Shown here: positions 1 to 64,000 of the stretch, in pieces
How the letters are laid out: the number at the start of each line of letters is the position of its first letter
Position numbering within the stretch: position 1 is the stretch's first letter
From: Actinoplanes missouriensis 431
GTDB taxonomy: Bacteria > Actinomycetota > Actinomycetes > Mycobacteriales > Micromonosporaceae
NCBI RefSeq assembly: GCF_000284295.1
Contig: NC_017093.1
Span: forward strand, 7,440,001-7,504,000
Direction: 5' to 3'
DNA: 64,000 bases
Notes under the pieces: model-generated
Told to the model about the DNA's origin: nothing
Database searches by the model: none
What the model saw: the letters and a program-made list of their open reading frames with translations, nothing else
Program-made: the position numbers and the translations under genes

Positions 1-1293
1 GCCGAACTCCTCCTCGGCCGAGTCGGCCAGGAAGGTGAGGCCGTTCTTCGCGACGTTCAGCTCCCCGACCAGCTCCATCAGCCGGTCCACCTTCTCCTGG
101 TCGACCTTGAGCACCCGGGTGCCGACCTGGCCGCCGGGGTCGTCGGCCCGGCCGGTGGGCTCGGCGGGCGGTCCGGCGGCGGCCACCGGTGCGGACGCGG
201 CCGCTGCCACCGGCACGGTGCCGACCGGCGCCGGCGCGGCCTCGGCGAGGAGACGTTCCACCGCTTCGCTCACGCTTGCGCGGTCGGCCTCGGTCAGATC
301 TTCGGGTACGCCCAGAGCCCGCGCCGCCGCCATGACGGCCAGCGCCACGGACCGCAACTGAACGCCCTCGACCGGATTGATCTCCAGGGTCCGCTGGGCC
401 GCGGCGAGCACCGACCGGGCGTCGGCGGCCAGCTCGGAGTCGATCACCTCGGTGACCGCGATGGTGACCTTCTCCTCGACCTTCAGCGGTGGCTCGCCGC
501 TGAGATGCCGGGTGATCGCGTCGCCGTCCAGCTCGACGATCTGCACCTGGTCCGGCACGTACCGGAACAGGTACTCCAGCTCGCCGATGCCGGCCCGGGT
601 GGCGACCACGAAGGAGAGCAGGCAGACGTACTCGTCGTACTCCTCCGGCGCGGGCCACTGCTCGGGCTGCACGATCCCGAGCTTGTCCAGACCGGGCACC
701 TGGCGTACCAGATGGATGGGGTCCTCGGCCCGGAAGAAGCAGTCCGCGTCCGGGGTGTAGCGGACGAACCGCATGGTCGAGGTGGTGGTCTCCAGCCAGG
801 TCGCGGTCTCGGTGAGCCACTCGGCGTCGAACCACGCGAGCCACTCGGGCGCCGCATCGATCACGGCGATGCCCGCGGCCGCGGTCGCCGCGGTGTGCGC
901 GACCGGCTCACCGCCGAGCGGCGCCCGCAACTTGGTGATCAGCCCGGCCGCGTCGTTGCCGGCGCTGGCGGGCAGCCGCTCGTGCGCCGTGACGTGCGCG
1001 AGCCAGCCGCGGATCAGGTCGAACGCGGCGAGCAGGTCGTCGGTCATGCCGGAGTCGAGGGCGAGGCGGCCCCCGCGTACCGCGTCCAGAAGATCCTCGG
1101 CCGCGTGGGTGAGCCGGGTCAGCTCGGGGAAGTCGAACAGGCCGGACGAGCCCTTGAAGGTGTGCGCAGCGCGGAACACCTCGTTGACCAGCTCGGCGTC
1201 GCCGGGATCGCGCTCCAGGTGCAGGAGGCCTTCGTCGACCGAGGCGAGCAGGTCGTTCGCCTCGGCGAGGAACTGTGCGAGCAACGGATTCAT
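1..1293 (-). CDS. cheA: Chemotaxis histidine kinase CheA (partial, N-terminal 431 codons)
   Basis: Sensor kinase of the chemotaxis complex, which phosphorylates CheY and CheB. Read on the minus strand from the ATG at 1293, the protein opens with an HPt (P1) domain carrying the phospho-acceptor motif AAHTFKGSSGLF (His44). A divergent middle region follows, then an Ala/Pro-rich linker, and the start of the P3 dimerisation helix (KVDQEKVDRLMELVGELN) just before the window edge. The ATP-binding and CheW-like domains must lie outside the window. The start overlaps the cheY stop by 4 nt (ATGA), so the two are translationally coupled. It is the last visible gene of a seven-gene minus-strand chemotaxis operon. 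The family call is secure; only the 5' part is present. Confidence 0.93.
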   Translation of the reverse strand, partial: MNPLLAQFLAEANDLLASVDEGLLHLERDPGDAELVNEVFRAAHTFKGSSGLFDFPELTRLTHAAEDLLDAVRGGRLALDSGMTDDLLAAFDLIRGWLAHVTAHERLPASAGNDAAGLITKLRAPLGGEPVAHTAATAAAGIAVIDAAPEWLAWFDAEWLTETATWLETTTSTMRFVRYTPDADCFFRAEDPIHLVRQVPGLDKLGIVQPEQWPAPEEYDEYVCLLSFVVATRAGIGELEYLFRYVPDQVQIVELDGDAITRHLSGEPPLKVEEKVTIAVTEVIDSELAADARSVLAAAQRTLEINPVEGVQLRSVALAVMAAARALGVPEDLTEADRASVSEAVERLLAEAAPAPVGTVPVAAAASAPVAAAGPPAEPTGRADDPGGQVGTRVLKVDQEKVDRLMELVGELNVAKNGLTFLADSAEEEFG

Positions 1294-1688
1294 GCCGGTG
1301 TGCCCCTCCCGGCCGTGAGCATGGTGGCGATCCGGATCAGCCGTTCTCCGGTGACCGGTTTGACCAGGTACAGGTTGGCGCCGGCCGCATACGCCCGGTC
1401 GGCGTCGCCGGGGCGGTCCTCGGTGCTGATCATGAGGACCGGCGCGTCGGTGGCGACGGTCTCCGAACGCAGGTTCTCGACGCAGGTGTAGCCGTTCATC
1501 TTCGGCATGTTCACGTCGACCACGAACAGGTCGAACGGTGTCGCCATGGCCGCCTCGACGGCTTCCAGGCCGTTCGCCGCCTCATCCACCTGGAAACCGG
1601 CTTCGAGCAGCAGGCTGCTGTGGTAGAGCCGCACCGTGGCGGCGTCGTCGACGACGAGCACCCGGGGCGGCGCCTCGGTATCGGTCAT
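1290..1688 (-). CDS. cheY: Single-domain response regulator, CheY-like
   Basis: A stand-alone receiver domain of 132 aa, the usual CheY length, phosphorylated by the CheA encoded next to it. The acidic pair is in VLVVDDAATVR (Asp14/15), the phospho-acceptor is Asp58 in FVVDVNMPKMNG, the conserved Ser/Thr is in LMISTE, and the switch lysine is Lys110 in YLVKPV. No output domain follows. The ATG at 1688 overlaps the cheR stop (TGATG), and the stop overlaps the cheA start, so this is a tightly coupled operon gene. An in-frame reading extends upstream but would lie inside cheR, so it was not used. The target (flagellar switch or another machine) cannot be told from sequence. Confidence 0.93.
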   Translation of the reverse strand: MTDTEAPPRVLVVDDAATVRLYHSSLLLEAGFQVDEAANGLEAVEAAMATPFDLFVVDVNMPKMNGYTCVENLRSETVATDAPVLMISTEDRPGDADRAYAAGANLYLVKPVTGERLIRIATMLTAGRGTPA

Positions 1689-2563
1689 CACTTCGCTCCG
1701 GTCGGTCGCTGGTAGACGATGCCCTCCGCCAGGCGGGTGGGTGTGAAGATCGGCGAGATCCGGCTCATCGACTCGGAATGGCCGAGGAAGAGGTAGCCGC
1801 CGGGACGCATCGCGCCGTACAGGTTCTCGGCTGCCCGGCGGCTGGAGAGCTCGTCGAAGTAGATCAGCACGTTGCGGCAGAAGACCACGTCGAAGTCGCG
1901 GAAGGCGCGCATCGCCATCGTGTCGCAGACGTTCACTCGGTGCAGCGTCACCGCGCTGCGGATGCCCTCGTCGACCTGGTACCGCCCGGACCCGACCGGG
2001 GTGAAGTACTTGTTCAGCCAGGGCTTGGGCACCCGCTGCACCGAGCGATCGTTGTAGCTGGCGTGCGCCGCCTTGGCGAGCACCTCGCTGTCGATGTCGG
2101 CGCCGTGGATCTCCACGTCGACGTGGTCGATCTGGTCCCACTCCTCCAGCAGGCGCAGCGCGATCGAGTACGGCTCCTCGCCGGTCGAGCAGGGCAACGA
2201 AAGGATCTTGACCGGCCCGACGATCCGGTTCAGCCCGCCCCGGTCACGCAGCACGTTCGGCAGCACCGTGCTGAGCATCGCGTCGAACTGGTAGTCCTCG
2301 CGCAGGAAGTACGTCTCGTTGACGGTCAACTGGTTGATCAGGTCCTGGAGCATGCCGGTGTTCTCGTTCACCCGCAGCGCCGCGAACCAGCCGCTGAACG
2401 TGTCGTACGGCGACTCCCGTACGCAAGTCTCGATCCGCTTGTCCACGAAGTAGCGCTTCGCCGAGGTGAAGTGGATCCCGGTGCGTTTGTAGAAGTACTC
2501 GGTGAACCGGACGAAGTCGGCGTCGGAGAGACCGGCCCCGGTGGCGGGCGCGCTCGCCATCAC
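1688..2563 (-). CDS. cheR: CheR-type chemoreceptor glutamate methyltransferase
   Basis: SAM-dependent methyltransferase that adds methyl esters to receptor glutamates during adaptation. The 291-aa protein has an N-terminal helical CheR domain (about residues 10-75) and a Rossmann-type catalytic domain with the SAM motif LSLPCSTGEEPYSIAL. The CheR signatures NETYFLRE and FCRNVLIYFD are also present. Two starts are possible: GTG at 2563 (4-nt GTGA overlap with the upstream HEAT-repeat gene) or ATG at 2560. The adjacent cheB supplies the opposing methylesterase. The receptor in this operon has no visible C-terminal CheR-tethering pentapeptide, so docking would be direct. Confidence 0.93.
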   Translation of the reverse strand: MMASAPATGAGLSDADFVRFTEYFYKRTGIHFTSAKRYFVDKRIETCVRESPYDTFSGWFAALRVNENTGMLQDLINQLTVNETYFLREDYQFDAMLSTVLPNVLRDRGGLNRIVGPVKILSLPCSTGEEPYSIALRLLEEWDQIDHVDVEIHGADIDSEVLAKAAHASYNDRSVQRVPKPWLNKYFTPVGSGRYQVDEGIRSAVTLHRVNVCDTMAMRAFRDFDVVFCRNVLIYFDELSSRRAAENLYGAMRPGGYLFLGHSESMSRISPIFTPTRLAEGIVYQRPTGAK

Positions 2564-3183
2564 GCCGTCCCGGCCAGACGGGGCAGGGCCGCCTGAACGG
2601 TGAATCGCAGGAACGGATCGTCCGGGAAGCGGCGCACGGCCTCCTCCAGCACGGCGGCGTGCTCGGGGCCGGCCACCGGCAGCAGCGCGTCGATCGCCGC
2701 GGTCACCACGTTCGGATGCGGGTCCTCACTGATCATCTGGACCAGCCAGGCGGCCGTGTCCGGATGGTTCAGGTCGGCCAGCACCATCGCGGTCATCACC
2801 CGGACGTCGTGGTCGGGCGCGACCAGCAGGCTGGGCAGCAGCGCCGGCATCGACCTCGGCATGGTCGCCAGCGCCTCCGCGACGGCCGTGCGCAGCGCCG
2901 CGTCGTCGCTGGCCAGGTGGACGGCGAGGCTGCCCGCCACGGTCTCGTTGTCGTGCGCCGCGAGCGTGGTGAGGATCGCGTCGCGTACGTTCGTCTCGGT
3001 CTCCACCGTCATCCGGGTGAGCAGGTGCGGCACTGATTCCTCGTCGCCCTCCAGACCCAGCGCGGCCTCCCGCCGGCAGTCCGGGTCGGGGTCGTCCAGC
3101 TGAGCCCGCAGCGCCTCCGCCGACGGTCTCTCCGGCGCGACGTCCTCGGGTTGCTCCGCTGCCTTCTTGCGGACGAGTCCCAT
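2560..3183 (-). CDS. HEAT-repeat protein embedded in the chemotaxis operon
   Basis: Soluble 207-aa protein made of HEAT-like helical repeats: successive units of roughly 30 residues such as DPDCRREAALGLEG, ETNVRDAILTTLAAHDN, DAALRTAVAEALATMP, DHDVRVMTAMVLADLN and HPNVVTAAIDALLPVAG. HEAT solenoids are protein-protein scaffolds, so a role in docking CheB, CheR or the receptor is plausible but is inferred from position alone. The ATG at 3183 follows cheB by 22 nt and the stop overlaps cheR by 4 nt, so it is co-translated with the adaptation enzymes. A longer in-frame extension upstream lies inside cheB and was rejected. Confidence 0.85.
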   Translation of the reverse strand: MGLVRKKAAEQPEDVAPERPSAEALRAQLDDPDPDCRREAALGLEGDEESVPHLLTRMTVETETNVRDAILTTLAAHDNETVAGSLAVHLASDDAALRTAVAEALATMPRSMPALLPSLLVAPDHDVRVMTAMVLADLNHPDTAAWLVQMISEDPHPNVVTAAIDALLPVAGPEHAAVLEEAVRRFPDDPFLRFTVQAALPRLAGTA

Positions 3184-3205
3184 CGTGATCACCCTTCCTC
3201 GGCGT

Positions 3206-4273
3206 TCAGCGGACCCAGTCGGCCAACTGGTCGGCGATCTCGTACGAGGGCAGCACGACCGTGGCGCCACCCCGCCGGGCGAGTTCGCCCGGCATGCCCC
3301 AGACCACCGCTGTCTCCTCGGACTCGGCGACGGTCCGGCCGCCGCCCTCCTTGACGGCGGCCATCTCGGTGGCGCCGTCATCGCCCATTCCGGTCAGCAG
3401 GGCGCACACCAGCCGTTCCGGGTCGATGTAGCGCCGGGCCGAGCCGACCAGCCGGTCCACGCTGGGATGCCAGCGGTACTCGGCGGCGGCCGGCACGCTC
3501 TTGACGATCAGGCCGTCGGTGCGCCGGGCCACCACCACGTCCGCGTTGCCCCGGCCGATGTAGATGTTGCCGCGTTGCAGGTTCATGATCCGGTCGACCT
3601 CGTGCACCCGCAGCGCGCAGATCTCGTCCAGGCGACGGGCCAGCGCCGCGGTGAACGACGCCGGGATGTGCTGCGCCACCACCACCGGGGCGCCGAGCGT
3701 GCCGGGCAGCTTGGGCAGCAGTTCGGAGAGCAGCGCCGGGCCACCGGTGGACGACCCGATCAGCAGCAGGTCGACGGCGCCGACCTTGCCCGGCTGCCGT
3801 CGCGGCGGCGGTGCGGTGGACACCTGCCGGGTCTGCGCGCGGACCCGGGCGGTCAGCCCACCGGCCCGTTTGAGCCGGGCCTGGGCCGCGGCCCGGACCT
3901 TGGTCACCAGCTCGGCGCTGACGTCCTCGATGTTGAGCGAGACGGTGCCGCCCGGTTTCGGGACGTAGTCCACCGCGCCCAGCTCCAGCGCCTCCAGCGT
4001 GACAAGCGCGTTGTGCTCGGTCAGCGAGGAGACCATGATGACCGGGGTCGGCTGCTCGTCCATGATCCGGGCGAGGCAGGTCATCCCGTCCATCTCCGGC
4101 ATGTTGATGTCGAGCGTCACCACATCCGGCTTGAGGCGTCCGAGCTGTTCCAGCGCGTCCACCCCGTTACGGGCGGTGTGCACGTCGAACTCGCCGGTGT
4201 CGGTGAGGATCCCCTTGAGTGCCCGCCGCATCAGCGCGGAGTCGTCGACGACCAGGACGGAGGTTGATGACAC
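3206..4273 (-). CDS. cheB: CheB receptor methylesterase/response regulator
   Basis: Phosphorylation-activated methylesterase that removes receptor methyl groups. An N-terminal receiver domain (acidic pair in VLVVDDSALMR, phospho-acceptor Asp55 in VVTLDINMPEMDG) is followed by a linker of about 40 residues. The CheB esterase domain carries the catalytic triad Ser175 (IGSSTGGPA), His202 (AQHIPASF) and Asp298 (LTGMGDDGA). The length of 355 aa is typical. The start is GTG at 4273, 12 nt after the triple-CheW gene. All catalytic residues are intact, so an active enzyme is expected; it pairs with CheR two genes downstream. Confidence 0.95.
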   Translation of the reverse strand: MSSTSVLVVDDSALMRRALKGILTDTGEFDVHTARNGVDALEQLGRLKPDVVTLDINMPEMDGMTCLARIMDEQPTPVIMVSSLTEHNALVTLEALELGAVDYVPKPGGTVSLNIEDVSAELVTKVRAAAQARLKRAGGLTARVRAQTRQVSTAPPPRRQPGKVGAVDLLLIGSSTGGPALLSELLPKLPGTLGAPVVVAQHIPASFTAALARRLDEICALRVHEVDRIMNLQRGNIYIGRGNADVVVARRTDGLIVKSVPAAAEYRWHPSVDRLVGSARRYIDPERLVCALLTGMGDDGATEMAAVKEGGGRTVAESEETAVVWGMPGELARRGGATVVLPSYEIADQLADWVR

Positions 4274-4285
4274 GGCAGACTCCGA

Positions 4286-5845
4286 TCACACGCCGACGAG
4301 CGCCTCGTCGACGATCGCCTCGCACAGCTCGGCAGCCTGATCGGCCTGCTCGGCCGCGAGCAGCTGGTCCACCTGGACGAGCAGCAGCATCCGCTGCTGG
4401 TCCGGCAGGTTCGCCACCCGGGAGACCACCCGCGCCTGCTCCGCGGAGAGTTCCGGGGCGGGTTCCAGCACGTTGCGCCCGACCCGGGCCACCTCGGCGA
4501 CCGAGTCGACGATGAACCCGGTGCGCACCCCACCGATGATCAGCACCACGATGCGCTGCCGCTCGTCCCGCTCGGTGCGGCCCAGCCCGAGCCGGGTCCG
4601 CAGGTCGACCACCGGGAGAACGGTTCCGCGCAGATTGACCAGGCCTTCGACGAAATCAAACGACTTGGGTACGCGGATGAGCGCTTCCGGCACCCGGATG
4701 ATCTCCTGCACGGTGTCGACGTCGACCGCGTACTCCTCGTCGTCGAGGCGGAACACCACGAACAGTTCCTCGTCGCCGCGCCCGTCGTCGGCCTCGGACC
4801 GGTCCCGTTCCACAGCCATCTCCTCGTTCTCGTCGCGGTAGTCGGCGATCTCGTTGCGCACCTCCGGCGAGTCGAACATCCGGTTCACGCTGAGCACTGA
4901 GACCAGCCGTTTGCCGTCCTCGAGGCGGCAGACCGACTCGACCTCGCTCTTACGGCCCTCACCTTCGACCACGTTGGGCAGCGGGGCGACCAGCTGATGC
5001 GGCACCCGCAGCACCTCACGCACGGTGTCCATCACCACGCCCACCACGCCACCGTCGATCGAGACCACGACGATCCGGTTCTGCGGCGCGAGCGGGGTGA
5101 CCGGCAGGCCGAAGACCCGCCGCATGCTCACCACCGGCAGCAACCGGCCGCGCAGGTCGATCACGCCGAGGACCCGGCTGCCGGCGTTCGGCACATGGCT
5201 CACCGACTCGGGCGCCTGGACGATCTCCTGCACCTGTTCGATCGGGAGCGCGTACTCCTGACCCTCCACCGCGAAGCTGACCAGCTCCAGGGTGTCGTCC
5301 GACTCGGCGTCCCCGTCCGATTCGCCCGGCACCCGGGCCGTCGCGGCGGTGTCCCGGCTGCCCCGCTCGGAGAGCCGGGAGAACTGACTGCCGATCAGGT
5401 TGTCCACGTGAAGCACCGTGGTCATGTCGCCGTCGTCGGACTTGATCACGCCGACCAGCACGTCGGAGCGGACCGTGGACTGCACCGACTCGGCCGGCTC
5501 GAGCGCCTGCGGATCGATGCTGATCACGCTCGCCACCCGGTCGACCACGAAGCCGAGCGGCACTCCGCCGTCGACCACGATCACCCGTGTCGTCTCGTCG
5601 TGGGGTGCCTGCTCCATGGAACAGCAGCCCCGCAGGTTCACCACCGGCAGCACCCGGCCCCGCAAATTAGCCAGGCCTTCCAGCGACGGCGGGCCGAGTG
5701 GCACCTTCACCACGGCCGGCATCCGGATGATCTCCTGCACCCGGTGCATCGGGAAGGCGTACCGCTCCCCCGCCATGTCGAACGTGACATAGTCCGTGTT
5801 CTCGTCGTCCAGCTCGTCGGCGCCGAGCTCCTCGTCGGTGTCCAT
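4286..5845 (-). CDS. Triple-domain CheW coupling protein
   Basis: CheW normally is one domain of about 150-170 aa linking receptors to CheA. This 519-aa protein contains three in series, at about residues 17-152, 186-323 and 359-497. Each has the same landmarks: an N-terminal Y/F-A-x-P/D strand, VQEII or VQEIV, an LRG-(R/T)-V/L-LPVV core, and a closing strand-rich segment. They are joined by acidic Asp/Glu-rich linkers. The ATG at 5845 is preceded by an AGGGGGAA ribosome-binding site, which decides the start over a longer Arg/Pro-rich reading. It lies 22 nt after the receptor gene. Such a protein could bridge several receptors or kinases. No kinase or receiver domain is present. Confidence 0.93.
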   Translation of the reverse strand: MDTDEELGADELDDENTDYVTFDMAGERYAFPMHRVQEIIRMPAVVKVPLGPPSLEGLANLRGRVLPVVNLRGCCSMEQAPHDETTRVIVVDGGVPLGFVVDRVASVISIDPQALEPAESVQSTVRSDVLVGVIKSDDGDMTTVLHVDNLIGSQFSRLSERGSRDTAATARVPGESDGDAESDDTLELVSFAVEGQEYALPIEQVQEIVQAPESVSHVPNAGSRVLGVIDLRGRLLPVVSMRRVFGLPVTPLAPQNRIVVVSIDGGVVGVVMDTVREVLRVPHQLVAPLPNVVEGEGRKSEVESVCRLEDGKRLVSVLSVNRMFDSPEVRNEIADYRDENEEMAVERDRSEADDGRGDEELFVVFRLDDEEYAVDVDTVQEIIRVPEALIRVPKSFDFVEGLVNLRGTVLPVVDLRTRLGLGRTERDERQRIVVLIIGGVRTGFIVDSVAEVARVGRNVLEPAPELSAEQARVVSRVANLPDQQRMLLLVQVDQLLAAEQADQAAELCEAIVDEALVGV

Positions 5846-5867
5846 CGGGCGGTTCCCCCTTCGTGGG

Positions 5868-7811
5868 TCAGCCGGCGTTCTGAAGCTCGTCCGCGAGCGC
5901 GGCGATCTCCTCGACCGCGGCGGCGAGTTCCTCGGCGCCCTGCGCCTGCTCCCGGGCCGCCGTTGACGCCTGCCCGGCGAGCTGTTCGGCCTCGTTCGCG
6001 GCCGTGGCGATCTGCTCGAGACCGATCTTGACCTCACCGAGCGAGCTGGCGATCTGCATCGCCGACTCCTTGACCTCGACGTTGCCCGCGCGGACCTGCT
6101 GCATGTCGCGCTGGATCTCCTCGAGACGTGCGGTGGTGGCCTTCGCGGACTCCGCCTCGGCCAGCGACAGCCGGCTGGTCTCCTCCAGATCGCCGCGTAC
6201 CTCCACGATCCGGTCCTGCACCGACTTCACCAGGTCCTTGATCCGGTCGGCGTTCTCCCCCGAGTCACGGGCCAGGTTGCGGATGTCGGTGGAGACGACG
6301 GCGAAGCCCTTGCCGAACTCGCCGGCCCGCGCCGATTCCACCGACCCGTTGACCGCGAGCATGTTGGTCTGGATGGAGACGTTCGCGATGGCATCGACGA
6401 TCTTGTCGATCCGGCGGGAGATCTGCTCCAGCTCGGTGACCTTGCGAACGTTCTCGATGCCCTCCCGGGCGCCCTGCCCGATCGCGTCGATCATGGAGTC
6501 GACCGACTCCTTGTTCGCGGCCAGCAATTCCAGGATCCCGTCCGAGCGCTCGGCCGCTGATCCGCCGCGCTCCACCGACAGCTGAGCGCCCGTCTCGATC
6601 TGGCTGACCAGTTCGGAGGTCTGCTGCCCCTTCTCGGCAGCCGTCCGCGCGCCCGCGTTGATCTCGTTGATCGCCACGTTGATCTGACTGGCCGCCCGGG
6701 TGATCTCCTCGACCGCGGCGGAGAGCTCCTCGGCCGACGAGGCGACCTCCTCGGCGCTCTTCGCGATGTCGGTGCTGTTGCGCAGCGTCTCGGAGACCTC
6801 GGCCAGCAGATCGGCGGCCTGCTCGCTCTGCCGCAAGGCCTGGGTCTGCTGCGCGACCGTCTGGAGCGACTCCTCGCACGCCGCGGACTGCTGCTCGGCC
6901 GCCGCCGCGATCTCCTCGGAGCGGGCCTTGGCCGCGCCTGCCGAGCGCCGGGCCTGCTGTGCCGCGGTGGCCATCTCGACCGCACCAGCCATGATCGTGC
7001 CCATGTCGGCCCGGATGGTCTCCAACTGCGAGCTGATGGTCTTGCCCTTGTCGGCCTCGCCCCGGGCCGATTCGGCGGACGTCTGCACCGCCCCGGCGAT
7101 CTCGGTGACGCTGCTGCGCACCTCGTCGATCAGGTCGCGGATCTGCCGGGCGCTGCGCTCGCTCGTCTCGGCCAGGGTGCGCACCTCGTCGGCGACCACA
7201 GCGAAGCCCTTGCCGTGCTGCCGGGCCCGGGCAGCCTCGATCGCGGCGTTCAACGCCAGCAGGTTGGTCTGGTCGGCGATGTGCGCGACGGTCTTGACGA
7301 TCTCGCCGATCTCGTCGGCCTGCTTCTCCAATTCGGTGATCTTCGCGACCGAGGTGGTCTGCCGGTTCGACGCGCTGGTGACATTGGCGAGCAGGGTGTT
7401 GATCCCGATCAGCGTCTCGTTGAGCAGGTTCTGGAGGGTTTGGCTCAGCTCGGCCACCTGCCGGGTGGTCGTCTCCTGCCCCTCGGCCCGTTCCTCGACC
7501 TGGTTCATCGCGGCGAGGCTCTGCTGGGTCGCGCCCGATGCCTCCTCGGCGCCGGCCGCGATCTGCTGCATGGTCTCGGAGAGCTGCCGGGAAGCCTCGG
7601 CGGCCTGCGCGTTCTGCGCGGAGATCTCGGCGGTGGCGGCGGCGATCCGCTCCGCGGACTGCTGCTGCTTCGCCACCGAACGGGCCTGGCGCCGGCCGGC
7701 GTCGGCGTCGCCGCCCCGGGCCGGCGCGGGCCGCGCGGCAGCGGGTGCGGCGGCCGGCCGGGCCCGGGAGGCCTCGGTGGTGCGCCCGGAGGAGGTGCTG
7801 GTGAGGGGCAT
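5868..7811 (-). CDS. Soluble methyl-accepting protein with two signalling tips
   Basis: A 647-aa chemoreceptor-like protein without signal peptide, membrane segment, HAMP or recognisable sensor domain. After an Ala/Pro/Arg-rich N-terminus (about 1-45), it is almost wholly long helical coiled coil. The conserved receptor hairpin tip occurs twice: [18 protein letters not shown] (about 178-195, canonical) and [20 protein letters not shown] (about 476-495, with Val/Gly/Ser replacements). Each is followed by GKGFAVV and a descending helix. The ATG at 7811 has GGGAG eight bases upstream; an upstream in-frame reading lacks this and is atypical in composition. It is the first gene of the chemotaxis operon. 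Stimulus sensing is unknown and may need a partner protein. Confidence 0.9.
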
Positions 7812-7837
7812 GGGTGAACTCCCATCTGAGTACGGTC

Positions 7838-7866
7838 GATCCGGCGCATGCGGGGTGCGGTTCGAG
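7838..7866 (-). promoter_or_regulatory. Candidate flagellar-sigma (FliA-like) promoter for the chemotaxis operon
   Basis: Read on the minus strand, CTCGAA (7866-7861), a 15-nt spacer and GCCGGATC (7845-7838) precede the receptor gene. This resembles the sigma-28 layout, in which the -10 element begins GCCGAT. Transcription would begin near 7830, leaving a short leader that holds the GGGAG ribosome-binding site. The match is by eye only and the -10 is imperfect. Confidence 0.3.
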
Positions 7867-8041
7867 TCGCCGCGATCGGGAGCGCGTCGTCCGGTCAGCG
7901 CCGGAACATGTGGAAGACGGCCCCTCCGACCAGGCAAATCCTGGCACCGGACGAGCGAACGCCAGGGTAATATCCACCCATTTCGCTGTTTCCTGGCGCA
8001 CACCCACGTTTACCGGCGGCCGGGCGGGGCAATCGCGGCCC

Positions 8042-8380
8042 ATGAGTGACTCTCAGAGCCGTACCGAAGCGGAGATCGCCGGCGACTACGGTCCCGGTGC
8101 GCTCGACGAGCCCAGCACGTACCGTCCGGAGAAGGGTTCCGACGGCGATCCGGGCCTGTCCAGCACCTACGACGCGGGCACCGACACCGAGCAGCTGCGC
8201 GACGGCGGTCCGCCGCCCGCCGGTGGCGGCATCATGACCACGACCGGTGGCACCGCCGGGCCGGCCAGCTTCCCGCAGCACGCGCGTACCGGACCGGGGG
8301 TCGCCAACACGACGACCGGTGACGCCACCACCGGCGCGCTGCGCACCGAGGACGAATACACCAGCGACGCGGCGGGCTGA
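8042..8380 (+). CDS. Small acidic, low-complexity hypothetical protein
   Basis: A 112-aa protein rich in Gly, Asp, Thr, Pro and Ser with no membrane segment, signal peptide or recognised domain. It looks intrinsically disordered. The ATG at 8042 follows a GGGCGGGGC stretch, and a TAATAT hexamer at 7969-7974 could be its -10 element, giving a leader of about 60 nt. It is divergent from the chemotaxis operon and lies 63 nt before dtd, so it could share a transcript with it. I do not recognise the family. Codon use is typical of the neighbourhood, which supports a real gene. Confidence 0.6.
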   Translation: MSDSQSRTEAEIAGDYGPGALDEPSTYRPEKGSDGDPGLSSTYDAGTDTEQLRDGGPPPAGGGIMTTTGGTAGPASFPQHARTGPGVANTTTGDATTGALRTEDEYTSDAAG

Positions 8381-8443
8381 GCCGGTCGGATACCGTCATC
8401 CGGCTGCCGCGACCACGCGGCGGCCGGGACGACGGGGAGTGCG

Positions 8444-8866
8444 ATGCGGGCACTGGTGCAGACGGTCAGCCGGGCGAGCGTGACCGTCGGCGACGAGGTC
8501 GTCGGCGAGATCAAGGACGGCCTGCTCGTCCTGGTCGGCGTGACGCACGACGACACCCCGGCGACAGCGGCCGAACTCGCCCGCAAGACGTGGGAGCTGC
8601 GCATCCTCGACGGGGATCGGTCCGCCTCGGACGAGAACGCGCCGGTGCTGGCGGTCAGCCAGTTCACGCTTTACGGCGACGCGCGCAAGGGTCGCCGGCC
8701 CACCTGGAACGCGGCGGCGCCGGCCGAGATCGCCGAGCCGCTGATCACCGCGTACGTCGACGCGTTGCGCGCCCGGGGAGCGACCGTCGCCACCGGCCGC
8801 TTCCGGGCGCACATGCTCGTGGAGAGCGTCAACGTCGGACCGCGCACGGTCCTGCTGGAGCTCTAG
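8444..8866 (+). CDS. dtd: D-aminoacyl-tRNA deacylase
   Basis: Cytosolic proofreading enzyme that hydrolyses D-amino acids (and glycine on tRNA-Ala) from mischarged tRNAs. The 140-aa protein is of normal length, starts [15 protein letters not shown], and carries both active-site signatures: SQFTLYG and the cross-subunit Gly-Pro motif NVGPRT. The ATG at 8444 has GGGGAG upstream. The final codons CTG GAG CTC TAG end exactly where an insertion sequence is inserted; the target duplication CTAG includes the stop codon, so the protein is not altered. Its original convergent neighbour is the spo0M-type gene now 1.4 kb away. Confidence 0.95.
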
Positions 8867-8931
8867 TAGTGCTTTGTCACTTTCGAGTGGCTGATGGTGA
8901 CTTGTTGACGGTGGGTTGCTGTCGTTGAGGT

Positions 8932-10179
8932 ATGGACGTTGCTGAGGCTGACCGGTTGCGTGACGACTTGGCCGAGTTCGCGTCGGACGTGTTCGCCTCG
9001 CTGACCAGGGCCGGCTGGCAGGATCGTGCGGCCGCGTATCTGCAAGGGCTGATGATCGACGGACGGCGTAAGTCGATCCAGCCGATGGCCGCTCGGCTGC
9101 AGGGCGTGCATGAGCAGGCGTTGAACCACTTCGTGACCAACAGTCCGTGGCAGGTCGAGCCGGTCCGGCGACGGATCGCCGCGCTGGCCGACCAGGCGAT
9201 CGTCCCGACGGCATGGGCCATCGACGACACCGGCCTGCTCAAATGCGGCACCGCTTCGCCGTGTGTGGCCCGGCAGTACACCGGCACCGCGGGCAAGGTC
9301 ACCAACTGCCAGATCGCCGTAAGCGTCAGCATGGTCACCGACACCGCATCCTGCCCCGTGGACTGGCGACTGTTTCTGCCGGAGTCCTGGGATCCCGCCT
9401 CACCCAAGGCCACCAGCGATGTCCACAACCGTCGCCGCCGCGCCGGGATCAGCGACGACGTGACCCATCGGGAGAAGTGGCGCCTCGCCCTGGACATGAT
9501 CGACGAACTGCTGCGATGGGGACATCGCCCGCCGCTGATCGTGGCCGACTGCGGCTACGGCGACGCCGCAGAGTTCCGCCTCGCCCTGACCGAACGCGGG
9601 CTGCCCCACCTGGTGCAGGTCAGCGGCAGGCTCACCGCTTACCCGGCCTCGACGATCCGCACGGCCGGGGACTACGCCGGCGTCGGCTCCTATCCCACGC
9701 CCCGCTACCAGCAGCCGGCGCCGACCCTCACCGAACTGATCACCACCGGCACCGGCAAAGCCCGGAGAGTGACCTGGCGACCCGGCTCCCGCAGCCGCGG
9801 CGGCCGTCCGCTCCTGATGTCCTCGCACTTCGTGTTCACCCGGGTCCGTCCGGCCGGGCGAACCCTGCTGTCCGCGCACCGCGGCGAGGACCCTCCTGAG
9901 GCCTGGCTCATCGCCGAATGGCCGCCCGGCAACCCGGAGCCGATCAAGTACTGGCTCTCTGACCTACCCGCCCGGACCGCGAGACGCACCCTGATCCGCT
10001 GGGCGAAACTGCGCTGGCGCATCGAACACGACTACCGCGAAGTCAAGACCGGTCTCGGCCTCGACCACTACGAAGGCCGCACCTGGCAGGGATGGCACCA
10101 CCACGTCACCCTCGTCTCCGCGGCACACATCTTCCTCACCCTGCAACGCCTCGACCCAAAAACCCATGCGCCGGAATGA
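8932..10179 (+). CDS. IS701-family DDE transposase
   Basis: Transposase of the surrounding insertion sequence, 415 aa. Likely catalytic acidic residues are in AWAIDDTGLLK (Asp98/99), IVADCGYGD (Asp206) and the C-terminal stretch IEHDYREVKTGLGLDHYEGR (Glu365 or Glu370), which is characteristic of IS701 and IS4-like enzymes. It starts 65 nt inside the left end with a weak ribosome-binding site. The frame ends at TGA 10177-10179 shortly after LTLQRLDPK. A CPTC-containing tail of a type seen in relatives continues in the -1 frame, so the C-terminus may be shortened by a frameshift. The catalytic core is complete. Confidence 0.92.
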   Translation: MDVAEADRLRDDLAEFASDVFASLTRAGWQDRAAAYLQGLMIDGRRKSIQPMAARLQGVHEQALNHFVTNSPWQVEPVRRRIAALADQAIVPTAWAIDDTGLLKCGTASPCVARQYTGTAGKVTNCQIAVSVSMVTDTASCPVDWRLFLPESWDPASPKATSDVHNRRRRAGISDDVTHREKWRLALDMIDELLRWGHRPPLIVADCGYGDAAEFRLALTERGLPHLVQVSGRLTAYPASTIRTAGDYAGVGSYPTPRYQQPAPTLTELITTGTGKARRVTWRPGSRSRGGRPLLMSSHFVFTRVRPAGRTLLSAHRGEDPPEAWLIAEWPPGNPEPIKYWLSDLPARTARRTLIRWAKLRWRIEHDYREVKTGLGLDHYEGRTWQGWHHHVTLVSAAHIFLTLQRLDPKTHAPE

Positions 10180-10295
10180 CCCTCTACGCCGTACTCCGAC
10201 GCCTGCAACTCCTGCTCGTCTACCTCATCGGCGCATGCCCGACCTGCCGAACCCCGTTCCCGCAACGGAAACGAGCCCGCCGACGCGGATCATGA
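10176..10295 (+). pseudogene. Out-of-frame C-terminal tail of the IS701-like transposase
   Basis: A 39-residue frame starting at an ATG that overlaps the transposase stop (ATGA). It reads MTLYAVLRRLQ, then LIGACPTCRTPF, and runs into the right inverted repeat. From memory, related transposases carry a similar TLY...CPTC segment at the end of the main frame. Its position in the -1 frame points to a frameshift, a programmed slip, or coupled translation as a separate peptide. Confidence 0.5.
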
Positions 10296-10313
10296 CAAAG
10301 CACTACTAGGCTC

Positions 10314-11102
10314 CTAGAAGAACATCCCGCGGCGCTGGGCGGACTGGCGCAGCCACTGATCCAGCCGGCCGGTCCAGTCGATCTGGTCGGCGGTGGCGTA
10401 ATCCACGTCGAAGCTGCCGAACGAGTCGTGCCCCTCGGTGAAGAGGCCGCCGCGCTTGTCCAGCTCGAGCACCACCTGCAGTTTCTGCGGCGTCGGCAGG
10501 AACGTCAGCTCGAGCTGGTTGATGCCGCTCGCGTACGCCGCCGGCGGGTAGAACTCGATCTCCTGGTAGAACGGCAGCTGCTGGTCCACGCCGTAGACCC
10601 GGCCCTTCTCCACGTCGGCCCGGCTGAACCGGAAACCGAGACGCAGCAGCGCCTCCAGGATGCGCTCCTCAGCCGGGAGCGGGTGCACGGCCACCGTGTC
10701 CAGATCGGACTTGTCGACGGCGCGGGCCACCTCCAGCTCGGTGGTGAGGCCCATCGTCATGCCGTGCAGGTGCTGCCCGTACACCTCGGTGATCGGGGTC
10801 TGCCAGGGGACCTCGAACCGGAACGGGACGTCGTGCCGGGCGCCGGACTCCAGCCGGAACGAGCCGGTCAGCCGCTGACGGTGGAACTCCTGGTCGGTCT
10901 GGTACTCACTGTCGCCGCTCTCCACCTCCACCCGGGTGATCAGCCCGATCGCGAGGTACTCGATGTCGACCGCGTGATCGCCGCCGACCACGTGAACCGT
11001 CCCTTCCAGGAAGCCGCCCGGGTAGGTGTTCGGGTTCGCCAGCACGGTGTCGACCGAAGGCCCACCGACACCCAGCGCCTGCATCATGCGTTTGAAGACC
11101 AC
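10314..11102 (-). CDS. SpoOM/Spo0M-family sporulation-control protein
   Basis: A 262-aa protein of the SpoOM family, an arrestin-like beta-sandwich fold linked to sporulation control in Bacillus and common in actinobacteria. Recognisable features are the N-terminal VFKRMMQALGVGGPSVDT and GGFLEGTVHVVGGDH, the sandwich strands, and the C-terminal basic-aromatic segment. The GTG at 11102 has AGGG about nine bases upstream and gives the usual family N-terminus; a start 8 codons earlier lacks this. The stop lies 5 bp from the right-hand CTAG flanking the insertion sequence. The cellular role here is unknown. Confidence 0.85.
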   Translation of the reverse strand: MVFKRMMQALGVGGPSVDTVLANPNTYPGGFLEGTVHVVGGDHAVDIEYLAIGLITRVEVESGDSEYQTDQEFHRQRLTGSFRLESGARHDVPFRFEVPWQTPITEVYGQHLHGMTMGLTTELEVARAVDKSDLDTVAVHPLPAEERILEALLRLGFRFSRADVEKGRVYGVDQQLPFYQEIEFYPPAAYASGINQLELTFLPTPQKLQVVLELDKRGGLFTEGHDSFGSFDVDYATADQIDWTGRLDQWLRQSAQRRGMFF

Positions 11103-11307
11103 GGTGATCACCCTTTCTCGGTGCAAGAACAGTATCGGCGCCCGGCAAGCCCTGGTTGTCGGCTTCTCGACGTCAGGGTTCTCCCTGATTCATGCCACCT
11201 GGAGGCTGGCCTCACCTCCGCTTAACGCGCCAGCGACGAAGCTTGCTCTCACCGGCACGGAAAGCGGCTGGTACGCACGAGACGTTAATCGCGGGGAGGG
11301 GACTCAA

Positions 11308-11609
11308 GTGGTCCTGGAGATGAAGGCGTCGGAGCAGGTCGTGGTCGAGGAGACCGACGGGGTCGAGGCACTGGCCGACCTGGACGCGACGGACGAGCGC
11401 GGAGTCTCCGCTGACCTGGTCCCGGCATCGGCCGCACGCGGCTGCTCACCGCCGTCGAGGAGGTCACCCTCTCGAAGCGCATCGAGGCCGGGCTCTACGC
11501 GGAGGAGAAACTCTCCGCCGCCCCGGCCGAGCTGGCGCCCCTGCTCGCCGTCATCGTCGCCGAGGGCAAGGCCGCGAAGAACCACCTGCTCGAGGCGAAC
11601 CTGCGGCTC
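11308..11609 (+). pseudogene. Dislocated N-terminal part of the sigma factor (region 1.2)
   Basis: From the GTG at 11308, with GGGGAGGGGA as ribosome-binding site, the frame reads VLEMKASEQVVVEETDGVEAL and ends ...GVSADLV at 11421. The sequence then continues as a sigma-70 region 1.2 ([20 protein letters not shown]) in another frame from 11424. Family members have about five residues (of the type RVYLN) between DLV and GIG. Here only two bases remain, so about 13 nt appear to be missing, which breaks the frame. Either the gene is damaged, translation re-initiates downstream, or the assembly has an error. Confidence 0.65.
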
Positions 11610-12290
<681 letters not shown>

Positions 12291-12309
12291 CGTTTCCGCA
12301 GTACGGCGT

Positions 12310-12350
12310 GGGCCGGTCCGATCCGCTTCGGGGGAAGCGGGGACCGGCCC
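12310..12350. terminator. Bidirectional hairpin between sigma factor and acetyltransferase genes
   Basis: Two nested perfect stems: GGGCCGGTCC (12310-12319) pairs with GGACCGGCCC (12341-12350), and inside it CCGCTTC pairs with GAAGCGG around a GGGG loop. It lies between convergent genes and can stop transcripts from both sides. Confidence 0.8.
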
Positions 12351-12360
12351 GGCGCCGTTT

Positions 12361-14925
12361 CTAGGCGCTGCGCAACCGCCGGGGACCGGTGTCCGGGCGG
12401 ACACCCGCGTCGCCGAACTCGGCGGCCGCGTGCAGCACCGAGTAACCGTCCGGCCGGGCCAGCACCGGGTTCAGCGTGAGCGACCGGACCCGCGGGTGCT
12501 CGTCGGCGATCCGCCCGACCCGCAGCAGCAGGTCGATCAGGGCGTCCCGGTCAACGGGCGTCGAGCCGCGGTAACCGTGCAGCAGCGGCGCCGCCCGCGG
12601 TTCGTCCACCAGGGCCTCGGCGGCGCGGTCGGTGAGCGGAGCGGCCCGCCAGGCGAGGTCGCCGAGCAGTTCGCTGGCCACGCCACCCAAGCCGAACCCG
12701 ACGACCGGGCCGAACGCCGGGTCCTCGACGACCTCGATCCGGCAGGCCACACCGGGCGGGACCATGGTCTGCACGAGCACGTCCGGTCCGAAGGCGGTGG
12801 ACAGTTCGCGGTACGCCACCCGTACGTCGTCCTCGTCGCCGAGCGCGAGGCGCACCGCGCCGAGGTCGATCCGATGGCGCAACCCACCGCCGGCGGCCTT
12901 GAGCGCGACCGGGTATCCCAGCTCGCCCGCCGCCAGGACGGCCTCATCGGCGGAGTGTGACAGCGTGGACGGCACGACCGGGATCCGGTAGGCGTCGAGC
13001 AGTTCGGTGGCGTCGCCGGCCGTCTCCGCCGCCACGGGGTCCACATCGGACAGCAGCGGCATCACGCCCGGCGGGCGCCGCAGCCAGTCGGCGTAATTGA
13101 CCACCCGGGCCAGTGCCCGCACCGCCTCCTCCACCGACGGATAGGCCGGCACCCGCGCCGGGACCTGCCCGAACACCATCGTCGCGACGGTCGGTTTCTC
13201 GCCCGCGAGGGCCACGCTCGCCAGCGCCGCGGCGAAGTCGGCGTCCTCGTCGGCGTGCTGTCCGGGCACCGGCGGGGCGAAGACCACGACGAGCGCGTCC
13301 ACGCCCGGGTCGACGGCCGCGTCGGCGAGCGCGTCGGCCAGATCGTGCGCGGTGGCGAGCGGGCTGACGTCCCGGGGGTATCCGCCGGCCACGGTCAGCC
13401 CGGCGGCGCGGCAGGCGACGACCGCGAGTTCGGCCAGCGCCGAGGAGTTGCCGACCACCGCGACCCGGCGGCCGGACGGCAACGGCTGGTGAGCGAGGAT
13501 CATGCCGACGTCGAAAAGTTCCTGAACGGTGTCCACGCGAATGACGCCAGAACGGGCGAAGAGCGCGGTCACCGCGTTCGCGTCCGGTCCCGGCGCGTCA
13601 CCCGCCAGCCCGGGCGGGCGGGTCGCCGAGGCCACCGCCACGACCGGCTTCACCCGGCTCATCCGGCGGGCCAGCCGGGCGAACTTGCGCGGATTGCCGA
13701 ACGTCTCCAGATAGAGCAGGACCACGTCGGTGCCCGGATCGTCGCGCCAGAACTGCAGCAGGTCGTTGCCGGAGACGTCGGCCCGGTTCCCGGCCGACAC
13801 GAAGCTGGACAGTCCCAGGCCACGCCGGTCCGCCTCGGCCAGCAGCGCCACGCCCAGCGCGCCGCTCTGCGCGAAGAAGCCGACCCGCCCGGCTTTCGGC
13901 AGCCGGGGCGAGAGCGTGGCGTTCAGCCGGACGCCGGGATCGGTGTTGGCGATCCCGAAACTGCTCGGGCCGATCACCCGCAGGCCCGCCGCGCGGGCCG
14001 CCTCCACCAGGCGTCGCTGCTGGCCGGCACCCTCCGGACCGGTCTCACCGAAACCCGCCGAGACCACCACCACGCCACCTGCGCCGGCGCGAGCCGCGTC
14101 CGTCCCGGCCTCCGGAACGGCCTCCGCAGGCACGGCGATCAGGGCCAGGTCGATCGGGACACCGGCTTCCGAGGCGCTCCGGTACGCGGGGAGCCCCGCC
14201 ACCCGGTCGGCGGTGCGATGCACCGGGACGATGGCACCGGAGTACCCGCCGTCGCGCAGGTTGCCCAGCATCGCGGCGCCGATTCCCTGCCCGCTGGCGC
14301 TCGCGCCGTAGATGGCGATGCCCCTCGGCGCCAGCAGCCGCGCGATCGAGCGGGCCTCGGTGAGGTGCTCGCGGGACTCCTGCACCTCTCGGGACTTCTC
14401 GGTCGGCGCGATCGGGAAGTCCAGGTGGACGACGCCGTCCGCGTACTGGCGCTGCACCTGGAAACCGGAGTCGCCGAAGACCCGCAGCATGCCACCGTTC
14501 TCCGGCAGGACCTCGGCGACGAAGCGGGTCACGCCGTTCTCCCGGGCCGCCTCGGCCAGGTGCTCCAGCAGCACCGAGCCGATGCCCCGCCCCTGGTGCG
14601 CGTCCTCGACGACGAACGCGACCTCGGCGTCCGGCGAGTCCGGGCCGAGTCGCTCGTACCGCCCGACCGCGGTGATCCGGCCGTCGGCGTCGACTGTCAC
14701 GAACGCCTCCCGGTCACGGTGGTCGACGTTGACGAAACGCTGCAGGTCACGTTCCGGGATGCGCGGGTACGGCGAGAAGTAGCGCAGGTAACGGGTGCGG
14801 TCGCTCATCCGCGAGTGGAAGTCCACGATGGCCGGAGCGTCCTCCGGGCGGATCTGGCGCAGGTGCGCGGTCGAGCCGTCGGCCAGCAGGACGTCCGCGC
14901 TTCGCGGGATGGCGGAGTTCTCCAC
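12361..14925 (-). CDS. GNAT acetyltransferase fused to acyl-CoA synthetase (NDP-forming)-like domains, Pat-type
   Basis: An 854-aa protein with an N-terminal GNAT domain (about 15-170; acetyl-CoA loop in EDAHQGRGIGSVLLEHL). A CoA-binding domain (about 190-310), a succinyl-CoA-synthetase-like region and a C-terminal ATP-grasp domain (about 630-840, YPVALKAAGGG) follow. This is the composition of protein lysine acetyltransferases of the Pat family. In active NDP-forming acyl-CoA synthetases a phospho-histidine lies in an S-H-T-G segment; here the matching stretch reads RPPGLAGDAPGPDANAV, with no histidine, suggesting a sensing rather than catalytic domain. The GTG at 14925 is 4 nt after the acuC-like stop, so the two form an operon. 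Likely substrates are acyl-CoA synthetases (inference). Confidence 0.87.
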   Translation of the reverse strand: MENSAIPRSADVLLADGSTAHLRQIRPEDAPAIVDFHSRMSDRTRYLRYFSPYPRIPERDLQRFVNVDHRDREAFVTVDADGRITAVGRYERLGPDSPDAEVAFVVEDAHQGRGIGSVLLEHLAEAARENGVTRFVAEVLPENGGMLRVFGDSGFQVQRQYADGVVHLDFPIAPTEKSREVQESREHLTEARSIARLLAPRGIAIYGASASGQGIGAAMLGNLRDGGYSGAIVPVHRTADRVAGLPAYRSASEAGVPIDLALIAVPAEAVPEAGTDAARAGAGGVVVVSAGFGETGPEGAGQQRRLVEAARAAGLRVIGPSSFGIANTDPGVRLNATLSPRLPKAGRVGFFAQSGALGVALLAEADRRGLGLSSFVSAGNRADVSGNDLLQFWRDDPGTDVVLLYLETFGNPRKFARLARRMSRVKPVVAVASATRPPGLAGDAPGPDANAVTALFARSGVIRVDTVQELFDVGMILAHQPLPSGRRVAVVGNSSALAELAVVACRAAGLTVAGGYPRDVSPLATAHDLADALADAAVDPGVDALVVVFAPPVPGQHADEDADFAAALASVALAGEKPTVATMVFGQVPARVPAYPSVEEAVRALARVVNYADWLRRPPGVMPLLSDVDPVAAETAGDATELLDAYRIPVVPSTLSHSADEAVLAAGELGYPVALKAAGGGLRHRIDLGAVRLALGDEDDVRVAYRELSTAFGPDVLVQTMVPPGVACRIEVVEDPAFGPVVGFGLGGVASELLGDLAWRAAPLTDRAAEALVDEPRAAPLLHGYRGSTPVDRDALIDLLLRVGRIADEHPRVRSLTLNPVLARPDGYSVLHAAAEFGDAGVRPDTGPRRLRSA

Positions 14926-14929
14926 GTCG

Positions 14930-16111
14930 TCAGTCCCTGGGGTCGTGAGGGTCCAGGCCGTGCAGGGGGAAGACCGCGGTCCGCGTCGCCTGGATCGCCC
15001 GGTCCACCGGATCGGTGGTCCCCGGCGCCCATTCTTCCAGCACCGGCGGCACGCCGTCGGACATCGTCTCCGGCACCGGCACGCCGGGCCAGCGCCGGGC
15101 GGCGAGCTCGCGCCACCCCTGCGGCGTCCGGGTCTGCGGGGCGAGCGGCTCCCCGCTGGCGACCGCGAGCAGATGGGTCCACGCCCGGGGCACGACCTCG
15201 ACGAGCGCGTACCCCCCGCCGCCGGTCGCCACCCAGCGGCCGTCGCAGAGCTCGTCGGCGAGCGCGCGGATCGCCACGTACGCGGCGCGCTGCCCGTCCA
15301 CCGACAGCTTCAGGTCGGCCAGCGGGTCGAGCAGGTGCGCGTCGGCGCCGCACTGACTGACGATGATCTCCGGGTCGAACGCGCGGACCACCGACGGCAC
15401 GACCGCGTGGAAGGCCCGTAGCCAGGCGGCGTCGCCGGTGCCCGGGGGCAGGGGCACGTTCACCGCGGTGCCCTCGGCGTCCGGCCCGCCGATCTCGTCG
15501 GCGAACCCCGTACCCGGGAAGAGCGCGAGCGGCGTCTCGTGCAGGCTGACCGTGAGCACCCGCGGGTCGTTGTAGAACGCCACCTGCACGCCGTCGCCGT
15601 GATGGACGTCGACATCGATGTACGCGATGCGCCGGGCGCCGTGCTCGAGCAGCCACGCGATCGCCACGGCCGGGTCGTTGTAGACACAGAATCCGGAGGC
15701 CCGGGCCGGCAGCGCGTGGTGCAGGCCGCCCGAGACGTTCACCGCGCGCCGGGCCGCGCCGGTCCAGACCGCCTCGGCCGCCGCGATGGAGGCGCCGCAG
15801 ATGCGCGCCGACGCGTCGTGCATGCCGTCGAAGACCGGGTTGTCCGGGGTGTTGAGGCCCCAGCCGGTGAAGAACGGATCGATCGGGGCGAGGCGTACGG
15901 CGTCCAGATAGTCCGCCCGGTGCACGCGCGTGAGATCGGTCTCACTTGCCGGGCGCGGCGTGACCATCCGGACGGCCGGACGGTCCAGCACGCCGAGTTC
16001 CCTGGCCAGCGCCATGGTCAGTTCGACCCGTACCGGATTGAGCGGATGGTCGCCCATGTCGTAGTCGAGCAGGGCACTGTCCCAAACGACCGCCGTCGTC
16101 TCGTCCGCCAT
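14930..16111 (-). CDS. acuC: AcuC-like class I lysine deacetylase (HDAC superfamily)
   Basis: Zinc-dependent deacetylase of 393 aa. The active-site signatures are present: GGLHHALPARASGFCVYND, YIDVDVHHGDGVQ with zinc ligands, ETPLALFPGTG, SQCGADAHLLDPLADL and TGGGGY. AcuC enzymes reactivate acetyl-CoA synthetase by removing acetyl groups from a catalytic lysine. The gene directly upstream of a Pat-like acetyltransferase (4-nt gap) makes an acetylation/deacetylation switch for acetate metabolism the likely job. The ATG at 16111 gives the family N-terminus (TAVVWDSALLDYDMGDHPLNP); longer readings run into the intergenic region and are atypical in composition. Confidence 0.92.
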   Translation of the reverse strand: MADETTAVVWDSALLDYDMGDHPLNPVRVELTMALARELGVLDRPAVRMVTPRPASETDLTRVHRADYLDAVRLAPIDPFFTGWGLNTPDNPVFDGMHDASARICGASIAAAEAVWTGAARRAVNVSGGLHHALPARASGFCVYNDPAVAIAWLLEHGARRIAYIDVDVHHGDGVQVAFYNDPRVLTVSLHETPLALFPGTGFADEIGGPDAEGTAVNVPLPPGTGDAAWLRAFHAVVPSVVRAFDPEIIVSQCGADAHLLDPLADLKLSVDGQRAAYVAIRALADELCDGRWVATGGGGYALVEVVPRAWTHLLAVASGEPLAPQTRTPQGWRELAARRWPGVPVPETMSDGVPPVLEEWAPGTTDPVDRAIQATRTAVFPLHGLDPHDPRD

Positions 16112-16263
16112 GTGGACATGGTCCCATGACCGATGTCCCCCGGTCGGGGACGACGTGTCGTTAGCACACCTGTTCCGCAGTCGGGTAGGGTCACCGGGCA
16201 CTTGCTCGGGGCGGATGTCAACCCCCCGCCGCGCGGTATTATCGCTGCTGGGAGGCCCGCATC

Positions 16264-16953
16264 GTGAACGATCTCGTCGATACCACCGAGATGTACCTGC
16301 GCACCATCCTCGAACTCGAGGAAGAAGGTGTGCCCGCACTCCGAGCCCGCATCGCCGAACGCCTGCACCAGAGCGGTCCCACGGTCAGCCAGACCGTCGC
16401 CCGGATGGAACGTGACGGTCTGCTGACCGTCGAGGGTGACCGTCATCTGGTGCTGACCGACGCGGGCCGCGCCAACGCCGTCGCCGTCATGCGCAAGCAC
16501 CGGCTGGCGGAGCTTCTGCTCGTCAACGTCATCGGCATGCCCTACGAGGAGGCCCACGACGAGGCCTGCCGCTGGGAGCACGTGATGAGCGACTCCGTGG
16601 AGAAACGCGTCTACGAGCTGCTCAACAAGCCGACCCGCTCGCCGTACGGGAACCCGATTCCCGGGCTGGAGGAGCTGGGCGCGCCCGACGAGAGCCAGAT
16701 CGACGCGGCGGTGAGCCACGGCGAGCGCAATCTGGCCTTCCCGGGCCTGACCGGCAGCGTCGTGGTTCAGCGCATCTGCGAGAGCGTGCAGACCAACGCG
16801 GATGTGTTGCGCCAGCTGCATGCCGCCGGCATCGATCCGGGTACGACGGTGACCGTCGCCCAGGAACGGGACGGCGTCACCATCGACAAGTCCGGCGACA
16901 AGATCCGCCTCCCGCGTGAGGTGGCGTCCCGGGTGTTCGTCGCGGCGCACTGA
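16264..16953 (+). CDS. ideR: DtxR/IdeR-type iron-dependent transcriptional repressor
   Basis: Metal-activated repressor, 229 aa, with all three domains. A winged helix (about 1-73, GPTVSQTVARMERDGLL), a metal-binding dimerisation domain with ligands in RKHRLAE and AHDEACRWEHV (the His/Cys/Glu/His set of DtxR), and a C-terminal SH3-like domain (about 145-229) are visible. The GTG at 16264 has GGGAGG about nine bases upstream, and a TATTAT hexamer at 16237-16242 may be the -10. It stands alone, divergent from acuC, with two hairpins after it. By homology it controls iron uptake and storage genes with Fe(II) as co-repressor; the exact metal is inferred. Confidence 0.92.
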   Translation: MNDLVDTTEMYLRTILELEEEGVPALRARIAERLHQSGPTVSQTVARMERDGLLTVEGDRHLVLTDAGRANAVAVMRKHRLAELLLVNVIGMPYEEAHDEACRWEHVMSDSVEKRVYELLNKPTRSPYGNPIPGLEELGAPDESQIDAAVSHGERNLAFPGLTGSVVVQRICESVQTNADVLRQLHAAGIDPGTTVTVAQERDGVTIDKSGDKIRLPREVASRVFVAAH

Positions 16954-16958
16954 GGCGT

Positions 16959-16981
16959 GTCCGGCCCGCCGAGGGCCGGAC
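16959..16981 (+). terminator. Hairpin terminator after the iron repressor gene
   Basis: Perfect 9-bp stem GTCCGGCCC / GGGCCGGAC with a 5-nt loop, starting 6 nt after the stop codon. There is no U-tract, as is common in high-GC actinobacteria. Confidence 0.75.
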
Positions 16982-16991
16982 CGTGCGCGAA

Positions 16992-17019
16992 GGCGTCCAG
17001 CCCTGCGGGGCCGGACGCC
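16992..17019 (-). terminator. Hairpin at the 3' end of the lipoprotein gene
   Basis: GGCGTCC (16992-16998) pairs with GGACGCC (17013-17019) with an inner GCCC/GGGC pairing. It touches the lipoprotein stop codon and faces the terminator of the convergent gene. Confidence 0.5.
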
Positions 17020-17576
17020 TATCCGTCGGTGGTGTTCATCGCCTGCGCCAGGGCGAAAAGCTTGCCGTTCATGGCCTTCACGGCCGCCGCGTCGGCGCCC
17101 TTCTCGAAGGTGAACTTGAGCGTCTGCAGCTGCTTGGCCTCGCTCAGCCAGCCGATCTCCACGGTCGGCCCGTGGCCGTCCTTGGCCTTGCCGGTCAGCC
17201 GATAGGCGGCCTTGCCCAGTTTCTTGAGCTTGGTCGCCTTCGCCGGCATCCGCTCCTCGAGGAAGATCTCGGCGTCCACCTTCGTCGTATCGACGACGGA
17301 GAGTGACAAGTCGGGCCACTCCTCGTCGATGTTCTGCACCACGCAGGTGGACGTCTCGTCGACCTGGCCGGAGGCGGCCACCGAGAACGTGACGCCGATC
17401 CTCTCCTCGATGAACGCCCAGTCCCAGAGGATGCAGGCGCCACCGGCGGAAGCGGCGGGCGGGGCCACGACCTCCACCGGGGGCAGCGATGCCGCGGCGG
17501 GCTTCTCATCGCGCGGACCGCACCCGGAGACGACGAGCAGCACGGCGACGGCCGGCATGGCGAGACGCGTACGCAC
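17019..17576 (-). CDS. Secreted lipoprotein of unknown function
   Basis: A 185-aa protein with a lipoprotein signal peptide: MRTRLAMPAVAVLLVVSGC, where the last Cys is the predicted lipidated residue. The mature part starts with a Pro/Ala-rich spacer. It then has a domain with two cysteines (ACILWDW and TSTCVVQN) that could form a disulfide, and Lys-rich strands toward the C-terminus. This resembles DUF3558-like actinobacterial lipoproteins, but the match is loose. The GTG at 17576 is chosen because GGGAGGA lies just upstream and because it gives a clean signal peptide; a start 8 codons earlier does not. Convergent with the iron repressor gene; no operon partner. Confidence 0.75.
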   Translation of the reverse strand: MRTRLAMPAVAVLLVVSGCGPRDEKPAAASLPPVEVVAPPAASAGGACILWDWAFIEERIGVTFSVAASGQVDETSTCVVQNIDEEWPDLSLSVVDTTKVDAEIFLEERMPAKATKLKKLGKAAYRLTGKAKDGHGPTVEIGWLSEAKQLQTLKFTFEKGADAAAVKAMNGKLFALAQAMNTTDG

Positions 17577-17658
17577 TGAGATCCTCCCGAGTCCGCGCAC
17601 ACCTTATTGGGCGCGGGGCAGGAGCGGAAGGCCCGGGATCGCGATCACTGTCCGTTCA

Positions 17659-17679
17659 ACTTGACGACCCCTGTCAAGT
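17659..17679. promoter_or_regulatory. Inverted repeat upstream of the small HTH gene
   Basis: ACTTGAC, a 7-nt spacer and GTCAAGT form a perfect 7-bp inverted repeat, 17 nt before the ATG at 17696. A dimeric DNA-binding protein, possibly the adjacent HTH protein itself, could bind here. The site also contains a TTGAC -35-like element. Confidence 0.4.
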
Positions 17680-17695
17680 ATCGCAGGATGGGCGT

Positions 17696-18181
17696 ATGGA
17701 CGCCCTCGCCGAGCAGTTGCTCCGCCTCGTCGACGTGCGCCTGCTCGACCCGTTGGAGATCCTGCTGGAGGACGACGGGATTCCCGGTGGGCTGCGTACC
17801 GTGCTGCGCCACCGGGCGGCGGCGTGGGCCGACACCATCGAGCACAGCGACGACGCGACGGCCGTCCGCACGCTCGCCCGGCTGATGGCGACGCTCTATC
17901 CGGAGGAGCACGCGTTCGCCCCGCCGGCCGACTGGTGGCGCACGCCGCTCGGCCAGGCCGTCGTGCGCCGGGTCGGTCATCCCTATGCGGAGACGGTGTC
18001 CTACGCAACGGCCGGCGCCATGCTCGGCATCAGCCGCCAGGGGGTACATGATCTTGTGCGCCGTGGCCGTCTGCCCCGTCATCCCGATGGTGGCGTTCCG
18101 GTCAGCGCGGTCCGCGACCGCCTGCTGACCGGGCCACCGCCCCCTTCCGACCCGTCATCGACCGATCCGCCACCGCTCTGA
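17696..18181 (+). CDS. Small HTH DNA-binding protein (MerR/excisionase-like helix)
   Basis: A 161-aa protein with an N-terminal helical region of unknown function (about 1-95). It is followed by a helix-turn-helix of the MerR/excisionase HTH_17 type: YATAGAMLGISRQGVHDLVRRGRL (about 110-133), then the PxHPDGGVPVSAVRDRL wing. The C-terminus is Pro/Ser-rich. The ATG at 17696 has AGGA upstream. The gene lies 40 nt before an alpha/beta hydrolase gene and could be its regulator. A 7-bp inverted repeat just upstream is a possible self-operator. Target and ligand are unknown. Confidence 0.7.
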   Translation: MDALAEQLLRLVDVRLLDPLEILLEDDGIPGGLRTVLRHRAAAWADTIEHSDDATAVRTLARLMATLYPEEHAFAPPADWWRTPLGQAVVRRVGHPYAETVSYATAGAMLGISRQGVHDLVRRGRLPRHPDGGVPVSAVRDRLLTGPPPPSDPSSTDPPPL

Positions 18182-18221
18182 GGGCGGCTGGGCGCCGCCA
18201 CACAAGGCACTGGGAGCCTCA

Positions 18222-19124
18222 ATGATCAACGACCGCCTCATCGACGCCGGCGAGCTGCCCATCGCCGTCCGCGACTTCGGTGGCGACCAGCCGCCGCTGC
18301 TGCTCCTGCACGGCGCCGGGGCGAACCTCGCGCACATGACCACGCTGGCCCGTGCGCTGCGGCCCCGGCACCGGGTGATCACCGTCGACCTGCGTGGCCA
18401 CGGCCGCTCCGGCGACGGCCCGTGGACCTGGGACGCGGCGCTCGCCGACCTGGCCGCCGTGTGCGTACAGATGGAGCTCGACCGGCCCGCGGTGGCCGGG
18501 CACTCGCTGGGCGGGATGATCGCCGCCCTCTGGGCCCAGCGGCACCCGGAGACACCCGGCGTGGTGAGCCTCGACGGCAACCCGCCGCCCACCTCCCCGG
18601 CGCACCTGCCCGGCCTGCCCGAGGAGAAGGCGATCGGCGAGCTGGCCCGGCTGCACGCCGTCTTCGACGCGATCGAGGCCACGGCCGGCCAGGTCATCCC
18701 CGCCGACCAGCTGCCCGACCTGGTGGAGCGCCAGCAGATGGCGGCCCGCGACATGGGCGCCAACGAGAAGGTCTGGATCGAGGGCTTCCGGCGCAATCTG
18801 GTGCATGTGGACGGTGAGACCTCGATCCGTCCGTCCGCGCAGGCGACGGCCGAGCTGCGGGCGCTGATGAACTCGCTGGACCTCAGCCCGGTGTACGCCG
18901 CGACCACCTGCCCGGAACTGGTCGTGCTGCCGACCCGCAGCCTGCCCGAGCAGGAGCCGTTCGCGGAGCTGTACGAGGCGCACCGCCGGTTCCTGGTGGA
19001 GCAGGCGCGATCGGTGCCGCACCTGCGTTACCTGTCGCTCGCCGACGCCTCGCACGCCATGGTGATCGAGCAGCCGACCGTGCTCGCCTCAGTCATCAGC
19101 GACTTCCTGGCCCAGCACCGCTGA
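18222..19124 (+). CDS. Alpha/beta hydrolase
   Basis: A 300-aa alpha/beta-hydrolase fold enzyme. The oxyanion-hole motif is LLLHGAGANLAHM, the nucleophile elbow GHSLGG gives the catalytic Ser, and the catalytic His is in LADASHAMV near the C-terminus. A helical cap region lies between about residues 130 and 215. The substrate cannot be predicted; esterase, lactonase and epoxide-hydrolase-like members share this layout. The ATG at 18222 follows TGGGAGCC. It is probably co-transcribed with the HTH gene upstream. Its last 36 nt overlap the 3' end of a convergent small frame on the minus strand. Confidence 0.88.
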   Translation: MINDRLIDAGELPIAVRDFGGDQPPLLLLHGAGANLAHMTTLARALRPRHRVITVDLRGHGRSGDGPWTWDAALADLAAVCVQMELDRPAVAGHSLGGMIAALWAQRHPETPGVVSLDGNPPPTSPAHLPGLPEEKAIGELARLHAVFDAIEATAGQVIPADQLPDLVERQQMAARDMGANEKVWIEGFRRNLVHVDGETSIRPSAQATAELRALMNSLDLSPVYAATTCPELVVLPTRSLPEQEPFAELYEAHRRFLVEQARSVPHLRYLSLADASHAMVIEQPTVLASVISDFLAQHR

Positions 19125-19391
19125 TCGATTCCGGTCGCCGGCGGCGGGAGTGCCGGCGGCAGGGATGTCGCCTGCGGCGGGCTTCAGCGGCCTTGCGGCG
19201 CCCGAGGCGGCCAGGCCGACGGCCAGGGCGCCCAGCACGACGAGCAGCGCCTGGCGCATACCGACAATGTCCAGCGCGTCCTGCGCGGCGGGCGCCCGGG
19301 AGAGCCAGCCGGCATAGGCGAAACCGTTCATCGCGAACGCGACGCCGACGGCGACCTTGGCGGAGTTCAGGCGCTGATCGACGTCTGCCAC
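19089..19391 (-). CDS. Small membrane protein, possible remnant of an MFS transporter
   Basis: A 100-aa frame whose N-terminus (VAVGVAFAMNGFAYAGWLSRAPAAQDAL) resembles the first transmembrane helix and following loop of major-facilitator transporters. A second hydrophobic helix (ALLVVLGALAVGLAASGAA) follows, and then an Ala/Pro-rich tail. A true MFS protein has about 400 aa, so this looks like an internally deleted remnant, or a small two-helix protein. The GTG start has no clear ribosome-binding site. Its 3' end overlaps the convergent hydrolase gene by 36 nt. Confidence that it is expressed is low. Confidence 0.4.
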   Translation of the reverse strand: MADVDQRLNSAKVAVGVAFAMNGFAYAGWLSRAPAAQDALDIVGMRQALLVVLGALAVGLAASGAARPLKPAAGDIPAAGTPAAGDRNRSAVLGQEVADD

Positions 19392-19400
19392 TTCTCGAAT

Positions 19401-19682
19401 TTACTCGAAATCGGACAGTGACATCGACACTATATTGATCACCACGATTGCCAGGCCGATCAGCGCCGGCCAGAGCACGGCGCCGGTGAAGGCGCCCACC
19501 GCGCTGTCCCGCCGGGACCGGCGCTGGTGCCACTGACCGAGCAGGATCACCGCGAGCAGCCCGGCGCCGGCGAGCGACCACGCGACGGCGACGTTCCGCA
19601 CGAACGGCATCGCCAGCAGGACCGCCAGCCAGATCCCGAGAGATTGAACAAGCCCACCGGCTACCGCATCAGTCTTCCGCAC
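19401..19682 (-). CDS. Small integral membrane protein, hypothetical
   Basis: A 93-aa hydrophobic protein with about three membrane segments: SLGIWLAVLLAMPFV, VAWSLAGAGLLAVILLG and a C-terminal VLWPALIGLAIVVINIV. A basic loop (QWHQRRSRRD) separates the second and third. The GTG at 19682 has a GGCGGGG stretch upstream. It ends 9 nt before the next small minus-strand gene, so the two may be one transcript. No family is recognised. Base composition at its 3' end is less GC-rich than the neighbours. Confidence 0.55.
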   Translation of the reverse strand: MRKTDAVAGGLVQSLGIWLAVLLAMPFVRNVAVAWSLAGAGLLAVILLGQWHQRRSRRDSAVGAFTGAVLWPALIGLAIVVINIVSMSLSDFE

Positions 19683-19757
19683 GTGGTCCCCGCCTCGCCG
19701 ATGTCTGGACGCGATGCAGTGTGCCCCACTTGATCAACCAACCGTGCCCGGACGGCA

Positions 19758-19791
19758 GGATGCCTCCCCCCGGACCGGGTGGGAGGCATCC
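19758..19791. terminator. Strong hairpin after nrdJ
   Basis: GGATGCCTCCC (19758-19768) pairs perfectly with GGGAGGCATCC (19781-19791), with a further CCCGG/CCGGG pairing inside the loop. It lies 14 nt after the nrdJ stop codon. Confidence 0.8.
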
Positions 19792-19804
19792 GTCAGGTGC
19801 TCGC

Positions 19805-22723
19805 TCAGCTGCAGCCGGAGGTGGAGCCGCAGCCCTCGCAGACGTAGCAGGAGCCGGCGCGGCGCATCTTCGTGCCGCAGGTGAAGCAGAGCGGCGCGTC
19901 GGCCGCGTGGCCGGTGACCACCTCGAGCAGTTCGGTGGACGAGCCGGCCTGGTGTGCCGGGGCCGGCGCGGCCTTCGCCTCGGCGACCTCGGCCACGGTG
20001 ACCGCGGACGAGACGACCGGGGTGGCGGCGATCGGAGCGGCGGGCGCCGGAGCGGACGCGGCCATGCCGGCCAGGTCCACCGTGGCGGCCTCGGCAGCCG
20101 CCTCGGCCTGGGCCTGGGCGGTGCGCTCCTTCGCGGTGAAGATGCCGAGCTCGGCGCGGGTGTCGTAGGGCAGGAAGTCCAGCGCCAGGCGACGGAAGAT
20201 GTAGTCCATCACCGAGGAGGCCATCCGCACGTCCGGGTCGTCGGTCATGCCGGCCGGCTCGAAACGCATGTTGGTGAACTTCGCGACGTACGTCTCCAGC
20301 GGGACGCCGTACTGCAGGCCTATCGAGATGGCGACCGAGAAGGCGTCCATCACGCCGGCCAGGGTGGAGCCCTGCTTCGACATCTTCAGGAAGACCTCAC
20401 CGAGGCCGTCGTCCGGGTAGGACGACGCGGTCAGGTAGCCCTCGGCGCCGGCGACCGAGAAGGACACCGTCTCCGACGGGCGCTTCTTCGGCAGGCGCTT
20501 GCGGACCGGCCGGTACTCGATGACCTTCTCGACGACCTTCTCGACCGCCTTGGGCTCCTCGGCCGCGGCGGGCGCGGTCGCGGTGGCCTTGGTGCCCTTG
20601 CCGGCCGAGAGCGGCTGGCCGACCTTGCAGTTGTCGCGGTAGATCGCGAGCGCCTTGAGGCCGAGCTTCCAGCCCTGGTAGTGGATCTCCTCGATCTCCT
20701 CGACGGTCGCCGTCTCCGGCATGTTGACCGTCTTCGAGATCGCGCCGGAGATGAACGGCTGCACGGCCGCCATCATCCGGACGTGGCCGATCGGCGCGAT
20801 CGCCCGCTCGCCCATGGCGCAGTCGAAGACCGCGTAGTGCTCCGGCTTGAGGCCGGGGGCGTCGACGACGTTGCCGTGGTCGGAGATGTGCTCGACGATC
20901 GCCTCGACCTGCTCCTCGGGGTAACCGAGGGTGCGCAGCGCGCGCGGGACCGTCTGGTTGACGATCTGCATCGAACCGCCGCCGACCAGCTTCTTGAACT
21001 TGACCAGGGCCAGGTCGGGCTCGATGCCGGTGGTGTCGCAGTCCATCATCAGGCCGATGGTGCCGGTCGGGGCGAGCACCGACGCCTGCGCGTTGCGCCA
21101 GCCGTTCTTCTCACCGATCTTGTTGCCGTTCTTCCACTGCTTGGTGGCCTCACGGACGATCTCGGTGGCGACGGCGCCGGACGGGCGGATCTCGTCGTTC
21201 GCGGCGGCGTGCTTGCGCATGACCCGCTGGTGGGCGTCGGCGTTGCGGGCGTAGCCGTCGTAGGCGCCGACGATGCCGGCGAGCTCGGCCGAGCGGCGGT
21301 ACGCCGTGCCGGTCATCAGCGAGGTGATCGCGGCTGCCACGCCACGGCCGGCCTCCGAGTCGTACGGCAGGCCGGACGCCATCAGCAGGGCGCCGATGTT
21401 CGCGTACCCGATGCCGAGCTGGCGGTAGGCGCGGGTGGTGACCCCGATCTTCTCGGTCGGGAAGTCCGCGAAGCAGATCGAGATGTCCATCGCGGTGATG
21501 ATGAACTCGACGCTCTTGACGAACTTCTCCACCTCGAAGCCGCCGTCGGAGCGGAGGAACTTCATCAGGTTGAGCGAGGCGAGGTTGCAGGACGAGTCGT
21601 CCAGCGACATGTACTCCGAGCAGGGGTTGGACGCGGTGATGCGGCCGGTCTCGGGGTTCGTGTGCCAGTCGTTGATGGTGTCGTCGTACTGCAGGCCGGG
21701 GTCGGCGCACTCCCACGCGGCCTGGGCGATGCCGCGGAAGAGCTTCTTGGCGTCGATGGTCTCGATGACCTCGCCGTTGAGCCGGCCGCGCAGGCCGAAC
21801 TCGGTGCCCTCCTCGTACGCCCGCATGAACTCGTCGCTGACCCGCACCGAGTTGTTGGCGTTCTGGTACTGCACGCTGACGATGTCGGCGCCGCCCAGGT
21901 CCATGTCGAAGCCGGCGTCCCGCAGCGCGCGGATCTTGTCTTCCTCGCGCGCCTTGGTGGAGACGAACTCCTCGATGTCCGGGTGGTCCACGTCGAGGAT
22001 GACCATCTTCGCGGCACGCCGGGTGGCGCCGCCGGACTTGATGGTGCCCGCGCTGGCGTCGGCGCCGCGCATGAAGCTGACCGGGCCGCTCGCGGTGCCG
22101 CCGGAGGAGAGGAGCTCCTTGGAGGAGCGGATCCGGGAGAGGTTGACGCCGGAACCGGAGCCACCCTTGAAGATCAGACCCTCTTCCTTGTACCAGTCGA
22201 GGATCGAGTCCATCGAGTCGTCGACGGAGAGGATGAAGCACGCGCTGACCTGCTGCGGCGACTTGGTGCCGACGTTGAACCAGACCGGCGAGTTGAAGCT
22301 GAAGACCTGGTGCAGCAGCATCCAGGTGAGCTCGTGGTCGAAGACCTCGGCGTCGGCCGGCGACGCGAAGTAGCCGTGCTCCTCGCCCGCCTTGCGGTAG
22401 GTGCTCACCACGCGGTCGATCAGCTGGCGGAGCGAGACCTCGCGCTCCGGCGTGCCGACCGCTCCGCGGAAGTACTTGGTCGTGACGATGTTCGCGGCGT
22501 TCACGCTCCAGAACGCCGGGAACTCCACGCCACGCTGCTCGAAGTTGATCGAGCCGTCACGCCAGTTGGTCATGACGACGTCGCGGCGTTCCCATTCCAC
22601 CTCGTCGTACGGGTGAACGCCCTCCGTCGTCCACACCCGCTCCACACGCAGCCCCCTGGTCGCCGCGCCCGCGCCGCTCGTCCGGCTGCGCTGGCGACCT
22701 GCTGTGATGCCGTCTCCGGCCAT
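19805..22723 (-). CDS. nrdJ: Vitamin B12-dependent (class II) ribonucleotide reductase
   Basis: Adenosylcobalamin-dependent enzyme that makes deoxyribonucleotides with or without oxygen. The 972-aa protein carries the reductase core: NSPVWFNVG and VSACFILSVDDSMD, the glycine-rich loop GGSGSGVNLSRIRS, and the active-site NPCSEYMSLDDSSCNL (Asn-x-Cys-x-Glu). The APTGTIG loop is also present. An Ala-rich linker leads to a C-terminal cysteine cluster (CFTCGTKM...CYVCEGCG...CS) used for re-reduction or zinc binding. The ATG at 22723 has GGGGGAG upstream; an in-frame reading extends a further 128 codons but overlaps nrdR. It follows nrdR by 58 nt, forming an nrdR-nrdJ operon. No cobalamin riboswitch is seen. 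Confidence 0.97.
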   Translation of the reverse strand: MAGDGITAGRQRSRTSGAGAATRGLRVERVWTTEGVHPYDEVEWERRDVVMTNWRDGSINFEQRGVEFPAFWSVNAANIVTTKYFRGAVGTPEREVSLRQLIDRVVSTYRKAGEEHGYFASPADAEVFDHELTWMLLHQVFSFNSPVWFNVGTKSPQQVSACFILSVDDSMDSILDWYKEEGLIFKGGSGSGVNLSRIRSSKELLSSGGTASGPVSFMRGADASAGTIKSGGATRRAAKMVILDVDHPDIEEFVSTKAREEDKIRALRDAGFDMDLGGADIVSVQYQNANNSVRVSDEFMRAYEEGTEFGLRGRLNGEVIETIDAKKLFRGIAQAAWECADPGLQYDDTINDWHTNPETGRITASNPCSEYMSLDDSSCNLASLNLMKFLRSDGGFEVEKFVKSVEFIITAMDISICFADFPTEKIGVTTRAYRQLGIGYANIGALLMASGLPYDSEAGRGVAAAITSLMTGTAYRRSAELAGIVGAYDGYARNADAHQRVMRKHAAANDEIRPSGAVATEIVREATKQWKNGNKIGEKNGWRNAQASVLAPTGTIGLMMDCDTTGIEPDLALVKFKKLVGGGSMQIVNQTVPRALRTLGYPEEQVEAIVEHISDHGNVVDAPGLKPEHYAVFDCAMGERAIAPIGHVRMMAAVQPFISGAISKTVNMPETATVEEIEEIHYQGWKLGLKALAIYRDNCKVGQPLSAGKGTKATATAPAAAEEPKAVEKVVEKVIEYRPVRKRLPKKRPSETVSFSVAGAEGYLTASSYPDDGLGEVFLKMSKQGSTLAGVMDAFSVAISIGLQYGVPLETYVAKFTNMRFEPAGMTDDPDVRMASSVMDYIFRRLALDFLPYDTRAELGIFTAKERTAQAQAEAAAEAATVDLAGMAASAPAPAAPIAATPVVSSAVTVAEVAEAKAAPAPAHQAGSSTELLEVVTGHAADAPLCFTCGTKMRRAGSCYVCEGCGSTSGCS

Positions 22724-22781
22724 AAGGATGTGCTCCCCCTCGTAGTACCCGCGGAAAGGTGTAGCTGAATGTCGGCTGTGA

Positions 22782-23300
22782 TCAGCCGTTGAGCTTTGGT
22801 GCCCGCGCGCCGGACCGCGGCGCGACGGCGTGTCGCGTCCCGGGTTCCCTGACGGCGGGTGCTTCGCGGAGCGCGGCGATCTCTTTCTCGAACTCGTCCA
22901 GAGAATCGAACGCCTTGTAGACACTCGCGAACCGGAGATAAGCCACCTGGTCGAGCTCACGCAGCGGCGTGAGGATCGCCAGGCCCACCTCGTGGCTGGG
23001 GATCTCGGCAGCTCCCCGCGCCCGGACGGTCTCCTCGACCCGCTGCGCGAGCAGCGCGATCGAGTCCTCGTCGACGGGACGGCCCTGACAGGCCTTCCGG
23101 ACGCCACTCATGATCTTCGTCCGGCTGAAGGGCTCGGTGACGCCACTGCGCTTCACCACCGCGAGGACCGCTTCCTCGACCGTGGTGAACCGCTTGCCGC
23201 ACTCGGTGCACGACCGGCGGCGACGGATCAGCTGACCGTCGTCGGCCTCACGCGAATCGACCACGCGTGAGTCGGCGTGACGGCAATACGGGCAGCGCAC
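22782..23300 (-). CDS. nrdR: NrdR transcriptional repressor of ribonucleotide reductase genes
   Basis: A 172-aa repressor with an N-terminal zinc ribbon ([17 protein letters not shown] ... [10 protein letters not shown]) and an ATP-cone domain (about 49-139) that senses ATP/dATP, the standard NrdR layout. The GTG at 23300 is fixed by the conserved CPYC start and by CCGGAGGGGG upstream. A longer in-frame reading adds 51 residues not found in the family. It is transcribed ahead of nrdJ, its expected target, and a possible NrdR box lies in its own promoter region. The C-terminus has a short basic extension after the ATP cone. Confidence 0.96.
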
Positions 23301-23651
23301 CGCGGACCCCCTCCGGATTCCCCCGAACCGGCTCGCAGACACGCAGAAGCACAGCTTCGCCTCGGTCAGGACCGATGCGAGGCTGTGGACGGCATGTGGA
23401 TAACCGGGGAGAGGGAAACCCAACCTGTGGATGACTTGCATCCGTGTAACCACTAGATGTTGGGGTCAACGCTATGCCCCGGCAGACGGCGGCGCAAGTT
23501 CAGCAGCATGCCGACGCGCCGGGTTTTTCAAGCTCACCACCAGGGGTGATGCCACGATCACTCGCCGCAGCGGGTGGGGGTGACGTGACGCGCCGGAGAT
23601 CCGGACACCCCACTCGTCCGGTGACCACGAAGGGACAGCGAACGGCGCTGG
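23301..23651. other. Intergenic region between nrdR and the small lexA-adjacent gene
   Basis: About 350 bp without a convincing gene. It holds the nrdR leader and promoter region (a TTGACC element on the minus strand at 23469-23464) and a possible NrdR box. No LysM-domain remnant is visible, although many actinobacteria carry a LysM gene at this place. Confidence 0.5.
23450..23465. promoter_or_regulatory. Possible NrdR box
   Basis: The core CTAGATGTTG (23453-23462) matches 8 of 10 positions of the NrdR-box core CWATATATWG. It lies just downstream of a minus-strand TTGACC that could be the nrdR -35. A second box at the usual helical distance was not found, so support is weak. Confidence 0.3.
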
Positions 23652-23789
23652 TCAGCCTTGCGACGCAGTAGTGAACAACACGACACTCGCGAGGAGCGCG
23701 AGGAGGAGATAGACACCGAGCAGCACGACGCGGCCACGCCGGGTGAGTCGCACGGGCGGCGCCGCGTGTCGCATCCCACTGGAAACCAT
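23652..23789 (-). CDS. Short single-pass membrane protein next to lexA
   Basis: A 45-aa protein: basic N-terminus (PPVRLTRRGR), one hydrophobic helix (VVLLGVYLLLALLASVVLF), then only five residues. The N-terminal pattern resembles the membrane-anchor part of LysM-domain proteins that often sit between lexA and nrdR in actinobacteria, but no LysM domain follows. It may be a truncated remnant or a small membrane protein in its own right. The ATG at 23789 has GAGAGGGG upstream. It is divergent from lexA and shares with it an intergenic region containing LexA-box-like sites. Confidence 0.55.
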   Translation of the reverse strand: MVSSGMRHAAPPVRLTRRGRVVLLGVYLLLALLASVVLFTTASQG

Positions 23790-23842
23790 GACGACCCCTC
23801 TCTCGGACACCCGTTCGATAGAACGCCCGTACGACGGTCTAT

Positions 23843-23858
23843 CAGAACACGCGTACGG
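23843..23858. promoter_or_regulatory. Weaker second LexA-box-like site
   Basis: CAGAACACGCGTACGG matches 8 of 12 fixed positions of the actinobacterial LexA box TCGAAC-N4-GTTCGA. It lies between the small membrane gene and lexA, 37 bp from the better site. Could serve either gene. Confidence 0.3.
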
Positions 23859-23894
23859 AAGTCGAGTCCTCGGGCGCGACACGCCGGAGAAAGA

Positions 23895-23910
23895 TCGTAC
23901 AGATGTTTGA
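23895..23910. promoter_or_regulatory. LexA (SOS) box upstream of lexA
   Basis: TCGTACAGATGTTTGA matches 10 of 12 fixed positions of TCGAAC-N4-GTTCGA. It lies 131 bp before the lexA start, consistent with the autorepression known for lexA. Confidence 0.65.
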
Positions 23911-24040
23911 ATATGTCGCATGTCCCTATTACGGTTTCCCGTCAAGAGGGGTCAGCCGGGCAAACGTCATCCCCACAGCGTCGGTCCGGCTCCGCGACGC
24001 ACCACGTGCCGGAAGGCACTGGCCGACAGGGAGGGCGGAC

Positions 24041-24838
24041 GTGTCGACCGACGACCGCACGAAGCAAACACCCGGGCAGCAGTCCGTCAAGAGGGGCGAG
24101 GCCGCCGCCCCGGCCGGCATCCGCCGCCGCTCACCGGGCCGGGCCCGCAGCGCTGACGCGCCCCAGCTGCGCTCGGTCACCCCCGTCGGGCACGCCCCCG
24201 AGGTCGTCGCCCCGGACCTGACCGCACGGCAGCGGCGCATCCTGGAGTTCATCCGCGACTGGGTGGAGCGGTACGGGTACCCGCCCAGCGTGCGGGAGAT
24301 CGGCGAGGCCGTCGGACTGGTCTCCCCGTCCAGCGTGGCGTACCAGTTGAAGGCCCTGGAGACCAAGGGCTACCTGCGCCGCGACCCGAACCGGCCGCGC
24401 GCCGTGGACGTCCGGATGCCCGGCGAGATGGTCGACGACGATGCGCTGCGCGCCGCCCGGCCGCAGCCGGCCTACGTGCCGCTGGTGGGCCGGATCGCCG
24501 CCGGTGGCCCGATCCTGGCCGAGCAGACCGTGGAGGACTTCTTCCCGCTGCCGCGCGAGCTCGTCGGCGAGGGCGACGTCTTCATGCTCGAGGTCAAGGG
24601 CGACTCGATGATCGACGCGGCGATCTGCAACGGCGACTGGGTCGTGGTCCGCCAGCAGCCGACGGCCGAGGCCGGAGACATCGTGGCCGCGATGATCGAC
24701 GGTGAGGCCACCGTGAAGAGCTACCGCCAGCGCGACGGGCACGTCTGGCTGATGCCGGCCAACCCGGCGTTCGACCCGATCCCCGGTGACGACGCCACCA
24801 TCATGGGCCGCGTCGTGGCCGTCCTGCGCCGCGTCTGA
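24041..24838 (+). CDS. lexA: LexA repressor of the SOS response
   Basis: A 265-aa repressor and self-cleaving protease. A disordered basic N-terminal extension of about 55 residues precedes the winged-helix domain ([27 protein letters not shown], about 61-125). The S24 peptidase domain has the Ala154-Gly155 cleavage site (GRIAAGGPI), catalytic Ser189 (GDSMID) and Lys226 (EATVKSY). The GTG at 24041 has GGGAGGGCGG upstream; an in-frame reading begins earlier but without such a site. A LexA-box-like site is upstream and RecA, the co-protease, is encoded at 46-47 kb. The long N-terminal extension is usual in actinobacteria. Confidence 0.96.
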
Positions 24839-24852
24839 GCCGAGAACGGCGA

Positions 24853-24882
24853 AAGGGCCGGCCCCGTCTGGGGCCGACCCTT
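24853..24882 (+). terminator. Hairpin terminator after lexA
   Basis: AAGGGCCGGCCCC and GGGGCCGACCCTT pair over 13 bp with one mismatch around a GTCT loop, starting 14 nt after the lexA stop codon. Confidence 0.8.
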
Positions 24883-24930
24883 CTCGGTGCTTGCTGACGC
24901 CTACCGGCCGGATCACGCGGCGCCTGACCG

Positions 24931-25097
24931 GCGGTGCTCGCGCATCAGCGGTCGCGCGGCGCGCGAGTTGCGGTCCCGCGCTGCTCGCGCGTCAGCTGTC
25001 GCGCGGCACGCGGGTTGCGGTCCCGCGCTGCTCGCGCGTCAGCTGTCGCGCGGCACGCGGGTTGCGGTCCCGCACTGCTCTCGTGTCAGCGGTCGTC
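24931..25097. repeat. 47-bp tandem repeat, about 3.5 copies
   Basis: Units begin at 24931, 24978, 25025 and 25072, exactly 47 bp apart. The second and third copies are almost identical and each contains GCTGCTCGCGCGTCAGCTG and TTGCGGTCCC. The last, partial copy runs into the final codons and stop of the minus-strand gene at 25086, so the end of that gene seems to have been duplicated downstream. There are no spacers, so it is not a CRISPR array. Confidence 0.85.
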
Positions 25098-26966
25098 CGG
25101 GCGGCCGCCGCCACCGCCGTAGACACCGCCGCCACCGCCGCCGCGACCGGACGGCGGCTTGGGACCGCGCGGCGGCTGCTGCGGACCCCGCGGACCGCCC
25201 TGCTGGGGTCCACGCGGCGGGACCTGCTGCGGGCCGCGCGGACCGGCGCCACCCTGCTGCGGACCCCGCGGGCCACCGCCCTGCTGAGGACCGCGCGGCT
25301 GCTGCTGCGGACCACGCGGGCCGCCCTGCTGCGGACCACCCTGCTGCGGACCCCGCGGACCGCCGCCCTGCTGCGGACCACGCGGCGGAACCTGCTGCGG
25401 ACCGCGCGGCTGCTGCTGCGGACCACGCGGGCCACCCTGCTTCGGACCACCCTGCTTCGGACTGCCCTGCTTCGGACCGCCCTGCTTCGGACCGCCCTGC
25501 TGCGGACCCCGCGGGCCACCGCCCTGCTGCGGACCACGCGGCGGAACCTGCTGCGGGCCTCGCGGGGGCTGCTGACCGGCGGGCCGGCCGTACTGCCCGC
25601 CGCCTCCTGCTGCTGCTCCGGCCGGCGCGCCCGCCGGGGCGCCGCCGTAGACGCCGTTGCCACCGCGCTGCGGGCCCGGAGCGCCCGGCGGCGGACCGGC
25701 CTGGGCGCCGCCGTAGACCGGGCCGGCTCCCCCGCCCGGCCGCCCGTACGCCGGGGCGCGCTGCGGCAGCCCGCCGACGCCGATGAGCTCGGTCTCCGGG
25801 TCGGCGGTGTTCAGGCCGCCGGGTAGGTCGTCGGCCTCGGAGGCCGCGGTCGCCCGCGGGGACTTGCGGAACCGCACGATGCCGAAGACACCGGCCGCCA
25901 CCAGGAGCAGGCCGAGCCCGCCGACGCCGGCGACCAGATAGGTCAGATTGTCCAGATCGGTGTACCACGCGGCGCCGGAGCTGTCCTGGCCGGACTTCTT
26001 CGAGATCGCGGCGACCTCGGTGGCCGGCGTGTACTCCCGGATGTTGTTGGCGACCTTCAGATCGCCGTTCATGTCCGAGACGGTGATGAAGGACTTGCCG
26101 TCCGGGCTGTACGAGATCGCCTCACCGAACGGCTCGTTCGGCAGGCCGGTGGTCCGTGGCTCCTTCTTCAGGGCCGCCACCACGTCACCGTTCTCCACGT
26201 CCCACTCGAGCGCGTCGGTGTACGTCCGGAGCACGACCTTGGCGCCGCCCGGGGCGACCGCCCCACCCGTGATCGTCTTGTTGCCGATCCGGGCCAGCGC
26301 GTTGCCGGCCGTCTCGGTGGCGTTGACCTTCAGGTCGGCCACCTTGGTCATCGGCACGCCGGCGGTGCTTTTCGCCACCAGGGCGGCGGACGGCTTGTAG
26401 ACCCCGGCCGTCGCGCCGATCTCCTTGGTGATCACCAGGGGCAGGCCGTCGCCGTCGATCAGCAGGGCCTCGGCGTCGTGGTTGTCACCGCCCGGGTAGG
26501 TCATCCGGTACAGCGTCGGCTTCTTCCCGCCGTCGGCCGGCATCTTCCAGACCGCGACCGCCTTGCGCGGGTCCGCGCCCTCGGTCCGCACCGCGTTGTC
26601 ACCGATGTCGGCGATCCAGATCGTCTTGCCGTCCGCGGAGAGGACCATGTCCTCCGGGTCCTTCGGGCCGTCGCCGCTGTACTCCTGCTCCTTGGTGACG
26701 ACGCACTTCTTGTTGAGGAAGAAGATCTTGCGCTTGGCTTCATCGGTGGTGCCGTCGTCGATCGCGACGTAACCGTCGTCCGTCGCCACCAGCCCGGAGA
26801 TCTCATCCAGCCGCTTGTCGACGATCTTGCAGAGTTTCTTGCCGGGTGTCGCCTTGGCACTCACCGTCGGCGCGGGTGTCGGGTCCTCGGCGGACGCGCT
26901 GGAGGAACCGACCATCACGAAGCCCATGGCCACGATGATCGAGAAGACGAGACGCCGCATCCGCAC
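25086..26966 (-). CDS. Membrane-anchored protein with extracellular domain and PRGPQQ-repeat cytoplasmic tail
   Basis: A 626-aa protein with a signal peptide (RRLVFSIIVAMGFVMVGSSSASA). An extracellular domain of about 320 residues contains two cysteines (KLCKI, KKCVV) and beta-propeller-like blades (SADGKTIWIADIGDNAV, YSPDGKSFITVSD). One membrane helix (LVAGVGGLGLLLVAAGVFGIV, about 350-370) and a long cytoplasmic tail follow. The tail is built of Gly/Pro/Gln/Arg repeats such as PRGPQQGG, PKQGG and VYGG. The start is GTG 26966 or ATG 26960; no good ribosome-binding site distinguishes them. Function unknown. The sensor-like outside and the disordered, sticky inside suggest a scaffold or signalling role (inference). 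It lies 75 nt downstream of hflX. Confidence 0.8.
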   Translation of the reverse strand: MRMRRLVFSIIVAMGFVMVGSSSASAEDPTPAPTVSAKATPGKKLCKIVDKRLDEISGLVATDDGYVAIDDGTTDEAKRKIFFLNKKCVVTKEQEYSGDGPKDPEDMVLSADGKTIWIADIGDNAVRTEGADPRKAVAVWKMPADGGKKPTLYRMTYPGGDNHDAEALLIDGDGLPLVITKEIGATAGVYKPSAALVAKSTAGVPMTKVADLKVNATETAGNALARIGNKTITGGAVAPGGAKVVLRTYTDALEWDVENGDVVAALKKEPRTTGLPNEPFGEAISYSPDGKSFITVSDMNGDLKVANNIREYTPATEVAAISKKSGQDSSGAAWYTDLDNLTYLVAGVGGLGLLLVAAGVFGIVRFRKSPRATAASEADDLPGGLNTADPETELIGVGGLPQRAPAYGRPGGGAGPVYGGAQAGPPPGAPGPQRGGNGVYGGAPAGAPAGAAAGGGGQYGRPAGQQPPRGPQQVPPRGPQQGGGPRGPQQGGPKQGGPKQGSPKQGGPKQGGPRGPQQQPRGPQQVPPRGPQQGGGPRGPQQGGPQQGGPRGPQQQPRGPQQGGGPRGPQQGGAGPRGPQQVPPRGPQQGGPRGPQQPPRGPKPPSGRGGGGGGVYGGGGGRPDDR

Positions 26967-27041
26967 AGTGTCGCACGCGGCGTCGCCCCCCGGTATTACG
27001 TGTGGATCAACGCTGGTGAGAGCGATCTTGAAGGTCGTCCC

Positions 27042-28454
27042 TCACAGCCGGAAAGCCTCCAGCTCAGCGGCGATTTCCTCGCTCACCCGGACCCGAAGCT
27101 CGGTCCCGTCGTCCAGGTGTCGGGACTGCAGCACCTGACCGGACCGGTGCACCCTGGCCACCAGGTCGCCCCGGTCGTACGGCACCAGGACCATCATGTC
27201 CACGGCGGGACGGGGCAGCCGCTCGGCGATGGCCGCATGCAGCTCGTCGATGCCCGCTCCGGACCGCGCCGAGACGAAAACGGCGTCCGGCCATGTCCGC
27301 TTGAGCCGCAGGATCGTCTCTTCGTCGGCGGCGTCGACCTTGTTGACCGCCAGCAGCTCGGGAATCCGGTCGGCGCCGACCTCGCCCAGCACCTCACGGA
27401 CCGCGCTGACCTGACCCTCCGGGTCCGGATGGGCGCCGTCCACGACGTGCACCACCAGGTCGGCCTGGGCCACCTCCTCCAGCGTGGAGCGGAACGCCTC
27501 CACGATCTGGTGCGGCAGGTGCCGGACGAAACCGACCGTGTCGGACAGCGTGAAGACACGGCCGTCCTCCGCGGCGGTCCGCCGGGTCGTCGGGTCGAGC
27601 GTGGCGAAGAGCGCGTCCTCCACCAGCACGCCGGCCTGTGTCAGCCGGTTCAGCAGGCTCGACTTGCCGGCGTTGGTGTAACCGGCGATCGCCACGGCGG
27701 GGACACCGCTCGCGGAACGGCGGGAGCGTTTGGTCTCCCGTACCGTCTTCATGGCTTTGATCTCACGCCGCAGCTTGGCGATCCGGGTGTTGATCCGGCG
27801 ACGGTCGGTCTCCAGCTTCGTCTCACCGGGACCACGCGTGCCGACACCGCCGCCGCCCGAGCCGCCGCCGGCGCCACCGCCCTGGCGGGAGAGCGAGTCA
27901 CCCCAGCCGCGCAGCCGGGGCAGAAGGTACTGCAGCTGGGCCAGCTCGACCTGGGCCTTGCCCTCGCGGCTCTTCGCGTGCTGGGCGAAGATGTCGAGGA
28001 TCAGCGCCGTACGGTCGACGACCTTGATCTTGACTTGTTGTTCGAGGTTGCGCAGCTGAGACGGGGACAGCTCGCCGTCGCAGATGACCGTGTCGGCGCC
28101 CGTGCTGAGCACCACGTCACGCAACTCGTCGACCTTGCCGCGACCGATGAACGTGGCCGCGTCGGGTTGTTTACGTCTCTGGATCAAACCCTCGAGCACC
28201 TGGGAACCGGCGGTCTCGGCCAGCGCGGCGAGCTCGGTCAGCGAGTTCTCCGCGTCGGCGACACTTCCCTCGGTCCAGACGCCGACCAGCACCACTCTTT
28301 CGAGTCGCAACTGGCGGTACTCGACCTCGGTGATGTCGGTCAGCTCCGTGGAGAGACCCGCCACACGCCGCAGCGAATGACGCTCTTCCAGCTCGAGCTC
28401 ACCGGTGGTCAGGTCGGGCTCGTCCAGCACTGGTGCCTGGTAGGTGTTTCGCAA
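27042..28454 (-). CDS. hflX: HflX ribosome-associated GTPase
   Basis: GTPase that splits stalled or hibernating ribosomes, 470 aa. An N-terminal HflX domain (ATFIGRGKVDELRDVV, FAQHAKSREGKAQVELAQLQYLLPRL) and a Gly-rich loop (GGGAGGGSGGGGVGTRGPGE) precede the G domain. The G motifs are GYTNAGKSSLL (G1), DTVGFVRHLPH (G3), NKVD (G4) and SARSG (G5). A small C-terminal domain follows. The TTG at 28454 is chosen because GGAGGAGG lies 6-13 bases upstream; the reading frame stays open far upstream without a gene-like sequence. It is divergent from the malic enzyme gene and precedes the PRGPQQ membrane protein gene. Confidence 0.93.
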   Translation of the reverse strand: MRNTYQAPVLDEPDLTTGELELEERHSLRRVAGLSTELTDITEVEYRQLRLERVVLVGVWTEGSVADAENSLTELAALAETAGSQVLEGLIQRRKQPDAATFIGRGKVDELRDVVLSTGADTVICDGELSPSQLRNLEQQVKIKVVDRTALILDIFAQHAKSREGKAQVELAQLQYLLPRLRGWGDSLSRQGGGAGGGSGGGGVGTRGPGETKLETDRRRINTRIAKLRREIKAMKTVRETKRSRRSASGVPAVAIAGYTNAGKSSLLNRLTQAGVLVEDALFATLDPTTRRTAAEDGRVFTLSDTVGFVRHLPHQIVEAFRSTLEEVAQADLVVHVVDGAHPDPEGQVSAVREVLGEVGADRIPELLAVNKVDAADEETILRLKRTWPDAVFVSARSGAGIDELHAAIAERLPRPAVDMMVLVPYDRGDLVARVHRSGQVLQSRHLDDGTELRVRVSEEIAAELEAFRL

Positions 28455-28529
28455 AAGTGACCTCCTCCGGCCCGATCGTGGCACGTCACGCCTCTGCGCG
28501 CATCCACATAACCCGGCCGGACGTTCTGG

Positions 28530-28542
28530 CAGTTTGAAACTG
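28530..28542. promoter_or_regulatory. Palindrome between hflX and malic enzyme genes
   Basis: CAGTTT-G-AAACTG is a perfect 6-bp inverted repeat around one base, in the only AT-richer part of the divergent intergenic region. A repressor or activator site is possible; the binding protein is unknown. Confidence 0.35.
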
Positions 28543-28629
28543 ACTATTGAGTAACCACCGCGACGGCGCCTGCTATTCCGCAAGAGCGACAATACGGAGA
28601 GACAGCCACTTGACGTCGAAGGGGACACC

Positions 28630-30090
28630 GTGGTGACCACCCGCCTGCCGAGCGCAGGATTCTCGATCACGATTCGCATCGCAGTGACCGCTGACGCCTC
28701 GTCCATCGGCCGTCTCACCACCTGTGTGGGCGAGGCCGGCGCGATCGTCACGGCACTGGACGTGGTCGACTCGGACGCCACACATGTGATCGTCGACCTG
28801 ACCTGCGACACCGCCGACGCGGCGCACGCCGACCAGGTCGTCAAGCAGCTCGAGGACCAGGACGGCGTCGACGTCCGCAAGGTCTCCGACCGGACCTTCC
28901 TGCTGCACCTCGGCGGTAAGATCGAGGTCAGTTCCAAGGTCGCGCTGCGGAACCGGGACGAGCTGTCCCGGGCGTACACGCCGGGTGTGGCGCGCGTCTG
29001 CATGGCGATCGCCGAGAACCCCGCCGACGCCCGCCGGCTCACCATCAAGCGCAACACCGTGGCCGTGGTCAGCGACGGCTCCGCGGTCCTCGGGCTCGGC
29101 AACATCGGTCCGGCCGCCGCGATGCCGGTCATGGAGGGCAAGGCCGCCCTCTTCAAGCGGTTCGGCGGCGTCGACGCGTGGCCGGTGGTGCTCGACACCC
29201 AGGACACCGACGAGATCGTCGCGATCGTGAAGGCGATCGCTCCGGCGTACGGCGGGATCAACCTGGAGGACATCGCGGCGCCGCGGTGCTTCGAGATCGA
29301 GGCGCGGCTGCGCGAGCTGCTGGACATCCCGGTCTTCCACGACGACCAGCACGGCACCGCGATCTGCGTGCTGGCGGCGCTGACCAACGCGTTGCGGGTG
29401 GTCGGCAAGCGTCTGGAGGACGTCCGGGTCGTCGTCTCCGGCGCCGGGGCGGCCGGCACGGCGATCATGAAACTGCTGCTGCGCCAGGGCGTGGGCGACA
29501 TCATCGCGTACGACCGGAAGGGCGCCCTGCACCGCGGGATGCCCGACATGTCGGAGACGTGGCAGTGGCTGGCCGAGCACACCAACAAGAGCGATTACTC
29601 CGGTGACCTGCCCGGCGCCATCGTCGGCGCGGACGTCTTCATCGGCGTCAGCGCGCCCAACCTGCTGACCGGCGAGGACATCGCCAAGATGGCGGACAAG
29701 TCGATCGTGTTCGCGCTCGCCAACCCGGACCCGGAGGTCGACCCGCGCGAGGCCCGCAAGCACGCGGCGATCGTGGCGACCGGCCGTTCCGACCAGCCGA
29801 ACCAGATCAACAACGTGCTGGCGTTCCCCGGCGTGTTCCGCGGCATGCTCGACGTGAGCGCCGAGGAGTTCACCGAGGAGATGGCGCTCGCGGCGGCCCG
29901 GGCGATCGCCGACGTGGTGGGCGAGGACAAGCTGAACCCCACGGTGATCATCCCGAGCGTCTTCGACAGCCGGGTGACGCCGGCCGTGGCGGCGGCGATC
30001 CGGGCCGTGGTGCGCGGGGTGCCGGCGCCGTCGAACCCGGCCGCGACGCCGGACTCGGAGCTGGACAAGGCCCCGGAGGGCATCTTCTAG
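28630..30090 (+). CDS. NAD(P)-dependent malic enzyme with N-terminal ACT domain
   Basis: Oxidative decarboxylation of malate to pyruvate. The 486-aa protein begins with an ACT-type ligand-binding domain (about 10-90: ITIRIAVTADASSIGRLTT ... HVIVDLTCDT). The malic enzyme catalytic domain has the ELSRAYTPGVARVC tyrosine region, IKRNTVAVVSDGSAVLGLGNIGP, the metal-binding FHDDQHGTA, the Rossmann dinucleotide loop VVVSGAGAAGTAIM and GVSAPNLLT. Tandem GTG codons at 28630/28633 follow GAAGGGGACACC. The ACT domain implies allosteric control, probably by an amino acid (inference). Whether NAD or NADP is used is not decided from sequence. Confidence 0.92.
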   Translation: MVTTRLPSAGFSITIRIAVTADASSIGRLTTCVGEAGAIVTALDVVDSDATHVIVDLTCDTADAAHADQVVKQLEDQDGVDVRKVSDRTFLLHLGGKIEVSSKVALRNRDELSRAYTPGVARVCMAIAENPADARRLTIKRNTVAVVSDGSAVLGLGNIGPAAAMPVMEGKAALFKRFGGVDAWPVVLDTQDTDEIVAIVKAIAPAYGGINLEDIAAPRCFEIEARLRELLDIPVFHDDQHGTAICVLAALTNALRVVGKRLEDVRVVVSGAGAAGTAIMKLLLRQGVGDIIAYDRKGALHRGMPDMSETWQWLAEHTNKSDYSGDLPGAIVGADVFIGVSAPNLLTGEDIAKMADKSIVFALANPDPEVDPREARKHAAIVATGRSDQPNQINNVLAFPGVFRGMLDVSAEEFTEEMALAAARAIADVVGEDKLNPTVIIPSVFDSRVTPAVAAAIRAVVRGVPAPSNPAATPDSELDKAPEGIF

Positions 30091-30259
30091 CCCGCTCGTC
30101 CCCCAGGTCCCCGCGTCGCCCGCGCCTTCCTCCGCGCGGCGAGGGCGACGCGGTGAGGGCCGCGCGCAAGGCGGCGACGCGGCGAGGGCGACGCTGTGGA
30201 GGGCGTGGGCAAGGCGGTGGCACGGCGCGGGCGACGCGGCGGCAAGGCCGCGGCGTGGG

Positions 30260-30982
30260 CTACGGGGTGGACCAGCCGGTCAGTTCGCCCACGTAATCGG
30301 TTATCAGGCCGGCTGCGCCCGCCTCCACCAGCGCGCCCCAATGCGCCCGGTCATTGGCGGTCCACGGCATCACGCCGACGCCCACCGCGGCGAGCTCCGC
30401 CACCACCGGCGCACCCTGCAGCACATCCACCACGGACGGGTTGCAGAGCGCCACCCCCAGGTCCCGGCACTGGGACACGGTCTCGGCGTCGAAGCGGAAC
30501 AGCAGCAGGCCGCGGCGCAGCTCAGGAGCGATCTCCCGGGCCTTGCGGAGCACGTCCGGGTCGAAGCTCTGCACCACCGTCCGCTCCACCAGGTCGCGGG
30601 ACGCCAGCTCGGCGATCACCGTCTTGACCTCGTCCAGGGTGGCCGGGCTCTTGATCTCGACGAGCAGCTCGGGCGGGGCCGGGCGGAGCAGGTCGAGGAC
30701 CTCGGCCAGCGACGGGACCCGGGCGCCGGCGAACGCCGGGCTGAAGCGGACACCCGCGTCCAGCTCGGCGATCTCGTCCCAGCGCAGGTCCCAGACCCGG
30801 CCGCGGCCGGTGGTGGTGCGGTCGACGGTGCGGTCGTGGATCACCACGGGCACGCCGTCGGCGGTCACCCGCACGTCGAACTCGACGATCGTGGCGCCGG
30901 CCCGCACCGCCGCCTCGAAGGCGGGCAGCGTGTTCTCCGGGGCCGCCGCCGCATAGCCGCGGTGGGCGACGCGATGGAGCAT
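30260..30982 (-). CDS. Glycerophosphodiester phosphodiesterase family protein
   Basis: A 240-aa cytoplasmic GDPD-type TIM barrel that hydrolyses glycerophosphodiesters to glycerol-3-phosphate and an alcohol. The catalytic and metal residues are in VAHRGYAAAAPENT (His-Arg), IVEFDVRVTADGVPVVIHD (Glu/Asp/His) and LVEIKSP, and the final MPWTANDRAHWGALVEAGAAGLITDY is typical. There is no signal peptide. The ATG at 30982 overlaps the dapF stop (TGATG), so it is the last gene of a miaA-dapF-GDPD operon. The 170 bp between it and the malic enzyme gene are GC-rich with repeated GGCGAGGGCGACG-like words and no gene. Confidence 0.92.
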   Translation of the reverse strand: MLHRVAHRGYAAAAPENTLPAFEAAVRAGATIVEFDVRVTADGVPVVIHDRTVDRTTTGRGRVWDLRWDEIAELDAGVRFSPAFAGARVPSLAEVLDLLRPAPPELLVEIKSPATLDEVKTVIAELASRDLVERTVVQSFDPDVLRKAREIAPELRRGLLLFRFDAETVSQCRDLGVALCNPSVVDVLQGAPVVAELAAVGVGVMPWTANDRAHWGALVEAGAAGLITDYVGELTGWSTP

Positions 30983-31896
30983 CAGGACACCGTGCCCGTG
31001 GCTACCAGCACGGCCGGGCCCTCCAGCCACCAGTCCCCCGCCTCGTCGGCGGTCACGATCAGCCGGCCGCCGGGCACGTCCACCGCGATCGAGCCGGTCT
31101 CCAGCCCGCGGTCACGCAGGGCCACCGCGCCGACCGCGAGGGCGCCCGTGCCGCAGGAGAGCGTCTCGCCCGAGCCGCGCTCGTGCACCCGCATCAGCAC
31201 GTGCCCGTCCACGCCGTCGACGGGCTCGCCCGGCTCGACGAACTCCACGTTCACCCCGTGCGGGAAGACCGCCGGGTCGACGAGCGGCTCCCGGGTCAGG
31301 TCGAGCGAGCCGAGGGCGACCCCGTCGTGCAGGCCGCAGACCAGGTGCGGGTTGCCGCAGTCCACCGCGACTCCGGGGACGGTCAGGGGTCCGACGGTCG
31401 CGGTGCTCCCCGCGTACGCCCGGGGGGTCGTCATCCGCACCCGGATCGTCTCCGCGCCGACCACAGCGACCATGATCCCGGCTCGCGTCGCCACCGGCAG
31501 GCCCGCCGGGCCGGGCGTGGCGAGCTCGTTCTCCAGCAGGTAGCGGACGAAGACGCGGACGCCGTTGCCGCACATCTCGGCGATCGAGCCGTCACTGTTC
31601 CAGTAGTCCATGAACCACTCGGCCTGGCCGGCGGAACCGGCGGCCTCCGGGTGCTTGGCGCTGCGGACCACCCGCAGGACGCCGTCGCCGCCGATGCCCC
31701 GGCGCCTGTCGCAGAGCGAGGCGACCAGCTCGGGCGTGAGGGTGAGCTCGCCGTCCGGGTCGGGGAGGATCACGAAGTCGTTGCCGGTCCCATGGCCCTT
31801 GGTGAAACGCAGTCCTTCGGTGACACGCGATCCGTCGGTGGCACGCTGTCCTTCGGTGACACGCTGTCCTTTGGTGAAACGCACGCCGCCCATCAT
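30982..31896 (-). CDS. dapF: Diaminopimelate epimerase
   Basis: Converts LL- to meso-diaminopimelate for lysine and peptidoglycan synthesis; 304 aa. Both catalytic cysteines are present in AEMCGNGVRVF and ETLSCGTGALA. The standard start RFTKGHGTGNDFVILPD is preceded here by an extra N-terminal stretch made of 18-bp repeats encoding units like RFTKGQ, RVTEGQ, RATDGS and RVTEGL. The annotated ATG at 31896 overlaps the miaA stop (ATGA); a second ATG follows at 31893. The extension must be translated unless initiation occurs at an unusual internal codon. Part of the miaA-dapF-GDPD operon. Confidence 0.93.
   Translation of the reverse strand: MMGGVRFTKGQRVTEGQRATDGSRVTEGLRFTKGHGTGNDFVILPDPDGELTLTPELVASLCDRRRGIGGDGVLRVVRSAKHPEAAGSAGQAEWFMDYWNSDGSIAEMCGNGVRVFVRYLLENELATPGPAGLPVATRAGIMVAVVGAETIRVRMTTPRAYAGSTATVGPLTVPGVAVDCGNPHLVCGLHDGVALGSLDLTREPLVDPAVFPHGVNVEFVEPGEPVDGVDGHVLMRVHERGSGETLSCGTGALAVGAVALRDRGLETGSIAVDVPGGRLIVTADEAGDWWLEGPAVLVATGTVS
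31801..31890 (-). repeat. 18-bp tandem repeat at the dapF N-terminus, about 5 copies
   Basis: Units start at 31801, 31819, 31837, 31855 and 31873. On the minus strand each contains CGTGTCACC or CGTTTCACC followed by an AAGG or ACGG word, and encodes a hexapeptide of the form R-V/F/A-T-E/K/D-G-Q/S/L. The array expands the first strand of DapF. Confidence 0.85.
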
Positions 31897-32798
31897 CGCG
31901 CAGCCGCCAGAGCGTCGGCCACCAGCGTCGGCGCGGCGCCGTCCAGCCAGGTGACCGCGGGGTCGCGCCGGAACCAGGAGCGCTGCCGGCGCACGAACCG
32001 GCGGGTGCCGCGAACCGTGTCGTCCTTCGCCTCGGCCTCGGTCAGCACGCCGTCGATCTGCGCGAGGGCCTGCTGGTACCCGAGGGCGCGGGAGGCGGTC
32101 CGGCCGTCCCGGATGCCGGTCAGCCCGCGGACCTCGTCGACCAGGCCGGCCGCCCACATCAGGTCGACCCGCAGCGCGATCCGCTCGTCCAGCTCGGCGG
32201 TGTCCCGGTCGACCCCGATCTGCACGGCGTCGTAGACCGGCACCGGATCGGGCAGGGCCGCGGTGAAGGGCTTACCGGTCAGCTCGATGACCTCCAGGGC
32301 CCGGACGATCCGCCTGCCGTTGGAGGGCAGGATCTTGGTGGCCGCCACCGGGTCCTTGACCGACAATTCCGCATGAAGTGGGGCGGTTCCCTCGGCGGCG
32401 AGCCGCTCCTCCAGCCGTGAACGGATCTCCGGCGACGTCCCCGGGAACGCGAAGTCCTCCAGCACCGCCCGCACGTAGAGACCCGACCCGCCCACCAGCA
32501 GCGGCACCCGGCCACGGCCCAGGATGTCGTCGATCGCCGCGCGGGCCAGCCGCTGGTACTCCGCGACCGCGGCCGGCTCGGTCACGTCCCAGATGTCGAG
32601 CAGATGGTGCGGAACGCCCTCGCGTTCCGCCACGCTCAGCTTGGCCGTGCCGATGTCCATGCCGCGATACAGCTGCATGGAGTCGGCGTTGACCACCTCA
32701 CCTCCCAGTTCATGGGCGAGAGCGATGCTCAGTGCGGACTTGCCGGCCGCCGTCGGACCGACGACGGTGACCACTCGATGACCTGCTCGGGACGGCAC
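31893..32798 (-). CDS. miaA: tRNA dimethylallyltransferase
   Basis: Adds a dimethylallyl group to A37 of tRNAs reading UNN codons, the step before MiaB acts. The protein is about 301 aa with P-loop VVGPTAAGKSALS, the GEVVNADSMQLYRGMDIGTAK and EREGVPHHLLDIWDV motifs, LVGGSGLYVRA, and the tRNA-binding ALGYQQAL and RRFVRRQRSWFRRD near the C-terminus. The GTG at 32798 gives the normal family start. Upstream in-frame starts would add up to 38 residues and cannot be excluded. First gene of the operon with dapF (4-nt overlap). MiaB is encoded 4 kb away. Confidence 0.93.
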   Translation of the reverse strand: MPSRAGHRVVTVVGPTAAGKSALSIALAHELGGEVVNADSMQLYRGMDIGTAKLSVAEREGVPHHLLDIWDVTEPAAVAEYQRLARAAIDDILGRGRVPLLVGGSGLYVRAVLEDFAFPGTSPEIRSRLEERLAAEGTAPLHAELSVKDPVAATKILPSNGRRIVRALEVIELTGKPFTAALPDPVPVYDAVQIGVDRDTAELDERIALRVDLMWAAGLVDEVRGLTGIRDGRTASRALGYQQALAQIDGVLTEAEAKDDTVRGTRRFVRRQRSWFRRDPAVTWLDGAAPTLVADALAAAR

Positions 32799-32980
32799 CG
32801 GCCCACCGTAGGACACCGTTGTGTCACGGTCGCTCGCGGGAGCTTTCCCCGGACCGGGTTGGACCTGTGACAATGCGCGAGAAAGAATGCCCGTGGGAGA
32901 GTTGGCATTCACTGCGCTATGGCGGTGGCCGTGGGTCCCGGAAACGGGACAGGCGGCGCCGGGAGAACGAGGATGAGCTG

Positions 32981-34189
32981 ATGAACGACTGGACGGCCTT
33001 CGGGCGCGTGGATGCCGACGGCACCGTGTACGTGAAGACCGCCGAGGGCGACCGGGTGGTCGGCTCCTGGCAGGCTGGTACGCCGGAGGAGGGTCTGGCG
33101 CACTTCGCTCGCCGATTCGCCGACCTGGTGACCGAGGTCGACCTCGTCGAGGCTCGCCTCAAGTCGGGCGCCGCCGACGCCTCACATTCGCTGAGCAGTG
33201 TGAAACGTCTGCGCACCACGCTCGACGAGGCTCACGTGGTCGGTGACATCGACGGCCTGGCGGCCCGGCTGGAGCGGCTCGCCGCCCTCGCCGAGGAGAA
33301 GGCCGGCGAGGCCCGCGCCGCCCGCGAGGTGGCCCGCACCGAGGCGCTCGCGCGCAAGACCGCGCTCGTCGAGGAAGCGGAGAAGATCGCCGCCGAGGCG
33401 ACCGGCTGGAAGACGGCCGGCGACCGCCTCAAGGAGATCCTCGACGAGTGGAAGACGATCCGCGGCGTCGACAAGAAGACCGACGGCGAGCTGTGGAAGC
33501 GGTTCGCGACCGCGCGGGACGGGTTCACCCGCCGCCGCGGCGCGCACTTCGCCACCCTCGACGGTCAGCGCAAGCAGGCGCAGACCGCCAAGGAGGAGCT
33601 GGTCAAGGAGGCCGAGGGCCTCGCCGACTCGACCGAGTGGTCGAGCACGGCGAACCGGCTCAAGGAGCTGATGACCGAGTGGAAGGCGGCGCCCCGTGCC
33701 GCCAAGGAGGCCGAGCAGCGCCTCTGGGAACGCTTCCGGGCCGCTCAGGACGCGTTCTTCACCCGGCGCAGCGAGGTCTTCTCGGCCCGCGACGCGGAGT
33801 ACCAGGGCAACCTGGAGAAGAAGCAGGCCATCCTCGCCGAGCTCGAGGCCCTCGACGTGGACGCGGACGCCCGCGGCGCGCAGAACAAGCTGCGTGACGC
33901 CCAGGCCGCGTGGCACGAGGCGGGCCGGGTTCCGCGTGAGGCGTCCGCCTCGCTGGACCGCCGCTGGCGGGCCGCCGAGGAGCGCATCCGCGTGGCGATG
34001 GACTCCGCCTGGCGCAAGACCAGCCCGCAGGACAACCCGCTGCTGCGTCAGATGCGCGACCAGGTGGCCGAGGCCGAGCAGCGTCTCGCCCGCGCCCAGG
34101 CCGCCGGCGACAACCGCCGGATCAAGGAGGCCGAGCAGGCCCTCGCGTCGAAGCGCCAGTTCCTCGCTCTCGCCGAGCAGGCGAACTGA
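32981..34189 (+). CDS. DUF349 domain protein, coiled-coil rich
   Basis: A 402-aa soluble protein with a beta-rich N-terminal segment (FGRVDADGTVYVKTAEGDR) followed by several DUF349 helical repeats. Each repeat contains a W-K-x-x-x-R-L-K-E-(I/L)-x-x-E-W-K pattern (GWKTAGDRLKEILDEWKTI, EWSSTANRLKELMTEWKAA) and a RR-x-x-x-F half. The C-terminal helix is an Ala/Glu/Gln coiled coil. Function is unknown; it is widespread beside miaA/miaB in actinobacteria. The ATG at 32981 has AGGA upstream; an in-frame extension without such a site runs to 32819. It is divergent from miaA and is followed by a perfect terminator. Confidence 0.88.
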   Translation: MNDWTAFGRVDADGTVYVKTAEGDRVVGSWQAGTPEEGLAHFARRFADLVTEVDLVEARLKSGAADASHSLSSVKRLRTTLDEAHVVGDIDGLAARLERLAALAEEKAGEARAAREVARTEALARKTALVEEAEKIAAEATGWKTAGDRLKEILDEWKTIRGVDKKTDGELWKRFATARDGFTRRRGAHFATLDGQRKQAQTAKEELVKEAEGLADSTEWSSTANRLKELMTEWKAAPRAAKEAEQRLWERFRAAQDAFFTRRSEVFSARDAEYQGNLEKKQAILAELEALDVDADARGAQNKLRDAQAAWHEAGRVPREASASLDRRWRAAEERIRVAMDSAWRKTSPQDNPLLRQMRDQVAEAEQRLARAQAAGDNRRIKEAEQALASKRQFLALAEQAN

Positions 34190-34200
34190 CCTCAGCTGCG

Positions 34201-34237
34201 GGAGAAGGCGGCGGGCCGTTGGTCCGCCGCCTTCTCC
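34201..34237. terminator. Perfect hairpin terminator after the DUF349 gene
   Basis: GGAGAAGGCGGCGG (34201-34214) and CCGCCGCCTTCTCC (34224-34237) form a perfect 14-bp stem followed by TTTCC. It lies between convergent genes. Confidence 0.88.
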
Positions 34238-34316
34238 TTTCCGGTACGGATGACAAGAGGCGCCCGAGAGTCCGGGGCGGCCTCGCTGCCGGGTCCCGGC
34301 CGTCCGGCCGGTTTCG

Positions 34317-35363
34317 CTACCGGTGCATGGCCGGGCTCTTCTCTCCCCGCCGTTCGGTTTCGCCCTGCCGCTCGGTCCCGCCCTGCCGCTCGGTCCCGCC
34401 CTGCCGTTCGGTTTCGCTCGCCACCGTCGACAGTTCGGACATGTCGGCGTTTCCCCCGGTGCAGACGACGGCGACCCGGCGGCCGGCGAAGTGCTGCGGG
34501 TGGGCCATGACGGCGGCCATCGACGCCGCGCCGGCGCCCTCGGCCTGGGTGTGCGCCGCAGTGGCCAGCAGCCGGCGCGCGTCGGTGATCTGCTCGTCCG
34601 TGACCAGCAGGAAGTCACTGAGCCGGCCGGCCATCAGCCGCTGCGGCAGGGCGTATCCACGGCCGGTGGCCAGACCTGCCACGGCGGTCCGGTTGGGCCG
34701 TGCGACGAGGGTTCCGGAACGCCAGGAGTCGTGCGCTGCCGGCGACGCCGACGCCTGGACGCCGATCACCGCGCAGTTCGGGGCCAGGGCCTCGGCCACC
34801 ACGCACGCGGCCGCCGCGCCGGTGCCGCTGCCGATCGGCACGACTATCGCGTCCAGGTCCGGGTGTGCTTCGAGGATCTCCAGGTACAGGGTGCCGACCC
34901 CGGCCAGCAGCTCCGGCGTGTCACCGGGGCTGATCAGCCGGGCACCGGTCTCCTCGGCGATCTTCCGGGCGTGGCGTTCGGCCTCCTCCAGCGAATTTCC
35001 GGTTCGCACCGCGGTGGCCGACCAGCCTTCGACGGCCTCGGCCTTCGCGACAGGCGTGCCGGACGGCATGACCACGGTGCAGTCCACGCCGAAGACCCGG
35101 CTCGCGTAGGCCAGGGACTGCGCGTGGTTGCCGGTGGAGTAGGTGACGACGCCATGACGGCGCTCCGCCTCTGTCATCTGCGACAGAAGGGTCAAACCGC
35201 CACGCACCTTGAACGCTCCGACCGGCTGCGTGTTCTCGTGCTTGATCAGCACGCTGGCGCCGGTGGCCCGGTCCACGAGCGGGTAGGACCAGATCGGCGT
35301 CGGCGGCAGGTGATCCGCGAGCAGAGTCCGGGCGGCGCGCACGTCGGCGAGGGTGAGTTCCAT
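34317..35363 (-). CDS. PLP-dependent threonine/serine dehydratase-like enzyme
   Basis: A fold-type II PLP enzyme of about 348 aa that deaminates hydroxy-amino acids. The PLP lysine lies in NTQPVGAFKVRGG, substrate binding is STGNHAQSLA, and the phosphate-binding loop is VPIGSGTGAAA. Related enzymes are catabolic threonine dehydratase and threo-3-hydroxyaspartate ammonia-lyase; no ACT regulatory domain follows. The C-terminus ends in an unusual repeated SETERQGGTERQGGTERQGE-like stretch encoded by an 18-bp repeat. The start is ATG 35363, with ATG 35375 an alternative. It is divergent from a LysR regulator with two inverted repeats between them, so control by that regulator is likely. Confidence 0.88.
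   Translation of the reverse strand: MELTLADVRAARTLLADHLPPTPIWSYPLVDRATGASVLIKHENTQPVGAFKVRGGLTLLSQMTEAERRHGVVTYSTGNHAQSLAYASRVFGVDCTVVMPSGTPVAKAEAVEGWSATAVRTGNSLEEAERHARKIAEETGARLISPGDTPELLAGVGTLYLEILEAHPDLDAIVVPIGSGTGAAAACVVAEALAPNCAVIGVQASASPAAHDSWRSGTLVARPNRTAVAGLATGRGYALPQRLMAGRLSDFLLVTDEQITDARRLLATAAHTQAEGAGAASMAAVMAHPQHFAGRRVAVVCTGGNADMSELSTVASETERQGGTERQGGTERQGETERRGEKSPAMHR
34350..34421 (-). repeat. 18-bp tandem repeat in the dehydratase C-terminus, 4 copies
   Basis: Units start at 34350, 34368, 34386 and 34404. The middle two are identical; each encodes a hexapeptide like TERQGG or TERQGE. The array lies after the folded catalytic part. Confidence 0.85.
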
Positions 35364-35385
35364 GCTGCTGATCATCAGTCGCCAA

Positions 35386-35406
35386 TGACACATAGGTCCA
35401 ATGTCA
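35386..35406. promoter_or_regulatory. Inverted repeat TGACA-N11-TGTCA near the dehydratase start
   Basis: A perfect 5-bp inverted repeat with an 11-nt centre, 23 bp upstream of the dehydratase start. With the T-N11-A site 14 bp away it could form the two-part target of the divergent LysR protein. Confidence 0.4.
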
Positions 35407-35419
35407 AAGTCCTGGCGTA

Positions 35420-35440
35420 CCTATAGAAGCGATTGATAGG
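35420..35440. promoter_or_regulatory. LysR-type T-N11-A operator
   Basis: CCTAT, an 11-nt spacer and ATAGG form a perfect inverted repeat with the exact T-N11-A spacing of LysR recognition sites. It ends 8 bp before the lysR start, fitting autorepression. Confidence 0.6.
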
Positions 35441-35448
35441 TTGCGGCG

Positions 35449-36330
35449 ATGCTCGACGTCACCCGGCTCACCGTGCTCGTCGCGGTCGCCCGGCACGGAT
35501 CCGTCACCGCGGCCGCTCGCGCCCTGCACTACGCCCAGCCCTCGGTGAGTCACCACCTGGCCCGGCTGGAGGCCGAGACCGGGAGCGTGCTGCTGCAAAA
35601 GGTGGGCCGGGGTGTGCGGCTCACCGACGCCGGCCGCCTGCTCGCCGACCGGGCCGAGGAGATCCTCGGCCGGCTCGCCGCCGCCGAGGCGGAACTCGCC
35701 GCGCACACCGGGTTGCGCAGCGGGCGGGTGCGGCTCGCGGCGTTCCCGTCGGCGCTCGGCACGTTCGTCCCGGTGGCGGCGGCGACGTTCGCGCGGGCGC
35801 ACCCGGAGGTGGATCTGCGGTTCACCGAGGCCGAGCCGCCGGAAGCGGTGCGGCTGCTGCGCAGCGGCGAGGTGGAGGCGGCGGTGGTGTTCGCGTTCCC
35901 CGGGGAGCCGGGCCCGGACGGGTTACGCCATGAGCATCTGCTGGACGAGGAGACGAACCTGATCGTGCCGCCGGGGTGGGACGGGGATCGGCTCGCGGAC
36001 CACCAGGACCGGCCGTGGATCGGCGGCTGCGAGCGCTGCCAGGGCCGGTTGCGCAGCGCGTGCGCGGCCGAGGGGTTCACGCCGGACATCCGGTTCACCA
36101 CCGACGACTACGTGGCGGTGCAGGCGCTCGTCGCGGCCGGTCTCGGCGCCACCACGTTACCGGCGCTGGCGCTGGCCGCGCATCGCCATCCCCGGGTCCG
36201 GGTGGTCCCGCTGCCGGACGCGAGCCGCCGGATCTCCGTCGCGCTGGCCGGCGCCCCGCCCGATCCCCCGGGCACGGCCGCCCTGCTGACCCACCTCAGA
36301 GCGGCCATCCGTTCCACCCAGCCCGCCTGA
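35449..36330 (+). CDS. LysR-family transcriptional regulator
   Basis: A 293-aa regulator with the N-terminal winged helix (LTVLVAVARHGSVTAAARALHYAQPSVSHHLARLEAETG, first 60 residues). A linker helix and a periplasmic-binding-protein-like effector domain (about 90-290) follow. The effector domain contains two nearby cysteines (GGCERCQGRLRSAC), which could sense redox state or bind a metal; this is a guess. It is divergent from the dehydratase gene and two inverted repeats lie between them. By the usual LysR logic it activates the divergent gene with a co-inducer related to the substrate and represses itself. Confidence 0.92.
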   Translation: MLDVTRLTVLVAVARHGSVTAAARALHYAQPSVSHHLARLEAETGSVLLQKVGRGVRLTDAGRLLADRAEEILGRLAAAEAELAAHTGLRSGRVRLAAFPSALGTFVPVAAATFARAHPEVDLRFTEAEPPEAVRLLRSGEVEAAVVFAFPGEPGPDGLRHEHLLDEETNLIVPPGWDGDRLADHQDRPWIGGCERCQGRLRSACAAEGFTPDIRFTTDDYVAVQALVAAGLGATTLPALALAAHRHPRVRVVPLPDASRRISVALAGAPPDPPGTAALLTHLRAAIRSTQPA

Positions 36331-36539
36331 AACCGCGCGTGGAGTTCGGTGCGGAGCTCGCCCCGAATCAACACACGACCCGGGCGACCACCCCGCGTGT
36401 GGAACTTGGGCGCGGACCGCGCCTCAGGTCCACACGCGCGAGGGGACGCCGGGGCCGGCGGCGGGGTGCGCCGGCGGAAGGGGCCGTCAGGTGGCTGCTG
36501 GGCGGGAGTGGTCGATGCTTCTGGGAGTTTGGTGCGCGT

Positions 36540-36555
36540 AAAATGTCGGGATTTT
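36540..36555. terminator. Short AT-rich hairpin between lysR and miaB
   Basis: AAAAT, GTCGGG, ATTTT: a 5-bp stem with a 6-nt loop touching the miaB stop. The rest of the 223-bp gap (36331-36553) is GC-rich; two related words starting CGCGTG (around 36338 and 36395) are seen but no gene. Confidence 0.35.
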
Positions 36556-38038
36556 AGAGGGCGCAACCCTGGGCCGGCGGGAGAGGGGCGGGGGCGCCGA
36601 TCGTGGGGAGGCCCAGGGAGACGCCCTTGAGCTTGGGGGCGCGGCCGGCCTCGTGGGCGTCGCCGGCTCGGGTGCGGCGGTGCGAGAGCGGGTCGCCGTC
36701 GGCGTTGAGGTGGTGCGGGGCCGCGTAGGTGACCACCGTCTCGACGATGTCTCCGGGGCGCGGCGTGGTCGTGCCGGTGGCGAAGTGGACCAGGCGGCCG
36801 TCGCGGGCGCGGCCGCTCATCCGGCCGGTGCGCTCGTCCTTGCGGCCCTCGCCGACCGCGACCAGGATCTCGACCTTCTCGCCGACCAGTTTCTTGTTCT
36901 CCGCCCAGGTGATCTCCTCGAGGGTGGCGATCAGGCGCTCGTAACGCTCCTGGACCACGGCCTTGGGCAGCTGCTCCTCCATGGTCGCGGCGGGGGTGCC
37001 GGGACGTTTCGAGTACTGGAAGGTGAACGCGCTGGAGAAGCGGGCCTGGCGGACCACCTCGAGGGTCTGCTCGAAGTCCTCGTCGGTCTCGCCGGGGAAA
37101 CCGACGATGATGTCCGTGGTGATCGCGGCGTCCGGCATGGCGGCGCGCACCTTGTCCAGGATGCCGAGGTATTTCTCCTGGCGGTAGCTGCGGCGCATCG
37201 CCTTGAGGACGCGGTCCGAGCCGGACTGCAGCGGCATGTGCAGCGAGTGGCAGACGTTCGGCGTCTCGGCCATCGCGGCGATCACGTCGTCGGTGAAATC
37301 CTTCGGGTGCGGGCTGGTGAAACGGACCCGCTCCAGGCCCTCCACCTCGCCGGTCGCGCGCAGCAGCTTGCCGAACGCGAGACGGTCGCCGAACTCGACG
37401 CCGTAGGAGTTCACGTTCTGCCCGAGCAGGGTCACCTCGAGGACGCCCTCGGCGACCAGCGCGCGCACCTCGGCCAGGACGTCGCCGGGACGGCGGTCCT
37501 TCTCCTTGCCGCGCAGCGACGGGACGATGCAGAACGTGCAGGTGTTGTTGCAGCCCACCGAGATGGAGACCCATCCGGCGTACGTCGATTCGCGCTTCGT
37601 GGGCAGCGTGGAGGGGAAGACCTCGAGCGACTCGAGGATCTCGACCTGCGCCTCGTCGTTGTGCCGGGCGCGCTCCAGCAGGGCCGGCAGCGACCCGATG
37701 TTGTGGGTGCCGAAGACCACGTCGACCCAGGGCGCCTTCTTGACGATGTCGCCCTGGTCCTTCTGCGCGAGGCAGCCACCGACCGCGATCTGCATGCCCG
37801 GGTTCTTCAGTTTCGTCGGGCGCAGGTGACCGAGGTTGCCGTAGAGGCGGTTGTCGGCGTTCTCCCGGACCGCGCAGGTGTTGAAGACCACGACGTCCGC
37901 CGCGTCCGCGGTCGCGGCGCGCACATAGCCGGCGTCCTCCATCAGGCCGGAGATCCGCTCGCTGTCGTGCACGTTCATCTGGCAGCCGTAGGTGCGCACG
38001 TCGTAGGTGCGGGCGCTGCCCTGGATTTCGGTAGTCAT
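36554..38038 (-). CDS. miaB: tRNA-2-methylthio-N6-dimethylallyladenosine synthase
   Basis: Radical-SAM methylthiotransferase that completes the ms2i6A37 modification on tRNAs prepared by MiaA. The 494-aa protein has an N-terminal UPF0004 domain with cluster cysteines ([22 protein letters not shown]). The radical-SAM motif is CNNTCTFC (Cys-x3-Cys-x2-Cys), with [12 protein letters not shown] downstream, and there is a C-terminal TRAM domain (about 375-440). About 50 extra residues follow TRAM. The ATG at 38038 gives the normal start. It is 21 nt downstream of a small hypothetical gene and probably shares its transcript. Confidence 0.95.
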
Positions 38039-38059
38039 GGCAATTGACCAGGCTACCCG

Positions 38060-38539
38060 CTAACCCGGCGGAGGCCGCTCCCGCGTCGGGTCGGGCTTGA
38101 ACCGGGAACGGCCACACCCCTTCTCCACCGCGCACACCGGATCCGCGCCGGTGCACGGCCGCACCTCGCGGCGCTCCGGCCCGTCGTCGGTCTCGGTCTC
38201 CGTCACGTGCACCGGACGGAGCGTCCCGTCCGGCTCGGCCAGGACGTACCGGGTGGGGTTGAGGGTGTCGTCGGGGAGCAGGACCGCGGCACGCAGCCGG
38301 ACCGCGACGGCGCTCGCGATGGTCTCCTCGGCCAGCTCGGAGGGCGCGAGATAGACGTCGACGAGTGTCGGGAAGTCGCCACCGACGTGATAGACGTCCG
38401 CCATCAGGTCGCCGGGCAGCGCGTTCTCGATCTCGCCGACCCCTCGTTCCAGGGCGCCGGCCAACGCTCCCCGTACGCGGTCGGCGTCCAGACGCCGGGC
38501 GACACACCAGTTCCAGAGGCCGTCCGCCATGTCCACCAT
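38060..38539 (-). CDS. Hypothetical protein
   Basis: A 159-aa protein I do not recognise. The first 110 residues look folded and mixed alpha/beta (DLMADVYHVGGDFPTLVDVYLAPSELAEETIASAVAVRLRAAVLLPDD). The last 50 are acidic then basic, with a cysteine group (RPCTGADPVCAVEKGCGRS) that might bind a metal. There is no signal peptide or membrane helix. The ATG at 38539 has AGAGG upstream; a second ATG 9 nt later is possible. It lies directly before miaB and is divergent from the glutamate transporter operon. Confidence 0.65.
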   Translation of the reverse strand: MVDMADGLWNWCVARRLDADRVRGALAGALERGVGEIENALPGDLMADVYHVGGDFPTLVDVYLAPSELAEETIASAVAVRLRAAVLLPDDTLNPTRYVLAEPDGTLRPVHVTETETDDGPERREVRPCTGADPVCAVEKGCGRSRFKPDPTRERPPPG

Positions 38540-38668
38540 GCTTTACACCTCTCCCACCGGGCACGGGCTGTGTTACCGCTCCGTGACCATTCTCGACACG
38601 ATCCGATACTGACCGCCCCCTAGGGTGTGTCCATTCGAGTGAACCGACAACGAGTGGATGGACCAGGG

Positions 38669-39412
38669 GTGACAGACGAAGCACTCATCGTGCTGGAGAG
38701 CGTCAACAAGTGGTTCGGACCCTTGCACGTGCTGCAGGACGTGGATCTGTCTGTCGCGCGCGGCGAGGTGGTGGTCGTGATCGGACCCTCCGGGTCCGGC
38801 AAATCCACCCTGTGCCGCGCCATCAACCGGCTGGAGCCGATCGACTCCGGCACGATCACGTTCGACGGGCAGCCGCTCGCCGCCGAGGGCCGGGCGCTGG
38901 CCCGGCTGCGCAGCGAGGTCGGCATGGTGTTCCAGTCGTTCAACCTCTTCGCGCACAAGACCATCCTGCAGAACGTGATGCTGGGGCCGGTCAAGGTGCG
39001 CAAGGAGAAGCCGGCCGTGGTCCGCGACCGGGCCATGGGCCTGCTGGAGCGGGTCGGCATCGCGAACCAGGCGGAGAAGTTCCCGGCTCAGCTCTCCGGC
39101 GGCCAGCAGCAGCGCGTCGCGATCGCACGCGCGCTCGCCATGCAGCCCAAGGCGCTGCTCTTCGACGAGCCCACCAGCGCGCTCGACCCCGAGATGGTCG
39201 GTGAGGTCCTCGACGTGATGACCTCACTCGCCCGCGAGGGCATGACCATGGTGGTGGTCACCCACGAGATGGGCTTCGCGCGGCACGCGGCGAACCGGGT
39301 GGTCTTCATGGCCGACGGTCAGCTGGTCGAGCAGGCGCCTCCGGCCGAGTTCTTCGCGAATCCGAAGAGCGAACGCGCCCGCGACTTCCTCTCCAAGATC
39401 CTCACGCACTGA
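38669..39412 (+). CDS. gluA: Glutamate/amino-acid ABC transporter ATP-binding protein
   Basis: ATPase subunit of a polar amino-acid importer, 247 aa from GTG 38669. Walker A is GPSGSGKST, the Q-loop is MVFQSFNLFAH, the signature is LSGGQQQRVAIA, Walker B is ALLFDEPTSALD and the switch His is VVTHEMGFA. Earlier in-frame starts exist at 38654 and 38627; 38669 best fits family length and has GGACCAGGG before it. A TAGGGT hexamer at 38621-38626 may be the promoter -10. First gene of the gluABCD-type operon. Confidence 0.93.
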   Translation: MTDEALIVLESVNKWFGPLHVLQDVDLSVARGEVVVVIGPSGSGKSTLCRAINRLEPIDSGTITFDGQPLAAEGRALARLRSEVGMVFQSFNLFAHKTILQNVMLGPVKVRKEKPAVVRDRAMGLLERVGIANQAEKFPAQLSGGQQQRVAIARALAMQPKALLFDEPTSALDPEMVGEVLDVMTSLAREGMTMVVVTHEMGFARHAANRVVFMADGQLVEQAPPAEFFANPKSERARDFLSKILTH

Positions 39413-39459
39413 CATATCTGACGCATTTGTCCAGAACCCCTGTTTCGAGGAGCGTAAAC

Positions 39460-40320
39460 ATGCGCATCACCCGATTGGCAGCCACCTTCGGCGCGCTCAC
39501 CATGGCGCTCGCCGTGGCGGCCTGTGGCGGCGACGACGGCGATGCCGGCAGCTCCGGCGGCGCCTCCGGCATCGTCGGCAAGGCCTCCGGCGACAAGAAG
39601 CTGGTCATCGGCGTGAAGGCCGACCAGCCGGGTCTCGGCCTGCAGACCGGCTCCAGCTACACCGGCTTCGACATCGAGATCGGCAAGATCATCGCGAAGG
39701 GCCTCGGTGTCGAGGAGAGCGGGATCGAGTGGAAGACCACCGTCTCGGCGAACCGTGAGCCGTACATCCAGCAGGGCCAGGTCGACCTGGTGGTCGCCAC
39801 CTACACGATCAACGACGAGCGCAAGAAGGTCGTCAACTTCGGCGGGCCGTACTACATCGCCGGCCAGGACCTGCTCGTGCCGGTCGACTCGACGATCACC
39901 GGCCCGGAGGCCCTCGCCGGCAAGAAGGTCTGCTCGGTGAGCGGCTCGACCCCGGCCAAGCGGATCCAGTCGGACTACAAGGACGCCCAGCTCCAGCAGT
40001 TCGACTCGTACTCCAAGTGCGTGACGGCGCTGGCCGGCGGCCAGGTGGACGCGGTCACCACGGACGACATCATCCTCGCCGGCTACGCCGCGCAGGAGCA
40101 GTACGCCGGCAAGTTCAAGGTGGTCGGCAAGCCGTTCAGCGAGGAGCCGTACGGCATCGGTCTGAAGAAGGACGACAGCGAAGGCTGCAAGAAGATCAAC
40201 GAGATCCTCACGGCCGCCGCGTCGGACGGCTCCTACAAGGCCGCCTGGGACAACACGCTCGGCAAGAGCGGCACCCCGGCGCCGGAGCTCGACACGACCA
40301 AGATGACCAACTGCTCCTGA
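39460..40320 (+). CDS. gluB: Glutamate-binding lipoprotein of the ABC transporter
   Basis: Extracellular substrate-binding protein anchored as a lipoprotein, 286 aa. The signal is MRITRLAATFGALTMALAVAAC with the lipidated Cys at its end, followed by a Gly/Asp/Ser-rich spacer. The type II binding fold (family 3) is seen in VIGVKADQPGLG, YTGFDIEIGKIIAKGLG, NREPYIQQGQVDLVVATYTIN and DAVTTDDIILAGYA. The ATG at 39460 has GAGGAG upstream. A strong hairpin follows, which would lower transcription into the permease genes and give excess binding protein. Confidence 0.94.
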   Translation: MRITRLAATFGALTMALAVAACGGDDGDAGSSGGASGIVGKASGDKKLVIGVKADQPGLGLQTGSSYTGFDIEIGKIIAKGLGVEESGIEWKTTVSANREPYIQQGQVDLVVATYTINDERKKVVNFGGPYYIAGQDLLVPVDSTITGPEALAGKKVCSVSGSTPAKRIQSDYKDAQLQQFDSYSKCVTALAGGQVDAVTTDDIILAGYAAQEQYAGKFKVVGKPFSEEPYGIGLKKDDSEGCKKINEILTAAASDGSYKAAWDNTLGKSGTPAPELDTTKMTNCS

Positions 40321-40332
40321 ATTTCCTGAGAT

Positions 40333-40361
40333 GAGCGGAGCCGGGTCCCCCGGCTCCGCTC
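40333..40361 (+). terminator. Intercistronic hairpin between gluB and gluC
   Basis: GAGCGGAGCCGGG and CCCGGCTCCGCTC form a perfect 13-bp stem with a 3-nt loop, followed by TCCCTTT. It lies inside the operon and probably acts as a partial terminator or a stabiliser of the upstream mRNA. Confidence 0.75.
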
Positions 40362-40382
40362 TCCCTTTGCCTGAAGGTGCCG

Positions 40383-41057
40383 ATGGACGTCTTCTCCGAT
40401 CCCTACAACGTCGACGTGTACGTGACCGGGTTCCTCTGGATCCTGAAGCTGACCGCTGCCTCCACGGTGGGCGCGCTCGTGCTCGGCGTGCTCCTCGCCG
40501 CCATGCGGGTCTCGCCCGTGCCGGTGCTGCGCGGCTTCGGGGCGGCCTGGGTGAACACGTTCCGGAACACGCCGCTCACTCTGATCATCTTCTTCTGCTA
40601 CTTCGGCCTCTTCTCGACGCTCGGGTTCTCGGTCTCCGACGAGATCGACCTGAACAACTACTGGCTCGGCGTCATCGGCCTCTCGGTGTACACGGCCGCG
40701 TTCGTCTGTGAGGCGATCCGCTCCGGCATCAACACGGTCCCGGCGGGACAGGCCGAGGCGGCCCGCGCCATCGGCATGTCGTTTCGGCAGACCCTCACCA
40801 TGATCATCCTGCCGCAGGCCGGCCGGGCCGTGATCGCGCCGCTCGGCAGCATCTTCATCGCCCTGTCGAAGAACGCGACGATCGTCGGCACGATCGGGCT
40901 CATGGAGTCGTCCAACGCGATGAAGGAGCTGATCAACGCGAACGGCGACGCCGTCATCCCGATCTTCCTGGTCTTCGCGGGCACGTTCGCGGCGGTGCTG
41001 ATCCCCGTCGGGTACGGGTTCAGCTGGCTGGCCAACCGTCTGGCGGTGAAGCGATGA
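40383..41057 (+). CDS. gluC: Glutamate ABC transporter permease (first)
   Basis: Integral membrane permease of 224 aa with about five helices and the His/Glu/Gln/Opine-type inner-membrane domain. FRNTPLTLIIFFCYFG and the EAA loop EAARAIGMSFRQTLTMIILPQAGRAVIAPL, which contacts the ATPase, are visible. The ATG at 40383 has GAAGGTG upstream; a GTG two codons earlier is an alternative. The stop overlaps the next permease start by 4 nt (ATGA). It forms the heterodimeric channel with GluD. Confidence 0.92.
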   Translation: MDVFSDPYNVDVYVTGFLWILKLTAASTVGALVLGVLLAAMRVSPVPVLRGFGAAWVNTFRNTPLTLIIFFCYFGLFSTLGFSVSDEIDLNNYWLGVIGLSVYTAAFVCEAIRSGINTVPAGQAEAARAIGMSFRQTLTMIILPQAGRAVIAPLGSIFIALSKNATIVGTIGLMESSNAMKELINANGDAVIPIFLVFAGTFAAVLIPVGYGFSWLANRLAVKR

Positions 41058-41935
41058 GTGTGGAAGCTGTTCTCTACGACCACCCCGGGCCCCGGGCCAA
41101 GCGGCGCAACGCGATCCTCACCGTGGTCTTCGGGCTGGCCCTGCTCGGGCTGCTCTACTGGATCTACGCGAAGTTCGACGAGAAGGGCCAGTGGGACGCG
41201 GCGCTCTGGAAGCCGTTCACCGAGGCCAGCACGTGGACCGACTACATCGTCCCCGGTCTGTTGCACACCCTCGGCGCGGCCGCGGTCGCGATGCTTCTCT
41301 CGCTGACGTTCGGCATCGTGTTCTCGGTGGGGCGGCTCTCCGAGCACTGGTGGGTGCGCATTCCGGCCGGCGCGGTCGTGGAGTTCTTCCGGGCCGTACC
41401 GCTGCTGCTGTTGATGTTCTTCATCTTCTACGGCCTGCCGTTCATCATCGAACAGCCGATGTCGATCTTCTGGGCCGTCGTGATCGGTCTGACCCTGTAC
41501 AACGGGTCGGTGCTGGCCGAGGCGTTCCGGGCCGGCATCCTCGCGGTGCCGCGCGGGCAGAGCGAGGCGGCGTACGCGGTCGGCATGCGCAAGAGCCAGG
41601 TGATGCGGGAGATCCTCGTCCCGCAGGCCGCGCGGTCCATGCTGCCGGTGATCGTCAGCCAGATGGTGGTCCTGGTGAAGGACACCGCGCTCGGCTACAT
41701 CATCTCGTACCCGGAGCTGCTGCAGTTCGGCGTCAACAACGTCGCTGCGAACTTCGGCAACGTGGTGCAGGCCGCGATCGTGGTCATGATCATCTTCATC
41801 CTGGTGAACTCCGCGCTCACGGCGCTGGCCGGGTGGCTGGAGCGGCGGACCCGGCGCAGCGGCCGTGCGCCCCGGGCCACGGGCCAGCCGGTTCCGGCCG
41901 GGCTCACCCAGACCGGTGAGGCCGCCGGCGACTGA
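41054..41935 (+). CDS. gluD: Glutamate ABC transporter permease (second)
   Basis: Second permease subunit, 293 aa. An N-terminal helix (ILTVVFGLALLGLLYWIYA) and an extracytoplasmic stretch precede the transport domain with FFRAVPLLLLMFFIFYGLPF. The EAA loop is SEAAYAVGMRKSQVMREILVPQAARSMLPV. A basic cytoplasmic tail (RRTRRSGRAPRA) closes the protein. The start overlaps gluC by 4 nt. Its 3' end converges with rny, with only 13 nt between the two stop codons and no strong hairpin. Confidence 0.93.
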   Translation: MSVEAVLYDHPGPRAKRRNAILTVVFGLALLGLLYWIYAKFDEKGQWDAALWKPFTEASTWTDYIVPGLLHTLGAAAVAMLLSLTFGIVFSVGRLSEHWWVRIPAGAVVEFFRAVPLLLLMFFIFYGLPFIIEQPMSIFWAVVIGLTLYNGSVLAEAFRAGILAVPRGQSEAAYAVGMRKSQVMREILVPQAARSMLPVIVSQMVVLVKDTALGYIISYPELLQFGVNNVAANFGNVVQAAIVVMIIFILVNSALTALAGWLERRTRRSGRAPRATGQPVPAGLTQTGEAAGD

Positions 41936-41948
41936 TCCGCACGGTTCT

Positions 41949-43673
41949 TTACCGGGCCAGCTCCGTGACGCGGGACTCTCTGACGACCGTGACGCGGATC
42001 TGGCCCGGATAGGTCAGCTCCTCCTCGATCTGCTTCGCCACGTCGCGGGCCAGCACCGCCGCCCCGATGTCGTCGATGTCGTCCGGCCGCACCATCACCC
42101 GGATCTCGCGACCCGCCTGCATGGCGAAGACCTTCTCCACCCCGACCTTGCCGCCGGCGATCTCCTCGATGCGTTCCAGGCGTTTCACGTACGCCTCCAA
42201 GCTCTCCCGCCGTGCGCCGGGTCGACCGCCGGAACACGCGTCGGCCGCCTGGGTCAGCACGGCTTCGATGGTCTGCGGCGGCACCTCGTTGTGATGCGCT
42301 TCGATGGCGTGCACCACGTCCTCGTGCTCCCCGTACTTGCGGGCCAGGTCCGCGCCGATCAGCGCGTGACTGCCCTCCACCTCGTGGGTGAGCGCCTTGC
42401 CGATGTCGTGCAGGAACGCGGCCCGCTTCATCGTCGGCACGTCCAGCCCCAGCTCGGCTGCCATGATGCCGGCGATGTGGGCGGTCTCCACCAGGTGTTT
42501 CAGCACGTTCTGGCCGTAGCTCGTGCGGTATCGCAGGCGGCCCAGCAGCTTCACCAGCTCCGGATGGATGTTCGTGATCCCGACGTCGACGAGCGCCTCC
42601 TCGGCCGCCCGGTCGCAGAGGACCTCGACCTCGTTCTTGGCGCTGTCGAAGACCTCCTCGATCCGGTGCGGATGGATCCGGCCGTCCAGCACCAGTTTCT
42701 CCAGGGTGAGGCGACCCACCTCCCGGCGTACCGGATCGAAGCAGGAGAGCAGCACCGCCTCCGGAGTGTCGTCGATGATCAGGTTCACCCCGGTCGTCGA
42801 CTCGAACGCCCGGATGTTGCGGCCCTCCCGGCCGATGATCCGGCCCTTCATCTCGTCGCTCGGCAGGTGCAGGACGCTGACCACGCTCTCCGCGGTCTGC
42901 TCACTGGCGATCCGCTGGATCGCGTCCACCACGATGTGCCGGGCACGGGTGTCGGCGGTGTTCTTCGCCTCGGTCTCGATGTCGCGGATCAGGATCGCCG
43001 CCTCGCGCTTCGCCTGCCCCTCGATCGACTCGATCAGCTCGGCCCGGGCCGTGTCGGCGGTCAGCGCGGCGATCCGCTCCAGCTCCCGGCGCTTCGTCTC
43101 CTCCACCCGGGCGATCTCCACCTCCCGCTTGGTGAGCGTCGCCTCCCTGGTGTTGAGATCGCTCTCCAGCGCGGCCAGCCGGCGTTCCCGCTCGACCAGG
43201 CGCTCCACCTCCTCGCCGTGCAGGCGCTCCCGCTCGTCGATCCGGGCCGCCCGGCGCTCCACCTCCGCGGCCTGCTCCTTCACCGTGGCGTTGAGCAGCG
43301 CGACCTCACGCTCACCGGAACGGCGGGCGGCGGTACGGAGCTGCTCGGCATCCGCCTCGGCCTGCCGGTGGGCGTGCTCCAGAATCGTGTCGGCCTCGCT
43401 GTGCGCGGCCTCCAGGACACGGCGGGCCTCGGCTCGGGCGGCGCCGGCCTCGGCTTTGGCGGCGGCGGTCTCGGCGCGTACCGACGCGGCCTTCGCATTG
43501 GCGTCGGCGATCTTCGCCTGGGCGGCGCCGACCTCCAGCTCCTGCCGCTCGTGGGCGTCGTGGCGCTCGGACTGCATCTGACGCAGCGCCCGCGCCCCGA
43601 GGACGAGCCCGGCTATCACCGACGCGGCGAGCACGATGACAGCAATCACGAGCACCCAGTCCAGGGGGGTCAT
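41949..43673 (-). CDS. rny: Ribonuclease Y
   Basis: Membrane-anchored endoribonuclease that initiates mRNA decay, 574 aa. One N-terminal helix (WVLVIAVIVLAASVIAGLVLGA) is followed by a long Ala/Glu/Arg coiled coil (about 35-260). A KH domain (GRIIGREGRNIRAFESTTGVN) and an HD phosphohydrolase domain (FLHDIGKALTHE ... AIEAHHNEVPP) complete it. The ATG at 43673 matches the family start; the frame stays open upstream for 160 codons of Arg/Ala-rich sequence that is not RNase Y-like. It is downstream of recX/recA on the same strand, with a gene-poor 1.5-kb gap between. Confidence 0.93.
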   Translation of the reverse strand: MTPLDWVLVIAVIVLAASVIAGLVLGARALRQMQSERHDAHERQELEVGAAQAKIADANAKAASVRAETAAAKAEAGAARAEARRVLEAAHSEADTILEHAHRQAEADAEQLRTAARRSGEREVALLNATVKEQAAEVERRAARIDERERLHGEEVERLVERERRLAALESDLNTREATLTKREVEIARVEETKRRELERIAALTADTARAELIESIEGQAKREAAILIRDIETEAKNTADTRARHIVVDAIQRIASEQTAESVVSVLHLPSDEMKGRIIGREGRNIRAFESTTGVNLIIDDTPEAVLLSCFDPVRREVGRLTLEKLVLDGRIHPHRIEEVFDSAKNEVEVLCDRAAEEALVDVGITNIHPELVKLLGRLRYRTSYGQNVLKHLVETAHIAGIMAAELGLDVPTMKRAAFLHDIGKALTHEVEGSHALIGADLARKYGEHEDVVHAIEAHHNEVPPQTIEAVLTQAADACSGGRPGARRESLEAYVKRLERIEEIAGGKVGVEKVFAMQAGREIRVMVRPDDIDDIGAAVLARDVAKQIEEELTYPGQIRVTVVRESRVTELAR

Positions 43674-44567
43674 CTCGCCGCGTCTCCCTTCGCCGCCGGC
43701 GCGGTGGTCTACGCGCGCGGCCATCCTGCGGGATGCCCGACCAAGGCAGTGATCGCGGACGGCATGGGGGCGAAACGCTTCGCCGCCGGTTTTCCCGGCC
43801 TTCCAGTCTCTGACCCTCACGGCGGCGACAGGCATGCCGGTTGCGCCGGCATGCCGGTTCCGGCTTGCGGCCGCTGGACCTGCCCTTTCGCGGCCTGCCC
43901 TTCGCTGCCCGCCCTTACGCGGCCTGCGCGGGTCGGCCCGCCCGCTCGCGGTTGCCCTCGTGGGCCGCTTGCTCGCGGTTGCCCTCCGCGGTTGCCTCTG
44001 GAGGGCGCTTGCTTGCGCTTGGGCCTGGGCGGCTTGGCGCTTGCGGCCCGGTGTGGCGTTTCGACGGTGCGGCACAGCGGCAGCCCGGGCGGATGCCCTG
44101 GTTGCCTCCGCGGTGCTCAGCGTTTCCGAGTCGCTGGCACCGCCGCGCGGCATGTGCCTGCCGTGCGGTGTTCAGTTGCGCCGTCGTGCGGGCTTTGGGG
44201 TACTTATGGCCGGCTCGCGCCTAGGTGAGCATCACCCGCCTGGCCGGAAACGACCGTCACCCCATGTGATCAGGATGCCGGACCTCTTCCTGCCGGGCCG
44301 GCTGCTCGCCGTTCGGGTCAGAGTGTGTGGAGTTGTGGGTCGGCTGCCGATATGTCCCGTCGCCGCCCGCGTGGCTCGCGGCCGGTGATGGCATCGGCTG
44401 GCACGGATGAAGCGTTCAAGTGATGCCGTAATGTAATGCGATCTATGTTGTGACTGTTGCTTGCGATGGTCGAACAAACCTTGTGTAACGCGAGGCTAGG
44501 TCGCGAGCACCGCTTCGGTCAAGGACTCATGATTCGGCAGCGGATAGGACGTAGGGCACAGACGTGC
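43674..44567. other. Gene-poor region upstream of rny
   Basis: About 900 bp without a convincing gene. It contains short direct repeats: GGCATGCCGGTT twice near 43833-43865, and GCTCGCGGTTGCCCTC at 43944-43959 and 43971-43986. The part from about 44390 to 44560 is clearly less GC-rich than the rest and may hold the rny promoter. Open frames here have skewed, shadow-like composition. Confidence 0.5.
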
Positions 44568-44744
44568 TTACGCCCAGCTCACGATCGCGCCGGGCATTTC
44601 CGACGTACCGTGTGATGACGCCTCGATCATCGTTACCGAGTCGCAACCGAGGCCCTGTTCATTATCGCCCTTGCCGCAACCGTGTGTAGCTGTGGCACCG
44701 GGGGTGGTCTTCGTGGGGGTTGCTGGGAACGCCACGAATTTCAC
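44568..44744 (-). CDS. Possible leaderless small protein, 58 aa
   Basis: Starting at GTG 44744, the frame reads VKFVAFPATPTKTTPGATATH and then has two cysteines (HGCGKGD, GLGCDSV) and ends PGAIVSWA. On the minus strand a TATAGT hexamer (44756-44751) sits seven bases before the GTG, the spacing expected for a leaderless transcript, which is common in actinobacteria. Third codon positions are less GC-rich than in surrounding genes, so the sequence may be foreign or not coding. No family is recognised; there is no membrane helix. Low confidence. Confidence 0.3.
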   Translation of the reverse strand: MKFVAFPATPTKTTPGATATHGCGKGDNEQGLGCDSVTMIEASSHGTSEMPGAIVSWA

Positions 44745-44978
44745 ATCAGGACTATATCGGTGAGAGCTCCCGGTATCGCCATCAACCGTGCGCTCTGCTG
44801 TCCGGCGCCGGAGTAGGGCCGGGATGGGGCCGGGCGGACCGGTGGAGGCGGGCGCGCCGGAGGTCCAAGGTCCGCGTTCGGTCCGCCGGGTGGGCGGAGG
44901 AACGGCTCGGCTGGCGCACGGAGGGTCACGCCGACGCGCGGCCGCAGGCAGTCGCCCCGCAGTGCGGCTGCGGCGCCA

Positions 44979-45157
44979 GGAACCGCCCGCGCAGATGTCA
45001 CGGCGCGAAGATCGGCCCGCCCCGCAGTGCGGCCGCGCGCCAGGAAGCACCCGCGCGGGCATCACGGCGCGAAGAGCCGCCCGCGCGGATGTCACGGCGC
45101 GGAGAACCGCCCGCGCGGATATCTCGGCGCGAGCCGCCCGCGCGGGCTCCCGGCACC
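44979..45157. repeat. Imperfect ~30-bp repeats downstream of recX
   Basis: Words of the form GAACCGCCCGCGCGGATGTC, each followed by ACGGCGCG, recur at about 44980, 45044, 45074, 45104 and 45131, mostly 30 bp apart. They lie in the non-coding region beyond the recX stop. There are no unique spacers, so it is not a CRISPR array. Confidence 0.6.
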
Positions 45158-45209
45158 AGGAGTCGCCGGCGTCGGAGTCGGGGGGCGCGGGGAGCCGCCC
45201 GGCGCGGTA

Positions 45210-46136
45210 TCAGGCGTCGGGGTCGGCGTTTCCGGCCAGGGCGTCGGGGTCGATGGCGTCGGCGAACTCCGCGGCCTCCGCGTCACGGGCGGCCAAGGCG
45301 TCCTTCACCGCTCGGATGGCCACGCCCGCCGGATAGCCCTTGCGGGCCAGCATCGCGACCAGGCGACGGAAGACCGCGTCGGGGGTGCCCGTGGCGGTTC
45401 GCAGCTTGCGGTCGACCAGGGCCCTCGCGGCGTCGGCCTCGGCCTCGTCGTCGACGGCCTCCAGGGCGACGCTTGCCACTTCCGCGTCGACGCCGCGCTG
45501 GCGCAGCTCGTTCGCCAGCGCTCGCCGGGCCAGACCCCGGCCGTGATGCCGGCTGGAGACCCAGGCCCGGGCGAAGGCCGCGTCGTCGATGATGCCGACC
45601 TCGTCGTAACGGTCGAGGACCTCGGCGATCACCTCGTCCGAGATGCCCTTGCGGACCAGCGCTTTCGCCAGCTCGGCACGGGTCCTCGGACGCGCCGAGA
45701 GCTGGCGCAGGCAGATCTCGCGCGCGACCTCCGACTCGGTCCGTGGGTCGGCGGCCTTCCCCGGCCCGGAGCCCTCCCGGCCGCCGAAACCCCGGCCGCC
45801 GGGGCCGGTACCCTCGTCGTTGATGTCGCGGCCACCGAAACCACGGTCGCCGGGGCCGGCACCCTCGTCGTTGATGTCGCGGCCACCGAAGCCCCGGGAA
45901 GCTCGCCGCCGCCCGGCGGACCGGCCACTGCGGCCCCGCGACGACCCGGTGGGATCGGGGTCGTCGCCGCGGGGAGAGCCATCGCCCGCGAGCAGTTCGG
46001 CGTCCCGCTCCGGGGAGCCGCCGAGGTAGTAGCGACCCGTCAGCGGCGGTGAGCCGTCAGCGGGCGGGGCGTCAGCGGCCCGGGGCGGGATGGCATCCCA
46101 CCCTCGCCCGGACCGCGCACCACGTCGTCCTGGCAT
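45210..46136 (-). CDS. recX: RecX regulatory protein with long repeat-containing N-terminal extension
   Basis: Modulator of RecA filaments. The RecX three-helix repeats occupy about residues 130-285 (ARPRTRAELAKALVRKGI, AFARAWVSSRHHGRGLARRALANELRQRGV, RRLVAMLARKGYPAGVA). The first 125 residues are Gly/Arg/Asp/Pro-rich and include a 17-residue unit (GFGGRDINDEGAGPGDR) present twice plus a partial third copy, encoded by a 51-bp tandem repeat. RecX itself is usually 150-270 aa, so 308 aa reflects this extension. The ATG at 46136 lies 14 nt after the recA stop, so it is a recA-recX operon. The C-terminus ends in an acidic tail. Confidence 0.93.
   Translation of the reverse strand: MPGRRGARSGRGWDAIPPRAADAPPADGSPPLTGRYYLGGSPERDAELLAGDGSPRGDDPDPTGSSRGRSGRSAGRRRASRGFGGRDINDEGAGPGDRGFGGRDINDEGTGPGGRGFGGREGSGPGKAADPRTESEVAREICLRQLSARPRTRAELAKALVRKGISDEVIAEVLDRYDEVGIIDDAAFARAWVSSRHHGRGLARRALANELRQRGVDAEVASVALEAVDDEAEADAARALVDRKLRTATGTPDAVFRRLVAMLARKGYPAGVAIRAVKDALAARDAEAAEFADAIDPDALAGNADPDA
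45784..45897 (-). repeat. 51-bp tandem repeat in the recX N-terminal extension
   Basis: Two full copies begin at 45784 and 45835 and a partial third at 45886. Each encodes GFGGRDINDEG followed by a Gly/Pro/Arg segment. It changes only the disordered extension, not the RecX fold. Confidence 0.85.
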
Positions 46137-46150
46137 GGCGGATCACCGCA

Positions 46151-47194
46151 TCAGAAGTCGACCGGCGGCAGCTCGGGGCCACCGGCGGCGTCGCCGGCGG
46201 TCTGGCCGACGCCGAGCTTCTCCAGGATCTTCTTCTCGATCTCGGCGGCGACGTCGGGGTTCTCTTTGAGGAACTCCCGCGCCTTCTCCTTGCCCTGGCC
46301 GAGCTGGTCGCCGTCGTACGTGTACCACGCGCCGGACTTGCGGATGATGCTCTGCTCGACGCCGACGTCGATGAGCGAGCCCTCCCGCGAGATGCCCTTG
46401 CCATACATGATGTCGAACTCGGCCTGCTTGAACGGCGCGGCCACCTTGTTCTTCACGACCTTGACGCGGGTCCGGTTGCCGACCACGTCGGTGCCGTCCT
46501 TGAGGGCCTCGATGCGGCGCACGTCGAGGCGGACCGAGGCGTAGAACTTCAGCGCGCGGCCACCGGTCGTGGTCTCGGGCGAGCCGAACATGACGCCGAT
46601 CTTCTCGCGGAGCTGGTTGATGAAGATGGCGGTGGTGCCGGTGTTGCTCAGCACACCAGTGATCTTGCGGAGCGCCTGGCTCATCAGGCGGGCCTGCAGA
46701 CCGACGTGGCTGTCGCCCATCTCACCCTCGATCTCGGCGCGCGGCACGAGAGCGGCCACCGAGTCGATGACGATGATGTCGAGCGCGCCGGAGCGGATCA
46801 GCATGTCCGCGATCTCCAGGGCCTGCTCACCGGTGTCCGGTTGGGAGATCAGCAGAGCGTCGGTGTCGACGCCGAGGGCCCGCGCGTAGTCCGGGTCGAG
46901 GGCGTGCTCCGCGTCGATGAACGCCGCGATGCCGCCGGCCCTCTGCGCGTTCGCCACGGCGTGCAGGGCGACCGTGGTCTTACCGCTCGACTCGGGACCG
47001 TAGACCTCGATGACGCGGCCTCGCGGCAGGCCGCCGACGCCGAGCGCCACGTCGAGAGCGATGGAGCTCGTCGGGATGACGGCGGTCTGCACGACCGGCC
47101 GCTCCCCGAGCCGCATCACGGACCCCTTGCCGAACTGCTTGTCGATCTGTGCCAGCGCGAGTTCGAGCGCCTTTTCCCGATCCGGACCTGCCAT
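46151..47194 (-). CDS. recA: Recombinase RecA
   Basis: DNA strand-exchange protein and LexA co-protease, 347 aa. Walker A is GPESSGKTT (about 66-74), with [16 protein letters not shown] at the N-terminus. Loop L1 is [28 protein letters not shown] and loop L2 is [28 protein letters not shown]. The acidic C-terminal tail is short. No intein is present. The ATG at 47194 has GGGGTGG upstream; a longer reading into the SOS region was rejected. A LexA-box-like site lies about 150 bp upstream. It is followed by recX and preceded by a DUF3046 gene, the usual actinobacterial order. Confidence 0.97.
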
Positions 47195-47340
47195 TGCCGC
47201 CACCCCAATATTCGACTTCGCGTTCGCGGTCTTCGCCGAAGAGCTTCTGTTCACCACGGCCGACACGGTATGCGGTGGGTACGACAAAAATCTCCTGCCC
47301 CACCCGGGCCTGTGGATAGCCGAGCCGCTGTGGACAATAG

Positions 47341-47356
47341 CCGAACACCTGTACGA
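47341..47356. promoter_or_regulatory. LexA (SOS) box upstream of recA
   Basis: CCGAACACCTGTACGA matches 10 of 12 fixed positions of TCGAAC-N4-GTTCGA. It lies 147 bp before the recA start, and downstream of the DUF3046 gene on the same strand. Confidence 0.7.
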
Positions 47357-47396
47357 CGATCGAGCGACACGCCAGAACAAGCGTACGAAAAACGCG

Positions 47397-47597
47397 TCAG
47401 CGCAGGCGGGAAGGCACCCGATCGGGGTAAGCCGCCACCACTGCACGCCAGATAGTGGCGGTCTCGACACCCTGAGTTATTGCTTCGTCGATGGTGCGCC
47501 CGCCGAGCGCCGAAAAAGTTTGGTCCGTCGCGATGCTGCGCGCATACGCCGCCCCGAACGACTCCTCGAGCCGCCCCCAGAATTCTGTCAACCGCAC
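47397..47597 (-). CDS. DUF3046 family protein
   Basis: A 66-aa helical protein ([26 protein letters not shown] ... [12 protein letters not shown] ... [11 protein letters not shown]) matching the DUF3046 family, which is found next to recA in most actinobacteria. The role is unknown; position suggests a link to recombination or repair, without direct evidence. The GTG at 47597 gives the standard family start. It lies upstream of the recA SOS box on the same strand and 13 nt after the udgX stop codon, so it may also be transcribed from udgX. Confidence 0.9.
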
Positions 47598-47610
47598 CGT
47601 ACGAGCGTAC

Positions 47611-48273
47611 TCAAACGGTCGCCGCCACCTTCAGATCGTCGACCAGCCCCCGGTACGCCGCGTCCCGGTTGTCGGCGCGCAGCACCGCCGATGGATGGAT
47701 CGTCGCGAGCGCCTGGATCTCGGCGACCGGGAAGTCCTCCGGGTGCTGCGCGGAGGCCGGCCACGGCATCAGCCGACCGCGCGACCGGGTCACCCGGAAC
47801 GAGGGGCCGAGCAGCGCTTTCGCCGCGGTGGCGCCGAGCAGCACCACCAGCTCCGGCTGGAGCCGGGAGAACTCGGCGACCAGCCAGGGCCGGCAGGCGG
47901 TGATGTGCGTCGGGCCGGGCGTCTGGTGGATCCGCCGTTTGCCGCGCATCTCGAACCGGAAGTGCTTCACCGCGTTCGTGATGTAGAGCTGGGCCGGATC
48001 GATGCCGGCGTCGTCCACCGCCTCGCGCAGCAGCCGCCCGGCCGGGCCGACGAACGGCAGGCCGTGCTGGTCCTCCACGTCGCCGGGCTGCTCGCCGACG
48101 AAGACGATCCGCGCGTCCTCCGCGCCGCGGCCGAAGACGGTCTGGGTGGCGTCCTGGAACAGCTCGCAGCCGCGGCAACCGGCTGCCGCGGCTTTCAGCT
48201 CGGCGATGTCGCGGGGCTGCGGCGGCACCCACTGCTGCGCGCCGGGTGGCGCCTCGGTCGATGACATGGGCAC
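47611..48273 (-). CDS. udgX: UdgX-type uracil-DNA glycosylase (covalent uracil-binding)
   Basis: A 220-aa uracil-DNA glycosylase superfamily member of the UdgX class. The features are motif A GEQPGDVEDQHGLPFVGPAG, cluster cysteines Cys33/Cys36 (AGCRGCELF) and Cys127 (ACRPWL), and motif B TIHPSAVLR. The diagnostic insert is RGKRRIHQTPG, in which His116 corresponds to the residue that bonds covalently to the abasic site in Mycobacterium UdgX. Where family 4 enzymes have the third cluster cysteine, this protein has KHF (His104). The start is GTG 48273 or ATG 48267. Known members excise uracil and remain attached to the DNA; this activity is inferred here. Confidence 0.9.
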   Translation of the reverse strand: MPMSSTEAPPGAQQWVPPQPRDIAELKAAAAGCRGCELFQDATQTVFGRGAEDARIVFVGEQPGDVEDQHGLPFVGPAGRLLREAVDDAGIDPAQLYITNAVKHFRFEMRGKRRIHQTPGPTHITACRPWLVAEFSRLQPELVVLLGATAAKALLGPSFRVTRSRGRLMPWPASAQHPEDFPVAEIQALATIHPSAVLRADNRDAAYRGLVDDLKVAATV

Positions 48274-48333
48274 CGTTTTACCCCCGGGGTCCGACAGGAT
48301 GCCGTCCCCCGCGACACTTCCGGGGGACGAGAA

Positions 48334-49680
48334 TCAACGGAACGGAAGAGCCACCCCCCGGGTACGGACGGAGGCGGCGACCGCTTCGGCCAGAAATGGG
48401 ATCTCTTCAGCCGACAGGGTGCTGACCGTGATGCGAATGCCGGGGGCCGAGCGGATCCGGAAAAGGGAACCGGGGGCCACACCGTACCCCCGGTCGCGGA
48501 GCGACGAGACGGCCCGCAGCTCGTCGGGAACCGGGACCCAGACGTTGATCCCGGTCTCGCCGAAGGCGGGAACTCCCTGCGCATGCAGGGCGGAGAGCAG
48601 GCCCTCGCGCCGGGCGGCATAGGCCCGCGCGGCCTCGGCGACCTGCTCGGTGACCTCCGGATCGCGCCACAGCCGCAGCAGCAGCCGCTGGGTGATCGTG
48701 GAGACCCAGCCCATGCCGATCCGCATCCGGCCCACCACCCGGGCCACCGTGGTCTCGTCGCCGGCCATCACCGCGATCCGCAGGTCGGGGCCGAACGGCT
48801 TGGAGGCGGAGCGGACGAACGCCCAGGAACCGGTCACCGGGCCGACGCAGTGCGGCGGGCTGTCGGCCAGCTCGGCGGCGTGGTCGTCCTCGATCACCAG
48901 CACGCCGGGATGGGCGGTGAGCAGCTCACGCAGCAGGGCCGCACGGGGCTCGGAGACGGCGGCGCCGGTCGGGTTCTGCGCGCGGACCGTGATCACCGTG
49001 GCCCGCGCGCCGGACCGCAGCGCGGCGTCCAGCGCCTCCGGGTCCATCCCCTCGGTGTCGACGGCGACCGGGAGCGGGCGCAGGCCGAGCGCCGCGAGCA
49101 GGTCGATCAGGCCGCCCCAGCCCGGGTCCTCGATCGCGACCGCGTCGCCCTGGCGGAGATGGGCGGTGAGCAGTCGCTCGATCGAGTCGAGGGCGCCGGC
49201 GGTCACGGCGATCGACGCGCCGGTGACCGGCACCCCCTCGGCGAGCAGGCGGGGGCGGGCCGCGTCGATCAGCTCCGGCATGGTGACCGCCGACGCATAG
49301 CCCTGCGGGGGGCCGGTCTCGGCGGCGACCGCCGCCAGCGAGGGGCCGAGCGGGGGCAGAAGGCGCACGTCGGGCTCGCCGGACGAGAGATCGCGGACGC
49401 CGGCCGGCACCGGTGGCGCGAGGTCGGCGCGGAGCATCGCGACGGCGGGCCGGGACCGCACCCGGGTGCCGCGCCGGCCCTCGGTCTCGACGACGCCGCG
49501 CTGGCGCAGCTCCTGATAGGCCTTCGACACGGTGGCCGGGCTGACGTGCAGCGCGTCGGCCAGCACCCGCACCGACGGCAGCGCGGCGCCGAAGACCCAG
49601 TCGCCGCGCAGCACGCCCGCCTCGATGCTCGCCGAAATCTCGGCGGCGCTCCGGCCATCGACCTGATACTGTTCTGCCAC
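48334..49680 (-). CDS. MocR-family regulator (GntR HTH fused to aminotransferase-like domain)
   Basis: A 448-aa regulator with a GntR-type winged helix (LPSVRVLADALHVSPATVSKAYQELRQRGVVETEGRRGT, about 35-75). A linker leads to a fold-type I aminotransferase domain with the PLP lysine in SASKPFGPDLRI and AQNPTGAAVSE. MocR proteins use PLP or an aminated ligand as effector and regulate the divergent gene. Here that gene starts with an FMN-barrel of the pyridoxamine-oxidase fold, and a perfect 14-bp palindrome sits between the two. The start codon is ATG 49680. The ligand is not predictable in detail. Confidence 0.92.
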   Translation of the reverse strand: MAEQYQVDGRSAAEISASIEAGVLRGDWVFGAALPSVRVLADALHVSPATVSKAYQELRQRGVVETEGRRGTRVRSRPAVAMLRADLAPPVPAGVRDLSSGEPDVRLLPPLGPSLAAVAAETGPPQGYASAVTMPELIDAARPRLLAEGVPVTGASIAVTAGALDSIERLLTAHLRQGDAVAIEDPGWGGLIDLLAALGLRPLPVAVDTEGMDPEALDAALRSGARATVITVRAQNPTGAAVSEPRAALLRELLTAHPGVLVIEDDHAAELADSPPHCVGPVTGSWAFVRSASKPFGPDLRIAVMAGDETTVARVVGRMRIGMGWVSTITQRLLLRLWRDPEVTEQVAEAARAYAARREGLLSALHAQGVPAFGETGINVWVPVPDELRAVSSLRDRGYGVAPGSLFRIRSAPGIRITVSTLSAEEIPFLAEAVAASVRTRGVALPFR

Positions 49681-49690
49681 AGATGCGATT

Positions 49691-49704
49691 CTGTACTAGT
49701 ACAG
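49691..49704. promoter_or_regulatory. Perfect 14-bp palindrome, likely MocR operator
   Basis: CTGTACTAGTACAG reads the same on both strands. It lies 10 bp before the MocR start and 24 bp before the divergent fusion gene, where it could control both promoters. Confidence 0.65.
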
Positions 49705-49728
49705 CGCTCCCCGCAAGGAGACCCACCG

Positions 49729-50979
49729 ATGACCGACCTCTATCAGCCGACCGAGCGCACCACCGCCACCCGCAGCCGCCACAAGATGCGGTATGACCGG
49801 GAGCTCGCTCACGCCATTCTGGACGAGGCGCTCGACTGCGCGGTCGGTTTCGTCGTGGACGGTGAGCCCTGCGTCCTCCCGAACCTGCACGTCCGGGTCG
49901 GCGACACCCTCTACCTGCACGGCTCCACCGGCTCCCGGATGATGCTGGCGGCCCGCGGCGAGGGCATCCCGCTCTGCGTCGCGGTCACGCTGCTGGACGG
50001 GATCGTCTACGCGCGATCCCAGTTCAACCACAGCGCCAACTACCGCTCGGTGGTCGTGCACGGCGCCGCCCGGCCGGTGACCGACGAGGCGGAGAAGGCG
50101 CGGGTGCTGACCGCCATCGCCGACAAGGTCGGTCCGGGGCGCTCGGCGGACAGCCGGCCCGGCGACCGGCGCGAGCTCGCGCAGACCAGCCTGCTGGCGC
50201 TCCCGCTCGCCGAGGTGTCGGTCCGGGTGCGTTCCGGCGGGGTCGGCGACGAGCCCGAGGACCTGGACTTGCCGTACTGGGCGGGCGTCCTGCCGTTGCG
50301 TACCGTTGCCGGCCCGCCGGAGCCCGACGCCGGGGTGACCCAGGCGCCCCCGGCCTACCTGCCGGGATCGCCGTCGGCATGGCAGACGCCGGTCGTGCTG
50401 GAGGGCGAGCATGTGCGGCTCGAGCCGCTGACGCCGGGTCACGTGCCGGGCCTGTTCGCGGCGCTCGCCGACGACGAGGTCTGGCAGCACATGCCGGTCG
50501 CCCGGCCGGACCGGCCGGAGCAGGTCGCCGACGTCGTCGCGATGCTCCTGCGCGGGCAATGGCAGGGGCACCGCTGCGCCTGGGCACAGATCGACCCCAC
50601 GACGGGTACGGTGGTCGGCCTCACCACCTACCACGACATCGACACGGAGCTGAAGGCCGTCGCCATCGGCTACACCATGGTCGGCCGGAAATGGTGGCGG
50701 ACCGGGGTCAACACCGAGGCGAAGCTGCTCCTTCTGGAGCGGGCGTTCGACGTGCTCGGCGCCGAGCGGGTGTTCTGGTACACCGACGTCCGCAACGAGC
50801 GCTCCCAGCGTGCCATCGCCCGCCTCGGCGCCAGCCGTGACGGCGTGATCCGGCGGCACCGGCGGCGGCCCGACGGCACCTGGCGGGACACCGTGATGTT
50901 CGCGATGACGGCCGACGAGTGGCCGGCCGCAGCGCAGCGGCTGCGCGATCGTCTGGCGGCTGCGACGCGAGAGGCATGA
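49729..50979 (+). CDS. FMN-binding split-barrel domain fused to GNAT acetyltransferase
   Basis: A 416-aa fusion. Residues about 15-215 match the pyridoxamine 5'-phosphate oxidase-like flavin barrel (NimA-like; HKMRYDRELAHAILDEALDCAVGFV, PNLHVRVGDTLYLHGSTGSRMM). Residues about 225-415 are a GNAT domain of the RimJ-type (LEGEHVRLEPLTPGHVPGLF ... VAIGYTMVGRKWWRTGVNTEAKLLLLERAFDVLGAERV). The ATG at 49729 is fixed by AAGGAG upstream. It is divergent from a MocR regulator and overlaps the exporter gene by 4 nt. Together they suggest a detoxification or resistance unit that reduces, acetylates and exports a small molecule; this is inferred from context. Confidence 0.88.
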   Translation: MTDLYQPTERTTATRSRHKMRYDRELAHAILDEALDCAVGFVVDGEPCVLPNLHVRVGDTLYLHGSTGSRMMLAARGEGIPLCVAVTLLDGIVYARSQFNHSANYRSVVVHGAARPVTDEAEKARVLTAIADKVGPGRSADSRPGDRRELAQTSLLALPLAEVSVRVRSGGVGDEPEDLDLPYWAGVLPLRTVAGPPEPDAGVTQAPPAYLPGSPSAWQTPVVLEGEHVRLEPLTPGHVPGLFAALADDEVWQHMPVARPDRPEQVADVVAMLLRGQWQGHRCAWAQIDPTTGTVVGLTTYHDIDTELKAVAIGYTMVGRKWWRTGVNTEAKLLLLERAFDVLGAERVFWYTDVRNERSQRAIARLGASRDGVIRRHRRRPDGTWRDTVMFAMTADEWPAAAQRLRDRLAAATREA

Positions 50980-51632
50980 CAGTGCTGGGCATCACCGACT
51001 TCTGGACCTACGTGCTCGGCGTGGTGGCGATCATCCTGCTGCCCGGGCCGAACTCGATCTTCGTGTTGTCGGTCGGGGCGCGGCGCGGTGTGCGGGCCGG
51101 TTACCTGGCCGCCGGTGGGGTGTTCCTCGGCGACGCGGTCCTCATGATCCTGTCGGCAACCGGGGTGGCGTCGCTGCTCAACACGTACCCTCCGCTGTTC
51201 CTGGTGTTGAAGTACGCCGGGGCCGCCTACCTCCTCTGGGTCGGTGTGAACATCATCCGCAGCGCGTGGGGCCGGTGGCGGAACCGGGGCGGGGCCACGA
51301 CCGTCACCACCGAGGACATGCCGGGGCTGCAGCACCCGTTCCGGCGGGCCGCAGTGATCAGCCTGCTCAACCCGAAGGCGATCCTCTTCTTCATCTCCTT
51401 CTTCATCCAGTTCGTCGAGCCGGGGTACCCGCATCCGGCGCTGTCGTTCCTGGTGCTCGGCGCGGTCGTGCAGTTCTTCAGCCTGCTGTACCTGAGCGCG
51501 CTGATCTTCGGTGGGCGGTTCATGGCCGGGCAGTTCCAGCAGCGGCGGCGACTGGCCGCGGGCGCCTCGACGGGTGTGGGCGCACTCTTCGTCGGGTTCG
51601 GGATCAAGCTGGCGACGGCGAGCGCGGGCTGA
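50976..51632 (+). CDS. leuE: LysE/RhtB-family amino-acid exporter, LeuE-like
   Basis: A 218-aa inner-membrane exporter with about six helices. Family marks are TYVLGVVAIILLPGPNSIFVLSVGARRG near the N-terminus, LKYAGAAYLLWVGVNIIRSA and SLLNPKAILFFISFFIQFV. Length and N-terminus resemble leucine efflux protein LeuE; the substrate is therefore likely a hydrophobic amino acid or derivative. The ATG at 50976 overlaps the fusion-gene stop (ATGA), so the two are translationally coupled. Its 3' end converges with the kinase gene, 40 nt apart. Confidence 0.9.
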   Translation: MTVLGITDFWTYVLGVVAIILLPGPNSIFVLSVGARRGVRAGYLAAGGVFLGDAVLMILSATGVASLLNTYPPLFLVLKYAGAAYLLWVGVNIIRSAWGRWRNRGGATTVTTEDMPGLQHPFRRAAVISLLNPKAILFFISFFIQFVEPGYPHPALSFLVLGAVVQFFSLLYLSALIFGGRFMAGQFQQRRRLAAGASTGVGALFVGFGIKLATASAG

Positions 51633-51672
51633 CCCGGTCCCTCAGATCTCGCCTCAGGTCTCCGCTCCCGTC

Positions 51673-53904
51673 TCAGCTGCGGCGGGCGGCGTCGGCGGGG
51701 TCCGGCGGGTGGTCGGTGTAGAACGTGGTGCGGACCATCCGGAGCTCGTCGAGGTGGGTGGCCCAGTCGGTGTCGGGGGTGGCCCAGCCGATGGCGAAGG
51801 CGTCGTCGCCGACCGTCAGCCATCGGGTGCTGACCCGGCGCAGCGTCCCGTCGTCGCGGTAACGGACATCCCAGTCGGCGGCCTGGTGGAGCAGTGGCAC
51901 GGCGGCGACGCCGAGTGAGGCGTACCCGGGGATTCTGCCCTCTTTGCGGAGGCGCCGGTCCTCGGCGCGGCAGGCCTTCACCGGGCTGAGGGCCGGGTCA
52001 CGGCCGGTGTCGAGGCTCATCGTCCGGGCGCCGGTCGGTTCGCGGAAGCAGTACAGGGTGCCGATCCGCTGATAGGTCCAGCCGTCCGGGACCGCCAGGT
52101 GGAAACCGGAGCCGTCGGTGAAATAGGACCATCCGGCCTGCAGGGTCCAGCCGTTGACGCCGCGGGCGGCGCCCTTCTGCGGGGTGGCGGGGAGCCCTGC
52201 CGGTGGGGCGGCGTCGCAGACGATCGGGGAGAAGCCGCCGGGGCGCGGGGTGGCTTTCCGTGAGGCCACCGGCTCCTTGGTGATCGGCTGGGATTCCGCC
52301 TGCGGGGAGGTGGGCACGGGCTTGGATGCCGGCGCGGGCTTGGATGCCGGCGCGGGCTTGCCTGTCGGCTTCGGCGCCGGGTCTCCCGTTGAGGGCTTCA
52401 GGGACGGCAGGACCGTGTCAGCCGGCGGCAGGACGACGGTGCCGGGGGTGTCGTCCCTGGTCAGCAGGCCGGCGAGGAGGCCCGTGGCGAGGAGGAGGAC
52501 CAGGACGGCGGCGATCATCAGCTTGGGGCGGGGCGCACGGGCGGGGCGCACGGGGATCGGCGCGGCCTGCGGGGGGACGATGACCGGCAGGAGCGCCTTG
52601 CCCACGGGCCTTTCCGGGGGCGGGGGCCTCTCCGGGGTCTCGGGTTCTGCCGCGGTCTCGGGCTCTGCCGGGCTTTCGGGCTCTGCCGGGCTTTCGGGCT
52701 TTTCTCTGGCTACCGGAATTTCCGCGATTTCGGGCGTTCGCACCGGCCCCCGTACGGTAAGCGGGCCCCCATACAGCGTGATCACGCCCGTGAGGAACGG
52801 ATCATTTCCGGTCTCGGGGATGTCCTGCCACTTCTCGGCCGGCGGCTCGGGCGCCGGCGCTGAGGGACTGCGGTCCTTCAGCGCCGGCGCTGAAGGACCG
52901 GACCAGACCAGGCCGGAGTCCTGGGAGTGCCAGTCGCCGACGCTCAGCGGCTCGTCGTCCGGCGCCGGCTCCGGCGCGGCCACGAACCAGACCTCGCCGG
53001 ACGGCTCCTCGTCGGGTTTCGCCGGCTCCTCGACCGGCGAGCGCCGGGGCCTGCGCTGTCCCGGCACCAGCGGGCTGTCCCGGTGGTCCGAGGCGACGAT
53101 GGCGAGCAACCGGCTCTCCACCTCGGCGGCGGTGAGCCGGTCAGCGGGTTCGTAGCGGAGCAGGCCGGCCAGGATCGGGGTGAGCGGCCCGGCCCGGACC
53201 GGCGGGTCGGGCGGCTCGGTGGCGAGCGCCGCGAGGGTGGCCATCGCGGTCTCCCGGGCGTACGGCGAGTGCCCCTCGACGGCGGCGTAGAGAGTCGCGC
53301 CGAACGACCACAGGTCCGACTCGACGGTGGAGGCGCCGTCGCGGGCGCGCTCCGGTGAGACGTACTGCGGGGAGCCGACGATCAGGCCGGGCATCGTGAC
53401 GGTGCCGTCATCGACGAAGGTGGCGAGACCAAAATCGGTCAGCACCACGCGGCCGTCGGTGCCGATCAGCACGTTGTGCGGCTTCACGTCGCGGTGCAGG
53501 ACGCCGGCCTGGTGCGCGGCGTCGAGCGCGTCGAGCACCGCCAGGCCGATCCGGGCGGCGCCGGCCGGGTCGTAGGGGCCCTCCTGGTGCAGGACCTGGT
53601 GCAGGGAGCGGGACGGGATGTACTCCATCACGATCCAGGAGATGCCGTCGGCGTGCACGACGTCGTAGACCCGGACCACGTGCGGGTGGCTGAGCCGGGC
53701 GGCACTGCGGGCCTCGCGCAGGGTGCGCTCACGAAGACGGTCCTGCTCGGCGCCGCTCATCCAGTCAGGAGGAACGATTTCCTTGATCGCGATGTCCCGG
53801 TGGAGCATCTCGTCGCGGGCCAGCCACACGCGCCCCATTCCCCCGGCGCCGACCGGCTCCAGAAGACGGTACCGGCCGGCGACGAGCATCTGCCTGACCG
53901 CCAT
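51673..53904 (-). CDS. Transmembrane Ser/Thr protein kinase
   Basis: A 743-aa Hanks-type (PknB-like) kinase. The kinase domain occupies about residues 12-270: VGAGGMGRVW glycine loop, Lys41 in IAIKEI, catalytic HRDVKPHN (Asp139), DFGLATF, and SPQYVSPE at the activation-segment end. A Pro/Glu/Ser-rich juxtamembrane region of about 260 residues with EPESPAEPE-type repeats precedes the single helix (LMIAAVLVLLLATGLLAGLL). Outside the cell a Pro/Lys/Ser-rich stalk leads to a C-terminal domain with three cysteines. The ATG at 53904 gives a standard kinase start; the frame is open further upstream without kinase sequence. No PASTA repeats are present. The stimulus is unknown. Confidence 0.92.
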   Translation of the reverse strand: MAVRQMLVAGRYRLLEPVGAGGMGRVWLARDEMLHRDIAIKEIVPPDWMSGAEQDRLRERTLREARSAARLSHPHVVRVYDVVHADGISWIVMEYIPSRSLHQVLHQEGPYDPAGAARIGLAVLDALDAAHQAGVLHRDVKPHNVLIGTDGRVVLTDFGLATFVDDGTVTMPGLIVGSPQYVSPERARDGASTVESDLWSFGATLYAAVEGHSPYARETAMATLAALATEPPDPPVRAGPLTPILAGLLRYEPADRLTAAEVESRLLAIVASDHRDSPLVPGQRRPRRSPVEEPAKPDEEPSGEVWFVAAPEPAPDDEPLSVGDWHSQDSGLVWSGPSAPALKDRSPSAPAPEPPAEKWQDIPETGNDPFLTGVITLYGGPLTVRGPVRTPEIAEIPVAREKPESPAEPESPAEPETAAEPETPERPPPPERPVGKALLPVIVPPQAAPIPVRPARAPRPKLMIAAVLVLLLATGLLAGLLTRDDTPGTVVLPPADTVLPSLKPSTGDPAPKPTGKPAPASKPAPASKPVPTSPQAESQPITKEPVASRKATPRPGGFSPIVCDAAPPAGLPATPQKGAARGVNGWTLQAGWSYFTDGSGFHLAVPDGWTYQRIGTLYCFREPTGARTMSLDTGRDPALSPVKACRAEDRRLRKEGRIPGYASLGVAAVPLLHQAADWDVRYRDDGTLRRVSTRWLTVGDDAFAIGWATPDTDWATHLDELRMVRTTFYTDHPPDPADAARRS

Positions 53905-54040
53905 CGGCACCCACCCATCACGTCGGGTATCAGGATAATCAGCACAGACCGCCCACGGAACGACGATCACCCGGTCGCCGCTCGGGACTGGCTCCGCCCG
54001 TACCCAGAAATTGTCGGACCCCCGAGAGAGGATGGTCGGC

Positions 54041-57000
54041 ATGCGAGAGGTGCTCGAAACGTTCGGTCCGGCCACCCGCGAGTGGTTCACGGCCGCGTTC
54101 GCCGCGCCCACGCTCGCCCAGGCCGGAGCGTGGCGTGCGATCGGAGCGGGGCGGAACGCGCTGGTGGTGGCCCCGACCGGCTCCGGCAAGACGCTCGCGG
54201 CCTTCCTCTGGTCGCTGGACAAACTGGCGCGCGAGCCGGTGCCCGAGGAGGCCCGCCGGCGATGCCGGGTGCTCTACGTGAGCCCGCTCAAGGCGCTCGC
54301 GGTCGACGTGGAGCGCAACCTGCGGGCGCCGCTGACCGGCATCCGGCAGGCGTCCGGCCGGCTCGGCCTGCCCCCACCCGAGATCACCGTGGGGATGCGC
54401 ACCGGCGACACCCCCGCCGAGGAGCGACGGCTCTTCTCCCGCACCCCGCCGGACATTCTGATCACCACGCCGGAGTCGCTGTTCCTGCTGCTCACGTCGG
54501 CCGCGCGCGACTCGCTCCGCGGCGTCGAGACGGTGATCATCGACGAGGTGCACGCGGTCGCGGCGACCAAGCGCGGCGCGCACCTGGCGCTCTCCCTGGA
54601 ACGGCTGGACGCGCTGCTGGAGCGTCCGGCGCAGCGGGTCGGCCTCTCCGCGACGGTCCGGCCGATCGACGAGACGGCCCGGTTCCTCGGCGGCGCCCAG
54701 CCGGTCGAGATCGTGCAGCCACCCAGCGCCAAGACCATCGAGGTTTCGGTCGAGGTCCCGGTGGAGGACATGACCCGCCTCGACGAGGTCCCCGACCTCG
54801 ACGCCGACGACCCGGGCGGCGGGCGGCACACGCCCTCGATCTGGCCGGCCGTGGAGGAGCGGGTCCTCGACCTGATCGAGGCGCACCGCTCCACGATCGT
54901 CTTCACGAACTCGCGACGCGGCGCCGAGCGGCTCTGCGCCCGGCTGAACGAGCTGGTGGTGGAGCGATCAGGGGAGCCCGTCCCCGTGGTCACCACGATG
55001 CCCGCCGCGGTCATGGCGCAGGCCGGCGCGACCGTCGGCGCACCTGCCGTGGTGGCCCGCGCCCACCACGGCAGCGTCTCCCGTGAGGAGCGCAAACAGA
55101 TTGAGGAGGCGCTGAAATCCGGCACCCTGCCGGCCGTCGTCGCCACCTCCAGCCTGGAGCTCGGCATCGACATGGGCGCCGTCGACCTGGTGGTGCAGAT
55201 CGAGGCACCGCCGTCGGTCGCGGCCGGGCTGCAGCGCATCGGCCGTGCCGGGCACCAGGTGGGCGCGGTCTCGCGGGGCGTGGTCTTCCCCAAGCACCGC
55301 GGTGACCTGCTCTCCTGCGCGGTGGTGGCGGAGCGGATGGGCGAGGGCGCGATCGAGGAGCTGCGCTACCCGCGCAACCCGCTCGACGTGCTCGCCCAGC
55401 AGATCGTGGCGATGGTCGCGATGGACGCCTGGCAGGTCGACGAGCTGGCCGCGCTGGTGCGCCGGTGCGCGCCCTTCGCCGAGCTGCCCGACTCGGCGCT
55501 GCACGCGGTCCTCGACATGCTCTCCGGGCGCTACCCGTCGACCGCCTTCGCCGAGCTGCGCCCCCGGCTGGTCTGGGACCGCGGCACCGACGAGCTCACC
55601 GGCCGGCCCGGCGCCCAGCGCCTCGCCGTGACCAGCGGCGGCACCATTCCGGACCGGGGGACCTTCGGGGTCTTCCTGGCCGGTTCGGAGCGGGCTTCGC
55701 GGGTGGGCGAGCTCGACGAGGAGATGGTGTACGAGTCACGCGTCGGTGACGTCTTCCTCCTCGGGTCCACGTCCTGGCGGATCGAGGACATCACGCCCGA
55801 CCGGGTGCTGGTCTCCCCCGCGCCGGGAGCGCCGGCCCGGATGCCGTTCTGGAAAGGCGACTCCCCCGGCCGGCCGATCGAGCTGGGCCGGGCGATCGGG
55901 GCCCGGCTGCGCGGGCTCGCCCGGGCCGGCGACGAGAAGGCGACGGCCACGCTGCGCGACTCCGGGCTGGACGAGTGGGCCGCCGGCAACCTCGTGGCGT
56001 ACCTGCGGGAGCAGCGTGAGGCGACCCGCCACCTGCCGGACGACCGGACCATCGTGGTCGAGCGGTTCCGCGACGAGCTCGGCGACTGGCGGATGACCGT
56101 GCACTGTGTGCTCGGCGCACGGGTCAACGCGCCCTGGGCACTGGCGATCGGCCGCCGGCTCTCCGAGCGGTACGGGGTGGACGGCCAGGTCATGCCCTCC
56201 GACGACGGCATCGTGATCCGCCTGCCGGACACCGCCGACGAGCCGCCCGGCGCCGACCTCGTCGCGTTCGACCCGGAGGAGATCGCGCAGATCGTCGAGG
56301 AGTCGGTCGGCACGTCCGCCCTCTTCGCGTCCCGGTTCCGTGAGTGCGCCGCCCGGTCGCTGTTGCTGCCCCGCCGCGACCCGCGCCGCCGCCAGCCGCT
56401 CTGGCAACAGCGCCAGCGGTCCGCGCAGCTGCTCGACGTCGCCCGCGAGTTCGCCGACTTCCCGGTCACCCTGGAAGCCGCCCGTGAGTGTCTGCGCGAC
56501 GTCTTCGACGTGCCGGGCCTGGCCGGGCTGATGCGCGAGATCTCCGGGCGCAAGGTCCGCCTGGTCGAGGCCGAGACCCAGCGGCCCTCCCCGTTCGCCC
56601 GGTCACTGCTCTTCGGATACGTCGGAGCCTTCCTGTACGAGGGGGACGCTCCTCTGGCCGAGCGGCGCGCCGCCGCGCTGGCCCTCGACTCCACCCTGCT
56701 CGGCGAGTTGCTCGGCCGGGTCGACCTGCGGGAGCTGCTCGATCCGGGCGTGGTCGCCGAGACCGAGGCCCAGCTGCAGTGGCACACCGAGCAGCGCACA
56801 CCACGCGACGCCGAGGACACGGCCGAGCTGCTGCGGCTGCTCGGTGACCTGTCCGCGGCCGAGCTGGCGTCGCGGGGCGCGCCCGAGGAGTGGGCGATCA
56901 GCCTGGAGAGCGCGCGCCGGGCGATCCGGATCCGGGTCGCCGGCGAGGAGCGGTGGATCGGGATCGACGACGCCGGGCGCTATCGGGACGCGCTCGGGGT

Positions 57001-58582
57001 GGCGCTGCCGGTCGGCATCCCCGAGGCCTACCTGGAGTCGGTGACGGATCCGCTCGGGGACCTGGTGGCGCGGTATGCGCGTACCCATGGGCCGTTCCTC
57101 GCCGCCACCTGCGCGGCGCGCTTCGGTCTCGGGGTGTTCGTCGTGGAGCAGGCGCTCAAACGGCTCAGCGCGACCGGGCGGGTGGTCTCCGGCGAGTTCT
57201 CCCCCGGCGGCGCCGGGACCGAGTGGTGCGACGCCGAGGTGCTGCGCATGCTGCGGCGGCGCTCGCTGGCCGCGCTGCGCCGCGAGATCGAGCCGGTGCC
57301 GCCGCGGGTGCTCGCCGCGTTTCTCCCCCGCTGGCAGCAGGTCGGCGGCAACGCCCGCGGCGTGGACGCGGTGGCCGCCGCGATCGAGCAGGTGCAGGGC
57401 GTGGCGGTGCCGGCCTCGGCGTGGGAGCGGCTGGTGCTGCCCGCGCGGGTGGCCGACTACGCACCGCCGCAGCTCGACGAACTGTGCGCCAGCGGCGAGG
57501 TGCTGTGGGCCGGGTCCGGCTCGATCACCGGCGGGGACGGGTGGGTGACCCTGGCGTACGCGGACAGCGCCCCGCTGCTTCTCCCCCCACCCGACGAGGA
57601 GTTCGCCGCCACGCCACTGCACCAGACCGTGCTGGAGGCGCTCGGCGACGGGCAGGCCCTGTTCTTCCGATCGCTCTCCGACCGGGTCGGCTCCACCGAC
57701 GACACCGACCTGGCCGCCGCGATCTGGGACCTGGTCTGGGCCGGGCATCTCACCAACGACACGCTCGCGCCGGTGCGGGCGCTGCTCGGCGGCAGCGGAG
57801 CGCACCGGGCGAAAGCCGCGCCGGCCCGGTCCCGCTACCGGCGTCCGGGCCGCCCGGCCATGCCGTCGCGCACCGGCCCGCTGAACATGGTGGGCCGCTG
57901 GTCCCGGCTGCCCGACCGCGACCTCGACCCGACCCGGCGCGCGGCCGCGCTCGCCGACCTGCTGCTCGAACGGCACGGGGTGGTGACCCGCGGGGCGGTG
58001 ATGGCGGAAGGCGTCACGGGCGGGTTCGCTGCCGTCTACCCGGTGCTGGCCGCACTGGAGGAACGCGGGGCGGCCCGGCGGGGCTACTTCGTGGAGGGAC
58101 TCGGGGCGGCCCAGTTCGCGGTGCCGGGTGCGGTGGACCGGCTGCGTGCCCTCGCCGAGCCCGCCGAGCTCGCCAAGCGGACCGGGCCGGGCGCCGTGGT
58201 GCTGGCCGCCACTGATCCGGCCAACCCGTACGGCGCTGCCCTGCCCTGGCCGGACCGGGTGGTGGACAGCGGCGACGGCGAGCCGGTCGCCAAGGCCGGT
58301 CATCGGGCGGGACGCAAAGCCGGCGCGCTCGTGGTCCTCGTCGGCGGGGACGTGGTGCTCTATGTGGAGCGGGGCGGGCGAACCCTGCTGTCGTTCACCG
58401 ACGATCCGGAGGCACTCGTCGCGGCCGGGCAGTCGCTGGCGGCGGCGGTGCGGTCGGGGGCGTTGGGGGCGCTGTCGGTGGAGCGGGCGGACGGGGAGTC
58501 GGTCAATGCTTCGCCGCTGCGGGACGCGTTGACGGCGGCGGGGTTCAGGGCTACGCCTCGGGGGTTGCGGTTGCGCGCTTAG
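54041..58582 (+). CDS. lhr: Lhr-type ATP-dependent helicase (full length)
   Basis: A 1,513-aa superfamily 2 helicase. The N-terminal core has Walker A VVAPTGSGKTLAAF, DEVH box TVIIDEVHAVA, motif III LSATV, TIVFTNSRRGAERL and LQRIGRAGHQ (motif VI). A winged helix, a beta-barrel Lhr-core domain and a long C-terminal Lhr extension follow. The length is that of full Lhr found in actinobacteria and enterobacteria rather than Lhr-core. The mycobacterial relative is a 3'-5' translocase that unwinds RNA:DNA hybrids and is linked to DNA damage. The ATG at 54041 is chosen for spacing from AGAGAGG; ATG 54032 is possible. It is divergent from the kinase gene. Confidence 0.93.
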   Translation: MREVLETFGPATREWFTAAFAAPTLAQAGAWRAIGAGRNALVVAPTGSGKTLAAFLWSLDKLAREPVPEEARRRCRVLYVSPLKALAVDVERNLRAPLTGIRQASGRLGLPPPEITVGMRTGDTPAEERRLFSRTPPDILITTPESLFLLLTSAARDSLRGVETVIIDEVHAVAATKRGAHLALSLERLDALLERPAQRVGLSATVRPIDETARFLGGAQPVEIVQPPSAKTIEVSVEVPVEDMTRLDEVPDLDADDPGGGRHTPSIWPAVEERVLDLIEAHRSTIVFTNSRRGAERLCARLNELVVERSGEPVPVVTTMPAAVMAQAGATVGAPAVVARAHHGSVSREERKQIEEALKSGTLPAVVATSSLELGIDMGAVDLVVQIEAPPSVAAGLQRIGRAGHQVGAVSRGVVFPKHRGDLLSCAVVAERMGEGAIEELRYPRNPLDVLAQQIVAMVAMDAWQVDELAALVRRCAPFAELPDSALHAVLDMLSGRYPSTAFAELRPRLVWDRGTDELTGRPGAQRLAVTSGGTIPDRGTFGVFLAGSERASRVGELDEEMVYESRVGDVFLLGSTSWRIEDITPDRVLVSPAPGAPARMPFWKGDSPGRPIELGRAIGARLRGLARAGDEKATATLRDSGLDEWAAGNLVAYLREQREATRHLPDDRTIVVERFRDELGDWRMTVHCVLGARVNAPWALAIGRRLSERYGVDGQVMPSDDGIVIRLPDTADEPPGADLVAFDPEEIAQIVEESVGTSALFASRFRECAARSLLLPRRDPRRRQPLWQQRQRSAQLLDVAREFADFPVTLEAARECLRDVFDVPGLAGLMREISGRKVRLVEAETQRPSPFARSLLFGYVGAFLYEGDAPLAERRAAALALDSTLLGELLGRVDLRELLDPGVVAETEAQLQWHTEQRTPRDAEDTAELLRLLGDLSAAELASRGAPEEWAISLESARRAIRIRVAGEERWIGIDDAGRYRDALGVALPVGIPEAYLESVTDPLGDLVARYARTHGPFLAATCAARFGLGVFVVEQALKRLSATGRVVSGEFSPGGAGTEWCDAEVLRMLRRRSLAALRREIEPVPPRVLAAFLPRWQQVGGNARGVDAVAAAIEQVQGVAVPASAWERLVLPARVADYAPPQLDELCASGEVLWAGSGSITGGDGWVTLAYADSAPLLLPPPDEEFAATPLHQTVLEALGDGQALFFRSLSDRVGSTDDTDLAAAIWDLVWAGHLTNDTLAPVRALLGGSGAHRAKAAPARSRYRRPGRPAMPSRTGPLNMVGRWSRLPDRDLDPTRRAAALADLLLERHGVVTRGAVMAEGVTGGFAAVYPVLAALEERGAARRGYFVEGLGAAQFAVPGAVDRLRALAEPAELAKRTGPGAVVLAATDPANPYGAALPWPDRVVDSGDGEPVAKAGHRAGRKAGALVVLVGGDVVLYVERGGRTLLSFTDDPEALVAAGQSLAAAVRSGALGALSVERADGESVNASPLRDALTAAGFRATPRGLRLRA

Positions 58583-58668
58583 GCGAGGGATCCGGGGCGG
58601 CTCGCTTGGGGCGCGGCCGGCCTGACGGGCGGGGTCGTGCCGCGGGTGCCGCGCGACGAACGGCGGGT

Positions 58669-58696
58669 GCCGAGCGGCGAGCGACCGCCGCTCGGC
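58669..58696. terminator. Bidirectional hairpin between lhr and the LLM oxidoreductase gene
   Basis: GCCGAGCGGC and GCCGCTCGGC form a perfect 10-bp stem with an 8-nt loop, between convergent genes. An outer GGGTGCC/GGCACCC pairing can extend it. Confidence 0.75.
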
Positions 58697-58729
58697 CCTG
58701 CCGTCGGCACCCTCCGGCTATCGCGCTCG

Positions 58730-59656
58730 CTACAGCTGCGGGGCCACCTCGGACGCCACCAGCTCGACGTGATCAATGTCGGACAAGTCCAGCACCTGCA
58801 GGAACAACCGGCCCGCGCCCGCCTCGCCGTACCGCTTGATGATCTCAACGGCCTCGGCCGGCGTGCCGACGATGCCGCCGTTCTCGCGCATCTCCTCGAC
58901 CTCGCGACCGATGGCCGCTGCCCGGCGGCGCACCTCGGCGTCGTCGCGGCCGACGCAGAGGACCGCCGCGGCGGAGAAGTCGGGCGGCGTGGTGCGGCCG
59001 ATCGCGGTGCTGGCGGCGCGGACCCGGTCGTACTGGGCCGGCAGGTCCTCGATCTTGGAGAACGGGACGTTGAACTCGGTGGCGTAGCGGGCCGCGAGGG
59101 CGGGGGTGCGCTTCTTGCCGTGGCCGCCGATGACGACCGGCAGCGGGGACTGCACCGGCTTCGGCAGCGCCGGCGAGTCGGTGAGCTGGTAGTGCTTGCC
59201 GTCGAAGGAGAACGACGAGCCGACCGGCGTCTTCCAGAGGCCGGTGATGATCTCCAGCTGCTCCTCGAGCCGGTCGAAGCGCTCGCCGACGGGCGGGAAC
59301 GGGATGCCGTACGCCTGGTGCTCGGTGTCGAACCAGCCGCCGCCGAGGCCGAACTCGATGCGGCCGCCGCTCATCGCGTCGACCTGGGCCACCGCGATCG
59401 CCAGCGGGCCGGGCAGCCGGAACGTGGCGGAGCTGACCAGCGTGCCGAGCCGGATCCGGGACGTCTGCACGGCCAGCGCCGCGAGGGTGATCCAGGCATC
59501 CGTCGGGCCGGGCATGCCGGACACGTCGCCCATCTTGACGTAGTGGTCCGAGCGGAAGAATCCGTCGAAGCCACTGTCCTCGGCAGCCTTGGCCACCCGC
59601 AGGAGGTCGTCGTGGCTGGCGCCCTGCTGGGGTTCGGTGAAGATCACGAGACGCAT
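58730..59656 (-). CDS. LLM-class (luciferase-like) F420-dependent oxidoreductase
   Basis: A 308-aa TIM-barrel flavin/F420 enzyme. Recognisable features are MRLVIFTEPQQGASHDDL at the N-terminus, FFRSDHYVKMGDVSGMPGPTDAWITLAALA, IRLGTLVSSATFRLPGPLAIAVAQVDAMSGGRIEFGLGGGWFDTEH, and PLPVVIGGHGKKRTPALAARYA. Members of this actinobacterial subgroup usually use F420. The substrate is unknown. It stands alone between lhr (convergent) and the SAM hydrolase gene (divergent). Confidence 0.9.
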   Translation of the reverse strand: MRLVIFTEPQQGASHDDLLRVAKAAEDSGFDGFFRSDHYVKMGDVSGMPGPTDAWITLAALAVQTSRIRLGTLVSSATFRLPGPLAIAVAQVDAMSGGRIEFGLGGGWFDTEHQAYGIPFPPVGERFDRLEEQLEIITGLWKTPVGSSFSFDGKHYQLTDSPALPKPVQSPLPVVIGGHGKKRTPALAARYATEFNVPFSKIEDLPAQYDRVRAASTAIGRTTPPDFSAAAVLCVGRDDAEVRRRAAAIGREVEEMRENGGIVGTPAEAVEIIKRYGEAGAGRLFLQVLDLSDIDHVELVASEVAPQL

Positions 59657-59727
59657 GGATCAACACTGCCACGATGGCGGCGTGCCTGCCCCGCGCTTGG
59701 AAAGCACAGGCAGTAACGTGAAGCACC

Positions 59728-60519
59728 ATGGCCGGTTATGAATGGATCAGCTTTACGACCGATTACGGCACGTTCGACGGTTTCGTCGCGGCCTGCCATG
59801 GCTCGATCGCACGGGTCGCTCCGCAGGCCCGAGTGATCGACGTCACCCACCACGTACCGCCGGCCGATGTCACCCGGGGTGCGGCGGTGCTGGCGCAGAC
59901 CGCCCCCTACCTGCCGCCGTCGGTGCACCTCGCGGTCGTCGACCCGGGCGTCGGCACGGCCCGCCGGGGCATCGTGCTGACCACGCCGAACGGCCTGCTC
60001 GTCGGCCCCGACAACGGCCTGCTGATCTGGGCCGCCGAGGCGCTCGGCGGGATCGAGTCCGCGCACGAGCTGAGCAACAAGGACTGGACGCTCGGCGACG
60101 TCTCGCGCACCTTCCACGGCCGTGACCTCTTCGCGCCGGCCGCGGCCCGGCTGGCGGCGGGCGCGCCTGCCGCGGATGCCGGGCCGTCCGTGGCAACCCC
60201 CGATCTGGTACGCCTTCCGGACCCTGTCGTGACGATCGGGGACGGCTGGATCGAGGCCGAGGTGCTGACCGTCGACCGGTTCGGCAACGTGCAGCTGGCG
60301 GCCGGCGGATCGATGCTGTCCGGCCTGGGACCGGAACTCACCCTGAACGGCAACGTGCGGGCACGGCGCGGCACGACGTTCGCCGACGTGAACGCCGGTG
60401 AGCTGCTGGTCTTCGCGGACTCCGCGGACCGGGTGGCGATCGCGGTGAACAACGGCCGCGCGGTCGTGGTCCTGTCGGTCCGCCCCGGCGACATGATCCG
60501 CATCGCCGAGCGCCGATAG
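59728..60519 (+). CDS. S-adenosyl-L-methionine hydrolase (adenosine-forming), DUF62 family
   Basis: A 263-aa enzyme of the SAM hydroxide adenosyltransferase family, relatives of fluorinase and chlorinase. The conserved triad is Asp72 (VVDPGVGTARRG), Arg79 and His130 (RTFHGRDLFAPAAARLA), the same spacing as in characterised hydrolases. TTDYGTFDGFV at the N-terminus and the C-terminal beta-barrel (VLTVDRFGNVQLA) also fit. The long insert specific to fluorinases is not evident, so hydrolysis of SAM to adenosine and methionine is expected. The ribosome-binding site is weak. Its biological role is generally unclear. Converges with a GNAT gene 27 nt away. Confidence 0.9.
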   Translation: MAGYEWISFTTDYGTFDGFVAACHGSIARVAPQARVIDVTHHVPPADVTRGAAVLAQTAPYLPPSVHLAVVDPGVGTARRGIVLTTPNGLLVGPDNGLLIWAAEALGGIESAHELSNKDWTLGDVSRTFHGRDLFAPAAARLAAGAPAADAGPSVATPDLVRLPDPVVTIGDGWIEAEVLTVDRFGNVQLAAGGSMLSGLGPELTLNGNVRARRGTTFADVNAGELLVFADSADRVAIAVNNGRAVVVLSVRPGDMIRIAERR

Positions 60520-60546
60520 GGGCCGCAGGACAACACGGCGACCGGG

Positions 60547-61284
60547 TCAGATGCGGTGGTGGATCCAGACATTGGGCTCCACGTAGGCGGCGTGGTCCTG
60601 GGCCACGTCGCAATGGACCGGTGACAGCGCCCCCGGCACCTCCACCGGGCCGGTCGTGTCGAACGGCAGGCCGGTCCACGACCGCCACTGCTCCAGCGTC
60701 CCGCCGTAGACCATGCTCAGGTGCGCCACGTTGACGATCCGGCCGCCGGCACGCACGTGGACCCGCAGCCACGGGTCCACCGGGAGGCCGTCGGGACGCT
60801 GCTCATAGGCGTACACGTCAATGGGTTTGGTGATCTGAGCGGTCTTGCCGCTCGGCCGGACCGGCGCGATCAGGTCGGTGAATCCCAGCCGGGCCACGTT
60901 GTCGCGCATGGCGCTCAGCATGACGCCGGAGAGGCCGCTGCCGCGCAGGTCCGGGCGGATCATGATTTCCAGGGCGGAGACGATCGTCGGCTTGGTGCCG
61001 GCGAGGCGGTCGAGGGCTGCGGTGCGGATCGCCCAGTCCCAGCCGGTCTCCGGGAGCCCGTCGGCGATGTCGCCGGTGAAGGAGAGCGGCACCGCGTGTG
61101 CCTTCGCGACCGCGCGGCCGGTCTTCCGGTCCACCGCGAGCAGCGTGAACTCCGGCCAGAACTCCTCGAAGTGACGGTAGTAGAAGACGCCTGTCGGGTC
61201 TTTCGACATGAACACCGGCCAGCCGCCCTCGAGTTCGTCGAAGAGCGCGGTGCGGCCGGCGAGCGGGGCGATGTCCAAGTCCAT
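60547..61284 (-). CDS. GNAT-family N-acetyltransferase-like protein
   Basis: A 245-aa protein of the GNAT superfamily of unknown substrate. The acetyl-CoA-binding segment is SALEIMIRPDLRGSGLSGVMLSAMRDNVARLGF (about 105-137). The flanks include an N-terminal PTGVFYYRHFEEFWPEFTLLAVD and a C-terminal DPWLRVHVRAGGRIVNVA segment. Members of this group occur widely in actinobacteria without an assigned role. The ATG at 61284 lies 10 bp from a 3 x 37-bp tandem repeat that fills the divergent space to nei2. Promoters for both genes must lie in or next to the repeat. Confidence 0.8.
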   Translation of the reverse strand: MDLDIAPLAGRTALFDELEGGWPVFMSKDPTGVFYYRHFEEFWPEFTLLAVDRKTGRAVAKAHAVPLSFTGDIADGLPETGWDWAIRTAALDRLAGTKPTIVSALEIMIRPDLRGSGLSGVMLSAMRDNVARLGFTDLIAPVRPSGKTAQITKPIDVYAYEQRPDGLPVDPWLRVHVRAGGRIVNVAHLSMVYGGTLEQWRSWTGLPFDTTGPVEVPGALSPVHCDVAQDHAAYVEPNVWIHHRI

Positions 61285-61293
61285 GCGCGCCAG

Positions 61294-61404
61294 GATGTCA
61301 GCGCGCGGCCGCCGGGAAAACCGATTAAGAGATGTCAGCGCGCGGCCGCCGGGAAAACCGATTAAGAGATGTCAGCGCGCGGCCGCCGGGAGAACCGATT
61401 AAGA
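61294..61404. repeat. Three 37-bp tandem repeats between divergent genes
   Basis: Three contiguous 37-bp units begin at 61294, 61331 and 61368, each starting GATGTCAGCGCGCGG and ending AACCGATTAAGA. The first two are identical and the third has one substitution. They fill almost the whole 128-bp space between the GNAT and nei2 starts. There are no spacers, so it is not a CRISPR array. Confidence 0.95.
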
Positions 61405-61412
61405 ATGGAGGC

Positions 61413-62207
61413 ATGCCGGAAGGGGACACCGTTTGGAACACCGCCCGCGTGCTGGAGAAGGCGCTCAGCGGTGACGTGCTGACCGGGTCGGACTTCCGGG
61501 TGCCGCGGCTGGCGACCACCGACCTGACCGGGTGGACCGTGGCCGAGTCGGCTAGCCGCGGGAAGCACCTGCTGCTACGCCTCACGAAAGGCACCACACG
61601 AATGACCCTCCACTCGCATCTGCGGATGGAGGGGGCCTGGCGTGCCTATGCGCCCGGGGAGCGCTGGACGGCCCGGCCGGCGCACCTGATCCGGGTGGTG
61701 CTGCGGACCGCGCGGTCGGTGGCGGTCGGGTACCACCTGCACGAGGTGACGCTGATCCCGACCGCCGAGGAGGAGAAACTGGTCGGTCATCTCGGCCCGG
61801 ACCTGCTCGGCGCCGACTGGGATCCGGCGGAGGCGGTCCGCCGGATCAGCGCGAAACCGTCGGCGTCGATCGCGGAGGCGCTGCTCGACCAGCGGAACCT
61901 GGCCGGTGTGGGCAACCTCTACAAGGCGGAGACGCTGTTCCTGCGCGGTCTCTGGCCGTGGACGCCGGTGGAGCGGGTGCAGGATCTATTGGGGACCGTC
62001 ACGATGGCGCAGAAACTGGTGGCGTCCAACCGGGGCCGGTGGACGCAGACCACGACCGGCTCGCTGCGGCGCGGGCAGACCAGCTATGTCTACGGCCGGC
62101 GGGCCCAGCCGTGCCGCCGCTGCGGCAGCGCCATCCAGAAAGCCGAGCAGGACGAGCGCGTCACTTACTGGTGTCCGCGCTGCCAGCCCGCTCCGACGGA
62201 ATCTTGA
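61413..62207 (+). CDS. nei2: Endonuclease VIII/formamidopyrimidine-DNA glycosylase family protein, Nei2-like
   Basis: Base-excision repair glycosylase/AP lyase of 264 aa. The N-terminal MPEGDTVWNTARVLEKAL supplies the catalytic Pro2 and Glu3. The helix-two-turn-helix region contains LLDQRNLAGVGNLYKAE, and the C-terminal zinc finger is CRRCGSAIQKAEQDERVTYWCPRC. It resembles actinobacterial Nei2, which removes oxidised pyrimidines. The ATG at 61413 has GGAG close upstream. It is preceded by a triple 37-bp repeat. Its last 47 nt overlap the 3' end of the convergent pspM gene. Confidence 0.93.
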   Translation: MPEGDTVWNTARVLEKALSGDVLTGSDFRVPRLATTDLTGWTVAESASRGKHLLLRLTKGTTRMTLHSHLRMEGAWRAYAPGERWTARPAHLIRVVLRTARSVAVGYHLHEVTLIPTAEEEKLVGHLGPDLLGADWDPAEAVRRISAKPSASIAEALLDQRNLAGVGNLYKAETLFLRGLWPWTPVERVQDLLGTVTMAQKLVASNRGRWTQTTTGSLRRGQTSYVYGRRAQPCRRCGSAIQKAEQDERVTYWCPRCQPAPTES

Positions 62208-62958
62208 TCTCGTTGGTCCGCAGCTCGGCCAGGCCCTCCGCGAAACCACGCAGCCGGTCGGCCGCCTCGATCAGACCGAAGTACGCCGGGTGGCGGCTGT
62301 CGGCGACCGGATGCCCGTCCTCCGCGACGTAACTCGCGGCGGCGGCGACGAGGTTCTCGTACTCCAGCACGCCCTCGGTGAACTGCTCGGCCAGACCCGC
62401 GTGCGAGCGCTCCAGCACCTCACGCCGGTCCGGGTGGCTCAGCGGGATGGCCCGCTCCACACTCGCCACCCGCTGGCCCAGCTCGCGCAGCCACTGCTCG
62501 GCGCCGGCCGCCTCGATCGCGGCCGGCTCGCCGAGCCCGGTCAGCAGGCCGCTGAGGCCCGCCATGGTCTGCGACGCGCGGTCCAGCCGGTCCCAGCTGT
62601 CGGCGATCGCGGAGCCGCGCAGCGCGTAACGGTTCTTCTGCCGGCGGACCTCCTGCAGGACCGTGCGGCCGGCCGGGATGCGCTCCAGCGCGGCCGTCAG
62701 TTTCGGCGAGCCGATCGCCGGGGGCGGCGGCGGGGGCGCGGGTGTCGCGGCGAGCTCCCGGTGGTCGCTCCAGCGGAACCAGGCGAGCACGGCCGAGCCG
62801 CCGGCGGCAGCCGCCCACGCGGCGTCGGCGATGCCGATCCCCGCGTAGGGCGTCAGGACCACCGCGGCGCCGGTGAACCCCGCCCCGAGCACGCTCCACC
62901 GGCGTGCCGCGCCGCGCAGCCGCTTGAGCCGCCGGAAATACCTGGTCCGCTCGTCCAC
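62161..62958 (-). CDS. pspM: Phage-shock envelope stress protein PspM
   Basis: A 265-aa membrane protein matching actinobacterial PspM. A basic N-terminus (RTRYFRRLKRLRGAARRW) and two membrane helices (SVLGAGFTGAAVVLTPYAGIGI and AAWAAAAGGSAVLAWFRW) come first. A Pro-rich segment and a cytoplasmic helical domain (about 85-250) with RRQKNRYALRGSAIADSWDRLDRA follow. In mycobacteria PspM works with PspA and PspN in envelope-stress control. The GTG at 62958 has GGGGAGG upstream and lies 19 nt after the pspA stop codon. The 3' end overlaps convergent nei2 by 47 nt. Confidence 0.88.
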   Translation of the reverse strand: MDERTRYFRRLKRLRGAARRWSVLGAGFTGAAVVLTPYAGIGIADAAWAAAAGGSAVLAWFRWSDHRELAATPAPPPPPPAIGSPKLTAALERIPAGRTVLQEVRRQKNRYALRGSAIADSWDRLDRASQTMAGLSGLLTGLGEPAAIEAAGAEQWLRELGQRVASVERAIPLSHPDRREVLERSHAGLAEQFTEGVLEYENLVAAAASYVAEDGHPVADSRHPAYFGLIEAADRLRGFAEGLAELRTNEIKIPSERAGSADTSK

Positions 62959-62977
62959 CCGTCAGTCCTCCCCGAAC

Positions 62978-63838
62978 TCAGCCGGCAGCGGTGGTGTCGC
63001 CCCGCTTCTGGTTCATGCTGGCGCGGATCTCGTCGAGCCGGGCCACGCTGGCCGGGTCGGCGGCCGGCGGGGTGGACTGGCCGACGGCGGGCTGCGCCGC
63101 GGTGCCACCCAGTTTCTCGCCGGCCATGCTGGCCCGGATCTGCTCCAGCCGGGACGAGCCGGCCAGGTCCAGGCTGGACTTCTGCACCTCCAGGATCCGC
63201 CCCTCGACGGAGTTGGAGGCGAGCTCGGCGCGACCCATGGCGTTCGCGTAGCGCTCCTCGATCTTGTCGCGCACCTGGTCCAGCGACGGGGTGTTGCCCG
63301 GCGCGGCGAGCTGCGACATCGACTCGAGCGATTTCGCCACGGTCTCCTGCATCTTGGCCTGCTCGAGCTGGCTCAGCAGGCGGGAGCGCTCGGCGATGCG
63401 CTGCTGCAGCACCATCGCGTTGTTCTCCACCGCCTTGCGGGCCTGGCCGGCCGCGGCGAGCGCCTGGTCGTGCAGGGTCTTGAGGTCTTCCATCGACTGC
63501 TCGCCGGAGACCAGCTGGGTCGCCAGCGTCTGCGCGGTCGCCTCGTATTTCTGGGCCTCGGCCTCGTCGCCACCGGCGCGGGCACGGTCGGCCAGCACGA
63601 GCGCCTGCCGGGCCATGCCCTGCAGTTTCTCGACCTCGGACATCTGCCGGGACAGCTTCATCTCGAGCTGCCGCTGGTTGCCGATGACGGCCGCGGCCTG
63701 CTGCACGAGCGCCTGGTGCTGTCGCTGGGCGTCCTCGATGGCCTGCTGGATCTGAACCTTCGGGTCGGCGTATTCATCGATTTTCGCGCCGAAGAGCGCC
63801 ATCATGTAATGCCAGCCCTTGACGAACGGATTCGCCAT
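62978..63838 (-). CDS. pspA: PspA/IM30 (ESCRT-III-like) membrane-maintenance protein
   Basis: A 286-aa almost wholly helical protein: N-terminal segment [38 protein letters not shown], then long coiled coils with the PspA/IM30 pattern up to about residue 215. The Gly/Ala/Pro/Gln-rich C-terminal part holds two related segments ([15 protein letters not shown] and [15 protein letters not shown]). It binds stressed membranes from the inside and forms assemblies of the ESCRT-III superfamily. The ATG at 63838 gives the family start; a GTG six codons earlier is possible. It is co-transcribed with pspM. Confidence 0.94.
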
Positions 63839-64000
63839 CTCGTGGTGTCCCCTCAAATGTCGCTCCGCCGGACGCGCTGCCTCGGCCCGGTGAGCCTCGG
63901 TGGCGCGAACCCCATCGTGTCAGCCCGACGCCAGTGACGTCACGTGTCCTACGGGGGATCTCAGGGTTCTCCCCCGGCTTCGAGGCTACGCTCCCCCGGG
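63839..64000. other. Upstream region of pspA
   Basis: Non-coding to the window edge. It contains a perfect palindrome GTGACGTCAC (63934-63943) and several GGGGGA or TCCCCC words. The pspA promoter is expected here; no complete ClgR-type site is seen. Confidence 0.35.

Follow-up and report, generated by a model that had tools for sequence, protein, structure and literature searches.

Chemosensory systems of the F9 class are distinguished by a receptor with double tandem signalling domains together with a CheW protein of three concatenated domains, a pairing described as unique to the class in the accessible text of a survey that found full F9 clusters in 64 of 2781 species and no sensory domain in 98% of DosM homologues (PMC9321776). 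DosM itself (VC1403) belongs to Vibrio cholerae cluster I, of class F9, and is described as having tandem signalling domains, no membrane part and a triple-CheW neighbour (PMC7534058, PMC9321776). Tomography, as reported in the available text, puts DosM across both layers of a double-layer array (PMC7534058), the baseplates of which are 35 nm apart. A further account assigns F9 receptor arms to the 44H type and reports the class in three species of Actinomycetia, all of them zoospore formers; its accessible sections on F9 in Actinomycetia do not discuss DosM (PMC10746217).

The window analysed here, a stretch of 64,000 nucleotides from Actinoplanes missouriensis 431 (NC_017093.1, positions 7,440,001 to 7,504,000), carries a cluster of the class described for zoospore-forming Actinomycetia (Table 1). 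A triple concatenated CheW lies beside a receptor with tandem MCP signalling domains and neither sensor nor membrane domain, and CheA, CheB, CheR and CheY are encoded in the same cluster. Because a double MCP and a triple CheW mark F9, and F9 has been published in zoospore-forming Actinomycetia, the receptor is classified from its sequence as a DosM-type member of a known family, and its kind is already described; published DosM rules out a new type of receptor. A sequence-only reading of the window had implied that a two-tip receptor was novel, which does not stand, as DosM and actinomycete F9 are both in print, and the A. missouriensis receptor itself has quite possibly been counted there already. 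Relative to V. cholerae DosM, the host is an actinomycete, the system is known here from genes alone, and VC1403 was compared by description.

The double-MCP receptor and its operon

The receptor reading frame is correct in strand and coordinates, with its ATG at 7811. A Pfam scan of the full chain matched MCPsignal alone, in two stretches summing to 200.5 bits, and found no other domain. Taken singly in a whole-genome scan, the stretches scored 111.3 and 93.1 bits (cut-off, 34.6 bits). The genome's listed MCPsignal matches number 31, and no other frame holds two of them. Aligned with each other, the halves are 33% identical across 267 positions and need 3 gaps (E 2e-35), a result that together with the two scores bears out the proposal that the second segment is kin to the receptor signalling domain. 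The lack of a membrane helix, HAMP or sensor domain, as noted in the sequence-only reading, likewise agrees with the Pfam result and with hydropathy, the highest 19-residue Kyte-Doolittle mean being 0.97. Beyond residue 30 the chain is free of proline.

Table 1. Coordinates of the receptor, its parts and the surrounding chemosensory genes
Feature	Position	Strand	Basis or remark
DosM-type receptor (647 aa) with two MCP signalling domains, lacking sensor and membrane parts	5868..7811	-	Pfam, self-alignment
Signalling tip 1 (residues 181-198)	7218..7271	-	alignment, tip pattern
Joint between hairpins (residues 346-348, S-T-D)	6768..6776	-	model helix break, heptad shift
Signalling tip 2 (residues 481-498), own conserved signature	6318..6371	-	alignment, tip pattern
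CheW3, single chain with three CheW domains	4286..5845	-	Pfam
CheB methylesterase with receiver domain	3206..4273	-	Pfam
HEAT-repeat protein, recurrent F9 operon member	2560..3186	-	Pfam, homologues
CheR methyltransferase	1688..2563	-	Pfam
CheY-like receiver protein	1290..1691	-	Pfam
CheA kinase, leaves window	1..1293	-	complete, 786 aa, in L042:4934-7294
Short single-tip MCP, operon end	L042:3228-4277 (genome C1 7437227-7438276)	-	just outside window
About 80-residue protein after CheA	L128:19789-20031; L129:20042-20278; L130:19553-19792; L131:20027-20263		plasmid F9 operons

The three CheW domains that had been read in the neighbouring gene are present by Pfam. The operon was compared with 11 other loci, comprising seven from a tip-pattern search, examined by tblastn, and four plasmid loci out of 17 records, examined through their annotation; the tip-pattern search returned at least 80 loci, its generic patterns matching mostly ordinary-looking receptors, and the seven with the best scores were used. 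A CheW gene follows the receptor directly in all 11, and the full order receptor-CheW-CheB-HEAT-CheR-CheY-CheA occurs in seven (L045, L048, L050 and L128-L131). At L047 no member of the set was found after CheB, where about 2 kb of contig remain, and tblastn gave no HEAT match at L046, L049 or L051. The receptor of the gammaproteobacterial relative from Alteromonas (L050) is 42% identical to that of A. missouriensis. A search of 61 genomes in the genus of G001 (the genome of the V. anguillarum locus) gave no DosM match, with at most 20 candidates scored per genome and no positive control.

The HEAT-repeat gene between cheB and cheR, the start of which was placed from homologues of mostly 194-209 amino acids, recurs in 7 of the 11 other F9 loci; the accessible F9 literature states no role for its product. 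Past the window edge lie a small frame, a second CheY gene and a short MCP gene. The small frame (L042, about 4690-4935, minus strand) resembles the protein that follows CheA in the four plasmid F9 operons, which we take to be STAS-like in appearance.

Tips, spacing and joint

The two receptor tips lie close to where the sequence-only reading had placed them (178-195 and 476-495). They were compared in 32 DosM-type sequences, of which 25 came from the 50 proteins of alignment A1 and seven from loci. The Val/Gly/Ser changes noted in tip 2 recur, with V487 and G489 in all 32 sequences and S490 in 24. Residues D180, L184, L187, A189 and V210 are invariant in and around tip 1, as are M484, V487, G489, D509 and I510 for tip 2, where I480 is found in 30 of 32. 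Since each tip keeps its own invariant residues, tip 2 is, on these alignments, more than a decayed copy of tip 1. The sequence-only reading had suggested that tip 2, given its changes, may bind a different coupling domain, perhaps one of the three CheW domains encoded in the neighbouring gene. The alignments show that both tips, and not the second alone, depart from the usual tip sequence, and that the difference is old. In a tree built from slices of 123 residues, to which 24 further receptors from the A. missouriensis genome were added as a reference, the 32 tip-1 slices separate from the 32 tip-2 slices with support of 0.88 and 1.0; the duplication therefore predates the divergence of these sequences. 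Mean identity is 60.5% among tip-1 slices and 59.3% among tip-2 slices, against 32.4% when tip 1 and tip 2 from the same protein are compared.

Of 132 sequences, a set unthinned for redundancy, 130 have their tips precisely 300 residues apart, the A. missouriensis receptor among them. A pattern set of 121 proteins, consisting of this receptor and the best 120 of 7984 matches, contained 118 in which both tips were found by pattern, all with a spacing of 300; alignment of the remaining three gave 300 in two and 252 in P0066. The spacing is also 300 in all four plasmid loci and in six of the seven related loci, the seventh (L051, Denitrovibrio) having 402. The exception P0066 has lost 48 residues, the last of them residue 352, and is possibly a damaged metagenome sequence, while L051 has an inserted stretch with a zinc-binding CZB domain (53.1 bits). 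Among the 118 proteins, 100 to 237 residues precede tip 1 and 166 to 174 follow tip 2. A sequencing or annotation artefact is ruled out because the 300-residue spacing recurs so widely. The Denitrovibrio gene (L051:10001-12127) carries its CZB domain in hairpin B and thus encodes a DosM-type double receptor with a sensor of its own.

An AlphaFold model of the single receptor chain (mean pLDDT 89.4, pTM 0.69) contains helices at residues 36-195, 197-345 and 349-646, the turn of tip 2 being read as helix. The predicted arms of about 148-160 residues were compared with the 44H type, with heptads read informally. The break between the second and third helices marks the joint, which sits midway between the tips and is conserved: among 50 proteins S346 is present in 50, D348 in 48, K351 in 49 and E354 in 50. 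Heptad phase lies at approximately 0-60 degrees in most 25-residue blocks of hairpin A and approximately 255-320 degrees in most of those of hairpin B, which amounts to a displacement of roughly one residue across the joint, although blocks near the tips deviate and large hydrophobic residues number only 1-9 per block. The soluble receptor of Thermotoga maritima (PDB 2ch7), which has one tip per chain as opposed to two, was matched over its whole fold by hairpin B in structural comparison and by hairpin A through a sequence profile. The tip spacing, the separate tip signatures and the midway joint are what this analysis adds to the known picture of DosM.

Proposed arrangement in the array

The sequence-only reading suggested that one protein could bridge two signalling arrays. 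Bridging is essentially the published role of DosM, within one sandwich that has two baseplates; the novelty attached to the idea is the part that fails. Because that role is published for DosM and the receptor belongs to the DosM family, it is likely that the A. missouriensis protein is the scaffold of an F9 cytoplasmic double-layer array, with one tip in each baseplate. Both the double layer and the spanning role are carried over from the V. cholerae literature by analogy; we infer the same assembly in A. missouriensis, where it would probably occur in zoospores. In this scheme, each half of the receptor would be a long helical hairpin capped by a docking tip, and the halves would meet tail to tail at the conserved joint, so that the receptor would lie between two CheA/CheW baseplates with a tip in each and would tie the two receptor layers to each other with a constant separation. 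As a DosM-type receptor has no sensor, input would have to come from other receptors in shared trimers.

Two observations fit less well with a straight spanning rod. The other option of the sequence-only reading was a self-contained double hairpin, and in the single-chain model the two hairpins seem to lie side by side, as judged from aligned ranges. Moreover, a straight rod of 300 helical residues would measure 44.5 nm, compared with the 35 nm between the baseplates of V. cholerae. Both would suit a pseudo-dimer made of a single chain, which we regard as unlikely though worth weighing: the joint would be a U-turn, hairpins A and B would pair into one four-helix bundle, and the two differing tips would share one end and a single baseplate. 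The sandwich would then consist of two opposed layers. Single-chain chemoreceptors with two signalling hairpins have reportedly been built as laboratory constructs. Against this arrangement, published tomography, in the text available, shows DosM across both layers (PMC7534058). In addition, a model computed from one chain may satisfy internally contacts that belong to a homodimer, and the side-by-side placement was deduced from aligned ranges, in which long helices match by virtue of a common arrangement. Stated for DosM in general, the proposal that each chain bends at the joint to form a pseudo-heterodimer by itself, its tips docked in a single baseplate and the array built of two opposed, overlapping layers, appears a shade less probable still; if true, it would explain why the sandwich is 35 nm thick and not 44.5 nm. 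In a weaker form, the rod is correct, yet the two baseplates may be chemically distinct faces, since the two tip sequences stay apart throughout.

That one tip is degenerate and a single end docks is very improbable. Position 197 of tip 1 is R in 13 of the 32 sequences, including the A. missouriensis receptor, where usual tips have G, and tip 2 shows its I, M, V and G changes in the same set, but E192, E492 and R195 are present in all 32 sequences and R495 in 31, and both tips are strongly conserved. A fusion of two ordinary receptors that was recent, confined to one lineage and without functional significance would account for the homology of the halves but is contradicted by the tip tree, which dates the duplication before the divergence of the 32 sequences, and by the near-constant spacing, and is given almost no credence.

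The spanning scaffold remains the preferred arrangement, and the locus places a well-described but functionally unexplained type of array in a genetically tractable organism with a swimming stage. Concrete tests of how a double-layered array is built follow from the tip spacing of 300 residues, the joint and the fixed tip signatures, and the mismatch between chain length and published baseplate distance makes the accepted model checkable.

The short MCP and other chemosensory loci

The short MCP that closes the operon carries the sequence FQDISRQ on a helix that follows its hairpin and ends in IELF. CheZ has a D-x3-Q pair on a helix, and the same pair occurs in FQDISRQ, on model helix 216-298. 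The model (pLDDT 77.4, pTM 0.41) consists of a hairpin, a linker, the motif helix and a poorly predicted tail. Among 120 listed family proteins (out of 1286 matches, the short MCP included), the pattern [FY]QD...Q is present in all and the IELF end in 118; these marks were found in none of the 121 DosM-type proteins and none of 26 other receptor frames of the genome, that is, the 28 frames from 30 loci minus DosM and the short MCP. MCPs with both motif and IELF also occur in the F9 loci L050 (Alteromonas), L128, L129 and L131; for those of Eleftheria (YQDVFKQ), Sphaerotilus and Methylosinus, the check covered only the motif and the position in the locus.

The short MCP is perhaps an array-docked CheY-P phosphatase. 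Pfam CheZ did not match the A. missouriensis protein and gave matches below the cut-off of 30.7 bits in three of six proteins scanned, the best being P0237 at 27.2 bits; such weak scores count for little because two ordinary receptors encoded in the A. missouriensis genome score 18.3 and 14.6 bits. No CheZ chain appeared among the 19 sequences listed in a profile search of solved structures or among the 50 listed rows of a structural comparison, and no paper on an MCP-CheZ fusion stood among the literature listed. A receptor of the V. cholerae F9 cluster, VC1394, is described in the available text as 24H, with a transmembrane region, and as little known; that it is the counterpart of the short MCP is a guess.

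The F9 locus on Azospirillum plasmid p2 (L130), the annotation of which includes no MCP bearing the CheZ-like motif, is flanked by two genes annotated as CheC. On C1, the A. missouriensis genome, two further che clusters lie at about 8.27 Mb (L043) and 5.56 Mb (L044), one with a tandem-CheW protein and one with a CheA-CheY fusion. The accessible literature counts three che clusters, in one of which is FtgA, which stops zoospore swimming.
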